From positions 1 through 57,903 of the forward strand of contig VHCW01000020.1 in assembly GCA_016871575.1 (NCBI GenBank): DNA of 57,903 nucleotides, given 5' to 3'. Positions 1-57,903 of the stretch are shown piece by piece. Under the pieces are notes generated by a model, which did not search any database, was not told the origin of the DNA, and saw nothing but the letters and a program-made list of their open reading frames with translations. Origin of the DNA: Verrucomicrobiota bacterium (GTDB lineage: Bacteria; Verrucomicrobiota; Verrucomicrobiia; Palsa-1439). The position numbers and the translations under genes were made by a program. How positions within the stretch are numbered: the first letter of the stretch is position 1; the number at the start of each line of letters is the position of its first letter.

Positions 1-95
1 TGATCGGTGCCGGCGTCTTTACCGTCGCGTGGTTCTGGGGACTCGCCAGCGGCTTGCAGATTCGACGGCAAAGCCGTTGTAGGCCGCCTCTGTGA
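1..95 (+). CDS. C-terminal end of a membrane protein (partial at window edge)
   Basis: An open frame enters from the left edge (codons start at base 3) and ends at TGA 93-95. The visible 30 residues begin with a hydrophobic helix-like stretch (IGAGVFTVAWFWGLASGL) followed by a basic tail (QIRRQSR), as expected for a last transmembrane segment with a cytoplasmic end. The final codons and the stop lie inside the hairpin repeat at 76-144, so the repeat appears to have supplied the present C-terminus. Family unknown; too little sequence is visible to name it. Confidence 0.45.
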   Translation, partial: IGAGVFTVAWFWGLASGLQIRRQSRCRPPL

Positions 96-144
96 GGCGG
101 CGGCGTTTTCGGCCTTGCGCCGACACGCAGTGTCGGCCTACAAC
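76..144. repeat. REP/BIME-like two-hairpin element, 69 bp
   Basis: The outer ends are perfect inverted repeats, GTTGTAGGCC (76-85) and GGCCTACAAC (135-144). Inside are two hairpins: GCCGCCTC-tgt-GAGGCGGC and CCGACAC-gca-GTGTCGG. The element fills the gap between the upstream stop and the methyltransferase start at 152. Its left half is closely related to the core of the tandem array at 55.6-56.8 kb. Confidence 0.8.
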
Positions 145-151
145 TCGCTTG

Positions 152-1318
152 ATGAATCATGGACTTCAACCGGGCCAGCGTCTCGAACTCGACATCACCA
201 CCGTCGCCTTCGGCGGCGACGGCATCGGGCGCGTGGAGAACTTCGTGATTTTCGTGCCTTTCGTGGTGGAAGGAGAACGCGTCGAGGTCGAGATCATCGC
301 CGTCAAACGGCGCTACGCCACTGCTGATCTCGTGCGTGTCATCACGCCATCCCCACACCGAGTTGCCTCTCGCTGTCCCTACTACGCCAACTGCGCCGGC
401 TGCCAGTACCAACACATTGACTACGCTCACCAACTGGAGTTGAAGCGCGCCCAGATTCGAGACGTGTTCCAGCGCATCGGCAAGATCACCGACCCGCCCA
501 TCGAGGCGGTCGTTGCCTCGCCCTGTCCGTACGGCTACCGCAACAAAATCGTCGTCCACGGCCCCGGCAAACCGGGTTTCTGGACACAACGAGGCCGCTC
601 CATCATTCCGATCACCCAATGTCCGATTGCGTGTGACCAGATTAACAAGCACCTCTCTGAACCATTGGCAGTGGACAAGCACCTGACGTTGCGTTGCGAC
701 TCCGCCGGCAACGTCCGCACCTTCGAAGAGCCTGCCCCGAAAGAGTTGATCGAGGAAGAACTCCTCGGCAAACGGCTGGAAGTGCCGCTTGGCTCGTTCT
801 TCCAAGTCAACAGCGGCGTCATCGCGCTCGCCTTGCAGCACGCCCGGCGGGCGTTTGCGGAAGGCGGCTGCAAGGTGCTGGTGGACGCCTATTGCGGCGT
901 CGGCCTGTTCGCGCTGTTGCTTGCCGACCTCGCGGCACATGTGTACGGCATGGAACTGGACGAAGCGGCCATTACGGCGGCCAATGCCAACGCCGCCCGA
1001 CTCGGCCTGACAAATTATGATTTCTATTCCGGCACGACGGATCGTTTGCTGTTTTACACGCTGCGTCAGTGCAAACTCGAAGACACCTGCCTGATTCTCG
1101 ACCCGCCGCGCAGCGGCTGCGGCAAACAGGTTCTCAAAACGCTCGCCAAACAGAGGCCGCGACAAATCCTCTACGTCTCCTGCGCCCCGCCGATGCTCGC
1201 GCGCGATTTGAAGGAACTGCTCGCCCACGGCTACCGGCTCGACCGCGTGACGCCGTTTGACATGTTCCCGCAGACACAGCACTGTGAAGCCATCGCCGAG
1301 TTGCGATGCGACCAATGA
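152..1318 (+). CDS. TrmA/RumA-family 23S rRNA or tRNA (uracil-5-)-methyltransferase
   Basis: This is a 388-residue SAM-dependent RNA m5U methyltransferase. A TRAM-like beta-barrel segment opens the protein (LELDITTVAFGGDGIGR). It is followed by a CX5CX2C cluster (CPYYANCAGC, about residues 75-85) that in RumA/RlmD binds a 4Fe-4S cluster. The Rossmann part shows motif I (DAYCGVGLF, about 245), DPPRSGCG (about 320) and the catalytic-cysteine loop YVSCAPPMLARDL (about 343). The C-terminal FPQTQHCE is typical of the family. I chose ATG 152 because the longer frame from 92 would translate the hairpin repeat. The stop overlaps the recD2 start as ATGA, so the two are probably co-translated. Whether the target is 23S rRNA or tRNA cannot be told from sequence alone. 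Confidence 0.9.
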   Translation: MNHGLQPGQRLELDITTVAFGGDGIGRVENFVIFVPFVVEGERVEVEIIAVKRRYATADLVRVITPSPHRVASRCPYYANCAGCQYQHIDYAHQLELKRAQIRDVFQRIGKITDPPIEAVVASPCPYGYRNKIVVHGPGKPGFWTQRGRSIIPITQCPIACDQINKHLSEPLAVDKHLTLRCDSAGNVRTFEEPAPKELIEEELLGKRLEVPLGSFFQVNSGVIALALQHARRAFAEGGCKVLVDAYCGVGLFALLLADLAAHVYGMELDEAAITAANANAARLGLTNYDFYSGTTDRLLFYTLRQCKLEDTCLILDPPRSGCGKQVLKTLAKQRPRQILYVSCAPPMLARDLKELLAHGYRLDRVTPFDMFPQTQHCEAIAELRCDQ

Positions 1319-3477
1319 ACGAGCCGATTGAAACCATTTCAGGCAGCATTGAACGCATCGTCTATTCCAACGAGGAAAACCATTATACCGTCGCCGCCCT
1401 GTTGCCGGAAGGGCGCGGGCGACAGGAACCTGTCACTATTGTCGGCAATCTTGCTGCGCTGAACGTCGGCGAGTCCGTCCGCGCACAGGGGCACTGGATT
1501 CATCACAAACAGTTCGGACGGCAGTTTGCCGTCGTGAAGTTTGAATCGGTATTGCCGCGAACGGTCGTTGGCATCAAGAAGTATCTCGGCAGCGGGTTGG
1601 TCAAAGGCATCGGCGAGAAGTTCGCGGAGCGCATCGTCGAGAAGTTCGGCGAAAAGACCTTCGAGGTGATTGACAGTTTCTCCGCCCGACTCCGCGAAGT
1701 CGAAGGCATCGGCGCGGAACGCGCCAGGCGCATCAAGGAAGCGTGGATACAGCAGCAGGCGGTCCGCGACATCATGATCTTCCTGCAAGGCCACGGCATC
1801 GGCAGCGCCCACGCCGCAAAAATTTACAAACAGTACGGCGAGCGTGCCGTTGTTGTCGTTCGCGAGAACCCGTTCCGTCTCGCCAAGGACATTGCCGGCA
1901 TCGGGTTCAAGACCGCGGATGGAATTGCCTCGAAGCTGGGTATTGCTGCTGATTCGGTTCACCGGCTCAAGGCCGGCGTGATTCACGCACTCGAACAGGC
2001 GACTGACGACGGTCATTGTTGCCTGCCACACGGCACCCTCGCCGAAACAGCGGCGCAACTGCTCGGCGTCGAACTTCGCCCGGTCGAGGAGGCAATCAGA
2101 CTCCTTGCCGGGACGGCTGATATTGTGATCGAAGAAGATTCTGTTTACCTCGCCGGCCTGCACCGCGCCGAGTGTGGCGTCGCCGTCAAGATACGCGCGT
2201 TGCTTGCTGCCAGAACGTTGTTGCCCCCAATTGACCTCGACAGGGCGACTGCCTGGGTCCAGCAAAAGACCGGCATTGAACTCGCTGATGCGCAAGAAGA
2301 GGCGGTGCGGATGGCGTTGACCTCCACGATCTCCGTCATCACCGGCGGCCCTGGCGTCGGCAAGACCACCATCGTCAACAGCATTGTACAAATCCTGCGT
2401 GCGAAGAACTGCCACGTGCTCTTGGCGGCGCCCACGGGCCGCGCGGCGAAACGAATGACCGAAACCACCGGTGCCGCCGCCCAGACCATTCACCGGCTGC
2501 TGCGTTATGATCCGCGCGAAGGCGGGTTCAGCATGAACGAACGCCGGCCGCTCAAGGCTGACGTTCTGATCATTGATGAGGCGTCCATGCTCGACATACC
2601 GCTGGCCTATCATCTCCTGAAGGCTGTGCCAGCGGGCGCTTCCGTGGTGTTTGTCGGCGATGTGGACCAATTGCCGTCGGTGGGACCCGGCAATTTTCTG
2701 CGCGACCTGATCGAATCCCGCATAATGCCCGTGGCGCGTTTGACGGAGATTTTCCGGCAGGCGAAAAACAGCTTTATCATCACCAACGCGCACCGTGTCA
2801 ACGAGGGACAGATGCCGGTGTGTGACGCGACGGAAGAAAGCGATTTCTTTTTCATTCAACAGGACGACCCTGAGAAAGCGCTGGCTACGGTGCGGACATT
2901 GTGCGCCGAACGCGTTCCGTCAAGGTTCCGTTTCGATCCGATGCGGGACATCCAGGTGCTGACCCCAATGCACAAGGGCGTCTGCGGCTCGGAGAATCTC
3001 AACCGCGAACTGGCCGCGTCGCTGAACCCGACAGGGCCGCATGTGCAGCGATTTGGCAGGACGTTGCGCGTCGGTGATCGCGTGATGCAGATTCGAAACA
3101 ATTATGACAAGGACGTGTTCAACGGCGACCTCGGTCGCGTGAAGCGGATTGATCTTGTGGACCAGCAATTGGTTGCCGAGATGGATGATCGGGAAGTGGC
3201 CTACGAATTCGAGGAACTCGATGAGTTGGCGCCTGCCTACGCGATCAGCGTTCACAAGTCACAGGGTAACGAATATCCGTGCGTAATCGTGCCGTTGTTG
3301 ACGCAGCATTTCGTCCTGCTCCAGCGCAACCTTCTCTACACGGCGATTACACGCGGCCGGAAGCTCGTAATCCTGGTGGGATCGAAGAAGGCGCTGGCAA
3401 TTGCGATTCGCAACAATCGGACGGCATCCCGACACAGCCTCCTGTGCCGGCGACTTCGTCAGGCAAATTCCCTGTAA
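1315..3477 (+). CDS. recD2: RecD2-type ATP-dependent DNA helicase
   Basis: A 720-residue SF1B helicase of the RecD2/TraA-like type that works without RecBC. The N-terminal extension carries helix-hairpin-helix-like segments (EVEGIGAERARRIK, DIAGIGFKTADGIASKLGI), a hallmark separating RecD2 from RecD. Motor motifs follow: Walker A GGPGVGKTT (about 343), Walker B LIIDEASMLD (about 417), GDVDQLPSVGPG, and the C-terminal YAISVHKSQGNEYP plus LLYTAITRGRK. The start at 1315 overlaps the previous stop by ATGA; a frame from 1306 would add only three residues. RecD2 is associated with DNA repair and replication-fork maintenance in other bacteria; here that role is inferred by family. Confidence 0.93.
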   Translation: MNEPIETISGSIERIVYSNEENHYTVAALLPEGRGRQEPVTIVGNLAALNVGESVRAQGHWIHHKQFGRQFAVVKFESVLPRTVVGIKKYLGSGLVKGIGEKFAERIVEKFGEKTFEVIDSFSARLREVEGIGAERARRIKEAWIQQQAVRDIMIFLQGHGIGSAHAAKIYKQYGERAVVVVRENPFRLAKDIAGIGFKTADGIASKLGIAADSVHRLKAGVIHALEQATDDGHCCLPHGTLAETAAQLLGVELRPVEEAIRLLAGTADIVIEEDSVYLAGLHRAECGVAVKIRALLAARTLLPPIDLDRATAWVQQKTGIELADAQEEAVRMALTSTISVITGGPGVGKTTIVNSIVQILRAKNCHVLLAAPTGRAAKRMTETTGAAAQTIHRLLRYDPREGGFSMNERRPLKADVLIIDEASMLDIPLAYHLLKAVPAGASVVFVGDVDQLPSVGPGNFLRDLIESRIMPVARLTEIFRQAKNSFIITNAHRVNEGQMPVCDATEESDFFFIQQDDPEKALATVRTLCAERVPSRFRFDPMRDIQVLTPMHKGVCGSENLNRELAASLNPTGPHVQRFGRTLRVGDRVMQIRNNYDKDVFNGDLGRVKRIDLVDQQLVAEMDDREVAYEFEELDELAPAYAISVHKSQGNEYPCVIVPLLTQHFVLLQRNLLYTAITRGRKLVILVGSKKALAIAIRNNRTASRHSLLCRRLRQANSL

Positions 3478-3552
3478 ATTCCGATTGACTTGCAACCAGA
3501 CTACCAGCATCATGCGACCGTTTCAGCCGTTGGACAAAACACGATTTTAGCC

Positions 3553-4065
3553 ATGCCAAAACTCCATATTCTCTCAGGTGTGCTCGAAGGTAAAGTGTAC
3601 GACTTGGTCGAGGAACGCGTCACCGTCGGTCGCGCGATGGACAACATGATCCGCCTGGAAGACGGCACCGTCTCCCATCACCACGCCATGCTGGTGTTGG
3701 ATGGCGCCGACTACAAATTGCGCGACCTCAACTCGACCAATGGTACCCGCGTCAATGGAATGCGCATCGTCGAAACCCGCGTGAGCCACGGCGACCAGAT
3801 CCGTCTCGGCTCGGTGGAAATGCGTTACGAGGGCGATGCCAAGAAAGCCAGCCAGCCATTGCCCCCCTCGCAAACCGGTGTGGATCTTGGTGAGGCCGGG
3901 CAGCGCCCCACTGCGTCTCCAGCGTTCAGTTCCGTCTCGCCCTTTGGGCGCAAAAAGAAAAAAGGACCGGGCCTCTGGGTGTGGATCGCGATCGGACTCG
4001 CCATTGCCGCCATTGCGGCGGTCGTGTTCGTCGTGCACATGCTCACGAAGCTGCAGTCAGGGTAG
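3553..4065 (+). CDS. FHA-domain protein with C-terminal membrane anchor
   Basis: A 170-residue protein. Residues 1-95 form a forkhead-associated domain, a phosphothreonine-binding beta-sandwich, with the conserved Arg (VGRAMDN), Ser/His (VSHHHAML) and Asn loop (LNSTNGTRVNG). A low-complexity linker leads to a basic KKKKG patch and one transmembrane helix near the C-terminus (GLWVWIAIGLAIAAIAAVVF), placing the FHA domain in the cytoplasm with a C-terminal anchor. The start at 3553 is preferred over 3490 because the domain begins immediately after it. The 3' end overlaps convergent hemB by 23 bp. The partner kinase is not in the window. Confidence 0.85.
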   Translation: MPKLHILSGVLEGKVYDLVEERVTVGRAMDNMIRLEDGTVSHHHAMLVLDGADYKLRDLNSTNGTRVNGMRIVETRVSHGDQIRLGSVEMRYEGDAKKASQPLPPSQTGVDLGEAGQRPTASPAFSSVSPFGRKKKKGPGLWVWIAIGLAIAAIAAVVFVVHMLTKLQSG

Positions 4066-5023
4066 CCAGCCAGCGGGCCACGTCTTTTGCCCAGTACGTC
4101 AGGATGATATCCGCTCCGGCCCGCCGAAACGCCGTCATCATCTCCAGCGCCACGGCCTTCTCATCGAGCCAACCGTTGGCTGCCGCTGCTCTGACCATCG
4201 AATACTCGCCGCTCACATTATAAACGGCGAGCGGATGGCCGAACCGCTGCTTTACGCGCCGCACCAAATCCAAATACGCCAACGCCGGCTTGACCATCAC
4301 GATGTCCGCGCCCTCCGCAATGTCCAGCGCCACCTCGCGCAGCGCCTCGTCACCGTTCGCACAGTCCATTTGATAACTTCGCCGGTCGCCAAACTTCGGC
4401 GCACTCTCCGCCGCCTCGCGAAACGGGCCGTAAAACGCCGATGCAAACTTCGCCGCATAACTCATGATCGGCGTTTCCCGGTGACCGGCCCGATCCAATG
4501 CCGCGCGAATGGCCGCGACCCGCCCATCCATCATGTCGCTCGGCGCCACGATGTCGGCCCCCGCGTCGGCATACGCAACCGCCGCCTTGGCCAGCAGGGG
4601 CAGCGTCGCGTCGTTGTCCACGCGACCGCCGCGCACGACGCCGCAATGCCCGTGGCTCATGTACTCGCACAAACAAACGTCGGCAATCACAATCAATTCC
4701 GGCAACTCCCTCTTCAGCGCCCTGGCCGCCTTCGGCACGATACCAAGCGCGCCGGAAGCGCGTTCATCTTTCCGGTCGGGTACGCCGAACAGAATCACCG
4801 CCGGCACACCGGCGGCAAATGCATCGGCAGCCTCCTTCACCAATTCATCCACGGACAGTTGGAACTGGCCGGGCATCGCGCCGATGGGACGCCGCAGCCG
4901 GCGGCCTTCCCGCACGAACAACGGCAGCACCAGATGTCGGGCCGACAATTCAGTTTCAGAGACCAGCGCGCGCAAGGCTGCGCTTTGTCGCAGACGCCGA
5001 GAACGATACAGGGGAAAGTTCAT
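4043..5023 (-). CDS. hemB: Delta-aminolevulinic acid dehydratase (porphobilinogen synthase)
   Basis: A 326-residue enzyme, the usual length, that condenses two 5-aminolevulinate molecules to porphobilinogen for heme and other tetrapyrroles in the cytoplasm. Both active-site lysine regions are present (PIMSYAAKFASAFYGP and MVKPALAYLD). The three-cysteine metal site VCLCEYMSHGHCG marks the zinc-dependent type rather than the Asp-rich magnesium type. The start at 5023 gives the standard N-terminus (MNFPLYRSRRLR); the longer frame to 5155 would overlap the receiver gene and has no family support. A good promoter sits 9 nt upstream and there is no Shine-Dalgarno site. It is divorced from other heme genes here. 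Confidence 0.95.
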   Translation of the reverse strand: MNFPLYRSRRLRQSAALRALVSETELSARHLVLPLFVREGRRLRRPIGAMPGQFQLSVDELVKEAADAFAAGVPAVILFGVPDRKDERASGALGIVPKAARALKRELPELIVIADVCLCEYMSHGHCGVVRGGRVDNDATLPLLAKAAVAYADAGADIVAPSDMMDGRVAAIRAALDRAGHRETPIMSYAAKFASAFYGPFREAAESAPKFGDRRSYQMDCANGDEALREVALDIAEGADIVMVKPALAYLDLVRRVKQRFGHPLAVYNVSGEYSMVRAAAANGWLDEKAVALEMMTAFRRAGADIILTYWAKDVARWLATLTAAS

Positions 5024-5032
5024 CGTGGGCGC

Positions 5033-5061
5033 ATAGTAAAGCCGAATGGCCCGCCAAGCAA
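5033..5061 (-). promoter_or_regulatory. Promoter of hemB, leaderless-type
   Basis: Reading the minus strand, TTGCTT (5061-5056), a 17-nt spacer and TACTAT (5038-5033) lie 9 nt before the hemB ATG. This leaves little or no room for a 5' leader. Confidence 0.65.
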
Positions 5062-5075
5062 GCAGCAGCTTGTTC

Positions 5076-5429
5076 CTACGCGGCGGCGGCGACCTGAAGC
5101 AATCGCCCCAGTTCCACCAAGCCAAACGGCTTCGCCAGATAGCCCTTGGCCCCAACCCGACGGGCGTCTTCGTCGTTGTAGCGGTCGCCGCTCATGATCA
5201 AGACGCGCGCCGACGGGTTCTCGCGCGCCAACAATGTCGTGCAGAGCAACCCGTCCATCTCCGGCATGATCACATCCATGACGACGACGTCCGGTCGTTG
5301 TTGGGGATATTGTTCGAGTGCCTGTCGGCCGTTGCTGGCCAACCCGACGACCTCATGTCCCAGTGATTCCACCGCCATCCGTAACGCAAACCGGACGGAT
5401 TCGGAATCGTCGGCAATAAGAATTCTCAT
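5076..5429 (-). CDS. Stand-alone CheY-like response-regulator receiver protein
   Basis: A 117-residue protein consisting only of a receiver domain. It has the acidic pair (IADDSES), the phospho-acceptor Asp in VVVMDVIMPEMDG (about residue 51), the Ser/Thr position in LIMSGDR and the conserved Lys in YLAKPF. There is no DNA-binding or enzymatic output domain, so it must act by protein-protein contact as CheY or Spo0F do. No histidine kinase or chemotaxis gene is nearby. The promoter ends 11 nt upstream of the ATG. Confidence 0.92.
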   Translation of the reverse strand: MRILIADDSESVRFALRMAVESLGHEVVGLASNGRQALEQYPQQRPDVVVMDVIMPEMDGLLCTTLLARENPSARVLIMSGDRYNDEDARRVGAKGYLAKPFGLVELGRLLQVAAAA

Positions 5430-5440
5430 GGTGTGATTTC

Positions 5441-5468
5441 ATTTTAGCAATGCCTGTGCCAGTGCCAA
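5441..5468 (-). promoter_or_regulatory. Promoter of the receiver-protein gene
   Basis: On the minus strand TTGGCA (5468-5463), 16 nt, TAAAAT (5446-5441), then 11 nt to the ATG at 5429. No Shine-Dalgarno sequence is visible in the 11 nt. Confidence 0.55.
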
Positions 5469-5573
5469 CGTGCCGCTGGTTGCTTTCATTTCTGCAAGCG
5501 CACACACGACCGTGGCCGGTTTTGTCCGGCGCGCGCAACAAGATGGTTCAATCAAGCGGATGCCGCGAAGCCG

Positions 5574-6488
5574 TCAACGCCTGGCCAACACATCCAACGA
5601 CACCGCTTCCCGCAATGGCAAATGACGCCTTTTGACTTCCGTCATCAAATGCCATTGCCACCGGTCCTCGTGACGCGCCCGATACGCGATGCGAAGGTGC
5701 TTGTCGGTGATGCGCACGACAAAAAAGCCGTTGTGGGTCTGGCCGGTGTTGATGACGTCGTAGCCGTTCCACGTGTACACGCCAAGCCCGGTGTGGCCGT
5801 GGCAGATCAGCGACACGTTGTACGGCCTGATCGCCTCGCGGTAGGCGGCAATCTCCTCGTGCGTCCACCACTTGAAGTTCTGGAGGTCGTAATGGTGGAG
5901 CAAGACGACCGGACGGCCGCTTCGCCCCACGCGCTCCGCCAGGTCGGTCTTCAGGAAATCGAGGCTCAACAGCGGATCGCCCCGACCGGCGGCGCGGTTG
6001 CCAGGATAAAGATTGAGATGGACAAAATGCACGTCGTCCCAGTCCCACGAATAATGCAGTCCGTTCTCGGAAACGTGCTGGATCAGTTTCTGTTGCAGGC
6101 GCGTTTCGTTGCGTTTCTTGATTTGTGCCCGCTCCGCGGCGCCGTCATGGTTCCCCCACCCTTCAAACACCGGGTACTTCAACAGACCGTCCGTGCCGTC
6201 CAAGCCAAAGTCGGCTGCGAACCGGCCCCACTCGCCTTCCCGTCCCGCGCGCTCGACCAAATCGCCAAGCACCACAACGCCTCGCGGCTTCGAGATCAGT
6301 CCCGCGCCAAATTGCGCCGGCCAGCGGCGATTCGGAAGTTCGTTCATCTCCCGAATGGTGGCCTGGTTCCGCAGATTGTGTTCGGCGTCTGCCGTCGCCA
6401 CGCACTGCGAATCCGAGGTTGCCAGAAACGTGACGTCTCTGCCCCACGACACTGCGGCGACCAGCCATAATGCCAATGTCCATCGCAT
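5574..6488 (-). CDS. Exported metallophosphoesterase (calcineurin-like)
   Basis: A 304-residue protein with a signal peptide (MRWTLALWLVAAVSWG) and the metal-site blocks of calcineurin-like phosphoesterases in order: a first block in FLATSDSQ where Ser replaces the usual second Asp or His, VLGDLVER, GNHD, LLHHYD and the C-terminal GHTGLGVY. Start 6488 is chosen because it opens the signal peptide and lies 6 nt from a TATCAT box. The substrate is not readable from sequence; PVC homologues are usually annotated simply as metallophosphoesterases. It is divergent from xseA with only 65 bp between the two start codons. Confidence 0.8.
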   Translation of the reverse strand: MRWTLALWLVAAVSWGRDVTFLATSDSQCVATADAEHNLRNQATIREMNELPNRRWPAQFGAGLISKPRGVVVLGDLVERAGREGEWGRFAADFGLDGTDGLLKYPVFEGWGNHDGAAERAQIKKRNETRLQQKLIQHVSENGLHYSWDWDDVHFVHLNLYPGNRAAGRGDPLLSLDFLKTDLAERVGRSGRPVVLLHHYDLQNFKWWTHEEIAAYREAIRPYNVSLICHGHTGLGVYTWNGYDVINTGQTHNGFFVVRITDKHLRIAYRARHEDRWQWHLMTEVKRRHLPLREAVSLDVLARR

Positions 6489-6494
6489 GCGTTG

Positions 6495-6545
6495 ATGATA
6501 CACCCTCCACTCCACCGGCACAAACCGGCTCTCCTGTGCTATACT
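6495..6545. promoter_or_regulatory. Overlapping divergent promoters (phosphoesterase / xseA)
   Basis: Minus strand: TTGTGC (6523-6518), 17 nt, TATCAT (6500-6495), 6 nt to ATG 6488. Plus strand: TATACT (6540-6545), 8 nt to ATG 6554, with only a weak -35. The two promoters share the same 50 bp, and both start codons sit directly behind their -10 boxes. Confidence 0.55.
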
Positions 6546-6553
6546 CCGCTGCC

Positions 6554-7795
6554 ATGCCCAACAGCACTCCTACAGTTCTCTCGGTCACCGAACTGACCCG
6601 CCGCATCAAAGGGAAACTCGAAGATGGTTTCCCATCGGTCTGGGTCGAAGGCGAGATTTCCAATTTCGCCGCCGCCACATCCGGCCATTGTTATTTCACG
6701 CTCAAAGACGCCAACGCCGCGCTCTCGGTCGTCATGTTCCGCAACGCCGCCGGCAAGCTGACCTTCAAGCTCGGCGACGGCCACAGCGTGCTCGCGTTCG
6801 GCCAGGTGACCGTCTATGAGAAGCGCGGTCAATACCAGCTCATTGCCACGCAGTTGCTGCCCAAGGGACTGGGCGCGCTCCAACTCGCCTTCGAGCAGCT
6901 CAAACAAAAACTTGCCAAGGAAGGTCTTTTCGACGCTGACCGCAAGAAACCGCTCCCTGCCCTGCCCCGTCGCATCGGGATTGTCACATCGCCCAGCGGC
7001 GCGGCGATTCGTGACTTCCTCAACATCATCGGACGCCGGTTCCCCAATCTGCGCATCATCATCCACCCGGTCCGCGTGCAAGGCCAAGGCGCCGCGGAAG
7101 AGATCGCGGCGGCCATTGACGAATTCAATGCGCTCAACCTGGTGGACGTCGTCATCGTCACGCGCGGCGGCGGCTCGATCGAGGATTTGTGGGCGTTCAA
7201 CGAGGAAATCGTCGCGCGCGCCATTGCCCGGTCGCGGCTGCCGACAATTTCAGCCGTCGGCCATGAAATTGATTTCACCATTGCGGATTTTGTGGCTGAT
7301 CTGCGCGCGCCCACCCCAAGCGCTGCCGCGGAACTGGTGGTTCGCGCCAAGGACGAGTTGCTCGCCGGCCTTGCCCAACAGCAAAAACGCCTCGACAAGG
7401 ATTTGCGCTACCGCCTCACTGAGGCGCGACGCCGGTTGGCGGCCTGCGTCCTTCGTCATCCCCGCGAAATGGTCCGCCAATACCAACAACAAGCGGACGA
7501 CCTTGCCCACCGTCTTCAACGGGCGGCGGCCATGACGCTCCAAGAGCGTCGCGCGCGCATCACGGCAATCCGCCTGGCGACCCCGGAGACCCTCTTGCAG
7601 CGAACTCGACATCGGCTTGTCCAAGCCCAGACCCGCCTGGAACTCCTCAGCCCGAAAGCGACACTCCAACGCGGCTACAGCATCACCCGGCGGGAGGACG
7701 GGCGAATCATCAAGTCAATCGCCTCGGTCAAAAAGGACGACACGATTCGCACGCTGCTGGCCGATGGCGAGTTCGAGTCCCGCGTGACGTCCTGA
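6554..7795 (+). CDS. xseA: Exodeoxyribonuclease VII large subunit
   Basis: A 413-residue large subunit of exonuclease VII, which degrades single-stranded DNA into short oligonucleotides together with XseB. The N-terminal OB-fold begins LSVTELTRRIKGKLE and contains VEGEISNF and GHCYFTLKD. The catalytic domain has RIGIVTSPSGAAIRD, the diagnostic VTRGGGSIEDLWAFNEE and AVGHEIDFTIADFVADLRAPTPSAAAE, then a long helical coiled-coil region and a C-terminal beta domain (LQRGYSITRREDG). Start 6554 matches the family N-terminus; the frame from 6470 would run through the promoter. No xseB follows; the next gene is ferritin, so the small subunit must be elsewhere. Confidence 0.95.
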   Translation: MPNSTPTVLSVTELTRRIKGKLEDGFPSVWVEGEISNFAAATSGHCYFTLKDANAALSVVMFRNAAGKLTFKLGDGHSVLAFGQVTVYEKRGQYQLIATQLLPKGLGALQLAFEQLKQKLAKEGLFDADRKKPLPALPRRIGIVTSPSGAAIRDFLNIIGRRFPNLRIIIHPVRVQGQGAAEEIAAAIDEFNALNLVDVVIVTRGGGSIEDLWAFNEEIVARAIARSRLPTISAVGHEIDFTIADFVADLRAPTPSAAAELVVRAKDELLAGLAQQQKRLDKDLRYRLTEARRRLAACVLRHPREMVRQYQQQADDLAHRLQRAAAMTLQERRARITAIRLATPETLLQRTRHRLVQAQTRLELLSPKATLQRGYSITRREDGRIIKSIASVKKDDTIRTLLADGEFESRVTS

Positions 7796-7871
7796 AAGTT
7801 GCATTTGGCGATAGAAGTGAGAAGTTACGCGTGACACAAGCCGTTGTTACAACAACCTAAAAGGAGAAAAC

Positions 7872-8369
7872 ATGATGCTCAGCAAGAAAATGACACAAGC
7901 CATCAATGACCAAATCGGCTACGAGTTCTATTCCGCCTACCTCTATCTGGCGATGTCGGCGCACTTCGAAACGCAAAATCTCAAAGGTTTTGCGGCTTGG
8001 ATGCGCGAGAAATTCGCCGAGGAACAAACCCACGCCATGAAGTTCTTTGACTACGTCAATGACCGCGGCAACAAGGTGGAATTGCCCGCCCTCCCCCAAC
8101 CTTCCGGCAAGTGGCCGAGCCATCTCGCCGTCTTCGAACAGTCGCTCGAACACGAGCAGAGCGTCACCGCACGCATCCACAAACTCTACGAACTGGCCCT
8201 CGCCGAAAAGGACTACGCCACCCAATCCATGCTGAAGTGGTTCATTGACGAGCAAGTCGAGGAAGAGAAGACAGTCACCGAAGTCATCGAGCAACTCAAG
8301 CTCATTGACTCGCGCGGCACCGCTGTCCTCGTCCTTGATCACCGCCTTGGCAAGAGCGCCGAGAAATAA
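7872..8369 (+). CDS. ftnA: Bacterial non-heme ferritin
   Basis: A 165-residue four-helix-bundle ferritin that oxidises Fe(II) and stores iron in a 24-subunit shell. Ferroxidase ligands appear in the expected positions: the Glu in YEFYSAYLYLAM, Glu-Glu plus His in KFAEEQTHAMKF, Glu in LEHEQSVT and Gln/Glu in FIDEQVEEE. There is no heme-binding Met of the bacterioferritin type, so FtnA-like. A clear AAGGAG sits at 7861-7866. ATG 7875, three bases downstream of 7872, has the better spacing (8 nt) and may be the true start. Confidence 0.93.
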   Translation: MMLSKKMTQAINDQIGYEFYSAYLYLAMSAHFETQNLKGFAAWMREKFAEEQTHAMKFFDYVNDRGNKVELPALPQPSGKWPSHLAVFEQSLEHEQSVTARIHKLYELALAEKDYATQSMLKWFIDEQVEEEKTVTEVIEQLKLIDSRGTAVLVLDHRLGKSAEK

Positions 8370-8393
8370 TAACCCCCGCCAACCGGCTTGAAC

Positions 8394-8426
8394 ATGGCGC
8401 TGCGGAATGGTATTCCGTAGCGCCAT
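8394..8426. repeat. 33-bp perfect hairpin covering the glnS start codon
   Basis: Two 15-base arms (8394-8408 and 8412-8426) flank the loop GGT. The single DNA mismatch becomes a G-U wobble in RNA. The right arm contains the first two bases of the glnS ATG at 8425 and the -10-like TATTCC at 8411-8416. It could be another palindromic repeat family or a translation-controlling hairpin if transcribed from upstream. Confidence 0.6.
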
Positions 8427-10203
8427 GTCTATTGAAACACCAGCACCAGCACCGTCCGATTTCATTCGCGACTTTGTCAAAGCCGACCTCGCCTCAGGCA
8501 AGTACAAGGCCCCGCACACCCGGTTCCCGCCGGAGCCGAATGGCTACCTGCACATCGGCCACGCCAAATCCATCTGCCTGAATTTCGGCATCGCCCGCGA
8601 GTTCGGCGGCATCTGCAACCTCCGCTTCGACGACACCAACCCGACCAAGGAAGAAGTCGAGTACGTCGAATCCATCATCGCCGACGTCAACTGGCTCATC
8701 GCTGGCTGGGCTGACGACCGGCTCGGCTACAAAGCCAAGGGAGCCGCACCGGAAAAGAGGGCTGGCGATTTCTACTTACCGGCGGTCCCAATCACCAACT
8801 GCGAACCCTTCTACGCCTCCGACTATTTCGACGCGCTGTACGAGTACGCCGTGCAACTCATTAAAAAGGGCAGAGCCTACGTTTGCGACCACACGCCGGA
8901 AGAAGTGGACAGGATGCGCGGCGCACCCGACCGGGCCGGCGAACCGAGCAAGTACCGGGACCGCCCCATCGCCGAAAGCCTCGATCTGTTTGCCCGGATG
9001 AAAGCCGGTGAGTTCCCCGACGGCACCCGGACCGTTCGCGCCAAGATCGACATGGCCAGTTCGAACATCTGGCTGCGCGACCCGCTCATCTACCGGATCC
9101 GCCACGCCGAACACCACCACACCGGCAACAAGTGGTGCATCTATCCGCTCTACGATTTCGCGCATTGCCTCAGCGACTACATCGAAGGCATCACCCACAG
9201 CATCTGCACGCTCGAATTCGAAGTCCACCGGCCGCTCTACGACTGGATCCTCGAAAAACTCGACCTCCCGCGTCCGCTCCCGCACCAATACGAATTCGCC
9301 AAGCTCATCCCGACCTACACCATCGTCTCCAAGCGCAAGCTCATCACCCTCGTCAACGAGAAGCTGGTGACCGGCTGGGACGACCCGCGCCTGCCCACCA
9401 TCAGCGGCATCCGGCGCCGCGGCGTCCCGGCGTCGGCTTTGCGCCAATTCGCCTACAACATCGGCGTCACCAAATACAACAGCGTCACCGACATCGCCGT
9501 CTTCGAGCATTGCATCCGCGACGACCTCAACAAACACGCCCTCCGCCGCCTCGCCGTCCTGCGCCCGCTCAAAGTCGTCATCACCAACCTCCCCGAAACC
9601 CACGCCGAACAACTCGACGCCATCAACAACCCCGAAGACGAGACAGCCGGCAAGCGCAAGCTCCCATTCAGCCGGGAACTCTACATCGAGCAAGACGATT
9701 TCGCCGAAGTCCCGCCGCCGAAGTTCTTCCGCTTAAAACCCGGTGGCGAAGTTCGGTTGAAATACGCCTACATCATCAAGTGCGACGAAGTCATCAAAGA
9801 CGCCACCGGCAAAGTGATCGAACTCCGTTGCACCGCCGATTTGACGAGCAAGACCGGTGGAGCTACAGCAGGCCGCAAGATCAAAGGCACCATCCACTGG
9901 GTCAGTGCCAAAGATAGCATCGAAGCCGAATGCCGGCTCTACGACCGGCTCTTCACCGCCGCCGAACCCGACGCCGATGGCGACTTCAAGAAACACCTCA
10001 ACCCGCACAGTCTCGAAGTCGTCACCGCCAAGTGCGAACCCAGTCTTGCCGATGCGAAGGCAGAATTGCGCTACCAATTCGAGCGCCTCGGCTATTTCTG
10101 TCTGGATTCCGACCGTAAACTGACAACTGAAAACCGAAAACTGATTTTCAACCGCACAATCACCCTGAAAGACACGTGGGCGAAAGAAGCGAAGAAGGGC
10201 TGA
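8425..10203 (+). CDS. glnS: Glutaminyl-tRNA synthetase
   Basis: A 592-residue class I synthetase that charges tRNA-Gln. The catalytic domain has RFPPEPNGYLHIGHAKS (HIGH motif) and RFDDTNP, and the KMSKS equivalent is IVSKRKL. Gln-type features include DPRLPTISGIRRRG. Start 8425 begins MSIETP and is preferred over 8407, which would extend into the hairpin. Compared with the E. coli enzyme the early catalytic domain carries an extra segment of roughly 25 residues (GYKAKGAAPEKRAGDF region). No Shine-Dalgarno site is visible; the start lies in the hairpin at 8394-8426. Its presence suggests direct tRNA-Gln charging rather than relying only on GatCAB. Confidence 0.95.
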   Translation: MSIETPAPAPSDFIRDFVKADLASGKYKAPHTRFPPEPNGYLHIGHAKSICLNFGIAREFGGICNLRFDDTNPTKEEVEYVESIIADVNWLIAGWADDRLGYKAKGAAPEKRAGDFYLPAVPITNCEPFYASDYFDALYEYAVQLIKKGRAYVCDHTPEEVDRMRGAPDRAGEPSKYRDRPIAESLDLFARMKAGEFPDGTRTVRAKIDMASSNIWLRDPLIYRIRHAEHHHTGNKWCIYPLYDFAHCLSDYIEGITHSICTLEFEVHRPLYDWILEKLDLPRPLPHQYEFAKLIPTYTIVSKRKLITLVNEKLVTGWDDPRLPTISGIRRRGVPASALRQFAYNIGVTKYNSVTDIAVFEHCIRDDLNKHALRRLAVLRPLKVVITNLPETHAEQLDAINNPEDETAGKRKLPFSRELYIEQDDFAEVPPPKFFRLKPGGEVRLKYAYIIKCDEVIKDATGKVIELRCTADLTSKTGGATAGRKIKGTIHWVSAKDSIEAECRLYDRLFTAAEPDADGDFKKHLNPHSLEVVTAKCEPSLADAKAELRYQFERLGYFCLDSDRKLTTENRKLIFNRTITLKDTWAKEAKKG

Positions 10204-10204
10204 T

Positions 10205-10768
10205 TTGTCAGACTCGCGCCCCATCATTTTCTTGATTGCCGGCTGCAATGGCTCAGGCAAAACAACTTTTGCCAAGTCGTTCCTCCCTCATGAAGGGCAG
10301 TGCCTGAATTTTCTGAATGCTGATTTGATTGCCCAAGGTCTGGCGCCTTTGAATGCGCAGGCCGCCGCAATGAAGGCGGGCCGGTTACTGCTGGCGGAGT
10401 TTGACCGTTTTGTCGCCCGACATGAAACGTTCGCCTTCGAAAGCACGATCAGTGGCACGACTTACGTCCGATTGTTGAAGCAAGCCAAACGAAAAGGCTT
10501 TCGCCTTTATCTGCATTATCTCTGGTTGCCCACGCCAGCGATTGCCATCGCTCGTGTGCATGACCGAGTAAAAATGGGCGGGCATGACGTGCCTGATGCC
10601 GATATTCGTCGTCGTTTTGCTCGGAGTATCCGGCATTTCGTCCACGACTACATGCCGCTGGCCGACCATTGGGCGATTTGGGACAACCAGACCAGCCCGC
10701 CCAGCCTTCTGGCTGAATCCGAAACTTGCTCTCTCAGCCGACTCAAGGCTATACTGCAATTGCCATGA
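10205..10768 (+). CDS. Zeta-toxin-like P-loop kinase
   Basis: A 187-residue P-loop protein beginning with a TTG codon one base after the glnS stop. It has Walker A GCNGSGKTT at about residue 12, the zeta-type LNADLIAQGL segment, and FAFESTISGTTYVRLL followed by RVHDRVKMGGHDVP and IRRRF, the arrangement of zeta toxin/UDP-GlcNAc kinase-like proteins (PF06414). Zeta toxins phosphorylate UDP-N-acetylglucosamine and block wall synthesis, but many chromosomal relatives are uncharacterised kinases. The stop overlaps the start of the next small gene (ATGA), suggesting a two-gene unit. Confidence 0.75.
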   Translation: MSDSRPIIFLIAGCNGSGKTTFAKSFLPHEGQCLNFLNADLIAQGLAPLNAQAAAMKAGRLLLAEFDRFVARHETFAFESTISGTTYVRLLKQAKRKGFRLYLHYLWLPTPAIAIARVHDRVKMGGHDVPDADIRRRFARSIRHFVHDYMPLADHWAIWDNQTSPPSLLAESETCSLSRLKAILQLP

Positions 10769-11013
10769 AGAACAACAAGCCACAGCAAAAGCAAGACGAC
10801 TTCATCGCGCCCGCCAAACGCGCCTTTCGCCGCGTTGCCCGGCAAATTCGCGCCGAGCACGCCAAGCTCGGCCTGCCGCTTGTGGTTGGCGAAAATGGAC
10901 ACGTCCGTTTCCTTGACGTGAGCCCGGGCGACGACACCAAAGAACGCGCCACAATCCTCAAAGGCGTCACCCTCAAGAAACTCCGCGCTGAACTGCTTCC
11001 CACCAAGAAGTAA
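10765..11013 (+). CDS. Small basic protein coupled to the zeta-like kinase (putative antitoxin partner)
   Basis: An 82-residue protein that I do not recognise. It is rich in Lys, Arg and Ala in the first half (FIAPAKRAFRRVARQIRAEH) with an amphipathic helix, then a short beta-like stretch (PLVVGENGHVRFLDVSPGD) and a basic tail. Its ATG overlaps the TGA of the kinase gene. It also has its own -10-like TATACT at 10750-10755 inside the kinase gene, 9 nt from the ATG, which would allow separate expression. Position and size suit an antitoxin, though zeta antitoxins are normally encoded upstream. That role is inference only. Confidence 0.6.
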   Translation: MKNNKPQQKQDDFIAPAKRAFRRVARQIRAEHAKLGLPLVVGENGHVRFLDVSPGDDTKERATILKGVTLKKLRAELLPTKK

Positions 11014-11049
11014 TCTGGCATGAACGACCTTAATTTACAGTTTACAGAG

Positions 11050-11135
11050 TTGACCCCAAATATTCCAAATAACATTGACCCCAAATACCAAATATGGGTG
11101 ACCCCAAATAGACCCAAATAGATTGACCCCAAATA
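11050..11135. repeat. Short direct repeats TTGACCCCAAATA (four copies)
   Basis: Copies at 11050-11062, 11075-11087, 11098-11110 (first base G) and 11123-11135, with a decayed half copy at 11111-11120. Spacing is about 23-25 bp, roughly two helical turns. The stretch is AT-rich against a GC-rich background. Confidence 0.8.
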
Positions 11136-11182
11136 TGCAAATGCACCCGTCGCCGCACTGAGGCGGCTCCCACTTTCAAGCA

Positions 11183-11206
11183 GGCAGGTTACAAACCTGC
11201 CCCACA
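11183..11206. repeat. CAGGTT palindromic repeat, single unit
   Basis: GGCAGGTT-aca-AACCTGCC (11183-11201) followed by CCACA. The same palindrome occurs twice in the element at 46524-46590. Confidence 0.75.
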
Positions 11207-11220
11207 TTTCGCCGACGGGG

Positions 11221-11249
11221 TTGCGCGAACCGGATGCAGCCGCTACAAT
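11221..11249 (+). promoter_or_regulatory. Promoter of the LplT-Aas fusion gene
   Basis: TTGCGC (11221-11226), 17 nt, TACAAT (11244-11249), then 9 nt to ATG 11259. No Shine-Dalgarno sequence. Confidence 0.65.
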
Positions 11250-11258
11250 CCGTCTCAC

Positions 11259-14200
11259 ATGAATGACACCTACCGATGGCGACGCGGATTCTGGAGTTTG
11301 TGGGCGACTCAGTTCCAAGGCGCATTCAGCGACAATGTCCACAAGTCGCTTGTGACATTTCTTGTCGGCCACGCGGTCATCGCGCAGGCGCAACGCGACC
11401 AATTGGCTTCGCTGATTGGGATGTTGTTCGCGGTGCCGTTCATCGTGTTCTCCATGACCGGCGGCTGGCTGGCGGACCGCTTCAGCAAACGGCACGTCAC
11501 CATCGGCGTCAAACTGCTCGAAATCGCCATCATGTCCGTGGCCACCATCGGGCTGATCTGGACGAATATCCCCTTGCTGCTCGTTTGCATTTTCCTCATG
11601 AGCACCCAGAGCGCATTGTTCGGGCCGTCCAAGTACGGTCTCATGCCGGAATTGTTGCCGGAAAAGCGCCTCTCGTGGGGCAACGGATTGCTCGTGCTCG
11701 GCACCAACGTCGCCATCGTCAGCGGCGTGGCCGTCGCCGGGCCGATCTCCGATCATTTTCGCGACCAACGCGCTTATGCCGGGTTGGTGTTGATTGGACT
11801 GGCAGTTATGGGAACACTCACGAGCCTCGGAATCACGAAGATTCCACCAGCCAAAACCCAACGCCCGTTCCGTCTCAACTTTATCGCGGACCTTGTCGCT
11901 CAGATTCGGCTTATCCGCCGCGACCGGGTCTTGTTTCTGGCGGTGCTGGGCGACGTGTATTTTTCATTTCTCGGCTCGCTGCTGCTCCTGAACGTGTTCA
12001 TCTACGGCAAGGACGTATTTCACGCCACCGACACGCAGATCAGCTTCCTGCAAGCTGCGCTGGCCGTTGGCATCGGCGTGGGAAGTTTTGCCGCCGGGTA
12101 TCTTTCCGGCGGGAAGATCGAATACGGCCTCGTGCCGCTGGGCGCCATCGGCATCACAGTGTTTGCCGCGCTCGCCGGGCGGTCTGGACTCACCATCCCT
12201 GTTCTGGGCGTGCATCTCGGATTGTTGGGATTTGTTGCCGGCTTTTTCATCGTCCCCATTGTGGCGTTGATCCAGCACCGCCCAGAACGCGAGGTCAAAG
12301 GCGCGGTGCTGGGCGCCGTCAACACGCTCTCGTTCACCGGCGTTCTGCTCGGCTCGGCGGCGTTCTACCTGTTCCGACTTGCAGGACTCACCGCGCCGGA
12401 AATCTTCCTCGCGGGCGCTGTCATGACGGCTGTGGGAACGGTCTATATCGTGCGGTTGCTGCCGGATTCGTTGCTGCGCCTGGCGGTCTGGATGTTCACG
12501 CACTCCATCTACCGGATCAAGGTCGAGGGACGCGACAACATCCCGGAAAAAGGCGGCGCGCTGTTTGTGTGCAACCACGTCTCGTTCGTGGATGCGCTGC
12601 TGTTAGTCGCCTCGACCGACCGGATGTTGCGCGCGATCATGTTCAAGGACATTTACGATCTCTGGTTCGTCAAGCCGTTCGCGAAAGCGATGAAGGCCAT
12701 CCCGATTTCCTCGCAACTGCGTCCGCGCGAGATGATCAAATCCTTGCGCGAGGCCAGCGACGCCATCCGCAATGGCGAAGTGGTGATCATCTTTGCCGAG
12801 GGACAGATCACGCGCATCGGGCAGATGCTGCCGTTCCGCCGCGGGTTTGCGCGAATCATGAAAGACGTGGACGCCCCGATCATCCCCGTCTGTCTCGACA
12901 ACGTCTGGGGCAGCATCTTCAGTTTCGAGAAACGCCGGTTCGTCTGGAAAGTGCCCCGCTACTTCCCCTACCCCGTGACCGTCAGTTTCGGCAAACCGAT
13001 GACGGCGGCATCCACGCCGATCGAGGTTCGACAAGCCGTGCAGGACCTCAACGCCGATGCGTGGTCGCACCGGCGAAAGCTCCTATGGCCCATCCACCGC
13101 GCGTTTGTCCGCAAAGCCCAGCATCACCGCTGGCGGTTCTTCATGGCGGACGCATCGAAGCCGCGCCTGAACTTCGGCGCTGCCCTGACCAACATTGTCT
13201 TCCTCGCGCGCCGGTTGCGCGCCCTGTGGCGCGGCCAGCAGATGGTCGGCATCCTCCTGCCGCCGTGCGTGCCCGCCGCGCTCGTCAACTACGCCGCGCT
13301 CCTGCTCGGCAAAGTGCCCGTCAACCTCAATTACACCGCCAACGCCGAAGTCCTCGCCAGTTGCGCCCAACAATGTGACCTCAAGACGATCCTCGCGTCC
13401 CGCGTCTTCGTCGAGAGACTCAAACTCACCCTTCCCGTTGACGCAATTTATCTCGAAGAGGTCGCCGCCAAACCGGCGACCACCGAGAAACTCGTCGCGC
13501 TCGCCATGTCGTGGGTGCTACCGCCAAAAGCGTTGGAATGGAGTCTCTCCGGCAAAACGGCCATGCTCGACGATCTTGCCACTGTCATTTTTTCCAGCGG
13601 CAGCACGGGCGACCCGAAAGGCGTCATGCTCAGCCACTGGAACATCCGTTCCAATGTCGAGCAGATGGGACAAACATTTGCATTCCGCGCCAGCGACCGG
13701 ATCGTCGGCATCCTGCCGTTCTTCCACAGCTTCGGCTTCACCGCGACCATCGCCACTCCCGCCGTGCTCGGTTGCGGCGTCGTCTTCCACCCGTCACCGC
13801 TCGACGCCCGCGTCATCGGCGCGCTGGTGCGGAAATACCGTTGCACGTTCCTGCTGGCCACGCCGACGTTCCTCCAACTCTACTTGCGCATTTGCGAGGC
13901 GGAAGATCTCGGGAGCCTCCAGTATGTCGTCACCGGCGCGGAAAAACTTTCTGAACGGCTGGCGCAGGCGTTCGAAGACAAATTCGGCATCCGCCCCCTG
14001 GAAGGTTACGGCTGCACCGAATGTTCGCCGGTGGTGGCGGTCAACACACACGATTTTCGCGCCGCCGGGTTCCGTCAGGTGGGCGCGAAGCGCGGCAAGA
14101 TCGGTCATCCGCTGCCCGGCATCGCCATACGGATCGTGGATCCCGACACGCAACAACCACAGCCGGTCGGCCAGCCGGGATTGATGCTCGTGCGCGGCCC

Positions 14201-14663
14201 CAACGTCATGCAAGGCTACCTCGGCAAACCGGAAAAGACAGCGGAAGTCCTGAAGGACGGCTGGTACACCACCGGCGATGTGGCATCGCTCGACGAAGAC
14301 GGTTTCCTCACCATCACCGATCGTCTCACTCGTTTCAGCAAGATTGGCGGCGAAATGGTGCCGCACATCAAGGTCGAGGAAAAGCTCCACGAACTTGCCG
14401 CAGTGACCGAACAATGTTTCGCTGTCGCTGGTGTCCCCGACGAGAAAAAAGGCGAACGCCTCGTCGTCTTGCACACATTGCCCGACGACAAGCTGGCAGC
14501 AGTCATTGGGAGCCTGACGGCTGCAGAACTGCCCAACCTCTGGAAGCCGAAAGCCGATCAGTTCTTCCGCATCGAAAAACTGCCCGTGCTCGGCACCGGC
14601 AAGCTCGATCTTCGCAAGATCAAGGAGATTGCGGCTCAGAACTCACGGCGCGAGGTAGTTTGA
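11259..14663 (+). CDS. Fused lysophospholipid transporter / acyltransferase / acyl-ACP synthetase (LplT-Aas)
   Basis: A 1,134-residue three-part protein. Residues 1-400 are a 12-helix MFS transporter like LplT (FQGAFSDNVHKSLVTF at the N-terminus). About 415-610 is a PlsC-type acyltransferase with the catalytic NHVSFVD (about 440) and EGQITR (about 515). About 620-1134 is an AMP-forming acyl-ACP/acyl-CoA synthetase with SSGSTGDPKGV (about 780), the GYGCTECSP block and YTTGDVASLDEDGF. In E. coli, LplT flips lysophosphatidylethanolamine inward and Aas reacylates it; they are neighbouring separate genes. The fusion puts both steps in one inner-membrane protein. The 3' end overlaps the convergent gene by 21 bp. 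Confidence 0.92.
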   Translation: MNDTYRWRRGFWSLWATQFQGAFSDNVHKSLVTFLVGHAVIAQAQRDQLASLIGMLFAVPFIVFSMTGGWLADRFSKRHVTIGVKLLEIAIMSVATIGLIWTNIPLLLVCIFLMSTQSALFGPSKYGLMPELLPEKRLSWGNGLLVLGTNVAIVSGVAVAGPISDHFRDQRAYAGLVLIGLAVMGTLTSLGITKIPPAKTQRPFRLNFIADLVAQIRLIRRDRVLFLAVLGDVYFSFLGSLLLLNVFIYGKDVFHATDTQISFLQAALAVGIGVGSFAAGYLSGGKIEYGLVPLGAIGITVFAALAGRSGLTIPVLGVHLGLLGFVAGFFIVPIVALIQHRPEREVKGAVLGAVNTLSFTGVLLGSAAFYLFRLAGLTAPEIFLAGAVMTAVGTVYIVRLLPDSLLRLAVWMFTHSIYRIKVEGRDNIPEKGGALFVCNHVSFVDALLLVASTDRMLRAIMFKDIYDLWFVKPFAKAMKAIPISSQLRPREMIKSLREASDAIRNGEVVIIFAEGQITRIGQMLPFRRGFARIMKDVDAPIIPVCLDNVWGSIFSFEKRRFVWKVPRYFPYPVTVSFGKPMTAASTPIEVRQAVQDLNADAWSHRRKLLWPIHRAFVRKAQHHRWRFFMADASKPRLNFGAALTNIVFLARRLRALWRGQQMVGILLPPCVPAALVNYAALLLGKVPVNLNYTANAEVLASCAQQCDLKTILASRVFVERLKLTLPVDAIYLEEVAAKPATTEKLVALAMSWVLPPKALEWSLSGKTAMLDDLATVIFSSGSTGDPKGVMLSHWNIRSNVEQMGQTFAFRASDRIVGILPFFHSFGFTATIATPAVLGCGVVFHPSPLDARVIGALVRKYRCTFLLATPTFLQLYLRICEAEDLGSLQYVVTGAEKLSERLAQAFEDKFGIRPLEGYGCTECSPVVAVNTHDFRAAGFRQVGAKRGKIGHPLPGIAIRIVDPDTQQPQPVGQPGLMLVRGPNVMQGYLGKPEKTAEVLKDGWYTTGDVASLDEDGFLTITDRLTRFSKIGGEMVPHIKVEEKLHELAAVTEQCFAVAGVPDEKKGERLVVLHTLPDDKLAAVIGSLTAAELPNLWKPKADQFFRIEKLPVLGTGKLDLRKIKEIAAQNSRREVV

Positions 14664-16076
14664 CAGGACGTTGACGTTCCGTATGAACGTCGCGCAGGAG
14701 ATGAGTTTGTCCGACGGCAACCGTCGTTTTTCCTTTGCCTGATTCGGACTCAACCATCGTCCTTGGCTGTCGAGCGCGGCAATGACCTTTGTCACCTCCG
14801 ACGGTTTTGGTCGCGACGCCTTCCATTCGTTTTCCGCACGCTCCGGCCGCAACCGGCTCACATCAGTTTGCAACAGACGCTTGTACTGTGCCTCAACCCG
14901 CTCAAGCCTGCTGTCTTGTTTGAACGAATAATGTGTCGGCATGTCGCTGTCGTCGTAGCTCAACTGGTAATCTTTCGTGAAATACAACGGCTTGTTTGTT
15001 TGCAATTCGTAGAACCGCGCCAAACGGCCATCGGGCATGGCTGATTTCTTCAGGTATTCCACGGCGCGCGGAATGGGTTCGAGATATTTCCGATTGCCGG
15101 TCTCTTGATAGATGTGCATGAGGATTTGCAGGATGCCCTGCGATTCGCCGCCGGTGATGGAAGGCGGCTCGAACTTTCGCGCCCACGCGGGCTGCATGTC
15201 CGCGTTGTACTGTTGCGCCCACGCCGGTTGCGGGTCGGGCATTTGCGCCAGCAAAATAAACTGCCCGCACTTCTCGGCCGATTCACGGTACTTGGGTTGT
15301 TGATAGACCTTGCCCGCAAGGAACATCAAGGCAATAGCATCCGCCATCGCATTGTCGTTGAACGTGTAGTAGTCGTAATACTTCACAGCGGGAAACGTGC
15401 GCGACCATGTCGCCGGATAAGAAGCCTTCTTCACGGGGAACTTGGAAGCGTCAGGCGCGCGGTCAAACCGCTGCGGCCATGCGCCATTCGGGTATTGCGC
15501 TTCCATCAGTTTCCGCAAGCCATACTCCACGACTTCGTGGACCTTTGCATCCTTGAATCCGAGCGTCTGGTCCAACAAAACCAAAAACCGCAACGCCGCC
15601 TGCGTCGTGTTGTCGTCCAGAACACTGATGTTCGACAAACTGCTGGATTTCCCTGTGCGTTCCACACGGTACGCGTATTTCTGGCGGTGTTTCGGATCGA
15701 AATCAATCCGGTACGCCCACCCGCCGGATTCCAACTGGCCGCGCCGCAGACAATCACCGGCTTTCCTGGCTAGGTTCAAATAATAGGAATCTTTCGTCGC
15801 GTGATATGCCCGCAAGAATGCCATCGCAACCGACGGCGTGCCCGGCGGCTGCACCCAGACGGTTGTCGCCGGTGCGATTCCTTCCCCTGCCCGGTGTTTC
15901 AGGTCCTCGCTGTAATCCCAGAGGTAACCGCCTTCGGTGGATACGTGCGTGTCAAAATACTCGCATGCCCGGCGCAACGCCTGCGCCGCCTTGTCGCGCA
16001 AGGCCGCATCCGCCGCATGCGCCGTGCATCCCACAATGACACACCCGATCAATATCGTGAAGAAAGGTATTCTCAT
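14643..16076 (-). CDS. Exported pectate-lyase-like protein (PL10-type, PF09492)
   Basis: A 477-residue alpha-toroid protein. The signal region MRIPFFTILIGCVIVGC ends in a possible lipobox (IVGC); AHAADA gives an alternative signal peptidase I site. Blocks typical of the Pec_lyase family occur in order: LESGGWAYRID, MEAQYPNGAWPQRF, YDYYTFNDNAMADAI, PAWARKFEPPSITGGESQG and KDYQLSYDDSDMPTHY. It probably cleaves polygalacturonate or a related acidic glycan in the periplasm or at the cell surface. It is the last gene of a four-gene minus-strand operon, 66 bp after the PPC gene; the longer frame to 16112 lacks a better signal sequence. PVC genomes often hold inactive relatives, so activity is uncertain. 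Confidence 0.72.
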   Translation of the reverse strand: MRIPFFTILIGCVIVGCTAHAADAALRDKAAQALRRACEYFDTHVSTEGGYLWDYSEDLKHRAGEGIAPATTVWVQPPGTPSVAMAFLRAYHATKDSYYLNLARKAGDCLRRGQLESGGWAYRIDFDPKHRQKYAYRVERTGKSSSLSNISVLDDNTTQAALRFLVLLDQTLGFKDAKVHEVVEYGLRKLMEAQYPNGAWPQRFDRAPDASKFPVKKASYPATWSRTFPAVKYYDYYTFNDNAMADAIALMFLAGKVYQQPKYRESAEKCGQFILLAQMPDPQPAWAQQYNADMQPAWARKFEPPSITGGESQGILQILMHIYQETGNRKYLEPIPRAVEYLKKSAMPDGRLARFYELQTNKPLYFTKDYQLSYDDSDMPTHYSFKQDSRLERVEAQYKRLLQTDVSRLRPERAENEWKASRPKPSEVTKVIAALDSQGRWLSPNQAKEKRRLPSDKLISCATFIRNVNVLSNYLAP

Positions 16077-16142
16077 GGCGCGCAGCATAGCCATCATCGT
16101 CTCCCAGCACAATCCTGCTGCGTTGATTTTACGGTGGCACTT

Positions 16143-18449
16143 TTATTTGATCAGGCGGGCCTCGATACCGGCGATTTCACGGTTCGCGAACTCGTCGGTG
16201 AAGAACCACTCTTGGTAAAGATTTTCGATCTGTCTGAGATACCACTCGACTGAAGATCTTGTCAGTGTGGGGTTCACTCCCTTCGGGCGATCCTCCTCAC
16301 GAATCGGCGGGCGAATGCGATCGGCTGGTGGTTGGTAGGATGGATTGAATACCAGGACTGGCAGCGTTTCCGCGGGCAACAGATGTCGCCAGAGGAACGC
16401 CTGCATCCTGTCCTCAGACGGCATGGCCTCGCGAACGATCTCGCGATCCCCGATTTTCACGGCGCCCACGACAATGAGGTTGATCGGGTGTTCCGTTTCC
16501 GCAAGACTGGTTTTCAGCGACAGCCCGACAGATTCTTGTTTGGCCGCCAGAGTGGCGCCGGGGGATTCGAACCCCTGCGGCAGGTCTTTAAACTTCAGCG
16601 TAATCGACCCATCAAACCCGTCCTTGCGGATGGCGAAGACAGTGACGTTGGCGGCTCCCTTGCTTGGCATGACGATCCGGGACGGAACCACACGCAACAC
16701 AAAATCAGGTTGCGGCTGGCTGATCCGCAGCCGATACGCGTGCTCCTTGCCTGCACCCCGCCTCGTGTCGCCGATGTGAATGAAGTATTTCCCGTCGGCG
16801 GGCAGTTTCACCATGAGATAGGAATCAGCATGGTCGGTGTTCAACCCGGATGCCGCGTCGTAATAATCGTCGTTCAACGCGATAATCTTGCCATCGGGAC
16901 CGGCGACCTTGACGAAGGAATCGAACGGCGATCCGAGCCGTCGCGCGTGCACTTCCGCGACAATTGTCTCGCCGGCTTTTCCTTCCACCTCGAAGACGTC
17001 CCAGTCACCGGGGCGATCTGATCGTCCGTTGACGATGATGGGAAGATTCACCTTCTGCGCCTTGGACGCGTCGTCGTTGGGTTCTTTCTCGATGCACTCG
17101 GGGAGCGTGTCCAAGACGAACGGCACGTAGTTGGAAACAAGTTTCCCGTTGGTGGCGGCGATGAGATGGCGCCCCGGTTTTGCGTCCTTGGCCGGCGGTG
17201 CCAGCGTGGTCTTTTCGAGATTCCAGCCGTCCATCTCGATCTTGACCGGTTCGCCGACGCGCCCGCCCAACGGGAAGATGCTGGTCACGAAGGGCAGTTC
17301 GCCGATGCTGATCCGATAGACAAAACTCTCGCGACCGCGAAACAACGCCTCATTGATGGTCAGGAGATACTCGCCGTCATCGGGCACCACGAAATAAATC
17401 AGCGGATCAGGATCGAATCGGAAATCGTCGCTGTAGGCAACCTCCTTGCCAGTGCCGTCGTAGAGCCGGAGCACGGCTTGGAACCAACCGGGAACGCCAT
17501 CCGGCACGTAGGGAACCAAGTGACGCGCCCTGACAGAGATGACCAGCCGCTGTCCTTTGGCCGCCGCGAAACGATAGCGATTCACCTCGCCCGCCGCGAT
17601 CTGACCGTTCATCGTGCACGGCACCGAGACGCGCATCTCTTCTTCTTCCGCTGGCCGGTTCCGCTGGGACAAATGCTCCTTGCCGAGGACCGGAAGCCGC
17701 ATGGTCTTCATCGGTTTTCGAGCGACTTCCGGCACTTGGCCGACGTAGAACGGCAGCGCGTTGGAGACGCCGCGCTTGGTGATCACGCGGATCTCGCGCT
17801 GTCCCGGTTTTGCGTTCGGGTCCACGGTGATCTCGGCAAAAACAAGCTCGGTCTGGGAACGCACGGCAGGATCGCGCTCGTCTTCCGCAAACCGCCTTTC
17901 AACCCGGTTGATTAATTTCTGCTTGGCCAGTTCCTTCTCGGATTTGGGAGGTTCATTCTTCGCCTCCTGCGCTACGGTCTTTGGCTCTTTGGGCTTTTCC
18001 AGCTTCACATTGCATCTGACGCAGAGGGTGGCATCCGGCGCGTTGGCAGTGGCGCACACGGGGCAAAGCAAGGAGTGAACCGCGTCGGGACCGGTCGCCG
18101 GCCCGATGGGCGCGTGAAACTCGAAGAAGGACATCTTGGCGGCCATGGCGTCATCCACTGTCGTTTCCTTCTTGCGCAACTCGCCAAGTTGGCGGTTCAG
18201 CAACGCAAGTTCCTCATTGCTCATGATCCGGTAATGATCAATCAAGCGCACGGAAACTCCTTCCCCGCTCACAACCACATCCGAGGCGTGCGCAAGCCCC
18301 TGGCCACCCAGCCGAACCGGGAAGGTAGTCCCCTGCTGGCCGCCGGCGGGATAGACGAAGCCGATGTATTGGTTCTGCGCCCAAACTGCGGACGCGGCAA
18401 CCAGCCACAAGATCAAACACTTGCTGAATCTTACAGTGCTCATCATCAT
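16143..18449 (-). CDS. Exported PPC-domain protein with zinc ribbon
   Basis: A 768-residue protein starting at three consecutive ATG codons with a signal peptide (FSKCLILWLVAASAVWAQ). An N-terminal beta domain (YPAGGQQGTTFPVRLGGQGL) and a helical insert are followed by a double-CXXC zinc ribbon (CPVC and CVRC, about residues 125-150) and a Lys/Glu/Pro-rich linker. Two bacterial pre-peptidase C-terminal-like beta domains follow (about 280-400 and 455-580; PECIEKEPNDD marks the second). Its start lies 1 bp after the DUF1501 stop, so the two are translationally linked. Such PPC proteins accompany DUF1501/DUF1553 proteins in Planctomycetes and Verrucomicrobia; their function is unknown. A zinc ribbon in an exported protein is odd. 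Confidence 0.75.
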   Translation of the reverse strand: MMMSTVRFSKCLILWLVAASAVWAQNQYIGFVYPAGGQQGTTFPVRLGGQGLAHASDVVVSGEGVSVRLIDHYRIMSNEELALLNRQLGELRKKETTVDDAMAAKMSFFEFHAPIGPATGPDAVHSLLCPVCATANAPDATLCVRCNVKLEKPKEPKTVAQEAKNEPPKSEKELAKQKLINRVERRFAEDERDPAVRSQTELVFAEITVDPNAKPGQREIRVITKRGVSNALPFYVGQVPEVARKPMKTMRLPVLGKEHLSQRNRPAEEEEMRVSVPCTMNGQIAAGEVNRYRFAAAKGQRLVISVRARHLVPYVPDGVPGWFQAVLRLYDGTGKEVAYSDDFRFDPDPLIYFVVPDDGEYLLTINEALFRGRESFVYRISIGELPFVTSIFPLGGRVGEPVKIEMDGWNLEKTTLAPPAKDAKPGRHLIAATNGKLVSNYVPFVLDTLPECIEKEPNDDASKAQKVNLPIIVNGRSDRPGDWDVFEVEGKAGETIVAEVHARRLGSPFDSFVKVAGPDGKIIALNDDYYDAASGLNTDHADSYLMVKLPADGKYFIHIGDTRRGAGKEHAYRLRISQPQPDFVLRVVPSRIVMPSKGAANVTVFAIRKDGFDGSITLKFKDLPQGFESPGATLAAKQESVGLSLKTSLAETEHPINLIVVGAVKIGDREIVREAMPSEDRMQAFLWRHLLPAETLPVLVFNPSYQPPADRIRPPIREEDRPKGVNPTLTRSSVEWYLRQIENLYQEWFFTDEFANREIAGIEARLIK

Positions 18450-18450
18450 G

Positions 18451-19848
18451 CTACAGGATTTCTTCCAGAAGTCCGGCTGACTTCATGCCTTCGTTCTCGG
18501 TGTCCAACACGTAGGCATCCAATCCCCACGGATGCGGCAGCTTGGCCTTGGCGTCTATCCCAGCCAACAAGTACATGCTTCCGAGCAAGTCCGAAGGATA
18601 GACGGGACGCTCTTTGACCTTTTCTCCTTTTTCATCGGAGGCGCCGACCACGCGGCCGCCTTTGAATCCGCCGCCGGCCACCAGCACGGTGAAGACATCT
18701 CCATAATGATGCCTTCCGCCGTTCCACGGCGGTTCCCACGATATCTTCAACGTCCGACCGAACTCACCGGTGCACCAGACCAACGTGGTATCAAGCAGGC
18801 CGCGTTCTTTCAGGTCCGCGAGCAGTGTCGCCAGCCCTTGGTCCAACATCGGGCACTGCGCCTTCATCGTCGCGAAGTGGTTCGCGTGCGTGTCCCAACC
18901 ACCGGGGAAACTGATCGTGACATACGGCACACCCGCCTCGACCATTCGCCGCGCTGCAAGACATTCCTGGCCGAACGTGTTTCGCCCGTAACGATTCCGG
19001 AGTTCCGTGGGTTCGTTGTCGAGATTGAACACTTCCTTCCCCTTGCCCAAGATCAATCCGTAAGCCTTCTGCTTGGCTGCCTCGGCGGCATCCATCTCCG
19101 GGTTGTCCGCCAGCCCGTAGCCCAAGAGATTGACCTTATCGAGCAATTCGCGGCGAGCCTGCTGACGACCGTCGTTGATTCCGCGGTTCACGATCCCCTG
19201 CACCTCGAAGCGTTCCGCGTTCGGGTCGCCGCCGGTGGCAAACGGTTTGTAGGCGGGACCAAGGAACCCTTCCTCAGAAAACCGCCCGGCGCCCTGCAAC
19301 ATCACGATGTACGGGGGAAGCAATCCCTTGTATTGCTCTTTCTTAAAGAAGGCGAAAATGGCGCCCACGCTGGGATAGGCCAGCCGGCCGCCGGGCTGGT
19401 GGCCGGTTTGCATCAGGTAGGCCGCCGTCTCGTGGCCATTGTTCCCGTGGGTCATGCTACGGATCAGGGAGTACTTGTCGGCCTGCTGTGCCAGTTTGGG
19501 GAACAGCGAACTGAGTTGAATCCCATTCACGTTGGTGGGAATGACCTTGTCAAACTCGCCGAGGTAATCGTAGCCCGTGCCCGGTTTCGGGTCCCACGTG
19601 TCGTTGTGCGACATCCCGCCCCACAGGAAAATCTGGATCACCGATTTCGTTTGGCCTTTCTTGGCCTTGGCCTTGGCCGCCGTGTCGCGAGCAGCCTTCT
19701 CTTCAGCGGCTTTCTGTTCCGGTGTCTTCGCAACCTCGGCTGCAAGAATCCGCGAACTCAAACCGCCGGCTGCGATCAACGCGCCGCGTCGTATGAGTTC
19801 CCGACGGGAGAGATGCACTCGATTGTATGAATGGTGGTTTGTCGTCAT
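18451..19848 (-). CDS. DUF1501 protein (Tat-exported, sulfatase/alkaline-phosphatase-fold)
   Basis: A 465-residue DUF1501 protein. The N-terminus has a twin-arginine signal (SRRELIRRGALIAAGGL). An Ala/Lys/Glu-rich stretch follows (EQKAAEEKAARDTAAKAKAK), recalling the coiled coil of the upstream gene product. The core shows FLWGGMSHNDTWDPKPG, LIRSMTHGNNGHETA, TISFPGGWDTHANHF and VWCTGEFGRTLKIS. DUF1501 belongs to the alkaline-phosphatase/sulfatase superfamily, but the substrate is unknown. AAGGAGA stands just upstream of the ATG. It lies 22 bp after the DUF1549/DUF1553 gene, the standard pairing in PVC bacteria. Confidence 0.9.
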   Translation of the reverse strand: MTTNHHSYNRVHLSRRELIRRGALIAAGGLSSRILAAEVAKTPEQKAAEEKAARDTAAKAKAKKGQTKSVIQIFLWGGMSHNDTWDPKPGTGYDYLGEFDKVIPTNVNGIQLSSLFPKLAQQADKYSLIRSMTHGNNGHETAAYLMQTGHQPGGRLAYPSVGAIFAFFKKEQYKGLLPPYIVMLQGAGRFSEEGFLGPAYKPFATGGDPNAERFEVQGIVNRGINDGRQQARRELLDKVNLLGYGLADNPEMDAAEAAKQKAYGLILGKGKEVFNLDNEPTELRNRYGRNTFGQECLAARRMVEAGVPYVTISFPGGWDTHANHFATMKAQCPMLDQGLATLLADLKERGLLDTTLVWCTGEFGRTLKISWEPPWNGGRHHYGDVFTVLVAGGGFKGGRVVGASDEKGEKVKERPVYPSDLLGSMYLLAGIDAKAKLPHPWGLDAYVLDTENEGMKSAGLLEEIL

Positions 19849-19870
19849 GTTTCGTTCTCCTTCGTAAAAA

Positions 19871-22800
19871 TCAATGCCGCATAAGAAATTCCGGCGTGTT
19901 AATCAATGCCCACGCAAGATCAACCCACACGTCGCGCCCTCCTGCCGCGCCGGACTTGGCGTGTTCCTCGGCGGCCATCACGTCCGCGTCCGTCGGCAAC
20001 CGCGACAGGATCGTCAGGTAAAGCCTCTCTGCGATTTCCTTCGCGCTGCCGCCCGCGGAGAGCATCGCGCCGAGTTTCGGGCCGCTCTGCAGCTTGCCCT
20101 GGATGGTGGCCGAGTTCAGCATGTGCAACCACTGCGGCGAGGCGAGTTCGTTGACGCGCTCGTCTTCCAACCCAGTGGCGCGCGCCGACCGTCCGAACAG
20201 CGTCAGGAACGGACTGGTGATGCTGCCGTCGGCCAGCGCCACGGCCGTCACATGCTTGGGAATGTACGTGAACGGCTCCGGCACAGCGCTGGTGTAAAGG
20301 TCCGAGCTGCCGGTGATGTCGTTCAAGGCGTCAATCAACACCTCAGCCTCCACCCGCCGCAACGGGTAGCTGGCGAAGTTGGCCCTCGCTTCCGGTCCCT
20401 TGGCTTTCGCCATCGAAGAGAACTGGTAGGCGGTCGAGGTGAAAATGAACCGCTTCAGGTGTTTCAGATTGTAGCCGCTGGAGACCAGTTCTTTCTCCAA
20501 GCACGCCAAAAGCTCCGGGTTGCTCGGGGGGTTGTTTTCCCGGATGTTGTCCGGCTCGTGGATGATGCCGCGTCCCATCGCCCACGCCCAGATGCGATTG
20601 ACGATGGCCTTGGCGAACCACGGATTGTCCGGCCGAATCAACCACTCGGCAAACATTTCGCGCGGATCGCGGTCGGGCGGAATTGTTATCGTCGTGCCGT
20701 CCGGAAAGACAGCCGGCAGCGGCCCGTTTTCCGTCAGCGGCTTGGCGAGCGACTGGGGAATCTGGTTGGCAATGGTCACGGCTTTCGCCACGGCGTCCAC
20801 GCCCGGCGCAATGCTGCCGGGCACCGCCGTTGATTTGAGCGGATCCCAGAAGATGATCTCCTCTTTCCACTCGCTGGTCGGCTTGTAACCGACCTGCGAG
20901 AAAAACGCCGCCATGCCGGCGCGACGGTCTGCCGGCCAGAAATCAACCCGCGTGCCCATCAACGTCAATCCGACGACCGCAGCGATGCCCTCCGGCGTAC
21001 GGTCCTGAATGGCGCGGTAGAAGTTCACGGGGCCGACGCGGAAATTGCTGCCGCTGGATGTGAGCAGTTCGCGGGCAAACTTGTCATACGGCTTGTTTTG
21101 GGCGACTAGTTCCCACACCCAACGATGATACGCCTGCGCGGCGTTGGGCCACACTTTGACGGGGAACTCCGCCTTGACCCTCAGGATGTCGCACCATTTC
21201 ATCGTCCAGTAATCAACATGCGCAGTCCGGTCGAGGAGCCGATCAATCAGGGCGACGCGTTTGTTTTTGCCTGGATCCTGGATGAACGCCTTCGCATCTT
21301 CGGCCGTGGGCAGCTTGCCGGTCAGGTCCAGATGCGCGCGACGGACAAAGACCGCGTCGGAGCAAAGCGCCGGCTGAATGCCCAACGTCTTCAACTTCGC
21401 GAAGATGATCTCGTCAATCCGGTTTGCCGGCTGTGGTGGATCGGGACTTTCCAGAAGTGTTGCCATTTGTTTGGCGGCAAGCAGCCGGTATAGCGCGCCC
21501 TTGGCCTGCTCGGTCAAAGTGCGCTTGTTATCGGCAAGATCCACGGCGGCCGTGTACGCTGCGCGTGTTTTGTCCGCTTCCGCCTTCAACGGCGCAGCCG
21601 CGGCCTCCGCTTCCGCAGCCGCCTTGTCGTCGGCAACGTGTGTCTGTTTGGCCGAGGCAATGCGATTCTTGAGTCCCAGCAGGAATTCCTCGGTTGATTT
21701 CTTCCGCGCCTCCGCCTGAGTCAATCTCTGCGTGGCCGCGTTGGCTTGAACCGTCGCCTGCTCGGCCTTTTGCTGTGCCGGTGCCAGCGCCGCCTTGGCT
21801 GTGTCGGCTGCTTTGCGCTTGGCTGCAGCATCGGCGGCGGTTTGCGCGCGCACCGCATCCAACTGCAAAAGTTCCTTTGCGGCTTCTTGTGCCGATTGAC
21901 TCGCGGCGGTGGCGGCAGCAACCTGTTTCTTGGCGTTCGCCAGCGATTCGTCGGTCGCCTTCTTCCGCGCCTCCGCCTCCGTCACTTTCTGCGCCACAGC
22001 GACGGCCTTGGCTTCCGCCTGTTGCACCGCCTGGGTGGCTATGTTGGCGGTGGCCAACTGTTTCTTCAGATTCTCCAAAGCCTCGTCAGAAGATTTCTTT
22101 TCTGTCTGCGCTTCGGTCAGCTTCTGCTCGGCAACCGTGACTTGCGTCTGCGCTTGCTGCTCGGCCTGCCTTGCTTGCGTCAACGCCGCCGCGGCGTCGG
22201 CTGCTGCTTTGCGCTTGGCGGCGGCTTGTGCTGCCAACTGCTTTTTCTCCTCGGCTGATTTCTCCGCGGCTTGCGCACCTTGCTCGGCGGTCTGTGCCGT
22301 CGTTTCCGCGGCAGCCACCTGTTTTTTTGCGCCGGCCAAGGCGGCATCGAGCATTGTCTTCTGTGCTGTCGCTCGCGCGAGATTTTTCGCCGCGACATCA
22401 GCTTGAGCTTGCGGGTTCTGCTGGGCTGCCTGCGCTTGAGACAACGCCGCCTTCGCCTCGTCGGATGCTTTGCGTTTGGCGGCAGCGTCGGTTTCGGCTT
22501 GTCGTTTCTGTTCCTCGGTTCTGCCAGCGCGCCCGGCCATCGCCTTGGCGTTGGCTTCCGCTGCTTGGGCAGCTTGCTCGGCGGCCTGATAAGCGCCGTT
22601 GGCATCGGCGAACTTCTTTTTCGCGACGGTCAAGGCATCGTCGGTTCCCTTCTTTTTGGCGGCGGCATCGGTCAGGTTCTTGGCAGCGGTGTCAGCCTGA
22701 ACTTGCGCTTGTTGGTGCTGCTGCTGAACTTGGGCCAATGCAGCCTTTGCCTCGTCGGCCACTTTGCGTTTCGCGGCGGCATCAGCCGTGGCTTGTTGTT

Positions 22801-24829
22801 TTTGCTGGTCGCTCCTGCCGAAAAGAGTCGCGATCCTCTTGCTTTTGCCTTCCGACGCCTGCGCCTCTTTCTCCGCGGCGTCCGCCGCGCCGGTGGCTGC
22901 GGCGACCTGCTGCTTGGCGCCGGCCAAAGCGGTCTCCGCTGCCTTCTTCTCGGCGTCAGCGTCCGCTGCCTTCTTGGCGGTGGCATCAGCAGCGGTTTGC
23001 GCCTGTTGTTGTTTCTGTTGCGCGTGGGACAACGCGGCATTGGCATCAACGGCTGCTTTGCGCCTTGCAGTTTGCTCGCGGACAACCTGCGCGAGTTCGG
23101 TGACGGATATCAGTTTGGTATTCGCAGCGTTCGCAGCCGCTTGGGCAGCCTGCGCGGCCTGTTCGGCTGCTTGATGCGCTCCTTGGGCGGCGGCCACCTG
23201 GTTCTTGGCGTTGGCCAGCGCTTCGACGGTTGCCTTCTTCTCTGGTTCGGCGTCCGCCCCTTTTTTGGCGGCGGCATCGGCAGCGGACTGCGCTTGTTGT
23301 TGTTTCTGCTGTGCTTGAGCCAACCCGGCCTTGGCATCGTCGGCTGCCTTGCGCTTGGCGGCAGCGTCGGCAGCGGCCAGTTGTTTTTGCTCCTCGGCAC
23401 CGGCGGCGCGTTCCGCCATCGTCTCCGTCGTGGAGACCGACACTTGGACGGCCTGCTCAGCGGCCCGCCAAGCGGTCGTGGCAGCGGTCACTTGGTTCTT
23501 GGCTCCGGTCAAGGCTTCGGCGGCAGCTTTCTTTTCCGCTTCCGCGCCCGCGACTTTCTTCACAGCGGCATCAACAGCGGTCTGCGCCTGTTGCTGTTTC
23601 TGGTGCACTTGCGACAACGCAGCCTTTGCGTCATCAGCGGCTTTTCGTTTTGCAACGGCCTCGTTGGCTGCTTGGGCGATTTCGCCGAGCGATATCGCTC
23701 TCGCGTCGACGGCTGCCGCTTGGGCCGCTTGTTCGGCGGTGTGGTGCGTGGCAGCGGCTGTGTCCAACTGTTTCTTGGCCGCAGCCACCGCATCGTCGGC
23801 TGCCTTCTTCTGCGTTTCCATTTCCGCCAGCTTTTGTGCAGCCGCGCCGGCTTGGACCTGCGCGTGCTGTTCGTCTTGCTGCGCCTGTGTGAGGCCGGCC
23901 TTCGCCGCGTCAGCCGCTTTGCGTTTGGCGGCAGCGTCGGCTGCGGCCTGCTGTTTCTCCACCTCGGAAACCGGCTTCGCGTTGACGCCAGCCGCTTGGG
24001 CCAACGGCTCGGCTGTCTGGTGTGCGGTCGCGGCAGCGGCCAACTGTTTCTTCGCGGCGGCCAACGCTTCATCAGCGGTCTTCTTCTGCGTTTCCGCTTC
24101 CGCAAGCTTTTGCGAGGCGGCGCTGGATTGGCCCTGCAAATGCTGCTCGTTTTGTCGCGCACGAGCGAGCGCGGCTTTCGCCGTGTCAGCCGCCCTGCGT
24201 TGGGCGGCTGCTTCGGTCGCGGCACGTTTGCCTTCGTCATCGAGCTTGTTCGCCGCGTCGGCGGCAACCTTCGCAACGGCTGCGGCCTCCTTGGCAGCGT
24301 TCTCGGCGAGGTCGTATGCTTGTTGCAGCGGTAGCGCGATGGCTTTCGCATCGGCAGCCGCTTTGTCCAAGGGAGGTTTGGCGTTGGTCGCATCGGACAA
24401 CGAGCGAATGGCAATGATTACGTTGTCCTCGCCCTGCTTCAACTCGGTCACGCCCGATTCGCCGGCCAATCGTTTCGCGTCAGTGGCCTGCTGACGTTTG
24501 CTGTCGGCAATTTTCTTGGCTGCGGCGTATGCGAGGTCGGCCTTTTGCATGGCAGCCCGCAACGGAGCGATGGCAGCATCCGCATCCTGGGCTGCCTTCT
24601 GTGCCGCTTCGTAGGCGGCTTTTGCCTTGCCCTCCGCGTTGGTATCAGCCGCCGTATTGGCTGATTGGGGCTGTTCCCCGGCCTGAACCGCGGCACAAAT
24701 GAAGATGAGCAAGCCGGCCACAAAGGCCAACCGACTATCCTTGGCCTTGGAGGCTCCAGCACTGCCTTCACCACCATGTTGCGTGAGTGTAATCACTGGT
24801 AAGCTCAGGGCCAACGCAGCCGCGAGCAC
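19871..24829 (-). CDS. Giant coiled-coil DUF1549/DUF1553 protein
   Basis: A 1,652-residue protein with a GTG start. A hydrophobic export segment (RLAFVAGLLIFICAAVQA, about 33-50) is followed by roughly 1,070 residues rich in Ala, Lys, Gln and Glu. This stretch is built from nine imperfect units of about 85-98 residues (one with an extra half), each beginning AKRKAAD-like. It should form a very long coiled coil. From about residue 1133 DUF1549 appears (RIDEIIFAKLKTLG, LDLTGKLPTAEDAKAF), then DUF1553 (DPREMFAEWLIRPDNPWFAK, VNRIWAWAMGRGI). Most family members instead carry an N-terminal cytochrome domain with CXXCH; none is present here. The GTG sits 5 nt behind a TATAAT box; initiation further in cannot be excluded. 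First gene of the exported-protein operon. Confidence 0.85.
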   Translation of the reverse strand: MLAAALALSLPVITLTQHGGEGSAGASKAKDSRLAFVAGLLIFICAAVQAGEQPQSANTAADTNAEGKAKAAYEAAQKAAQDADAAIAPLRAAMQKADLAYAAAKKIADSKRQQATDAKRLAGESGVTELKQGEDNVIIAIRSLSDATNAKPPLDKAAADAKAIALPLQQAYDLAENAAKEAAAVAKVAADAANKLDDEGKRAATEAAAQRRAADTAKAALARARQNEQHLQGQSSAASQKLAEAETQKKTADEALAAAKKQLAAAATAHQTAEPLAQAAGVNAKPVSEVEKQQAAADAAAKRKAADAAKAGLTQAQQDEQHAQVQAGAAAQKLAEMETQKKAADDAVAAAKKQLDTAAATHHTAEQAAQAAAVDARAISLGEIAQAANEAVAKRKAADDAKAALSQVHQKQQQAQTAVDAAVKKVAGAEAEKKAAAEALTGAKNQVTAATTAWRAAEQAVQVSVSTTETMAERAAGAEEQKQLAAADAAAKRKAADDAKAGLAQAQQKQQQAQSAADAAAKKGADAEPEKKATVEALANAKNQVAAAQGAHQAAEQAAQAAQAAANAANTKLISVTELAQVVREQTARRKAAVDANAALSHAQQKQQQAQTAADATAKKAADADAEKKAAETALAGAKQQVAAATGAADAAEKEAQASEGKSKRIATLFGRSDQQKQQATADAAAKRKVADEAKAALAQVQQQHQQAQVQADTAAKNLTDAAAKKKGTDDALTVAKKKFADANGAYQAAEQAAQAAEANAKAMAGRAGRTEEQKRQAETDAAAKRKASDEAKAALSQAQAAQQNPQAQADVAAKNLARATAQKTMLDAALAGAKKQVAAAETTAQTAEQGAQAAEKSAEEKKQLAAQAAAKRKAAADAAAALTQARQAEQQAQTQVTVAEQKLTEAQTEKKSSDEALENLKKQLATANIATQAVQQAEAKAVAVAQKVTEAEARKKATDESLANAKKQVAAATAASQSAQEAAKELLQLDAVRAQTAADAAAKRKAADTAKAALAPAQQKAEQATVQANAATQRLTQAEARKKSTEEFLLGLKNRIASAKQTHVADDKAAAEAEAAAAPLKAEADKTRAAYTAAVDLADNKRTLTEQAKGALYRLLAAKQMATLLESPDPPQPANRIDEIIFAKLKTLGIQPALCSDAVFVRRAHLDLTGKLPTAEDAKAFIQDPGKNKRVALIDRLLDRTAHVDYWTMKWCDILRVKAEFPVKVWPNAAQAYHRWVWELVAQNKPYDKFARELLTSSGSNFRVGPVNFYRAIQDRTPEGIAAVVGLTLMGTRVDFWPADRRAGMAAFFSQVGYKPTSEWKEEIIFWDPLKSTAVPGSIAPGVDAVAKAVTIANQIPQSLAKPLTENGPLPAVFPDGTTITIPPDRDPREMFAEWLIRPDNPWFAKAIVNRIWAWAMGRGIIHEPDNIRENNPPSNPELLACLEKELVSSGYNLKHLKRFIFTSTAYQFSSMAKAKGPEARANFASYPLRRVEAEVLIDALNDITGSSDLYTSAVPEPFTYIPKHVTAVALADGSITSPFLTLFGRSARATGLEDERVNELASPQWLHMLNSATIQGKLQSGPKLGAMLSAGGSAKEIAERLYLTILSRLPTDADVMAAEEHAKSGAAGGRDVWVDLAWALINTPEFLMRH
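21560..24208 (-). repeat. Nine-unit coding repeat array within the coiled coil
   Basis: Repeat starts recognisable by the codons for AKRKAAD recur near 24205, 23925, 23640, 23350, 23056, 22770, 22480, 22207 and 21815, a period of about 275-295 bp, with one 390-bp interval. Units differ at many positions, so the array is old rather than freshly expanded. Confidence 0.8.
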
Positions 24830-24834
24830 AGCGT

Positions 24835-24862
24835 ATTATAATCAAGGAGTGGAGTTTGGCAA
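24835..24862 (-). promoter_or_regulatory. Promoter of the four-gene exported-protein operon
   Basis: Minus strand TTGCCA (24862-24857), 16 nt, perfect TATAAT (24840-24835), then 5 nt to the GTG at 24829. The plus strand also reads TATAAT at 24837-24842 but without a -35. Confidence 0.7.
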
Positions 24863-24957
24863 ATCAGTAACGACAATCAGCAACTACAACGTTGACTGCT
24901 GCCTTCCTTCTTCCTCCTTGCGGCAGATACCCTACAACAAGTCTTGGAAAATGGACA

Positions 24958-26052
24958 ATGACCGTGCACACTGTGGGCGTTATGCCAAAGGCACGTTTTC
25001 TGAGCAAGTTCGCCGACAGTCTCGCAGACGGGACGTTCGTGCGGCTGGTGTTGCCGGGCGACCCGAAGATAACAGCTCGATTGGTCGAGTTGAAGGGCGT
25101 TCCGCACCTGTCACTGACGTTTCATCATGCGACAAAAGATGTCACGAAAAACATCCCCATTTCCGAGGCGGTCGGGTGGGTTGAGAAGCATTTCGCCGGT
25201 GGCGTTTGCTCGGCGTTGTTGGGGACAACCCAACGGGATTGGCAACTCACCCCGAAAGGATTGGTCAGCCACAGGCCAGCAGTCACCACCGCCCCACCCC
25301 GTTCGCACGACCAACCGAAGCAGATGTTGCTCGACGACTCAGCGCGCGATTGGCTCGATGGCCTCGGCGTCTCGCGCCCTGCAATGGCCGACAAGCGACG
25401 GCAAATCGAACGCTACATGGAGATCCTGTCGCACTTGCTCAAGGAGACGCCGGTGGAGAGGCTGGCTGACATGGGATGTGGGAAGGGGTACCTGACATTC
25501 GGGGCGTGGCATCTGTTTCATCGCATCTGGCAGAAGCCGGTGAGAATCACCGGCGTCGAGGCTCGCCCTGAGCTGGTTGAGGCGGCAAACAAACTGGCTC
25601 GGAAGATTGGCGCGGTAGGACTGGAGTTCGTGGCGGGAACAATCCAGTCGGTTGCGTTGCCGCCGCTGGATGCATTGATTGCGTTACATGCCTGCGACAC
25701 GGCAACGGACGATGCGATTCGCCGGGGCATCGAGTCGAAGGCGAAGCTGATCGTCGTGGCTCCCTGCTGCCACAAGGAGGTGCGCCGCCAATGGTCCCAC
25801 CCCGAGCCGCTGGGAGCCGTGCTCCAGCATGGCATCATGGAGGAACGGCTGGCTGAATGGGCCACGGACGGCTTGCGGGCGTTGCACCTCGAAGCGGCAG
25901 GCTACCGGACGAAGCTGTTCGAGTTTGTGTCGGGTGATCATACCCCGAAGAATCTGATGCTCGCCGCCATCCGCACCGGCAAACCGGGAAAACCTGGGCA
26001 ACTAATACGGTTTCGCGAGTTCTTCGGCATCAAGCATCATGCACTCGATTGA
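24958..26052 (+). CDS. SAM-dependent methyltransferase, METTL25/GSTCD-like (Methyltransf_32)
   Basis: A 364-residue protein (from ATG 24958; ATG 24982 is an equally plausible start). The N-terminal 150 residues are a separate domain of unknown type (FVRLVLPGDPKITARLVELK). The Rossmann domain has motif I LADMGCGKGYLTFGAW, an acidic VEARPELVEAA, and two blocks that mark the Methyltransf_32 family: ALHACDTATDDAI and VVAPCCHKEVR. Eukaryotic METTL25 and GSTCD proteins share this fold; bacterial members are uncharacterised, with RNA the suspected substrate. It overlaps the next methyltransferase gene by 14 bp, so the two are likely made together. Confidence 0.75.
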   Translation: MTVHTVGVMPKARFLSKFADSLADGTFVRLVLPGDPKITARLVELKGVPHLSLTFHHATKDVTKNIPISEAVGWVEKHFAGGVCSALLGTTQRDWQLTPKGLVSHRPAVTTAPPRSHDQPKQMLLDDSARDWLDGLGVSRPAMADKRRQIERYMEILSHLLKETPVERLADMGCGKGYLTFGAWHLFHRIWQKPVRITGVEARPELVEAANKLARKIGAVGLEFVAGTIQSVALPPLDALIALHACDTATDDAIRRGIESKAKLIVVAPCCHKEVRRQWSHPEPLGAVLQHGIMEERLAEWATDGLRALHLEAAGYRTKLFEFVSGDHTPKNLMLAAIRTGKPGKPGQLIRFREFFGIKHHALD

Positions 26053-26908
26053 CTGGAAGATTCTGGAACGGTTGCGAACGGGATTCCTCACGGGCGCGCA
26101 GGACTACTGGCGCAACGAGAGTGATGTGGAGAACTACGACCAGACATTTGCACAGCGGATCGGCTGGAAATGGGATTACGCGCTTCGCGAGTTGAAGCGG
26201 CGCGGCTGGTCGCCGCCGGCGGGCGATGTGCTGGATTGGGGATGCGGCACGGGAATCGCCAGCCGGAAGGTCCTGGAGCATTTTCCCGGCAGCGCACGAC
26301 GGTTGTATCTGTGCGACCGGTCGCCGCTGGCGATGAAGTTCGCCGCACGGCAAGTGCGGGGCGTGGATGTCTGGCAAGAATCCGTGCCACCACGTTCAGT
26401 TGATCTGTTGCTGATCAGCCATGCGCTGACGGAACAAGCAGAACCATTCTCACTACCCTGTGAGGCACAGGCCGTCATCATCGTCGAACCGGGCACTTAC
26501 GACGTCAGCCGTCGGTTGATTGCCTTGCGCGAGCGATTGCGGGGGGAGTTTCAAGTCGTGGCACCGTGTCCGCACCAGGCCGCATGCGGCCTGCGGGCAG
26601 CGGAGAACGAACGGCATTGGTGTCACCAGTTCGCGCCGACGCCGGCGGAGGTGTTCATGGACGGTGACTGGGCGCGCTTTGCGAAGCTGGCGGGGATTGA
26701 CCTGCGAAGCCTGCCGGTCAGTTATCTTACGCTGGATCGCCGTGTCGTTGCGACCGGCGCAACACAGGCAATCGGGCGGGCGCGCGTTTACAAGGCACAC
26801 GCGCTGGTGTTGACGTGCGACGAGACGGGCGTGCGCGAACTGCGCGTCACGAAACGGGAGAACCCAGATCTGTTTCGCCGGTTGAAAAAGACACGGCTCA
26901 CGCTATGA
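26039..26908 (+). CDS. Rsm22/METTL17-like ribosomal small-subunit methyltransferase homologue
   Basis: A 289-residue class I methyltransferase-fold protein. Motif I is LDWGCGTGIASR. The family-defining part is the cysteine/histidine signature APCPHQAACGL followed by HWCHQF, as in Rsm22 (PF09243). In mitochondrial METTL17 this signature holds an iron-sulfur cluster and the protein helps assemble the small ribosomal subunit. The ATG lies within the end of the preceding methyltransferase gene (14-bp overlap). Bacterial members have no settled function; a 16S rRNA assembly or methylation role is inferred from family. Confidence 0.8.
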   Translation: MHSIDWKILERLRTGFLTGAQDYWRNESDVENYDQTFAQRIGWKWDYALRELKRRGWSPPAGDVLDWGCGTGIASRKVLEHFPGSARRLYLCDRSPLAMKFAARQVRGVDVWQESVPPRSVDLLLISHALTEQAEPFSLPCEAQAVIIVEPGTYDVSRRLIALRERLRGEFQVVAPCPHQAACGLRAAENERHWCHQFAPTPAEVFMDGDWARFAKLAGIDLRSLPVSYLTLDRRVVATGATQAIGRARVYKAHALVLTCDETGVRELRVTKRENPDLFRRLKKTRLTL

Positions 26909-26923
26909 AATCGCCGGGTTGTG

Positions 26924-28471
26924 TCAGTATGCCCGCGCCATGACAACGCGCTGTGCGCTTGGCTGGCCGGTGAGGATGCATGAACCGGCGCCTTGCGCTT
27001 CCGCAGGAATCTGATCCGCAAAAGGCACGCAACGGATGCTCGTCTCAAATCGTCTGGCCATCTCGTCTTCCTGCGCGTGGTCGCCCGCCCAATGCACCCA
27101 GGCGAAACCGGCATCGTTGCCGGCGAAATATCGCTCGAACTCCTCGATTGTATTGATGACCACACTCCGCTTCGCCCGAAACTGACGCGCGCGCTCCAGA
27201 AGTTCGCGTTGCATCGTGTCGAGCAGCGGCTTGATCGCAGCGATGGCCTCGGCGCGCGGAAGAAATTGTTTCCGCAGTTTCCGCTCGTCCTGGCCCTCCA
27301 CAGGAATGACGAACCGGCGAACGACACACAGACTTCCCTTTTCAAGGTCTTTCGGGCCAATCTCGATGCGGATTGGGACGCCTTTGGCCTCCCATTCGTA
27401 GTACTTCGCGCCGGGCATGATGCCGTCGCGGTCGTCCAATTTGACAGAGAGACCTTGCGACTTGAGTTCAGCCGCGACTTTCGTGGCTTCCTCGATGGTG
27501 CGCGCCTTCTCGTCGTCATTCTTGAAGATGGGAACCAGGACAACGTGAATCGGCGCCAGCTTCGGGGGCAACACCAGCCCATTGTCGTCGCTGTGGGTCA
27601 TGATGAGCGCGCCGACGAGCCGCGTGGAGACGCCCCAGCTTGTGGCATAGACATACTCGCGCTGGCCGTCCTTGTTGAGAAACATCACATCGCTGCTTTT
27701 GGCAAAGTTCTGGCCGAGATAGTGGCTCGTGCCCATTTGGAGCGCTTTGCCGTCCTGCATCATTCCCTCGATGCAAAGCGTGTCCAGCGCACCGGCGAAA
27801 CGCTCGCCGGGTGTCTTGCGCCCCGTGATCACCGGCACGGCGAGGACGTTCTCCGCGAAGTCGGCGTAAACATCGAGCATCCGGAAGGTTTCTTCGATCG
27901 CCTCCTGTTCGGTCGCGTGTGCCGTGTGGCCTTCCTGCCAGAGGAACTCCGTGGTGCGCAGAAAAAGGCGGGTGCGCATCTCCCAGCGGACGACGTTGGC
28001 CCATTGGTTGATGAGGAGGGGCAGGTCGCGGTAGCTTTGAATCCAGTTCTTGTACTGCGCCCAGATGATGGTCTCGCTGGTCGGGCGCACGATGAGCGGC
28101 TCTTCGAGCTTGGAGTTGGGATCAACGACGACGTCACCGTCCACCGTGGTCAGGCGATGATGCGTGATGACCGCACATTCCTTGGCAAACCCGGCGGCGT
28201 GCTTTTCTTCCTTGGCAAGCAGCGAAAGCGGAATGAAGAGCGGGAAATAGGCATTGACGTGGCCGGTCGCCTTGAAACGGTCGTCAAGTTCACGCTGCAT
28301 CTTTTCCCAGATGGCATAACCATGCGGCTTGATGACCATGCAGCCGCGCACCAAGGAATGCTCGGCAAGATCACCGCGTTTGATGACGTCCAAGTACCAC
28401 TGCGCATAGTCTTGCGCGCGCGGCGTGACGGCAACGGGCTGTTTCGGATTGGAATCGATTTTCTGGCTCAT
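26924..28471 (-). CDS. proS: Prolyl-tRNA synthetase, archaeal/eukaryotic-type (ProS3)
   Basis: A 515-residue class II synthetase for tRNA-Pro. It is the short type 3 form, lacking the YbaK-like editing insertion of E. coli ProRS and having a C-terminal domain after the anticodon-binding domain. Motif 2 is visible in VRWEMRTRLFLRTTEFLWQEGHTAH, preceded by RPTSETIIW; the anticodon-binding domain starts near LAPIHVVLVPIFK, and the protein ends with the zinc-domain-like YGRARAY-type tail (VVMARAY). It converges on the Rsm22-like gene with 15 bp between stops. A tRNA-Pro(CGG) lies 4.5 kb away but is not linked functionally beyond being a substrate. Confidence 0.94.
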   Translation of the reverse strand: MSQKIDSNPKQPVAVTPRAQDYAQWYLDVIKRGDLAEHSLVRGCMVIKPHGYAIWEKMQRELDDRFKATGHVNAYFPLFIPLSLLAKEEKHAAGFAKECAVITHHRLTTVDGDVVVDPNSKLEEPLIVRPTSETIIWAQYKNWIQSYRDLPLLINQWANVVRWEMRTRLFLRTTEFLWQEGHTAHATEQEAIEETFRMLDVYADFAENVLAVPVITGRKTPGERFAGALDTLCIEGMMQDGKALQMGTSHYLGQNFAKSSDVMFLNKDGQREYVYATSWGVSTRLVGALIMTHSDDNGLVLPPKLAPIHVVLVPIFKNDDEKARTIEEATKVAAELKSQGLSVKLDDRDGIMPGAKYYEWEAKGVPIRIEIGPKDLEKGSLCVVRRFVIPVEGQDERKLRKQFLPRAEAIAAIKPLLDTMQRELLERARQFRAKRSVVINTIEEFERYFAGNDAGFAWVHWAGDHAQEDEMARRFETSIRCVPFADQIPAEAQGAGSCILTGQPSAQRVVMARAY

Positions 28472-28522
28472 GTTCGCGCTTGTGTAACGCAGCCGACGCT
28501 CGGATGCGAGAGGAAAAACGCG

Positions 28523-29359
28523 TTACGGCAGAATAATCGCCTTCAGCACGATGTCCACGGCGCGCTGCTGCCGGTTGCGGTCGTAGCCGATGAGGAACTT
28601 CGACATGAACTCCCGGTTCTGCGCAGTGCTGCCGACGCGGAACTCCTGTCCGTTGGCAACGAGCACCTCGCTGGCAGCATTGATGAAGATGGTGCTGCAC
28701 CTCTGGTTGTCCGCAAAATAGCTCAACTCAGGAATGAGTTTGACCTGAATCATCTTGCCATCGCCAACCACACGCGGCTCAACCAACAACCGGGACCCAA
28801 CCTGCCGCCAAACGACCCCCGCCTGCAAGTAACCCCACCGCACACCGTATTCGAGAAACCAATCCACAAACGGCACTTCCTCCGTGACGTTGATGGAACC
28901 GCGCCGACCACTGCTGACGGTGATGATCTGCGCTGAATCCTGGGACGTTTGCACGCTCGTGTCACGTCCAAAGCCGCGCACCTCGCCTTGCACCTGAATG
29001 CCGCCACCGATGACAATGCCGCCCCGTGCATCCGTAACGCTCATTCCGCGTGCCGTGGCTGCGCCGCTATCGTTGATGCGCACCTGAATCTGGATGTTTT
29101 TCGGTGGGACGGACACCTGTTTGATAAGGTCGGCAATCTGACGATGCTGTTCCTCGGTGGCCATCACCAGGAGCCGGTTGCGAGGTTCGTCGAGAGTGAC
29201 CTTACCCTCTGCGCCGACAATGCCACGCGCTTGTTCGACAGCCAGCGACGGCTCAGCAAACATCAACACGTGTACACGAAACACGCGCGCCGCCTGCGCG
29301 TGCACCACGGCAAGGCAACACAACCACACACAAAACCATCGTGTCAAACCGTGTCTCAT
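28523..29359 (-). CDS. Short secretin-domain protein
   Basis: A 278-residue exported protein (signal peptide MRHGLTRWFCVWLCCLAVVHAQA). Residues about 45-100 match a secretin N-domain (VTLDEPRNRLLVMATEEQ, IADLIKQVSVPPKN). The rest resembles the secretin homology domain, with INVTEEVPF, a Gly-rich strand pair (GGIVIGGGIQVQGEVRG), GSRLLVEPRVVGDGKMIQV and a final VGSTAQNREF strand. It is far shorter than GspD/PilQ secretins (usually 600 or more residues), with a single N-domain. No other type II, IV-pilus or phage-secretion gene is nearby. It may be an orphan outer-membrane component; the role is unknown. Confidence 0.6.
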   Translation of the reverse strand: MRHGLTRWFCVWLCCLAVVHAQAARVFRVHVLMFAEPSLAVEQARGIVGAEGKVTLDEPRNRLLVMATEEQHRQIADLIKQVSVPPKNIQIQVRINDSGAATARGMSVTDARGGIVIGGGIQVQGEVRGFGRDTSVQTSQDSAQIITVSSGRRGSINVTEEVPFVDWFLEYGVRWGYLQAGVVWRQVGSRLLVEPRVVGDGKMIQVKLIPELSYFADNQRCSTIFINAASEVLVANGQEFRVGSTAQNREFMSKFLIGYDRNRQQRAVDIVLKAIILP

Positions 29360-29365
29360 GCTCGT

Positions 29366-29394
29366 ACTGTGGCGCGCTTTATCGGGCAAGTCAA
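29366..29394 (-). promoter_or_regulatory. Promoter of the secretin-domain gene, leaderless
   Basis: Minus strand TTGACT (29394-29389), 17 nt, CACAGT (29371-29366), then exactly 6 nt to the ATG. The predicted first transcribed base is close to the A of the start codon. Confidence 0.55.
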
Positions 29395-29413
29395 CTGCGC
29401 CACGGGCTGTTCG

Positions 29414-29764
29414 TCATTTCTCAACGCCAGATTCGAGCAACTGCCAGAACTTCGGGTTGTCTTGCAGAAGTTGATCCTCGGAGATCGGCAGTTTGCTCCG
29501 AAAGAAAAAATCCTTCAGCGAATTCTTGTGCAGGATGCACAGGACGCGGATGATGCCGTCTTCCTTCTCAAAATAGATCCGGTAGTCCTTGACCCGGTAA
29601 CGATAGATGCGTTTCCCACCGCGCGTAAGCTGGCCAAACTTTTCATCGGCGCGCTCGAAGTCCTGCGGCAGCACCTGGAAACCATCAATCAGTTCGATCT
29701 GCAGCGATCGTGACATGGCCGACAGTTCTTTTGCGCTGACGGGGCTGAAAATGATCTGTAGCAT
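29414..29764 (-). CDS. RelE/ParE-family toxin-like protein, no antitoxin partner
   Basis: A 116-residue protein with the RelE/ParE fold pattern: N-terminal strand and helices (LQIIFSPVSAKELSAM), then IYRYRVKDYRIYFEKEDG and IIRVLCILHKNSLKDFFF, the strand-turn-strand core and C-terminal catalytic-type segment. A C-terminal tail of about 25 residues (PISEDQLLQDNPKFWQLL) is longer than in classic RelE. Start 29764 is chosen because upstream residues in the longer frame antisense another gene. It lies 20 bp after the GDPD stop on the same strand. No small antitoxin ORF is adjacent, so it may be an orphan or antitoxin-independent relative. Confidence 0.65.
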   Translation of the reverse strand: MLQIIFSPVSAKELSAMSRSLQIELIDGFQVLPQDFERADEKFGQLTRGGKRIYRYRVKDYRIYFEKEDGIIRVLCILHKNSLKDFFFRSKLPISEDQLLQDNPKFWQLLESGVEK

Positions 29765-29784
29765 GGCGGCAGGATACCCCAAGC

Positions 29785-30450
29785 TCACCGCCGCGCAAGA
29801 CAAGACTTTCCACGGTCGGGATAATTCGTAATCAGCCCATCCACGCCCCACGCGATCAACCGCTCCATGTCGGCCCGCCGGTTCACCGTCCAGACAAAGA
29901 GCTTCCATCCCCGACGGTGAATACGCTCGACATCAGCCATCGATCGAATCAGCCGTTTGTCGGCACCAATCCCTCCCGCCGTGAAGGAAAGCGTCTCCGG
30001 CAGACGGCGGGCGACGAGCGCGAAACGCGCGATGCGCGGATTTGCAGCGGCCAATGTTTTCATTCGCACCATCGAGAGCGCAAAGACAATCACCTCACGT
30101 TCCATGCCGCACGCAGCGATCATCGCTGCGACTTTCACCGGGTCAGCGCGTTTTATCTCAACGAGCACGCGCGCCCTGCCACGACATGCCAACAATGCTT
30201 CGCGCAGCGACGGGATCAACGGGTTGAGGCGTTTCATCTCCGCCATCGTCGTGTCGCAAACCCGGGCAGCCACACCGCAAAGACGACCGAGCCGGTAGTC
30301 ATGGAAAACAACAAGCTTGCCGTCCCGTGTTTCGTGCACATCCATCTCGACAAAGTCCACACCGAGCGAGAGCGCGGCGCGGATGGCCGGCATCGTGTTC
30401 TCAACGTGCCGGCTGCTGAAGCCGCGGTGGGCAATGATCGCCGTGCTCAT
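29785..30450 (-). CDS. Glycerophosphodiester phosphodiesterase
   Basis: A 221-residue TIM-barrel enzyme (GDPD/UgpQ type) that releases sn-glycerol 3-phosphate from glycerophosphodiesters. It has the catalytic His pair and metal ligands: IAHRGFSSRHVENTM, FVEMDVHETRDGKLVVFHDYRLGR, and the C-terminal VWTVNR block. No signal peptide, so cytoplasmic. It starts 18 bp after the NrpR-type gene, and the RelE-like gene follows by 20 bp, so the three may be one transcript. Confidence 0.92.
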   Translation of the reverse strand: MSTAIIAHRGFSSRHVENTMPAIRAALSLGVDFVEMDVHETRDGKLVVFHDYRLGRLCGVAARVCDTTMAEMKRLNPLIPSLREALLACRGRARVLVEIKRADPVKVAAMIAACGMEREVIVFALSMVRMKTLAAANPRIARFALVARRLPETLSFTAGGIGADKRLIRSMADVERIHRRGWKLFVWTVNRRADMERLIAWGVDGLITNYPDRGKSCLARR

Positions 30451-30468
30451 GGACGGAAGCTTATCACA

Positions 30469-31473
30469 TCATCCGCGAAACTGGTCGCGCAAGGCGTTGA
30501 AGTCGCCAAACCGGTGAATATCCTCGACCTCCGCCAGTGAGTGGAACTCCACATTCATCTGCGACTCGTGCAACGCGGCAATCGGGTTCAGCCCGCCGTT
30601 CACGATCAACCCGGCGCGTCCTTCGCCGACCGGCACCTGAAAGAGCGGTTGGTTCGGCGTGCCGATTGCCAGTATCCCGTCCAGTCCCTGCCGCTCCGTC
30701 TCCTTCTTGATTTGGCGGACATCGGACACGGCGGCGGCGGGAATTTCGCGGAAACTGACTCCGATGACGCCGCTGCCGGTCCGGGCGCAATCCTGCACGC
30801 GCGTCATCCCCCCGCGAATGAATACTTCCAGCGGATCGAGCGTGCTGCCGTTGTAGTCAATCAGCGCGACAAAACGAACCGGCTTGCCTTCCTTCAGTTC
30901 CATCAGTCCGCCGAAACGGGAGGTGACCGGGATGCCCTGCTTCAGCAGTATGCCGTTTGTCGTAACACTGCAAACGGTGCCCAGCGCAACGCGATTCGCC
31001 GGCACGGTGATTGTCCCAAAGGTCTCTCCCTCGCGCACGATGGCCAGTTTCGTGCCCATGCCGAGTCGCTTGGCGAAGACCAATCGCATGTCTTCCAGCG
31101 CACGTGCGAGATATTGTTTCGGCAGCACTGCAAGATTGCTGACAATAGTGCCCATGCCCGTACGAACGTCGTAGGTCATCCGATACACCAGCGAGTCAAT
31201 CTTGGATGCAACGAACCGCACCTTCTCGGCAATGTTGGCATGGATGAGTTCCTCTTGCCCCTGATCCGTCAACTCACGTCCTGCGCGACGACTGACAGGG
31301 CGAGTCAACCCGTCCCGGTCAAGTTGGAGCAAGTAAAAACGTACCGTGCGCGGTTGCAGATTGACGCCGGCCGCACGCAGCCGCTCCTGAATCCGTGCCG
31401 CTCCGGCAGGACCGCGTATTTCCTGCAGCGCGTTCAGAATGGCGTATTTTGCAGAATCATTTGGTTTGTTCAT
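30469..31473 (-). CDS. NrpR-type transcriptional regulator (wHTH + DUF128)
   Basis: A 334-residue regulator. Residues 5-70 form a winged helix-turn-helix (AILNALQEIRGPAGAARIQE, RTVRFYLLQLDRDGLT). Residues about 85-330 form a single NrpR regulatory domain (DUF128), recognisable by MTYDVRTGMGTIVSNLAV, FGTITVPANRVALGTVCSVT, GIPVTSRFGGLMEL and TGSGVIGVSFREIPAAA. Archaeal NrpR represses nitrogen-assimilation genes and is relieved by 2-oxoglutarate. Its divergent neighbour here is gdhA, whose product consumes 2-oxoglutarate and ammonium, so a nitrogen-control role is a well-supported inference. A palindrome overlaps its own promoter. Confidence 0.85.
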   Translation of the reverse strand: MNKPNDSAKYAILNALQEIRGPAGAARIQERLRAAGVNLQPRTVRFYLLQLDRDGLTRPVSRRAGRELTDQGQEELIHANIAEKVRFVASKIDSLVYRMTYDVRTGMGTIVSNLAVLPKQYLARALEDMRLVFAKRLGMGTKLAIVREGETFGTITVPANRVALGTVCSVTTNGILLKQGIPVTSRFGGLMELKEGKPVRFVALIDYNGSTLDPLEVFIRGGMTRVQDCARTGSGVIGVSFREIPAAAVSDVRQIKKETERQGLDGILAIGTPNQPLFQVPVGEGRAGLIVNGGLNPIAALHESQMNVEFHSLAEVEDIHRFGDFNALRDQFRG

Positions 31474-31477
31474 AATA

Positions 31478-31491
31478 CGGCATTATTGCCG
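31478..31491. promoter_or_regulatory. Candidate NrpR operator overlapping the nrpR promoter
   Basis: A perfect palindrome CGGCA-ttat-TGCCG lies 4 bp upstream of the regulator's ATG. It contains the minus-strand -10 candidate AATAAT (31487-31482), paired with TTGTAT (31511-31506) at 18 nt. Binding here would block the regulator's own promoter; an effect on gdhA, whose -35 candidate starts 31 bp away, is possible. It differs from the archaeal NrpR box (GGAA-N6-TTCC). Confidence 0.5.
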
Positions 31492-31522
31492 CCTTATTTT
31501 TTAGAATACAAGCTATTATCCA

Positions 31523-32938
<1,416 letters not shown>

Positions 32939-32951
32939 CGTTTGCCGATAC

Positions 32952-32988
32952 AAAAAACGCGGCACCCGCAAGGGTGCCGCGTTTTTTT
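32952..32988 (+). terminator. Rho-independent terminator of gdhA
   Basis: An 11-bp GC-rich stem (ACGCGGCACCC / GGGTGCCGCGT) with a GCAA loop is followed by seven T and preceded by six A. The symmetry would also terminate minus-strand transcription, for example from the tRNA-Pro. Confidence 0.92.
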
Positions 32989-33015
32989 GTCCGCATCTGC
33001 GAACCGACTCAAAAG

Positions 33016-33093
33016 TGGTCGGGGCGGCGGGATTTGAACCCGCGACCTCTTGGTCCCGAACCAAGCGCGCTAGCCAAGCTGCGCTACGCCCCG
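33016..33093 (-). tRNA. tRNA-Pro (anticodon CGG)
   Basis: The minus strand folds as a cloverleaf: acceptor CGGGGCG/CGCCCCG, anticodon stem CTTGG/CCAAG around loop TTCGGGA (anticodon CGG), T-arm GCGGG-TTCAAAT-CCCGC, discriminator A and an encoded CCA at 33018-33016. It reads CCG proline codons. Confidence 0.95.
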
Positions 33094-33263
33094 ACACGCA
33101 CAACGCGTGAGACTAAATCACAAAAACCCCACCGCGACAACCCCCAAAATTCAGAACAGACACAAACGCCTGGTGTTGTGCCGCGCTGCCTCGCACCTGT
33201 GCGGCTGTTCGTTGTCTTGAGTTCGGTCTTCACAGGGGCGACACCGATACCACAGCAGCGCCT

Positions 33264-33932
33264 TCAGCGCCAGTATTTCTTCACCAAGCAGAAAAATCGC
33301 GCCGTGTCGCGCAACGGACGGATCCGGCTTCGTCGTGTTGGATCGTAGATCGTGCGAATCTCCACATTCACGATCTGCTGTCCTGCGCGACCGGCTTGAA
33401 TCAACATCTCCGTTTCTGTTTCGAAGCGCATGGTTGCCAAGCGTAGAACCGGCAAGACATCCCGCCGCAACAGGCGAAACCCGCACTGGCTGTCAGCAAT
33501 CCGTTGCCCGGCCAATCGGCTGGCAAGCCACGACGTGAAGCGGTTGGTCCACAATCGCACCAGCGGCATCGCACGGGTATCGCCCATGCGCGTGCCAATG
33601 ACAATCCCCGCACCGCTGTTGCGCGCTGCCGCAACGAACTTCGGAATTTCCTCGGTGGCATGCTGCCCGTCGGCATCCAGAAACACCGCAAACGATGCGT
33701 CTGCGCGGGCGAAGTACTCCAACGCTGTCGCAATGGCGGCGCCCTTGCCCCGGTTCTGTTCGTGTGTCAGCACCGTGGCGCCAGCGGCGCGCGCCGCAGC
33801 CGCCGTCTGGTCCTGGGAACCATCATCAATGACAACCACTTCAGCAACACGCGAGCGCGCACCGTCAATCACGGAGGCGATCCGTGTTGCCTCGTTGAAG
33901 GCGGGGATGAAGGCGATGACACGCTCAGTCAT
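33264..33932 (-). CDS. Family 2 glycosyltransferase (dolichyl/polyprenyl-phosphate sugar type)
   Basis: A 222-residue GT-A enzyme of the DPM1/polyprenyl-phosphate-glycosyltransferase type, lacking C-terminal membrane helices. Nucleotide-sugar site VVVIDDGSQDQT, the metal-binding FLDADGQH (DXD) and the acceptor-site SQCGFRLLRR are present. It probably adds a sugar to a lipid carrier at the inner membrane. It is the last of a three-gene minus-strand set; its start overlaps the stop of the acyltransferase by 8 bp. Confidence 0.85.
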   Translation of the reverse strand: MTERVIAFIPAFNEATRIASVIDGARSRVAEVVVIDDGSQDQTAAAARAAGATVLTHEQNRGKGAAIATALEYFARADASFAVFLDADGQHATEEIPKFVAAARNSGAGIVIGTRMGDTRAMPLVRLWTNRFTSWLASRLAGQRIADSQCGFRLLRRDVLPVLRLATMRFETETEMLIQAGRAGQQIVNVEIRTIYDPTRRSRIRPLRDTARFFCLVKKYWR

Positions 33933-34857
33933 GGGACCGTTGTTGCGCGCTGGTGTTTTCGCCGAAAGCCATGTTCACGGCCAAGGAAAGGTCTTGCTCG
34001 ATATTCCAAAGATCATGGAACAGGAACCATTGCTCGCTGTAGCGGCTGACGCCGCGCTCCAATGACGCGACGACGCCCCGCATCACTGTTTCAACCGTGT
34101 CCGTTTGTTTGTCCGCCCAGATCGGCTCCTCGATGACGTAGGCAAACGTGTCATCGCGCTGGCGGACAATGAAAACGGGAAGCAACGGCGCGCCGGTGGC
34201 AAGTGCCAGCTTGGCCGGGCCGTGCGGCAGGCGGGCGGGTTCCCCGAAGAACTCGACCGTGTCGCGCGCCACGGTGTAATCCCGGTCGGCGACGAGGGCG
34301 ACAATCTCGTTGCGCCGCAGCGCGGCGATGCTCTCGCGCGCGGCCCGCCCCATCGCGATGGGACGGATCTGGCGCGCCTCCCGTTGTTGCTGGTAAAGCG
34401 CATTGACTTTCGGGTCGGGAATCCAGAGCACGACGGCGTTGATTTTGTAGCCCCGAGCCGCGAGCGCGGAGGCGCCGAGTTCCCAGTTGCCAAGGTGTGC
34501 GCTGATGATGATGATGCCCTTGCCGTGTGTGAGAAGTTTGTCGAGCACCTCGGTGGCGTTGCCATACTGCAGGACACGGTTGAGGATCTCCTGTCGCGGC
34601 CGCAGAAACTTGAAGAAATCCACAAGGTACTTCGCAAAGTTCAGGAAATTCTCCCTCGCCAGCGCGCGCAACGCGCGATCTGACAACTCAACACCGCTGT
34701 GCCGGTGGATCCGTCGCAGGTTCCCCATCACGGCATCCCGTCCGCGGCGGTCGAGCAAGACGTACAGATCCGCCACCCGTCGCGCAAGGCCATATGCAAC
34801 CTTCCGAGGCAACAAGTGGGCAAGAAATTCCGCCAGCTTGAGCTGGAGGTATTTCAC
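33925..34857 (-). CDS. LpxL/HtrB-family lauroyl-type acyltransferase
   Basis: A 310-residue inner-membrane acyltransferase. The catalytic HLGNWE (HX4E/D) is at about residue 125, followed by RDYTVARDTVEFFG and LPHGPAKLALATGAPLLPVF, all standard for LpxL/LpxM-like enzymes that add secondary acyl chains to lipid A or related glycolipids. The GTG start overlaps the stop of the preceding glycosyltransferase gene (GTGA), indicating coupled translation. With MGDG-synthase-like and GT2 neighbours it may act on a glycolipid other than lipid A. Confidence 0.85.
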   Translation of the reverse strand: MKYLQLKLAEFLAHLLPRKVAYGLARRVADLYVLLDRRGRDAVMGNLRRIHRHSGVELSDRALRALARENFLNFAKYLVDFFKFLRPRQEILNRVLQYGNATEVLDKLLTHGKGIIIISAHLGNWELGASALAARGYKINAVVLWIPDPKVNALYQQQREARQIRPIAMGRAARESIAALRRNEIVALVADRDYTVARDTVEFFGEPARLPHGPAKLALATGAPLLPVFIVRQRDDTFAYVIEEPIWADKQTDTVETVMRGVVASLERGVSRYSEQWFLFHDLWNIEQDLSLAVNMAFGENTSAQQRSHD

Positions 34858-36032
34858 GCTGTACTCCTCAGAACCCGCGCCGCCGCCGAGCTTCGCATCA
34901 CCGCCCTTACAGGTGCGAGTTCCAGGACGCCCCGCGCTGCTTCCTCTGCGGCCTGCGGACGGCCAAGCACCTGGGCCGCGGCACGCATCCGACGGAGCCG
35001 TTCCGGGTTGCGGAGAAACTCGTCCACGAACCGGAAGACATCCTTCGCGTTCCGCGCCTGCACGGCGACGCCGTGGGAAAGAAGAAACTCGGTGTTCTTC
35101 GCTTCCTGGCCGGGGATCGGGTTGATAATAATCATCGGCAACTGTCGCACCAGCGCTTCCGCAGTGGTAATGCCGCCCGGCTTTGTCACGATGAGTTCGG
35201 AGACCTCCATCAACTCATGCACGTTCTCGACAAAGCCAAGGACGGCCGTGGTATGACGCAACTTCCGCCCGCGCCGCTCCAATCGCCCTTTCAGTTGCGC
35301 GTTGCTGCCCGTGACAACAATCATGTCGAACGGCTGCGGCAGTTTGTCGAGCCGGCGAATCACCGACTTCATCGGCCCCAGACCAAGGCTGCCGCCCATC
35401 ACCAGTATCTTGGGCAGGTTCGGACGCAATCCGAGCCGCTCGACAATCTCTTGGCGACTGACCCGCTGTGTGTGTTGCTGGCGAATCGGGATACCCGACA
35501 CTTTGATTCGGGCGGTATCCACACCGTGTGAGATCAACGTCGCCTTCGTCGAGTCGTTCGGCGCAATGTACAAATCCACCTTGTCGTGCGCCCAGTAGCG
35601 GTGCGCGACAAAATCGGTCAGGACGCCCACCAAGCGCGGCCGATCAAGGCCGGTTTTTCCCTTCCACGACGCCAAGACGCCGCAGGAAAACGCCTGGGTG
35701 CAAACCACCACATCGGGCTGGAATTCATCGAGCACCGATTCCAGTTTCTTCGAGTTCCCGCGATGAAGAAGGTCGCGGATCTTTTTCGTTCGCTTCTGAA
35801 ACTCCGGGTTGTCGTACATGTACTCCCAGATTTCCGGGGCGGCCTTCAAGATCGCCAGGTACGCTTTCAGGGTCATCTTCGACAAAATGGGGTTCGCGTG
35901 CCGAAACGAATCCAGCAACCGCGTTTCCACACCCGGCGCAAACCGCCGCACGGCCTCTTCAACGGCCACCGCGGCGGCATAATGTCCCGAGTGCTTTGTC
36001 AGATACAAAAACAGTATTCGTGGGTTTTGCAT
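34854..36032 (-). CDS. MGDG-synthase/MurG-like glycosyltransferase
   Basis: A 392-residue GT28-like enzyme. The N-terminal part matches the MGDG synthase domain (ILFLYLTKHSGHYAAA, GVLTDFVAHRYWAHDKVDLYIAPND). The C-terminal nucleotide-sugar domain has ILVMGGSLGLGPMKSV, GFVENVHELMEVSELIVTKPGGITTAEAL and PIPGQEAKN. Relatives add galactose or glucose to diacylglycerol. Start 36032 gives the family N-terminus (MQNPRILF); the longer frame overlaps the divergent promoter. First gene of a glycolipid operon with the acyltransferase and GT2. Confidence 0.82.
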   Translation of the reverse strand: MQNPRILFLYLTKHSGHYAAAVAVEEAVRRFAPGVETRLLDSFRHANPILSKMTLKAYLAILKAAPEIWEYMYDNPEFQKRTKKIRDLLHRGNSKKLESVLDEFQPDVVVCTQAFSCGVLASWKGKTGLDRPRLVGVLTDFVAHRYWAHDKVDLYIAPNDSTKATLISHGVDTARIKVSGIPIRQQHTQRVSRQEIVERLGLRPNLPKILVMGGSLGLGPMKSVIRRLDKLPQPFDMIVVTGSNAQLKGRLERRGRKLRHTTAVLGFVENVHELMEVSELIVTKPGGITTAEALVRQLPMIIINPIPGQEAKNTEFLLSHGVAVQARNAKDVFRFVDEFLRNPERLRRMRAAAQVLGRPQAAEEAARGVLELAPVRAVMRSSAAARVLRSTA

Positions 36033-36129
36033 TCCAGTAGGGCGCCAGCATACCCAAGGAACTTTCCCCTGGTCAAACAAACTATTTTCGACTCGCAGCT
36101 TGTCCCGCTTCCCGATAATTTCACGCCTG

Positions 36130-37089
36130 ATGAATGATTGCGCCATTCGCACCCGCGACTGCCCGCGTTGTCCGCTTTGCCAAGGCGAGGGAGGCGGACT
36201 CTACTGCAGGCTCCCCGACCGCCTCTTTGGCGCGCCCGGCCTCTGGAACATCCGCCAATGCGCCAACACGGCCTGCGGACTTCTCTGGCTCGATCCCATG
36301 CCGCTCGCGGAGGATTTGCCGTTCGCCTATCAAGATTATTTCACGCACAAGGACAAACCGGTCGAACGAACCGGAATGATCCACCGCCTCTACCGTCTGC
36401 TGCTGGCCGTTTCGGGACTGGCACGCCAACGCGCCGAACTCCGCACGCTTTTTCTGCGACACGCCTTGCCGGGCCGATTGCTGGAAGTCGGCTGCGGCAC
36501 CGGCGAGCGGCTCGCTGAGTTCCGCAGCTTGGGCTGGGAGGTCGAAGGTCAGGAGATTGACCCTGTTGCCGTCGAACGCGCAACGGCACGCAGTCTGTGC
36601 ATTCATCTGGGGGCGCTCCCGAACTTGTCATTGCCGGAAAACCATTTCGATGCCGTCGTTATGAACCACGTGATCGAACACGTCCAAGATCCCCTCTCGC
36701 TGCTCTGCGAATGCCGCCGCGTTCTGAAAACGGGCGGCCACTTGGCGGTCGTCACGCCGAACACCACCAGCCTCGGCCACCGCTGTTACGGCTCCTGCTG
36801 GATGGCGCTTGACCCACCAAGGCACCTGCATCTGTTTTCCCCAAAGACACTCCAACAACTCGCCTGCAACGCCGGTTTCCGCGACTGTCAGGCATGGACG
36901 ACCGCCGCCAACGCGCAGTTTGTCGCCGAGGGCAGCATCGCCATCCAACGCACCGGACACCATCGCTTCGGCCCGTCGCCCGGCCTGGCTCTGGGACTGG
37001 AGTCGCTGCTGTTTCAACTCCGGGCGAGCGCGACGATTCTAGTGCGCAAACACTCCGGCGAGGAATGCGTGCTCACGGCCACGAAATAA
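36130..37089 (+). CDS. SAM-dependent methyltransferase with N-terminal zinc-ribbon
   Basis: A 319-residue methyltransferase. The first 50 residues hold four or more cysteines in ribbon spacing (CPRCPLCQGEGG, then QCANTACGLLWLDPMP), a common N-terminal module in sugar- or lipid-modifying methyltransferases. The Rossmann core has LLEVGCGTGERLAEF, VVMNHVIEHVQDP and LKTGGHLAVVTPN. GATAAT at 36114-36119 lies 10 nt before the ATG with no Shine-Dalgarno. It heads a plus-strand set with two glycosyltransferases directly after it, so it probably modifies a surface polysaccharide or its lipid-linked precursor. Confidence 0.82.
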   Translation: MNDCAIRTRDCPRCPLCQGEGGGLYCRLPDRLFGAPGLWNIRQCANTACGLLWLDPMPLAEDLPFAYQDYFTHKDKPVERTGMIHRLYRLLLAVSGLARQRAELRTLFLRHALPGRLLEVGCGTGERLAEFRSLGWEVEGQEIDPVAVERATARSLCIHLGALPNLSLPENHFDAVVMNHVIEHVQDPLSLLCECRRVLKTGGHLAVVTPNTTSLGHRCYGSCWMALDPPRHLHLFSPKTLQQLACNAGFRDCQAWTTAANAQFVAEGSIAIQRTGHHRFGPSPGLALGLESLLFQLRASATILVRKHSGEECVLTATK

Positions 37090-37956
37090 ATGAACGCGAC
37101 TCTCGCCATCATCATCGTCAGCTACAATGTTCGCGACCGGTTGCGCGAGTGTCTGCGACGCCTCGACGGCCGGCGGATCATCGTTGTGGACAACGCCAGC
37201 ACCGACGGCGCCGCCGAAATGGTTCGCGCTGAGTTTGCGTCCGCGCACCTGATCGCCAACGATGTGAACCGCGGATTTGCCGCGGCCTGCAACCAAGGTC
37301 TGCGCGCCGGCAACGAGGACTTCATCTTCATCCTCAACCCGGACACCGTTGTCGAGCCGGCCGCCATCGAGACGCTTCTCGATTTCATGAAGCGTGAATC
37401 GCACACCGGCGCCTGCGCGCCGCGCCTCATCAATCCTGACGGCACGCTCCAGCCTTCGTGTCGCCGGTTCCCCACCCTTCCACGGCTTGCGTTGGACGAA
37501 TTGGGACTGGGCAAGTTGTTTCCGCGTTCCCGGTACCTTGGCGATTATCGCATGACATGGTGGCCGCACAACGAACGCCGTGAAGTTGACCAGGCGATGG
37601 GCGCGGCGTTGCTGTTGCGGCGCGCGGCGCTCGATGTTGTTGGCACCTTCGACGAACGATTCTTCATGTACTACGAAGAAGTGGACCTTTGTCTCCGCCT
37701 GCGCCAGGCTGGATGGAAAATCATGTTTGTGCCCGATGCCGTTGTCACCCATCACGGAGGCGCCAGCGCGCGGCAATCACTGGGTGCGATGACGCTGGCG
37801 CGATACCGGAGCCTGTTTGCATTTTACCGGAAACATTATCCCGGTTGGCATCGTCTCGCGCTCAAGCCCATCGTCGCCTTTGCTGCCGCATTGCGGTTGC
37901 TGACCCCGCGACGAACCGCGTTTGCGCCCATCCTCTGGAAAGTGTGGTCGCTGTGA
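37090..37956 (+). CDS. Family 2 glycosyltransferase (rhamnosyltransferase-like)
   Basis: A 288-residue GT2 of the WbbL/rhamnosyltransferase group: IIIVSYNVRDRLRECL, VVDNASTDGAAEM, NRGFAAACNQGLRAG, the DXD-type ILNPDTVVEP and FMYYEEVDLCLRLRQAGW. It directly abuts the methyltransferase stop (start at the next base) and its own stop overlaps the following GT start as GTGA, so the three are tightly linked. Confidence 0.88.
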   Translation: MNATLAIIIVSYNVRDRLRECLRRLDGRRIIVVDNASTDGAAEMVRAEFASAHLIANDVNRGFAAACNQGLRAGNEDFIFILNPDTVVEPAAIETLLDFMKRESHTGACAPRLINPDGTLQPSCRRFPTLPRLALDELGLGKLFPRSRYLGDYRMTWWPHNERREVDQAMGAALLLRRAALDVVGTFDERFFMYYEEVDLCLRLRQAGWKIMFVPDAVVTHHGGASARQSLGAMTLARYRSLFAFYRKHYPGWHRLALKPIVAFAAALRLLTPRRTAFAPILWKVWSL

Positions 37957-38909
37957 AAGTCCTCTTTCTCACGCGCACCGGGCCGCGCGGCCCATCGAGC
38001 CGCTACCGCGTTTATCAACTGTTGCCACTTCTCACCGGCATCGAAGCCGTAGTCTCACCCGCCATCGAAGACTCGCTCCGTGCCACGTGGCAACGACGGC
38101 GCGCCGACCTCGACCGCGTCGGCGAGTTCGATGCCGTCTTCGTCCAGAAAGGAGTCTTCCCCGGCCTTTCCTCCGGCTTCGAGCGGCGCTTCGCCGCAAA
38201 GAAACCGCTCATCTTCGACTTCGACGACGCGATGTGGCTGCCGCGTGTCGGTGGCTCGCGCGTGGCGCGCGTCCTGCACCGCGAACGCGCCGTGCAGGAC
38301 GTATTGCGTTGCGCCGCTGCCGTCATCGCCGGCAATGATTACCTCGCCGACTACGCGAGCCGCTTCAACCGCAACGTCACCGTCGTGCCGACGGCGATTG
38401 ACACGGCAAAATACCCTTCTGGGGCCAGTGCGACCGTCGGGTGGATCGGCAGCCGGACTACTTTACCGTATTTGAAACCACTGAAACCGGTGTTTCAGAA
38501 ACTTGGCATTGTTCCGCGCGTGATTGCCGCGGGCGATCCCGGTTTTCGCGTTGATTTCCGCCCGTGGACACTGGAAACCGAGTTGGCAGAGTTGGCGCAG
38601 ATTGGTATTGGCGTCTCGCCGTTGCCCGACGCGCCGTGGGAACGCGGCAAGTGCGCCGTGAAAGCACTCCAGTACATGGCCTGTGGCATTCCCGTCGTGG
38701 CATCGCCCGTTGGTGTGCACCACCAGATCATCCAGCACGGCGTCAACGGCTACCTCGCCGGCGCGCCTGTCGAGTGGGAGAGTTACCTGCGCGAGTTGAT
38801 CGCAAATACGGCGCTGCGCCAGCAGCTCGGCAACGCCGGGCGCGCGCTCGTCCAGCAGCGATACGACATTCATCAAGCCGCCGCGCGCGTCGCGTCAGTA
38901 CTGAACTGA
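37953..38909 (+). CDS. Family 4-type glycosyltransferase
   Basis: A 318-residue GT-B glycosyltransferase. N-terminal VLFLTRTGPRGPSSRYR, the FDFDDAMW block common in this group, VVPTAIDTAKYP, a GWIGSRTTLPYL nucleotide-binding loop and the donor-site KALQYMACGIPVVASPVGVH followed by VNGYLA. GTG start (37953) overlaps the previous stop; the much longer frame from 37689 lies antisense-free but inside the upstream gene in another frame and is not real. Probably extends a surface glycan. Confidence 0.85.
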   Translation: MKVLFLTRTGPRGPSSRYRVYQLLPLLTGIEAVVSPAIEDSLRATWQRRRADLDRVGEFDAVFVQKGVFPGLSSGFERRFAAKKPLIFDFDDAMWLPRVGGSRVARVLHRERAVQDVLRCAAAVIAGNDYLADYASRFNRNVTVVPTAIDTAKYPSGASATVGWIGSRTTLPYLKPLKPVFQKLGIVPRVIAAGDPGFRVDFRPWTLETELAELAQIGIGVSPLPDAPWERGKCAVKALQYMACGIPVVASPVGVHHQIIQHGVNGYLAGAPVEWESYLRELIANTALRQQLGNAGRALVQQRYDIHQAAARVASVLN

Positions 38910-38970
38910 AAACCGGCCCGCAAACGAAAGATTGAGCTTCGGCGGTGACTGTGGTAGTTACGCGAGCCGC

Positions 38971-39612
38971 ATGACCCAAGTCATTCTTCACGATCCGAGC
39001 CGCAAGCTGTCCGCGACGCTACTCAACGTGGTGGACGCCTTGCCGTCGCGCTCAGTCACCTTGCGTGACCTGCTCACGTTGATTGGCGAGGAAGGGTTGC
39101 TCCTGCTTTGCGCGTTCCTCACCCTGCCGTTCCTGATCCCGGTTTCAATTCCCGGTGTCAGCACCGTGTTCGGGCTGGCGATCATCCTGATTGGGATGGG
39201 AGTGACGTTCAACCGGCTGCCATGGTTTCCCCCGTTCATCCTGAACCGGCCCCTCTCATCGGACCGGCTCAAAGACGTTTTACGGCGCGGCGCGGCTCTG
39301 GTCGCGCGGTTTGAACGCTTCGTGCGGCCGCGCTGGCCGGCCTTGTCCGGTACCGCGGGGATGAATTACTTTAATGGCGTCGCGCTGGTATTCGGGGGCG
39401 TGCTCCTGATGCTGCCCTTGGGACTCGTGCCGTTCTCGAACACGCTGCCGGCGTTGGCGATCCTGTTTCTCGCCATGGGAATGCTCGAACGCGACGGGCT
39501 GTGCATCCTCGGCGGTTACTTCATGAACGTCGCCACCGTCATCTACTTCACCGCGTTGGCGATTGGCGTCCTGCGGGCGGGTGAAGGTTTGAGCGCCTTG
39601 TTCGGTTCCTGA
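38971..39612 (+). CDS. ExoD-like exopolysaccharide-synthesis membrane protein
   Basis: A 213-residue membrane protein of the ExoD family (PF06055). The N-terminal cytoplasmic part (SVTLRDLLTLIGEEGLLLLC) is diagnostic. Several hydrophobic helices follow (FLTLPFLIPVSIPGVSTV, NYFNGVALVFGGVLLMLPL, LPALAILFLAMGMLERDGL). Rhizobial exoD mutants are affected in exopolysaccharide production and alkali tolerance, but its biochemical role is unknown. It follows the glycosyltransferases by 61 bp; TTGAGC at 38932 and a poor -10 just upstream could allow its own transcription. Confidence 0.88.
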   Translation: MTQVILHDPSRKLSATLLNVVDALPSRSVTLRDLLTLIGEEGLLLLCAFLTLPFLIPVSIPGVSTVFGLAIILIGMGVTFNRLPWFPPFILNRPLSSDRLKDVLRRGAALVARFERFVRPRWPALSGTAGMNYFNGVALVFGGVLLMLPLGLVPFSNTLPALAILFLAMGMLERDGLCILGGYFMNVATVIYFTALAIGVLRAGEGLSALFGS

Positions 39613-39743
39613 CCCGCAGCCGCGATCAGCGGTCGGCCGCCGCCTGTTCTGCGCACCTCCGCCGAACCCATTTCACTCTTACCGGCACCTCCCTCGCCTT
39701 CGGCGGCCAATCGTCAAGCGATAACAGGACTTCGCCTGACTCT

Positions 39744-40529
39744 TCACCATGCTTTCAACACTGCATTCAACCCCGCCATCAGCGCCACGCCGATGCCGAA
39801 GTTCACCAACACTCGTTTCTTGCCGTGTTTGAGCAACTCGCCAAACACCGCGTGAATTGCCAAATACAGAAACCCGCCGCCCACGTGCGCCAACACCGCA
39901 TTCAACCACTGCGCCGATACTCCCGGCAACAACCAAATCCCCAGCGCGCCGCCCAGCAACGTCGTCGCCTCCACCGCCGCCACCCACAGCACCGCCGTCA
40001 TCTTCTTGAATCCCGCGCCGAGCAACAACGCCCCCAGCGCAAGCCCCTCCGGCACCTTGTGAATGCAAATGGCCAGCACCAGCGACAAATCCATTCCATG
40101 CGCGTGACCATGATCATGTCCGTGTCCGCCGCACTGGTGCCCGGCTGCCAACGCCAGCCCGTCGAGCGTGCTGTGGATCGCCAGCGCAATCACCAGCCCG
40201 GACGCGATCTCGCTGAACCGATGCGTCGTCGCTTCATCAAAATGGCTCGCGGCGCAAGCCGGGCAGACGTGAAACACATATTTGCTGATCAAATGAAACA
40301 CCACATACCCCGACCCCACCGCCAACGCCAACTCCCACGACGGCAACACCGACCACGCCTCCGGCACAATCGTGAACACCGTCACCCCCAACAGCGTGCC
40401 GGCGGCCAGACTGATCAGCGCACACAACCGTTTGTGTGTCACCCCGCTCATCGCGCTGGCCGCGCCGCCGGCCACCGCCAGCCCAAACGCCAGCGTGACC
40501 TGTCCAATGGTGATCCAATGTTCCTGCAT
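39744..40529 (-). CDS. ZIP-family divalent metal transporter
   Basis: A 261-residue ZIP transporter for zinc or related cations. Metal-site helices are HSTLDGLALAAG and HKVPEGLALG. A His-rich loop between them (HQCGGHGHDHGHAHG) and a CPAC motif in an earlier loop are likely metal-sensing or delivery elements. Eight helices are expected. Start 40529 (MQEHWIT) suits the first helix. Transcribed away from the ExoD gene; the 130 bp between their ends show no clear terminator. Confidence 0.88.
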   Translation of the reverse strand: MQEHWITIGQVTLAFGLAVAGGAASAMSGVTHKRLCALISLAAGTLLGVTVFTIVPEAWSVLPSWELALAVGSGYVVFHLISKYVFHVCPACAASHFDEATTHRFSEIASGLVIALAIHSTLDGLALAAGHQCGGHGHDHGHAHGMDLSLVLAICIHKVPEGLALGALLLGAGFKKMTAVLWVAAVEATTLLGGALGIWLLPGVSAQWLNAVLAHVGGGFLYLAIHAVFGELLKHGKKRVLVNFGIGVALMAGLNAVLKAW

Positions 40530-40640
40530 GATTGAGGCCGGATGGTGGCACACTCAAGCGCACTGTTCAAACTTTTGTTGGATTTGTTTCAACGCCGCAA
40601 GGGCGCGGGCGCTTGACCTCCATGACGGAGTGCAGCGTGA

Positions 40641-41501
40641 CTACGGCGCTCTTCCGTACAAACCGTTGCCGGGTTGGAGATGGAGTAGCTTCCGAAAATC
40701 GGCGGGCGTCATGATGTTGCGTTCGCAACTCGACGCGATGTTGTGGATGCGACGGACCAGATCGGCGTTGGTGGCCAGCCGCGTCCTGTTCTTGTCGAAC
40801 CAGATGTTGTCCTCCAAGCCGACGCGCACGCCGCCGCCGGCGCAGATCGCGAGGGAGTTCACGGTCAACTGCGCGTCCCCAATCCCGGCGAGGCTCCAAT
40901 AAGAGTTCGGCGGCAGATCGTTGATCATGACTCCGGCATGAAGCAAATCGGCCTGCGCGCAGGCAATGTTGCCGAGAAGCAGATTGAAATAGTGTGGCGG
41001 CTGCAGAATGCCTTTCCGCTCAAGATACTTCGCGTAGTTGATCATGCCGGAGTCGAAGGCTTCCAGTTCCGACAGAATCCCGCGCTTCTTCATTTCCGTC
41101 GCGAGCGCGACGATCATGTCGGGGGCGTTCACGCTCGCGACCTTGTTGAAATTGAGCGAACTGAGCGTGAGACTGCCCATGTCCGGCTTCAAGTCCCCGT
41201 CGAGAAAAAGCGGTTGCGCGCACTGCTGGAATTCCGTGAGGGTCCGGCCGCTCAGCGAAACGCAAATCACGAGGTCCTTGGAGAACGACCGTATCCCCGC
41301 GATGATCTCGGCATAGACCTGCCGGCTGGACACGGGTTTGCTATTCGTCCCATCCCGGGCATGAAGATGGACCATGGTGATTCCAATCCCAACAGCCCGT
41401 CGGACATCTTCCACGATCTCCTCGGGGGTAATAGGCACATGCGGGGTCATGTCCTTGGTCGGGATCATTCCCGTCGGCGTAAAATTGACAATCAAATCCA
41501 C
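40641..41501 (-). CDS. BKACE-family beta-keto acid cleavage enzyme (DUF849)
   Basis: A 286-residue TIM-barrel enzyme. The zinc-binding HLHARDG lies near residue 45 and GLEDNIWFD near residue 230. BKACE enzymes condense a beta-keto acid with acetyl-CoA to give acetoacetate and a new CoA ester; the founding member, Kce, acts in lysine fermentation. The exact beta-keto acid is set by pocket residues I cannot assign. It ends a long minus-strand run, 24 bp after a hexapeptide acyltransferase. Confidence 0.88.
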   Translation of the reverse strand: MDLIVNFTPTGMIPTKDMTPHVPITPEEIVEDVRRAVGIGITMVHLHARDGTNSKPVSSRQVYAEIIAGIRSFSKDLVICVSLSGRTLTEFQQCAQPLFLDGDLKPDMGSLTLSSLNFNKVASVNAPDMIVALATEMKKRGILSELEAFDSGMINYAKYLERKGILQPPHYFNLLLGNIACAQADLLHAGVMINDLPPNSYWSLAGIGDAQLTVNSLAICAGGGVRVGLEDNIWFDKNRTRLATNADLVRRIHNIASSCERNIMTPADFRKLLHLQPGNGLYGRAP

Positions 41502-41525
41502 GTGGTCAGCTCGCTTTCAAAAACT

Positions 41526-42092
41526 CTACTTGATTTCCTTCACCAGTTCGGCGGGCACTCCCGCGACGAACGCGTTGTCGGGAACATCACGGTTCACGAC
41601 GGCATGGGCGGCCACGACCGCATTCGCGCCAATCGTCACCCCCATCACGATCACCGCGCCCGCCTTGATGCCGGCGCCTTCCTTGATCAACACCGGCTTG
41701 AACCCACACGTATGGCTCAGCCGGTCTTCCAAGAAGCGGTTGCCGTTGTAAAAATTATGCGACATGATAATCACTCCCGGCCCGAGACTGACGCCCTTCT
41801 TCAGCGTGACCGGCGCGGAAACGTCCAGGAAATTGTTTCCGTTCAACACGCAATTATCCTCAATCGTGAGGTTGGAGAAATCCGGTTTCAGATCCGCCCG
41901 GTGGATTGTGATCGGCGCGAGAAGACGAACGCGATACTCGCCGATCTTCGCGCCGAACGCACGCAACACCAGCGCGTTCGTGCTCTTGCCGTAATTCAGC
42001 ACGCGCGGCACGCCGACCAACCGAAACCAGCCTTTGATTACACATAATCGCAGTCGCATCCAGACACGTCGCAGCAGACGCTTGTTATCCAC
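41526..42092 (-). CDS. Left-handed beta-helix (hexapeptide) acyltransferase
   Basis: A 188-residue trimeric acyltransferase with GTG start. The C-terminal two thirds show hexapeptide repeats ending in PVLIKEGAGIKAGAVIVMGVTIGANAVVAAHAVV (shown in parts: IKAGAVIVMGVTIGANAVVA) and the VPAELVKEI tail; SHNFYNGNRF holds the catalytic His. The N-terminal 50 residues are basic and hydrophobic, probably membrane-facing. This type acetylates sugars or other small molecules. The 77 bp to the upstream gene contain nothing obvious. Confidence 0.85.
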   Translation of the reverse strand: MDNKRLLRRVWMRLRLCVIKGWFRLVGVPRVLNYGKSTNALVLRAFGAKIGEYRVRLLAPITIHRADLKPDFSNLTIEDNCVLNGNNFLDVSAPVTLKKGVSLGPGVIIMSHNFYNGNRFLEDRLSHTCGFKPVLIKEGAGIKAGAVIVMGVTIGANAVVAAHAVVNRDVPDNAFVAGVPAELVKEIK

Positions 42093-42169
42093 GTCTCACC
42101 ACCGCGTTCCTGTCGCTGGCTTGGGGTTCATTCGTCATCTGCGTGATTCTAAGAGTTCCCCCATCGCAG

Positions 42170-43369
42170 TCAACGCCGATTCTGGTCCAGATCATCGCGG
42201 CGACGGAAGCACCAGTTCAGGATCACCAAACTCAAAACACCGAACGGGAGAAGGGCGAGTTCCACCCACCACAAGGAAGCCTTGCCCATTTGACCCGACA
42301 CATGGAACGCGCCGGCCACGCTATCCAGCAGCGCAAAGATCAGAACGCCCCACGCTACCAGCATCGGCCGGCGTTGCGCGACTCCGAGCAACACCAGCGC
42401 GCGGGTTGCCCCGTGACACAGAATCGCCACGCACCGCTCGACGGGCGGCGCCAGCCAGAATAGCGAGGTCGTGCCCACAGCCGCCTGCGCCTGTCCTCCC
42501 ATCGTCTCCGCGCCCGGCAGTCCGACGACCAACACCGCCGCCGTAATCAGTTGCCCCACCCCCAACAGCAGCGCCTCGACAACCCCTGCGCCGACGCCGA
42601 TGGCGATGGCCCGGTGGCTGTCGCTGCCCAATTGCCGCCAGACCAACACCGCCGCCAAGGTGATCCCCATTTCAAAAACGCTCGAATGCAATCCCACATA
42701 CAAACCGCCAACTGCCACATACCACGGAAACGGCAACTGCTCTTTCAGAAAGCTGAACATCGCCGGGTTCATCAGGTAGGCCGCCGCGATCTTCAGCACG
42801 ACCGCCACCGCCCATAACGCCGCTCCAACCCAGAACCACCGGAGTTGGACACGGGTAAAGTGCCAGCATCCAAATCCGGCCAGCAGCGCCACAAGGATCA
42901 TGCCGACAGCCGACACGACCAACTTCACTGTAAACGCAAGCGACACCGGATCGCTTCGCGTGACGTAATAGCCAACCGCACGCCACTGGGCGTCCGTCTC
43001 TTTGACCAGGGTGACCGTTTCGACCATTTGACGGTTGTTCGCAAACGTGGAATCGAACCGCAAAATGGTGTAGGGACCACCTGCGGCGCCCGGCAGCGAT
43101 TTCATGGTTTGTGTGCTCTTGACCGTGCGCGAGCGCAACTCACCGAGCGGCTGACGCGCGCCCTTGAGCGCCTGCTCCCACTTCGCCGGCGTAACGGCAC
43201 TGCGAAAATGCGCGGCGGCAGTCTGCCAACTCTGCGTCACCTGACCGGCATCGGTCAACGCCAGCCACTGTTGCGCTGCCGCCAACGCTTGTGTGTTCGT
43301 GTTCGTTGCAGCGTACAACGAACCGGTCAACGCGCTCGCGATCCCCAGCAGAATGACGAACTGTTTCAT
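42170..43369 (-). CDS. DUF4019 + YhfC-like membrane protein
   Basis: A 399-residue protein with a signal peptide (MKQFVILLGIASALTGSLYA). Residues about 25-130 match DUF4019: WLALTDAGQVTQSWQTAA, RQPLGELRSRTV, and QWRAVGYYVTR. The rest has about seven transmembrane helices resembling the YhfC putative intramembrane metalloprotease family, with GVGAGVVEALLLG and VERCVAILCHGATRALVL keeping a Glu, Glu-Arg and His, while the second His of the usual pattern is not seen. The ATG at 43369 is preferred over TTG 43375. It begins 2 bp after the amidohydrolase stop. The domain pairing is unfamiliar to me. Confidence 0.6.
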   Translation of the reverse strand: MKQFVILLGIASALTGSLYAATNTNTQALAAAQQWLALTDAGQVTQSWQTAAAHFRSAVTPAKWEQALKGARQPLGELRSRTVKSTQTMKSLPGAAGGPYTILRFDSTFANNRQMVETVTLVKETDAQWRAVGYYVTRSDPVSLAFTVKLVVSAVGMILVALLAGFGCWHFTRVQLRWFWVGAALWAVAVVLKIAAAYLMNPAMFSFLKEQLPFPWYVAVGGLYVGLHSSVFEMGITLAAVLVWRQLGSDSHRAIAIGVGAGVVEALLLGVGQLITAAVLVVGLPGAETMGGQAQAAVGTTSLFWLAPPVERCVAILCHGATRALVLLGVAQRRPMLVAWGVLIFALLDSVAGAFHVSGQMGKASLWWVELALLPFGVLSLVILNWCFRRRDDLDQNRR

Positions 43370-43371
43370 CG

Positions 43372-44301
43372 TCAAGCGAAGAACGTTGACTCGGCAGTGG
43401 TACGAAGTAGGCGGCGACGGATATCAGGCGTCAGGAAATCCAAGCGTGTGCGCAGGAGTTCCACGGAATCACGATAGGTGTGTTTGCCCAAGACTTGAAA
43501 CGGCGAGTCGCTTCCCCACATCAGGCGGTCGGCACCGAACGATTCCAGCAGCCGACGGATTATCGGCGCCAAATCCAAGTACGGCGGCTCTTTCTTGCCG
43601 AGCGCGTAGAACGCCGAGATCTTGACACGCACCTGCGGCTGGTCAGCCAGGCGACACAAGTTGTCAAGGTGCTCTTGGTGAAACTGCCCGTCCCCACCGA
43701 TGCGGGCGAAGTGATCAATGACAACTCGCGTCTGCGGGAACTTGCGGCATTGCGCCGCGACCGCCGGCAGGAACGAGGGATTCATCAACAGGCAAATCGC
43801 GAGTCCTTCGTCGCCCGCCAACCGCCACACGGTGGACAGCGACTCGTCGCGCAACCAAACGTCAGGGTCCGGTCCAGTGCCGGTGACGCGCAGGCCGCGC
43901 GCGCCGCGCCGCACCAAACCCCGAATCGTCTCCTGCGGCTTGTCCTGCGCGTTGACCATGCCCACCACTGCGAACGTCTTCGGGTGCTGCTCGCGAACGT
44001 CGAGGATGTACGAGTTGTCCACGCCAAACAGGCTGTACTGGACCAGCACAAACCGACGAACGCCGCACGGTTTGGCGTGGCTCAGCAGTTCCTCCGTAGT
44101 GAAGGACGGAAGCGGAAGCTGGTCCCGTCGCGCGCCGGGCCGCAGCGGGTAACGCAGATCATCCGACGGAAACACGTGCACGTGCGTATCAACAAAGTAC
44201 TCGCTTTCGGCATTCATGGCATGAACCTGTTGTAAGTTTACCAGTCCGGACACAGCGAATGCCGTTCGGACGATGAATCTGCGACGGGAGGTTTTGGACA
44301 T
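43372..44301 (-). CDS. Tat-exported amidohydrolase (TIM-barrel dicarboxylate lactonase-like)
   Basis: A 309-residue amidohydrolase-2 protein. A Tat-like signal (TSRRRFIVRTAFAVSGL) is followed by FVDTHVHVFPSD with the HXH metal motif, then VVIDHFARIGGDGQ and the final RLMWGSDSPFQVLG carrying the metal-binding Asp. Relatives include 2-pyrone-4,6-dicarboxylate lactonase and other ring-opening hydrolases; substrate unknown. It follows the ABM monooxygenase gene by 4 bp, so the two may act in one pathway. Confidence 0.82.
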   Translation of the reverse strand: MSKTSRRRFIVRTAFAVSGLVNLQQVHAMNAESEYFVDTHVHVFPSDDLRYPLRPGARRDQLPLPSFTTEELLSHAKPCGVRRFVLVQYSLFGVDNSYILDVREQHPKTFAVVGMVNAQDKPQETIRGLVRRGARGLRVTGTGPDPDVWLRDESLSTVWRLAGDEGLAICLLMNPSFLPAVAAQCRKFPQTRVVIDHFARIGGDGQFHQEHLDNLCRLADQPQVRVKISAFYALGKKEPPYLDLAPIIRRLLESFGADRLMWGSDSPFQVLGKHTYRDSVELLRTRLDFLTPDIRRRLLRTTAESTFFA

Positions 44302-44305
44302 CGTA

Positions 44306-44662
44306 TCAGCGTTTCACGCCGTCAATGTGGGTGAACCACACCGGCTTCAGGCCGGCTAGCGGCCCCGTCTTGAGTTTCTCAAGCTCCGCCGCGGGACCAT
44401 GCACCTCGATGCGCGCAAGGTCGGCCACCGCAAACAGCGTCGGCAACAGCGGCCCGACATTCGCGACGTGTTCGTTCACGCCATCGGCACCGAAGTACGC
44501 TTCCCGGCAATAGACGGTGTCGTCGTTGATGGTGAAATCGAAATATGCGCACTTCTTCTCCGTCGAGACCGCTTTCACGATGGCGGGGAGCGCAGCCTTA
44601 AAGGCGTCGAGTTTACCCGGTTTGACTTTGAAGTACGGATGGATGCTGATGACGTTTGACAT
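44306..44662 (-). CDS. Antibiotic-biosynthesis-monooxygenase (ABM)-fold protein
   Basis: A 118-residue dimeric alpha+beta-barrel protein of the ABM/YgiN type: ISIHPYFKVKPGKLDAFK, FDFTINDDTVYCREAYF and the C-terminal HGPAAELEKL. Family members are quinol or heme-degrading monooxygenases, or simple binding proteins. AAAGGAA stands 9 nt before the ATG. It probably starts the operon that continues with the amidohydrolase and the DUF4019 protein. Confidence 0.85.
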   Translation of the reverse strand: MSNVISIHPYFKVKPGKLDAFKAALPAIVKAVSTEKKCAYFDFTINDDTVYCREAYFGADGVNEHVANVGPLLPTLFAVADLARIEVHGPAAELEKLKTGPLAGLKPVWFTHIDGVKR

Positions 44663-44720
44663 GCTGTGGGTTCCTTTCGTGCTGCGTTCTTACTCCGTGA
44701 AACGGCTCGCGGTCAAGCCA

Positions 44721-46010
44721 TCATAGATGCCACGGCTCACGCATCGGACGGGAGAGCATCCGGTTCGCTTCGTCGTCGCCGATGAATCGCTCGCGGTCGG
44801 GATCCCAACGGAGTTTACGACCGAGACGGAGACAGATGTCGCTGATCAGGCAGAGTGTCGTTGAGCGATGCGCGACCTCCGCCGGCGCAATCGTCTCGCG
44901 ACGGCTGCGGACGCATTCGAGAAAGTGAAACGCGTGGTCGTGCGACTCGATCAGGTGAATGTCGTCGGGACGCATCTTCACTCGCAACAGCGATTTTGGC
45001 TCGGCGTCCTCGGACACGGCGTTGCTGAAGGCGAACGACCAGCCTTCGGTTCCCTCGAAACGCGCGCCCACCTCGCGATACATCAGCCCCTGGTCGGTGC
45101 TCTTGAAATGAAGGCGGACGCCGTTGGCATATTTCATCTGCACGTCCCAACTCATCACGGTGTCGCCGTAACCTTCGGCCGGGAATTGGCCGGTGCCTTC
45201 GATCTCCGTTGGCCCCGTGCGGTCAGTGCCGTTGCCCCACTGCGCAATATCCATCGGATGCACGCCGCAGTTGGAAATATACCCGGCGCCGTAATCGCTG
45301 TGCAACGCCCAGCCGCCTTGCGACATTGTCTGCCCGACATGCGGACTGTAGGGCGCGGGACCCAGCCACAGATCGTAATCGAAACCAGGTGGAATCGGCT
45401 GCGGCGCGCGCAACGGCAACGCCCGGCTGCCGCGTTCACAGACCCGAATCGTGTGGATCTTGCCAAGGTAGCCGTTGAGCGCCAACTCGCAGGCATGACG
45501 GAATCCACCAAACGATCGCTGATGCGTTCCATGAAGGAAGATCCGTCCGTAACGCTTCGCCGCGTCCGCCAGCGCCCGGCCTTCGGCGACGGTGACCGAC
45601 AACGGTTTCTCGCAATACACATCCTTGCCGGCTTTCATCGCGGCGATGGATGCCCAGACGTGCCAGTGCTCCGGCGTGGCGATACTGACGGCATCAATGT
45701 CAGGACGCGCGAGAAGTTCACGAAAGTCGGTGTACACCGCGCACTGGTCGCCCATCCCCTGCTTTGCCTTCTCGGCGCGTTCGCGCCAGACATCGCAGAC
45801 GGCGATGCACTCCGACCGGCTGCTGACGATGAATGACGGCATCGTTTTGCTGCCGCGCCCGCCCAGGCCGATGAACCCCATCCCGATCCGTTCCGAAGGC
45901 GGCAGGCTCCCCTCGCGTCCGAGCACCGACGCCCGGACAATCAACGGCGCCGCCAAACCAACCGATGCCCGTTTCAAGAAGTTCCGCCGTGAGATCACGT
46001 TTTGTCGCAT
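44721..46010 (-). CDS. Tat-exported Gfo/Idh/MocA oxidoreductase
   Basis: A 429-residue NAD(P)-binding oxidoreductase. The N-terminal SRRNFLKRASVGLAAPLIV is a twin-arginine signal, as usual for this PVC subgroup. The Rossmann loop GFIGLGGRGSK, the conserved YCEKPLS and the C-terminal alpha/beta domain (NCGVHPMDIAQWG) are present. It likely oxidises or dehydrates a sugar derivative in the periplasm, with cofactor folded in before export. GGAGGA lies 8 nt upstream of the ATG. Confidence 0.9.
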   Translation of the reverse strand: MRQNVISRRNFLKRASVGLAAPLIVRASVLGREGSLPPSERIGMGFIGLGGRGSKTMPSFIVSSRSECIAVCDVWRERAEKAKQGMGDQCAVYTDFRELLARPDIDAVSIATPEHWHVWASIAAMKAGKDVYCEKPLSVTVAEGRALADAAKRYGRIFLHGTHQRSFGGFRHACELALNGYLGKIHTIRVCERGSRALPLRAPQPIPPGFDYDLWLGPAPYSPHVGQTMSQGGWALHSDYGAGYISNCGVHPMDIAQWGNGTDRTGPTEIEGTGQFPAEGYGDTVMSWDVQMKYANGVRLHFKSTDQGLMYREVGARFEGTEGWSFAFSNAVSEDAEPKSLLRVKMRPDDIHLIESHDHAFHFLECVRSRRETIAPAEVAHRSTTLCLISDICLRLGRKLRWDPDRERFIGDDEANRMLSRPMREPWHL

Positions 46011-46094
46011 GTCATCAATCCTCCGCGCGCATTAAACAACCAACGTCACCGCTGGTCAAGCCGCGGCGAGTCGTTTTCCAGTTTTGTTCCGGAC

Positions 46095-46163
46095 AAAGTA
46101 GTCATCACGCTCCGCGTGATAGTGGCAAGGACGGCCCTCACGCGGAGCGTGAGGAGTACTTTT
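46095..46163. repeat. REP/BIME-like two-hairpin element, 69 bp (copy A)
   Basis: Hairpins ATCACGC-tcc-GCGTGAT and CTCACGC-gga-GCGTGAG, with AAAGTA at the left end and TACTTT at the right end. The reverse complement of this element recurs at 53114-53182 with only the central 15 or so bases changed. Confidence 0.88.
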
Positions 46164-46169
46164 GTGCGG

Positions 46170-46523
46170 CTACCACCGTTTCAAGGCATTGACCAACTCA
46201 TCGAGCTTGTTGGCGATGGGCTGCATCGCGCACTGCGTCGGCGGACCTGTTCGCCTGTCAGCGGCGGTGTCAAGTACGGGGAAAAGAAGAATCGCTGGCC
46301 GTCCGTTAGAGGGCGCTTGAAGGGGGCCGTAACCGATAAAGGCGATTCCAAGCTGTTGCGTGTGCCATAACCGAAACCACAGTACCCACGCCAGCCACGT
46401 CGCCACGGCCAACGATTCAAAAAACCATGCTACCGCTTACAACAATCACCGCAAGAAGGTCAAGAGTAGGAAAGAGTAGGAATAGAAGGATGGAGATACC
46501 GACCAGCGCAATCCCGTCGGCGG
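46170..46523 (-). pseudogene. Small membrane ORF interrupted by a frameshift at a T6 run
   Basis: On the minus strand a frame reading GIALVGISILLFLLFPTL, then DLLAVIVVSGSMVF, ends at TGA (46419-46417). That stop lies in a run of six T (GGTTTTTTGA). Skipping one T continues as ESLAVATWLAWVLWFRLWH and further to 46170, giving one coherent two-helix protein. Upstream the frame runs into the CAGGTT repeat at 46524-46590, so the original start is unclear. No family is recognised. A sequencing error, a decayed gene or a +1 shift are all possible. Confidence 0.4.
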
Positions 46524-46590
46524 AATGTGGGGCAGGTTTGTAACCTGCCTGCTTCTCAGGGAAGAGCAGGTTGCAAACCTGCTCCACATT
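46524..46590. repeat. CAGGTT double-palindrome repeat
   Basis: Bounded by AATGTGG and CCACATT. Inside are GGCAGGTTTGTAACCTGCC and AGCAGGTTGCAAACCTGCT. One palindrome of the same type is at 11183-11206. The translated form of this element appears as a VEQVCNLL / AGYKPAP peptide in the overlapping spurious ORF. Confidence 0.85.
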
Positions 46591-46775
46591 GAGCGGTTGC
46601 GACAACAGTCTTTTTTGATGCCTTCGCCATGTCGGTGCCGTGTAGCGGGAAGGCTTTTTGATGACAATCCTTCGTTTCGGGCCTGCCGGGGCGGTTTTGG
46701 CCTCAAACCAGCCTAACCTGCTGCCATTCTGACCGTTAGACTGGCCAGGGGAGCGGTAAAACACGCTAAGATAAT

Positions 46776-46985
46776 CGTTATCGCGGTCAGTATAACGGTT
46801 ATATCGGTCAATATAACGGTTATCGCGGCCAGTCCGAAGGTTGTATCGGTCAGTCCGAAGGTTATCGCGGCCTGTCCAAAGGTTGTATCGGCCAGTCTAA
46901 CGGTTATCGCGGCCAGTCCGAAGGTTGTATCGGTCAGTCCGAAGGTTATCGCGGCCAGTCTAACGGTTCTCTTGGCCAGTGTAAT
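46776..46985. repeat. 21-bp minisatellite, ten copies
   Basis: Ten head-to-tail units of exactly 21 bp with consensus GGTTATCGCGGCCAGTCCGAA, alternating ATCGCGG and GTATCGG forms so that the true period is 42 bp. Because 21 is divisible by 3, frames stay open on both strands: the minus strand encodes heptads such as AAITFGL/TDTTFGL, the plus strand GQYNGYI/GQSEGCI without a start codon. An inverted partial copy (GACCGTTAGACTGGCC) flanks the left side at about 46727-46744. Confidence 0.9.
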
Positions 46986-47214
46986 GGTTTCCTTGTTCAA
47001 GGAAATGCCGGGAGCCATCAAGATTATCGTCAGACTGGCCCGTTCCGGGGTTATCTCAATGAAGATTTCGCCGGTACTGGCCAATATAATCGTCGGACGA
47101 TCACGGTTGACGCCGGTCGCAAATAAGTTCTTGCCCCTCGTCTGGGCGACTCGGCTTGGGGCGTCATGTTCCGGTGATGTTCCAGTTAGGTCGCTTGTGA
47201 TACAATCAATCGAA

Positions 47215-47334
47215 ATGAAAAATGTGGCCGCCGATCCGGCCTATGCCGACGCACTGAAGCAGCATCGGCAATTCATGCGGGAATGGGTGGAAGCCAATCA
47301 CGACCGGATTGCGTCCACCTATCTGGTGAAGTAA
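47215..47334 (+). pseudogene. Sulfatase C-terminal remnant
   Basis: The 39-codon frame from ATG 47215 reads MKNVAADPAYADALKQHRQF then MREWVEANHD, which matches the extreme C-terminus of PVC sulfatases (the segment after the usual DPGE-type motif). Nothing sulfatase-like precedes it, so the other ~450 residues have been lost. TACAAT at 47201-47206 gives it a fortuitous promoter-like upstream sequence. It ends 18 bp before the ceramidase-like gene, consistent with a former sulfatase-ceramidase gene pair. Confidence 0.5.
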
Positions 47335-47352
47335 TCTACTGGCAATCAACCT

Positions 47353-48318
47353 ATGAAGACCTTGACTATCGTTCTTTTGCTGGCAGTTGTTTCGGTGGTT
47401 TCAGCGGCGGACTCCTGGCGGTTCCGCGCCGGGGCTGCGCGCGGCGACATCACCCCATTCGTCGGCGGCAACATCGTCGGCGGCTTCAATCCGTTCCCGT
47501 CGAAACATATCCACGACCCGTTGTACGCGCGATGTCTCGTGCTCGACAACGGCGAAACGCGGCTGGCGTTTGTCGTCTGCGACCTGATTGGTTTGTCGCA
47601 TTTTCTCTGCGACGAAGTGCGGCGCGTGGTGGAAGAGGAAACCAAGCTGCCGGCCGGCAATATCCTGATCAGCGGCACGCACACGCACTCGGCCTGCAGC
47701 GCGCTCGGCGACCGTTTCGCCACCGAGCCAGACCTGGACGATTATCAGAAGTTTGTGGCCCGACGCATCGCGGACGTGGCGCGTTGTGCCATCAACAATC
47801 TCGCCCCGGCCCGCATCGGCTGGGCAGTCGGCTCCGAGCCGCGCCACGTGTTCAACCGCCGCTGGTTCATGAAACCGGGGACCGTCCCGCCCAATCCATT
47901 TGGCGGCACGAATGACTTGGTGAAGATGAACCCGTCGCGCGCCAGCAAGGACCTCGTCAAGCCCGCCGGACCGACCGACCCGGAAATCTGCCTCATTGCC
48001 GTGCAGTCACCCGAAGGTCGCCCCATCGCGTTGCTGGCGAATTATTCGCTGCACTACGTCGGCGGTCCCGGACCCGCGCACATCTCGGCGGACTACTTCG
48101 GGATGTTCTGCGACCGGATGCAGCAATTGCTGGGCGCGGACCGTCAGGATCCGCCGTTCGTCGTGTCGCTCGCTCACGGGTATTTCGGTTATCTGCCGAC
48201 CGTCGAGCAACACCAACTCGGCGGTTACGAGACGTGGCTCGGCACCAACCGGCTCGAAATCGAAGCGGCGCCAAAGATCGTCAAAACCCTGCTGGGCATG
48301 TTGGAGCAACTGAAATGA
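47353..48318 (+). CDS. Neutral/alkaline ceramidase-like protein, internally deleted
   Basis: A 321-residue exported protein (signal peptide MKTLTIVLLLAVVSVVSA). The N-terminal part is a good neutral-ceramidase-type domain: AARGDITPFVG, LVLDNGETRLAFVVCDLIG, ISGTHTHSACS, and NYSLHYVGG with ISADYFGMF, holding metal ligands HTH and H. At about residue 268 the frame jumps from DRQDPPFV straight into VSLAHGYFGYLP, which in intact homologues lies about 130 residues further on. The central SNGTSGD-type region is absent although the frame is kept. Probably an in-frame deletion, and probably inactive. Confidence 0.7.
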   Translation: MKTLTIVLLLAVVSVVSAADSWRFRAGAARGDITPFVGGNIVGGFNPFPSKHIHDPLYARCLVLDNGETRLAFVVCDLIGLSHFLCDEVRRVVEEETKLPAGNILISGTHTHSACSALGDRFATEPDLDDYQKFVARRIADVARCAINNLAPARIGWAVGSEPRHVFNRRWFMKPGTVPPNPFGGTNDLVKMNPSRASKDLVKPAGPTDPEICLIAVQSPEGRPIALLANYSLHYVGGPGPAHISADYFGMFCDRMQQLLGADRQDPPFVVSLAHGYFGYLPTVEQHQLGGYETWLGTNRLEIEAAPKIVKTLLGMLEQLK

Positions 48319-48331
48319 ACCGCGTCGCCGC

Positions 48332-49384
48332 TTACCGGCGGCGCTGGCTCTGCGGGTCGGTTTTGCGCACAAATTTCTGGACGCGCCGGCCGATGATGTC
48401 GCTGCAATAGAGATTGCCTTTCGAGTCCTCCGCGATGCCGTGGAGCCAATTCAACAGACCGGGTTTCTCCTCGCCATCGGCGGCCTTTGGGAACGCCCAA
48501 AGCTGAAGCACCTTGCCGCTGCCGTTGAACCGCACCACCATCTGGTCCTTGGGCGGACAACCCACCGGCGCGGTGGGATATTTCGGGTCGAAACCCCAGA
48601 TCATCGGCGATGAGCCGGTGACCAGAATCTCATTGTTCGGCGTCAACCACAACGCCCACGGCACCAGCACATCGTTCCAGACATCCAACAGCCGGCCGCG
48701 CCGGTCGAAGACCTGGATGCGGATATTGTTGCGGTCGGCCACGTAAAGACGGCCTTGCGCGTCGCACACAATCGAGTGCGGCAAACTGAACTGCCCCGGC
48801 GCGACGCCGAGGCTGCCCCACTCGCGAATGAACCGGCCGTTCTTGTCGAAGTGCACCACCCGCGCGTTGCCGTAACCGTCCGTCACGTAAATGTCGCCAT
48901 TCGACGCAAACGCCATGTCGGTCGGCTTGTAGAAATGGGTCGCGTCGCATCCCGGCGCGTTGGGCGTGCCCAGGGTCATCAGCACACGCCCGTCTTCCGG
49001 CGAGCGCTTGGTAATCGTGTGCAGCCCGGCGTCCGCCAGCCACACGTTGCCGGTGCGGTCAATCCGAATGAAATGCGGCGACGAATTCGTGGCTGGGGCA
49101 GGCCAGCCTTTCAGGTATCGTCCATCCGGCGCATAGACCTGCACGGCCACGTTGGTGCGGGTGTAAATCCAGACGTTGTCGTCTCGGTCAAGCGCCACGC
49201 CGGGGATGTGCCCCCAACCGATATCCGCGGGGCGCTGCGGCCAGGTGGGGTCCACTTCGTACCACGTGGCCACGTTGACGCGGGGATAGTTGACAGCAGG
49301 CGGAGTCGTGTAGATTTTCGATTGCGCGCAAACGACCGAAGCCACGCTGAGACAGGCCAGAAGGGTGACGGCGAGTTGTTTCAT
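48332..49384 (-). CDS. Exported NHL-repeat beta-propeller protein
   Basis: A 350-residue exported protein (signal peptide MKQLAVTLLACLSVASVVCA). At least five NHL-type blades are visible, each with a G/D-x-hydrophobic-hydrophobic-V-A/T-D pattern: PGVALDRDDNVWIY, FIRIDRTGNVWLADAG, DMAFASNGDIYVTDGYGNARV, SIVCDAQGRLYVADRNNIRI and GIAEDSKGNLYCSDIIGRRV. Some relatives are peptidyl-hydroxyglycine lyases; others only bind partners. No substrate can be assigned. Confidence 0.85.
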   Translation of the reverse strand: MKQLAVTLLACLSVASVVCAQSKIYTTPPAVNYPRVNVATWYEVDPTWPQRPADIGWGHIPGVALDRDDNVWIYTRTNVAVQVYAPDGRYLKGWPAPATNSSPHFIRIDRTGNVWLADAGLHTITKRSPEDGRVLMTLGTPNAPGCDATHFYKPTDMAFASNGDIYVTDGYGNARVVHFDKNGRFIREWGSLGVAPGQFSLPHSIVCDAQGRLYVADRNNIRIQVFDRRGRLLDVWNDVLVPWALWLTPNNEILVTGSSPMIWGFDPKYPTAPVGCPPKDQMVVRFNGSGKVLQLWAFPKAADGEEKPGLLNWLHGIAEDSKGNLYCSDIIGRRVQKFVRKTDPQSQRRR

Positions 49385-49447
49385 GCGCGCACCATTTCAC
49401 GAGTTGCCAGTGACGGCAAGTTGAAAAACCGCCGAAGATCGAGCGAC

Positions 49448-50194
49448 TCAATGCATGGCCAGGCCGCCGCTGACATCCACGGTCGCGCCGGTCATGTAAC
49501 TCGACCGCTCCGACGCCAGAAACACCACCACGTTCGCCACTTCCTCCAGCGCGGCGATCCGGCGAAGCGGCACGCGGCCTTCAAACTTTTCCCGGTTCGC
49601 ATCAATGAACGGAGCCAGCATCTCGGTGTACATGAACCCCGGAGCGACGCAGTTCACGCAGATTCCCTTCGGGGCGAGTTCACGGGCGAGCGAAACGGTG
49701 AACGCGATGATCGCGCCTTTGCTGGCGTCGTACGCCGCCTTGCCGGACTGCGAGCCGCGAAATGCCGCCTGCGATGAGATGTTCACGATGCGTCCGGTCC
49801 GGTTCGTTTTCTCGAGTCGCCGCACCAACTCGCGGCTGCACAGGAAGGTTCCCGTCATGTTGACCTGAAACGCACGGTTCCAGTCCGCCTCGCTCAATTC
49901 CGTGATCGGGCTGACCGGACAAACCGCGGCGTTGTTGACCAACACGTCCACGGCGCCCACCTGATCGAACATGCGCGCGACATCCGACTCGACCGCGATG
50001 TCGCCGGGCACGGCCACGGCTTCGCCGCCTTTCGCGCGGATTTCGTTTGCCAGCGCCTCGGCCTTTTCGGGGTTGCGATGATAATTCACGCCAACCGTTG
50101 CGCCCTCCGCGGCCAAGCCAAGACAGATCGCCTTGCCCAGCCCATGCGAGCCGCCGGTGACCAGCGCCACTGTTTGTTTCAATTGCAAGTCCAT
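49448..50194 (-). CDS. Short-chain dehydrogenase/reductase (FabG-like)
   Basis: A 248-residue classical SDR. Cofactor loop VTGGSHGLGKAI, NNAA motif (VLVNNAAV), catalytic Ser in VNISSQAAF, YDASK as the YXXXK pair, and C-terminal DVSGGLAMH. Start 50194 is chosen because AGAGGAA precedes it at 8 nt. It may be a 3-oxoacyl-ACP or sugar reductase; neighbours give no clue. Confidence 0.9.
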   Translation of the reverse strand: MDLQLKQTVALVTGGSHGLGKAICLGLAAEGATVGVNYHRNPEKAEALANEIRAKGGEAVAVPGDIAVESDVARMFDQVGAVDVLVNNAAVCPVSPITELSEADWNRAFQVNMTGTFLCSRELVRRLEKTNRTGRIVNISSQAAFRGSQSGKAAYDASKGAIIAFTVSLARELAPKGICVNCVAPGFMYTEMLAPFIDANREKFEGRVPLRRIAALEEVANVVVFLASERSSYMTGATVDVSGGLAMH

Positions 50195-50240
50195 GTTGTT
50201 GTTTCCTCTTGGACGCGCATTCAACCACAGAGTCGCGCTC

Positions 50241-50269
50241 CTGACAACTCCCGCGCCTCGTGCTACAGT
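50241..50269 (+). promoter_or_regulatory. Promoter of the conserved-unknown gene, leaderless
   Basis: CTGACA (50241-50246), 17 nt, TACAGT (50264-50269), 10 nt to ATG 50280. No Shine-Dalgarno sequence between. Confidence 0.65.
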
Positions 50270-50279
50270 GCGCGTCGCA

Positions 50280-51575
50280 ATGAACGAACGGACCGCAGCC
50301 GAACGAGCGCAGTATGTGCGCGACCAACTTCCGCCGAACGGATTATTTGCCGGGATGACCTGGCGGATCGCCCCGCATCCCTTTCCGCTCCCCCCTGCCC
50401 TCGTCGCCGAACTGGAGCGTCTCGGCCCGCAGTTGCTCGCGTTCTATCGCGCCTGCAACACGCTGTACCGGCACAGCGTGGCCGGCAAACAACCGCGCTG
50501 GGTGGCCGATTATCTCGACGCCGGCAAACCGTCGGAGTTGATTGCACTGTCGCAATCCGACCAGTTCAAAAGCGCGTTGCCGCGCGTCATCCGTCCGGAT
50601 GTAATTTTGAGCGATGACGGTTTCTTTGTTTCCGAACTCGACAGCGTGCCCGGCGGCATCGGCTTGACCGGCTGGCTGGGCAAGACCTACGGCGAACTCG
50701 GCGATGAGATCGTGGGGGGAGCGCATGGGATGATGGAAGGGTTCGCGACGATTCTCGGTGACCGCGGAGTGGTGGTGGCAAGCGAGGAGGCGGCGACGTA
50801 TCGGCCGGAGATGGAATGGTTGGGCGCGCAGTGCGGATTTCGGGTGATGCGCCCGGAGGAGATGGACAAGCGGGACGCTTGCCCCTCGATTTACCGGTTC
50901 TTCGAGTTGTTTGACTTGGCGAATGTGCCGAATGCGTGGGAGATCATCAGCGGCAACGTGACGCCGCCGCCCAAGCCGCAGTTGGAGGAGAAGCTGTTGT
51001 TTGCGTTTCTCTGGCAGCCGCAGTTGGAGGCGTTTTGGCGCGAGCATCTCGGTGCGACGACGCTGGCGTATCTGCGAAAGATTTTCCCGCGCACGTGGAT
51101 TGTGGACGCGACCCCGCTGCCCCCGCACGCGGTCATTCCCGAATTGGGCATCCATGATTGGCGGGAAATGGCGCGGTTCTCACAAAAGCAACGAGAACTG
51201 GTGCTGAAGCTTTCCGGGTTCCACGAGCACGCATGGGGGGCGCGCAGCGTCCACGTCGGGCACGACCTCTCCGCCGGCGAATGGGCGGCGGCGATTGAAC
51301 GGGCGCTCGCTTCCTTTCCTGAACACCCGTTCATCTTGCAGCGTTTTGGCAAGTCAACGACGATTGAAACAACTTGGTTTGATTTCCAGGCGAAAGACGC
51401 GCGCCCCATGAATGGCCGGGTGCGGTTGTGCCCGTACTACTTCGTCACCGGCGGTGCGACGCGATTGGGCGGCGTGCTGGCGACTGTCTGCCCCGCCAAC
51501 AAGAAAATCCTGCACGGCATGACCGATGCGATCATGGTTCCATGTTGCTTGCAGTCCGATGAAACACCCGTATAA
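50280..51575 (+). CDS. Conserved protein of unknown function (possible ATP-grasp-like enzyme)
   Basis: A 431-residue cytoplasmic protein. I do not recognise a named family. Strongly patterned blocks suggest an enzyme: VIRPDVILSDDGFFVSELDS then VPGGIGLTGWLGKTYGE, VVVASEEAATYRPEMEWL, PPPKPQLEEKLLFAFLW, FSQKQRELVLKLSGFHEHAWG, and a C-terminal NGRVRLCPYYFV followed by ATVCPANKKILHGM. The alternation of a Glu/Asp-Ser loop, lysines and a late Arg/Asn block recalls ATP-grasp or glutathionylspermidine-synthase-like ligases, but this is a guess. The stop overlaps the TATAAT box of the following mscS gene. Confidence 0.75.
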   Translation: MNERTAAERAQYVRDQLPPNGLFAGMTWRIAPHPFPLPPALVAELERLGPQLLAFYRACNTLYRHSVAGKQPRWVADYLDAGKPSELIALSQSDQFKSALPRVIRPDVILSDDGFFVSELDSVPGGIGLTGWLGKTYGELGDEIVGGAHGMMEGFATILGDRGVVVASEEAATYRPEMEWLGAQCGFRVMRPEEMDKRDACPSIYRFFELFDLANVPNAWEIISGNVTPPPKPQLEEKLLFAFLWQPQLEAFWREHLGATTLAYLRKIFPRTWIVDATPLPPHAVIPELGIHDWREMARFSQKQRELVLKLSGFHEHAWGARSVHVGHDLSAGEWAAAIERALASFPEHPFILQRFGKSTTIETTWFDFQAKDARPMNGRVRLCPYYFVTGGATRLGGVLATVCPANKKILHGMTDAIMVPCCLQSDETPV

Positions 51576-51598
51576 TTTCGCGCCGTAAGGAATAGATC

Positions 51599-52747
51599 AT
51601 GATTTCTTTTTTGATTGCCGCCGCAACTGGGACAACCTCGCTGTCGCCGAAGCCGTGGTGGACGGAACCGGGGTTTGGCCTGAACCGCATCGAGGCGCTC
51701 ACCACGCAGATTGCCGGCCGGCCGTTGTGGCAGTACGCGGCCACCGTGCTTTGGATTGTACTGGCGTTCATGCTGGCCATCCTGGCCGATTATGTGATGA
51801 CGCGCTGGGTGAAACGAATCACCGCAAAGACTGAGACAGACATTGATGACAAACTGCTGGACATCTCGCATCGGCCATTGAAAGTCGTCGTGTTGTTGGT
51901 GGTTCTCAAAGCTGGCTTGAAGGTGTTCGACTGGCCTGCGCTATTGGCAAAAGGGCTGGACATCCTTTTCGCCGTCGGCATGGCGATAGCGGCCGTCTAT
52001 GTGGCGTTCCGCCTGGTGGATTTCTTTGTCGCATGGCTGGAAACGAAATTTTTCAGCGGCGATGCCCAGTTGGCGCGGATGATGTTGCCGATCATGAGCC
52101 GCACGTTGAAGGGGTTTGTGGTCATCAGCGGCGCATTGACGGTTGCCCAATACTTGAACATTCCTGTCACCAGCGTCATCGCCGGTCTCGGCGTCGGCGG
52201 CATCGCTGTCGCGTTGGCGGCGCAGAACACGCTCGCCAACGTATTCGGCTCCATTACGATTCTGACCGACCGCCCTTTCCGGGTCGGCGACCGTGTCCAG
52301 ATTGACAAGTACGACGGCGTTGTCGAAACCATCGGCCTGCGCAGCACCCGCTTGCGCACCTTGGAAGGGCATCTGGTGGTCCTCCCGAACAAGACGGTTG
52401 CCGATTCGGGCATCAACAACATCTCCATGCGCCCCAACATCCGCGAAACCTTCAGCCTGAGCCTCACCTACAACACTCCGGCCGAGAAGGTGCAGGAAGC
52501 CGTCAACATCTTGAAGGAAATTTTTGCCGCCCACCCGATGACCCATGATGTCATTGTGTTCTGGAAAACGTACGCCGCCGCCTCGCTGGACATCTTCATT
52601 GTCTATTGGTGCAGGACGACAGATTATCGCTTGTTCACCAGATCGCTGGAGGAAATCAATTTGGAGATCAAACGGCGGTTCGACGCGGCGGGATTGGAGT
52701 TCGCGTTCCCGACGCAGACAATCCATCTACGTCAGGAGAAGGCTTGA
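51599..52747 (+). CDS. MscS-family small-conductance mechanosensitive channel
   Basis: A 382-residue inner-membrane channel that opens under hypo-osmotic stress. There are about five transmembrane helices; the pore helix block is VTSVIAGLGVGGIAVALAAQ and NTLANVFGSITILTDRPFRVG, followed by the cytoplasmic beta domain (GDRVQIDKYDGVVETIGLRS, VVLPNKTVADSGINN) and the C-terminal cage. One more helix pair than E. coli MscS at the N-terminus. TATAAT at 51571-51576 and TAAGGA 7 nt before the ATG control it. Confidence 0.93.
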   Translation: MISFLIAAATGTTSLSPKPWWTEPGFGLNRIEALTTQIAGRPLWQYAATVLWIVLAFMLAILADYVMTRWVKRITAKTETDIDDKLLDISHRPLKVVVLLVVLKAGLKVFDWPALLAKGLDILFAVGMAIAAVYVAFRLVDFFVAWLETKFFSGDAQLARMMLPIMSRTLKGFVVISGALTVAQYLNIPVTSVIAGLGVGGIAVALAAQNTLANVFGSITILTDRPFRVGDRVQIDKYDGVVETIGLRSTRLRTLEGHLVVLPNKTVADSGINNISMRPNIRETFSLSLTYNTPAEKVQEAVNILKEIFAAHPMTHDVIVFWKTYAAASLDIFIVYWCRTTDYRLFTRSLEEINLEIKRRFDAAGLEFAFPTQTIHLRQEKA

Positions 52748-52789
52748 CGCTCATCGGGACTTCGGTCAGATTGTCGGCGTACCTGTGAC

Positions 52790-52863
52790 GCGGGCGTAGC
52801 ATAGTGGTAATGCGCCAGCCTTCCAAGCTGGTGAGGTGGGTTCGATTCCCATCGCCCGCTCCA
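52790..52863 (+). tRNA. tRNA-Gly (anticodon TCC)
   Basis: Acceptor GCGGGCG/CGCCCGC, D-arm AGCATAGTGGTAATGC, anticodon stem CCAGC/GCTGG with loop CTTCCAA (anticodon TCC), T-loop GTTCGATTC, discriminator T and encoded CCA. 74 nt. Reads GGA codons. Confidence 0.96.
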
Positions 52864-53113
52864 GTTGCCGTTCCAACCAAGGAATTATCCCCCGAACAAC
52901 CTCTCTTCCGTCTCCCGTCATCATTTCCTGAAAGCTGTCGCCACAACCTGTGACACCATCAACACCCAGCGAAGCCGCGTGCCGGACGTGTGAGTTGATC
53001 TGGGCCGGCGCCATCGGCGCGCAGCCGGACGGCCAGAAGAATACGTTTCACAATCGCTGGGATAGCTGCCGGGCTTCCACCTTCGAGCACGTGCGCCGAT
53101 GTGGACGGAAACG
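52864..53113. other. Gene-free stretch between tRNA-Gly and REP copy B
   Basis: No convincing gene. The minus strand has a short open stretch (NVFFWPSGCAPMAPAQ, then HVRHAASLGVDGV) that reads like a piece of a protein, perhaps a gene remnant, but I could not assign a family. The tRNA and its flanks account for the other ORFs here. Confidence 0.4.
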
Positions 53114-53182
53114 AAAAGTACTCCTCACGCTCCGCGTGAGGCAAGTCCGCGCCGCCATCACGCGGAGCGTGATGACTACTTT
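53114..53182. repeat. REP/BIME-like two-hairpin element, 69 bp (copy B, inverted)
   Basis: The reverse complement of the element at 46095-46163: the same two hairpins, the same ends, the same total length; only about 15 central bases differ. Lies 39 bp downstream of the FAD oxidoreductase stop. Confidence 0.88.
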
Positions 53183-53220
53183 ATTCGACCGGGGTCAGAC
53201 GGAGAGCACGCAGATTGATC

Positions 53221-55563
53221 TTACTGGCGATACACCCGGATCTCGCAGATCCCCAATGAGACGTCGCGCTCAGTGACCAGACGGATGGCATCGGCGGGCG
53301 CAGTCTTGACCTTGAGCACGTGCCGCCGTGTTTGTTGTGCCGGGACTGCTGCGATCTCTTGCCACGCTCCGTTGTGGTGAATCTCAAGCTTGCACTCGAC
53401 GCTCTCCTTCTCGAAGGTCAGGTGAACCTCTCCGATGGGCGATGACTCGGTGAACGAAAGACGGAGCCAATGCGGCGGCCGCTGCGACGGAGATGGCGAC
53501 CAGGCATTGCGATTCTTTCCGACGACACGATTCCATCCGTTGACGGCATTGGCAGGTTCGCCTCCTTCGACGAAGCTGGAAGCGGTGACGGTGGATTTGC
53601 GAGCCAGGTCGAGAGAATCGTTGCCTTGCACGCCGGGAATGTAGCAACCATCCTTGAGGAGTTGCTGCTGCAACTCGGCAAGGTGCTTTTCATAAACGCC
53701 ACGGGGACTGCTCTTGTACTTGGAGGCGATTGCCGCCGCCGTGCCGGCAGCTTGGCCCGTGGCGCACATTGGGCGCATGACCCGCGTCCCAGCAAAGGCG
53801 AGTTGGGTCGCGGAGTGACAGCGCCCCGCCATGAAGAGGTTGCGGATGTTCTTCGAGTAGAGCGTGCGATACGGGATGCAGGTCCGCCGGCCATGATAAA
53901 CGTGAATGGCGTCAATGCCGCGTACCCAGAAGCCTTCGGGATGATGGAGATCAATTCCCCAATCGCTAAAGGCAATCGCATCGGCGGTCGGCGTGGGATC
54001 ATCGAAGTTGTGCTGCGTCATCACATAGTCCCCGACGAGCCGACGGCTCTCGCGCACGCCGGGCACGTAATTGAGCCAGACCATTTCACGGGAGCGGTTC
54101 TGTTCGCGAGTCTCGGGATTGTGGTTCTTCGCATAATTCCACAAACCGAGGCAGACCCGAAACAGTTCGTCGCGAATCCTCTCGGCGTCATCAATGGTGT
54201 TGGCGATGCCGCCGTACTCGACCCACCAGACGCCTGCCGCGGCGCCATTCCCGTGATTGCCGGGGTGGCGGCCTTTGCCGCGGGAAGGCACATCGAAGTT
54301 CGGAGGACGCACGGGGCTTTTCAGCCGCGTGTGCGAACCCAGTTCCTCGAAATCGGATGCTTTGGTCCACTGGTAGGCCCACGGTGGACAGTTGAAATCC
54401 ACGGGTTGCTGGTGAGTACGGAACGAGGCGTTGTTGAGGGAATTGCCCTGCGTCAGCATCCGGGCGGTCTCCGGCGCCATGGATTCGTTGAACTGGCTTC
54501 TGGCTTCCTGCCCCATCATGTACTCGGCCCCGGCGTAGTAGCCGATCCAGGCGTGACCGGTGCAGTCAACGAACAACGGCGCTTTGAAGCGATACCGCTG
54601 GCCGGTCTTCACATGCACCGCCAACACCGCATCAATCGTCTCCTTGTCTTTCATCTCCACGCCCGTGGCGCGGGTGTTGAGAAAGAGCCGGAGATTCTTC
54701 TCGGCCTGAACGACCCGGTCCATGCGGGACTGATCCGCGGCGCCGCCTTGTGCCCCGAACAACTCCTCCGTGATACCGGTCACGTTGATCCTATCCGGCG
54801 GCGAACCAATGTAGCCCATTGGGGGAATCTTGATTTCGGAGGAAGCGTTGCCGCCGACGACTGGCCGATCCTGAATCAACGCGACCTTGAGTCCGAGCCG
54901 CGCCGCCGCAATAGACGCGCCCATCCCGGCAGGGCCGCCGCCCACAACAACCAGATCGAAGTCATCCATCCGCTCTGGCTTCGCACTGATGCCACTATAC
55001 CGCAGACGTTGCCGACCAAGTTCCTGCAAATTGTTGGACGGCTTGAAATTCTCCTGAGCCAGCACAACCGCGTCGCAACGTCCCCACCACCCCGTCAGGT
55101 CGTGCAATCGCACGTCAACCGTTCCCGCCTGTAGCTCAAACATGCCGCCGTCAATCCATTGCCACTTGTCGTCTTTGGCTTTGCCAAAGGTGGTCGCCGA
55201 CGCCTTGCCGTTGACGAGGACCCGAAACAGCCCAGGCGAGTGTTCTGGAAGCCAGTCACGGCAACGAACCCACAAGCGGTACGCGCCGGAGGCCTGTACT
55301 GCCGCACGCGTGGCCGCATCGTCAACCGGTTTCCCGCACCCGGTCGCCAGGAGTTGAACCGATCCCATCGTGTCAACAAACTGGGTATCGGTTGACCAGC
55401 CCCCCGCTTGGCTGAACCGCTCTGCCTCAAGCCAGATGACGCGCGGCTGATTGGACTTTGGCTCGGAGGGGTTTGCTGGCAGGAAACCGGACTTTGTGGA
55501 TTCGGCGGCGTTCAGCGCGCCCAGCGTCACGAGCAACATGGCGGTGAGGAGAAAGCGTTTCAT
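53221..55563 (-). CDS. Exported FAD-dependent oxidoreductase with carbohydrate-binding-like domains
   Basis: A 780-residue exported protein (signal peptide MKRFLLTAMLLVTLGALNA). Residues about 25-185 are a beta-sandwich resembling a carbohydrate-binding module (VIWLEAERFSQAGGW). From about 200 the FAD_oxidored domain begins with LVVVGGGPAGMGASIAAA and VVGGNASSEIKIPP; it ends near AGRCHSATQLAFAGTRVMRP. The last 140 residues form a discoidin-like domain (NAVNGWNRVVG, PHWLRLSFTE, ICEIRVYRQ). Such proteins are common in PVC glycan-degrading gene sets; the substrate is unknown. Start 55563 is fixed by the promoter 7 nt upstream and the signal peptide. Confidence 0.85.
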   Translation of the reverse strand: MKRFLLTAMLLVTLGALNAAESTKSGFLPANPSEPKSNQPRVIWLEAERFSQAGGWSTDTQFVDTMGSVQLLATGCGKPVDDAATRAAVQASGAYRLWVRCRDWLPEHSPGLFRVLVNGKASATTFGKAKDDKWQWIDGGMFELQAGTVDVRLHDLTGWWGRCDAVVLAQENFKPSNNLQELGRQRLRYSGISAKPERMDDFDLVVVGGGPAGMGASIAAARLGLKVALIQDRPVVGGNASSEIKIPPMGYIGSPPDRINVTGITEELFGAQGGAADQSRMDRVVQAEKNLRLFLNTRATGVEMKDKETIDAVLAVHVKTGQRYRFKAPLFVDCTGHAWIGYYAGAEYMMGQEARSQFNESMAPETARMLTQGNSLNNASFRTHQQPVDFNCPPWAYQWTKASDFEELGSHTRLKSPVRPPNFDVPSRGKGRHPGNHGNGAAAGVWWVEYGGIANTIDDAERIRDELFRVCLGLWNYAKNHNPETREQNRSREMVWLNYVPGVRESRRLVGDYVMTQHNFDDPTPTADAIAFSDWGIDLHHPEGFWVRGIDAIHVYHGRRTCIPYRTLYSKNIRNLFMAGRCHSATQLAFAGTRVMRPMCATGQAAGTAAAIASKYKSSPRGVYEKHLAELQQQLLKDGCYIPGVQGNDSLDLARKSTVTASSFVEGGEPANAVNGWNRVVGKNRNAWSPSPSQRPPHWLRLSFTESSPIGEVHLTFEKESVECKLEIHHNGAWQEIAAVPAQQTRRHVLKVKTAPADAIRLVTERDVSLGICEIRVYRQ

Positions 55564-55570
55564 GGCCGCT

Positions 55571-55599
55571 ATGATAGCCGACTTGCTGCCGAGTTTCAA
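55571..55599 (-). promoter_or_regulatory. Promoter of the FAD oxidoreductase gene, leaderless
   Basis: Minus strand TTGAAA (55599-55594), 17 nt, TATCAT (55576-55571), 7 nt to ATG 55563. This is the clearest case of the leaderless arrangement in the window. Confidence 0.72.
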
Positions 55600-55626
55600 T
55601 CTTCGGAACGTTCAGCAGACTGGATA

Positions 55627-56755
55627 GCCACGAAGAACGCGAAGACGAAGTTGTAGGCCGCGTGACCTCACGCGGCGGGGAAAACCGGGGCGCGGACAGC
55701 GAAGGGTGAAACCACGGAAGACACAGAATACACGGAAGGAAATTCACCACGAAGGACACGAAGAACGCGAAGACGAAGTTGTAGGCCGCGTGACCTCACG
55801 CGGCGGGGAAAACCGGGGCGCGGACAGCGAAGGTGAAACCACGGAATACACAGAATACACAGAAGGAAATTCACCACGAAGGACACGAAGAACGCGAAGG
55901 CGAAGTTGTAGGCCGCGTGAACTCACGCGGCGGGGAAAACCGGGGCGCGGACAGCGAAGGGTGAAACCACGGAAGACACAGAATACACGGAAGGAAATTC
56001 ACCACGAAGGACACGAAGAACGCGAAGAGGAAGTTGTAGGCCGCGTGACCTCACGCGGCGGGGAAAACCGGGGCGCGGACAGCGAAGGCGAAACCACGGA
56101 ATACACAGAATACACAGAAGGAAATTCACCACGAAGGACACGAAGAACGCGAAGATGAAGTTGTAGGCCGCGTGAACTCACGCGGCGGGGAAAACCGGGG
56201 CGCGGACAGCGAAGGCGAAACCACGGAAGACACAGAATACACGGAAGGAAATTCACCACGAAGGACACGAAGAACGCGAAGGCGAAGTTGTAGGCCGCGT
56301 GACCTCACGCGGCGGGGAAAACCGGGGCGCGGACAGCGAAGGCGAAACCACGGAAGACACAGAATACACAGAAGGAAATTCACCACGAAGGACACGAAGA
56401 ACGCGAAGGCGAAGTTGTAGGCCGCGTGACCTCACGCGGCGGGGAAAACCGGGGCGCGGACAGCGAAGGCGAAACCACGGAAGACACAGAATACACAGAA
56501 GGAAATTCACCACGAAGGACACGAAGAACGCGAAGGCGAAGTTGTAGGCCGCGTGACCTCACGCGGCGGGGAAAACCGGGGCGCGGACAGCGAAGGTGAA
56601 ACCACGGAATACACAGAATACACGGAAGGAAATTCACCACGAAGGACACGAAGAATGCGAAGAGGAAGTTGTAGGCCGCGTGACCTCACGCGGCGGGGAA
56701 AACCGGGGCGCGGACAGCGAAGGGGTGAAACCACGGAAGACACAGAATACACGGA
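55627..56755. repeat. 127-bp tandem repeat array, nine copies
   Basis: The hairpin core GTTGTAGGCCGCGTGA starts at 55650, 55778, 55905, 56033, 56160, 56287, 56414, 56541 and 56668, intervals of 127-128 bp. Each unit holds CACGAAGGACACGAAGAACG, then the hairpin CCGCGTGA-cc-TCACGCGG, a GGGGCGCGGACAGCGAAGG spacer, and CCACGGAA-type words ending CACAGAATACAC. Units differ by only a few bases. 127 is not a multiple of 3, so the ORFs across it are artefacts. No spacer variation, so not a CRISPR. Confidence 0.95.
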
Positions 56756-56995
56756 TTGGATGGCCGCAATAACGCGCAAAGCCGAGTCCGCAAACGCCGC
56801 GGGGTCAGGGCGGCAAAAGCGCAAAGGTTCCGGTGCTGACCACTGACTACTTTCTCCGGTCCTCACACAGCTCTGGCCGCTTGACAATGCCGGCGGAGTT
56901 TCTAGTCTGTTGTCCGCGGAGCGGAATGGGGCGGCAAGCTGATCGGTTTGCCGCGACATGTGTGAAACGGATGACAACATAAGGAGATAATGACC

Positions 56996-57442
56996 ATGGC
57001 AAAACTAAAGGTTGCAGGCAAACTGACAGGAAGAGCAAAGAAGAAACCGATGCGCTTCGAGACAGTAGAGGCTGAGGCATTCGTTCTGGTTACGGCCGAG
57101 GGAGAGAAGCGGGCCGAGTTGTCCTTCTCGAAGACGGGCGAGCCTCAGTTGATCTTCTGGGGCGGAAAAGATAAGTGCCGCATGGAACTCTCACTGTTCA
57201 AGGACGAGGAAAATCGTCACTTACCCAACATTGTTCTTTACGATGAGCATAAACAAAAGCGTGTCTCCATGTGCGTATACCACTACTCAACGCCGGAGGC
57301 TCGCGTGACCCTATCCGACGGGCACTCCCATGGCGGGACACTCCAGATGACTTTTCCCGAAGTCGGCGCGCCGGAGATTCTAGGTAAGGACAGTCATGGG
57401 GCTACTACAATTCGCATCCCAAGGAAGAACGGGAAAGGCTAA
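56996..57442 (+). CDS. Unknown protein with repeated beta-strand motifs
   Basis: A 148-residue protein, no family recognised with certainty. After a basic N-terminus (KLKVAGKLTGRAKKK) it repeats a pattern of about 25 residues: a strand, Arg, another strand ending in a Gly/Asp turn (KRAELSFSKTGEPQLIFWGG, CRMELSLFKD, NIVLYDEHKQKRVSMCV, ARVTLSDGHSHGG). Similar repeats in PVC proteins suggest a small beta-solenoid or beta-sandwich. Start 56996 is preferred: AAGGAG (56981-56986) lies 9 nt upstream, whereas ATG 56990 would leave only 3 nt. No signal peptide. Confidence 0.7.
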   Translation: MAKLKVAGKLTGRAKKKPMRFETVEAEAFVLVTAEGEKRAELSFSKTGEPQLIFWGGKDKCRMELSLFKDEENRHLPNIVLYDEHKQKRVSMCVYHYSTPEARVTLSDGHSHGGTLQMTFPEVGAPEILGKDSHGATTIRIPRKNGKG

Positions 57443-57488
57443 GAGCACATCTGTTTCCTGCTGCTGAAAACATTTCGCCCCGACGTGG

Positions 57489-57510
57489 CGCGAGCCTGCT
57501 CGCGGTTTTC
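57489..57510 (+). terminator. Probable terminator after the beta-repeat gene
   Basis: CGCGAGC-ct-GCTCGCG hairpin followed by GTTTTC, 46 bp after the stop. An outer inverted repeat CTGAAAAC/GTTTTCAG surrounds it. The remaining bases to 57757 hold no gene. Confidence 0.55.
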
Positions 57511-57657
57511 AGTTTAATGGGATGAACAGCGAAGGCGCGAAGAGAATGGTGTCCTTGGCGTCTTGTTCGGCAGCGGTCTCCTTCGTCTGACCGTGAGGTT
57601 TCCGCATCCCGTAAGCGACCTTCGGTCGAAAGCATATTATTCCGGTTACAAACAATT

Positions 57658-57698
57658 CGCCCCGAACACGCAGCAGGCGCGTTCGGGGCGGCTGTTTT
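57658..57698. terminator. Bidirectional terminator-like hairpin
   Basis: A 14-bp stem with one mismatch (57658-57671 and 57677-57690) and loop AGCAG, followed on the plus strand by GCTGTTTT. It lies between two convergent genes and could serve both. Confidence 0.7.
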
Positions 57699-57757
57699 CT
57701 CTCCAAAGCCTATCTCTTATCTACCATCTACCATCTCCCACCTGCTTCTTCCTTTCC

Positions 57758-57903
57758 CTACGGCACCATCTTCCAGGCGACGTCGCTCCACGGGCCTTCG
57801 TCGTTGGCGCCAATCGCCTTGACGCGGACCCACAGTTTCTGGCCGCTGGTCAACCCGGCCAACGTGCATTTCGACCGGGTGGGATTCGCCTTGTCCGTCC
57901 AGT
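57758..57903 (-). CDS. C-terminus of a fibronectin type III domain protein (partial)
   Basis: Minus-strand frame open from the right edge to TAG at 57760-57758. The visible 47 or so residues read WTDKANPTRSKCTLAGL, then TSGQKLWVRVKAIGAND and EGPWSDVAWKMVP, the last strands of an FN3 domain (the L-x-x-G-x-x-Y/W-x-x-R-V-x-A pattern). The upstream part of the gene lies beyond the window. FN3 proteins of this type are often small exported or surface proteins in Verrucomicrobia. Confidence 0.75.
   Translation of the reverse strand, partial: WTDKANPTRSKCTLAGLTSGQKLWVRVKAIGANDEGPWSDVAWKMVP

Follow-up and report, generated by a model that had tools for sequence, protein, structure and literature searches.

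The DUF1549 and DUF1553 domains are present in 41 copies each in Rhodopirellula baltica (PMC2754498), and the functions of the PSCyt/PSD proteins are unknown, a role in carbohydrate metabolism having been suggested (PMC5615132). Modules containing DUF1501 are preferentially present in compartmentalised PVC species, according to passages in PMC4452313 and PMC4960237 that cite Kamneva et al. 2012. As reported in these passages, the DUF1501-containing PVC gene module of Kamneva et al. 2012 resembles the locus described here in that DUF1501 is flanked by exported PVC-type proteins; however, the cited passages make no mention of a coiled-coil stalk or of a DUF1501 tail, and the coil studied here is confined to one clade. 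Within the literature covered by our search, no publication combines DUF1501, planctomycetes and coiled coil.

We analysed a 57,903-nucleotide stretch of DNA from a Verrucomicrobiota bacterium, referred to as the window, which encodes a protein that has in common with the planctomycete-specific PSCyt2/PSD1 proteins both domains above the Pfam cut-off, export and a DUF1501 neighbour. It differs from them in that CXXCH and PSCyt1 are absent, the DUF1549 match ends at position 126 of the 209 in the profile, and a coil of about 1,070 residues occupies the N-terminal part. The gene, its candidate promoter and the parts of its product, all on the minus strand, are listed below.

19871..24829, minus strand: stalk-head gene, an open reading frame with its start inferred from orthologue starts
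24835..24862, minus strand: sigma70-like promoter TTGCCA-16-TATAAT, read in the sequence, a candidate by consensus match alone
24680..24796, minus strand: Sec-type signal peptide, residues 12-50, cleavage after AVQA; orthologues have the same pattern
24224..24679, minus strand: N-terminal coil cap, residues 51-202, weaker unit-HMM matches, conserved in orthologues
23978..24223, minus strand: coil unit 1, residues 203-284, unit HMM 111 bits
23702..23950, minus strand: coil unit 2, residues 294-376, 120 bits
23441..23674, minus strand: coil unit 3, residues 386-463, 112 bits
23132..23377, minus strand: coil unit 4, residues 485-566, 133 bits
22850..23089, minus strand: coil unit 5, residues 581-660, 106 bits
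22547..22795, minus strand: coil unit 6, residues 679-761, 122 bits
22253..22501, minus strand: coil unit 7, residues 777-859, 119 bits
22019..22240, minus strand: coil unit 8, residues 864-937, 97 bits
21872..22039, minus strand: partial coil unit, residues 931-986, 70 bits, HMM positions 23-78
21596..21844, minus strand: coil unit 9, residues 996-1078, 109 bits
21452..21595, minus strand: C-terminal helical cap at the coil-to-head junction, residues 1079-1126, AlphaFold helix 1066-1126
21053..21421, minus strand: DUF1549/PSCyt2 domain, residues 1137-1259, Pfam, first 126 of 209 profile positions
19964..20662, minus strand: DUF1553/PSD1 domain, residues 1390-1622, Pfam

The frame comprises 1652 codons from GTG 24829 and coincides exactly with that of the original prediction. 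The true translation start is probably near GTG 24796 (1641 codons) rather than at GTG 24829, because aligned orthologues begin with MKH or MKNGVEG at about the equivalent place. The sigma70-like element (24862-24835) immediately precedes GTG 24829 and, given the position of this candidate promoter, a transcript on which translation started at that codon would be nearly leaderless. The signal peptide is of the cleavable type, with AVQA ending before residue 51, and the protein is predicted to be exported or secreted.

The coil lies between the signal peptide and the DUF1549/DUF1553 head, and residues 55-1125 consist of 34% Ala, 12% Gln and 11% Lys. Self-identity of the stalk was maximal at an offset of 98 residues, and a unit HMM of 83 positions detected nine full units (>75 bits), the number counted originally; residues 931-986 gave a partial unit, and matches towards the N terminus were weaker. 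The full units show a mean pairwise identity of 52% (range 40-69%). A periodicity check revealed a hydrophobic period of 3.48 residues (z=10 at 3.5 versus local shuffles), and the unit profile displayed a classical 3/4-spaced heptad core with two positions that are 78-84% hydrophobic, one of them holding 40% large aliphatics, commonly Leu/Val, while Ala makes up 73% of the second. Since this heptad periodicity exceeds local composition, the region qualified as a coiled coil, as had been proposed. Pro and Gly are few in the stalk, and several inter-unit linkers contain G/P/N and show a lower heptad signal. Pfam recognised nothing N-terminal of the DUF1549/DUF1553 domains, and the stalk, used as a query against its own genome, matched the stalk-head gene only, with no separate gene encoding the repeats. 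Domain II of TolA is likewise a long, Ala/Lys-rich exported helix ahead of a C-terminal head and is thus analogous to the stalk-head protein. Compared with TolA, however, the signal peptide looks cleavable and the unit repeat is unlike Tol; Pfam found no TolA match in the stalk-head protein, and the operon partners are DUF1501 and PPC proteins, not Tol.

In the head, Pfam identified DUF1549 (PF07583; 95.9 bits, 4e-27, gathering cut-off 29.8) and DUF1553 (PF07587; 127.3 bits, 8e-37, gathering cut-off 28.5) and no PSCyt1 domain, while stalk residues 51-1130 contain no Cys and hence no CXXCH. The absence of CXXCH had been noted correctly, but the accompanying claim that the coil replaces a cytochrome-type domain did not hold. 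The subfamily of the window head (relatives 50-67% identical) has no N-terminal cytochrome domain; the nearest stalk-less relatives (about 50-67% head identity, two same-genome paralogues included) are mostly signal peptide and head alone, and CXXCH domains occur in DUF1549 proteins that are only about 35-39% identical (10/10 examined). Because the closest stalk-less relatives consist of signal peptide and head only, the coil was added to a head without a cytochrome domain and did not replace CXXCH in this subfamily. PDB sequence searches with the head, DUF1501 and the stalk gave no significant match, the head being without a confident PDB relative, and no NCBIfam family was matched. Two other proteins, from relatives in the same family (G001 C196, L013 604-2961; G004 C25, L007 1498-3732), resemble the window protein in that their homologous heads (52-59% identity) are likewise extended N-terminally, but there a hydrophobic segment and a Pro-rich linker follow an FHA domain, in place of the coil. 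It is possible that these FHA-DUF1549/DUF1553 fusions link cytoplasmic phosphothreonine reading to an exported head.

The stalk-head gene is followed by two adjacent genes on the same strand, in the order stalk-head, DUF1501, PPC.

18451..19848, minus strand: DUF1501 protein, 465 aa, Tat-type signal RRELIRR..., Pfam 1.5e-93
19651..19737, minus strand: Ala/Lys/Glu-rich tail of DUF1501, residues 38-66, largely missing in stalk-less operons
16143..18449, minus strand: PPC-domain protein, 768 aa, exported, Pfam PPC, the conserved third gene
18012..18065, minus strand: CxxC-x10-CxxC zinc-ribbon-like insert of the PPC protein, weak double-zinc-ribbon match, stalk operons only

Pfam confirmed the DUF1501 and PPC/zinc-ribbon partners named in the original prediction, the zinc ribbon by a weak match. 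The three-gene order is kept in 29 of 34 loci, with L064 and L086, whose heads are truncated, counted in the set; of the other five loci, three are cut by a contig end and two (L041 and L068) are real changes. In the latter two the stalk gene has no DUF1501 or PPC gene directly downstream, and in L068 it is followed by other exported genes, some of them sulfatase-like by eye. L069 carries a DNA adenine methylase-like gene and an HNH-type endonuclease-like gene (the latter judged by eye) between the stalk gene and DUF1501 (L069:7585-9503). Among stalk loci, identity is about 74-87% for DUF1501 and about 64-80% for the PPC protein.

In an alignment of DUF1501 proteins, the tail forms a discrete insertion between the Tat signal and the first conserved motif. 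The segment from the Tat core to SVIQ comprises 33-54 residues in 30 stalk operons, 7-17 of them K/R, versus 11-34 residues, 3-7 of them K/R, in 22 stalk-less operons, and the suggested co-occurrence of the stalk with an Ala/Lys-rich N-terminal DUF1501 segment was found in all stalk operons checked. The zinc ribbon of the PPC protein is present in the window and in 17 of 29 other stalk operons; all 19 stalk-less operons lack it. As stalk, DUF1501 tail and zinc ribbon fall within a single clade, their correlation represents one evolutionary association, and the three products changed together once, not repeatedly. DUF1501 is a putative member of the alkaline-phosphatase/sulfatase superfamily; the best matches for a profile of 12 DUF1501 proteins were sulfatases, at a nonsignificant E=0.11.

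A pectate-lyase-like gene further downstream (14643-16112) was considered as a module member and dropped, as the searched neighbourhoods yielded one weak match, at a stalk-less locus. Elsewhere, the window holds a gene (11259-14663) whose 1,134-aa product joins MFS transporter, acyltransferase and AMP-binding domains in an LplT/Aas-like architecture by Pfam, 21/42/84-bp tandem repeats (46777-46989) and, close to the end of the contig, a tandem array of a 127-bp unit (55629-56752; 8.8 copies, 96% matches).

Relatives were gathered by searching across the class (384 genomes) and by scanning GTDB contigs. This yielded 32 orthologous loci from independent assemblies, in which the head is at least about 70% identical and the N-terminal coil is rich in Ala (28-39%). 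Full units number 4-11 where the 5' end of the frame is intact and fewer where a contig end cuts it. Ten orthologues of similar length show 67-74% identity and keep the unit spacings (98, 87 and 91-92). The dN/dS values against nine orthologues of similar stalk length were 0.13-0.22 (about 1,027 stalk codons, with dS near saturation), and at the codon level the stalk is under purifying selection.

In a maximum-likelihood tree the stalk rows formed one clade (SH-aLRT 100), and the nearest stalk-less rows were planctomycetal (L070 and L072). The clade mixes Planctomycetota, Verrucomicrobiota, Lentisphaerota and Kiritimatiellota labels, which are mostly MAG-record labels and can be misassigned. 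The window protein belongs to it by head placement, Ala-rich unit-repeat coil and DUF1501 tail alike. L102, assigned as a stalk protein by length, was rejected, its N-terminus having only 10% Ala; it falls outside the clade. Because all stalked heads form one clade and their closest stalk-less relatives are signal peptide plus head, the coil was gained once. Its distribution is patchy: the stalk was detected in the window genome only among 11 genomes of the window's own family, in 8 of 384 genomes of the class and, for the family to which strain CA13 belongs, in about 11 of 241. The window head is 71-78% identical to those of five Planctomycetota genomes, while the prolyl-tRNA synthetase (ProRS) identity to the same genomes is only 52-59%; horizontal spread of the operon would be the simplest reading, with unusually strong conservation as the alternative.

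One stalk locus lies in the record 'Planctomycetes bacterium CA13', on a contig of 8.58 Mb; this large-contig genome is probably an isolate. The original prediction had named two outcomes that would speak against it, a chimeric or collapsed assembly and a separate gene for the repeats in homologues, and neither was encountered. For an assembly artefact nothing speaks except the repetitive nature of the region; the same architecture in 32 loci of other assemblies, the CA13 contig included, refutes it, and the units within the window, being diverged to 40-69% identity, are therefore not assembly copies. The nearest homologues all have the repeats within the same gene. The stalk-head module is a real, conserved and apparently undescribed variant of a common, uncharacterised exported PVC module.

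AlphaFold modelled the stalk (residues 51-1130, monomer, ten similar sequences) as nearly all helix with a pLDDT of 63 and a pTM of 0.27, the helix being broken at about eight places near the linkers. The head was modelled well; its model, which includes the last part of the coil, had a mean pLDDT of 81.7 and placed a short break between the last two helices (991-1060 and 1066-1126). Foldseek aligned these two helices with antiparallel hairpins, e.g., those of iSH2 and EmrA, and local matches of the stalk model to AcrA hairpins spanned 75-78 columns with an rmsd of 1.0-1.9, 26-28% identity and a probability of 0.99-1.00, at E values of 2.7-5.6. With the head and stalk models Foldseek returned nothing at E<0.001, and no known scaffold family matched the stalk by sequence or fold. 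Thus, of the long exported stalk holding a DUF1553 head that had been envisaged, the exported coiled coil fused to the head stands, on the signal peptide, the heptads and Pfam, whereas the AlphaFold model, at low confidence, favours antiparallel hairpins over a single 150-nm rod.

A parallel coiled coil that ran on unbroken as a rod would measure up to about 150 nm and project the DUF1553 head far off the cell or across the periplasm. This arrangement accords with the heptad period throughout the stalk, with the scarcity of Pro and Gly and with the common spacings of 98 and 91, which as multiples of 7 keep register in a continuous coil; moreover, a monomer prediction is incapable of showing a parallel oligomer. 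However, spacings of 87, 92 and 99 are out of register, the heptad signal drops at several linkers with G/P/N, the modelled helix is interrupted and its last two segments align with antiparallel hairpins, and neither end of the protein shows a membrane or wall anchor, and we consider such a rod rather unlikely. Alternatively, antiparallel helical hairpins of about 12 nm, each made of 1-2 units, could stack into a rod that is compact or resembles a string of beads and provides a platform for binding. The turns modelled at the linkers, flanked by helices with pLDDT of about 70-87, and the Foldseek matches to AcrA hairpins and other antiparallel coils argue for this arrangement, and Ala-rich heptad cores suit close antiparallel packing; yet the pTM is 0.27, just 10 similar sequences stand behind the model and no Foldseek match reaches E<0.001, and the stack is a doubtful though possible solution.

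Neutral low-complexity expansion through repeat slippage, giving a coil without specific function, would agree with the variable unit count among orthologues and with stalk-less sister operons that presumably work without the coil. It is hardly compatible with the dN/dS of 0.13-0.22, with the identity and conserved unit spacings of the ten similar-length orthologues, or with heptads that are maintained and partner proteins that show correlated changes, and we regard it as very improbable.

We tentatively prefer, with a probability of about 0.4, an exported scaffold or spacer module that positions the DUF1501 protein, the head and the PPC protein, with the DUF1501 tail docked on the coil. The DUF1549/DUF1553 head sits at the C-terminal end of the long, repeat-built, alanine-rich coiled coil, which may act outside the cytoplasm and self-associate, either as hairpins or as an oligomer. 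Because the DUF1501 tail correlates with the stalk, the coil may bind this Ala/Lys/Glu-rich segment near the N terminus of the Tat-exported DUF1501, and the hydrolase-like DUF1501, the head and the PPC protein could then co-assemble at a set mutual distance. The number of 83-residue units would set the length of the coil, and lineages would alter this number by duplication or loss. The stalk genes of L041 and L068, which lack adjoining partners, count against the scaffold, as do the single evolutionary association behind the correlated changes, the pTM of 0.27 and the absence of a match to any known scaffold family. A stronger version, in which the number of units determines how many DUF1501 proteins dock by their Ala/Lys tails on an undescribed extracytoplasmic scaffold, the whole being one assembly encoded by a three-gene cassette that spreads in PVC phyla, strikes us as decidedly unlikely.

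DUF1501, DUF1549 and DUF1553 genes are abundant in planctomycetes. The joint change seen in the stalk operons, where the head acquired a coil, DUF1501 a tail and the PPC protein a zinc ribbon, suggests that the three products form a physical complex, and the stalk variant offers a concrete handle on what the DUF1501/DUF1549/DUF1553 modules do.
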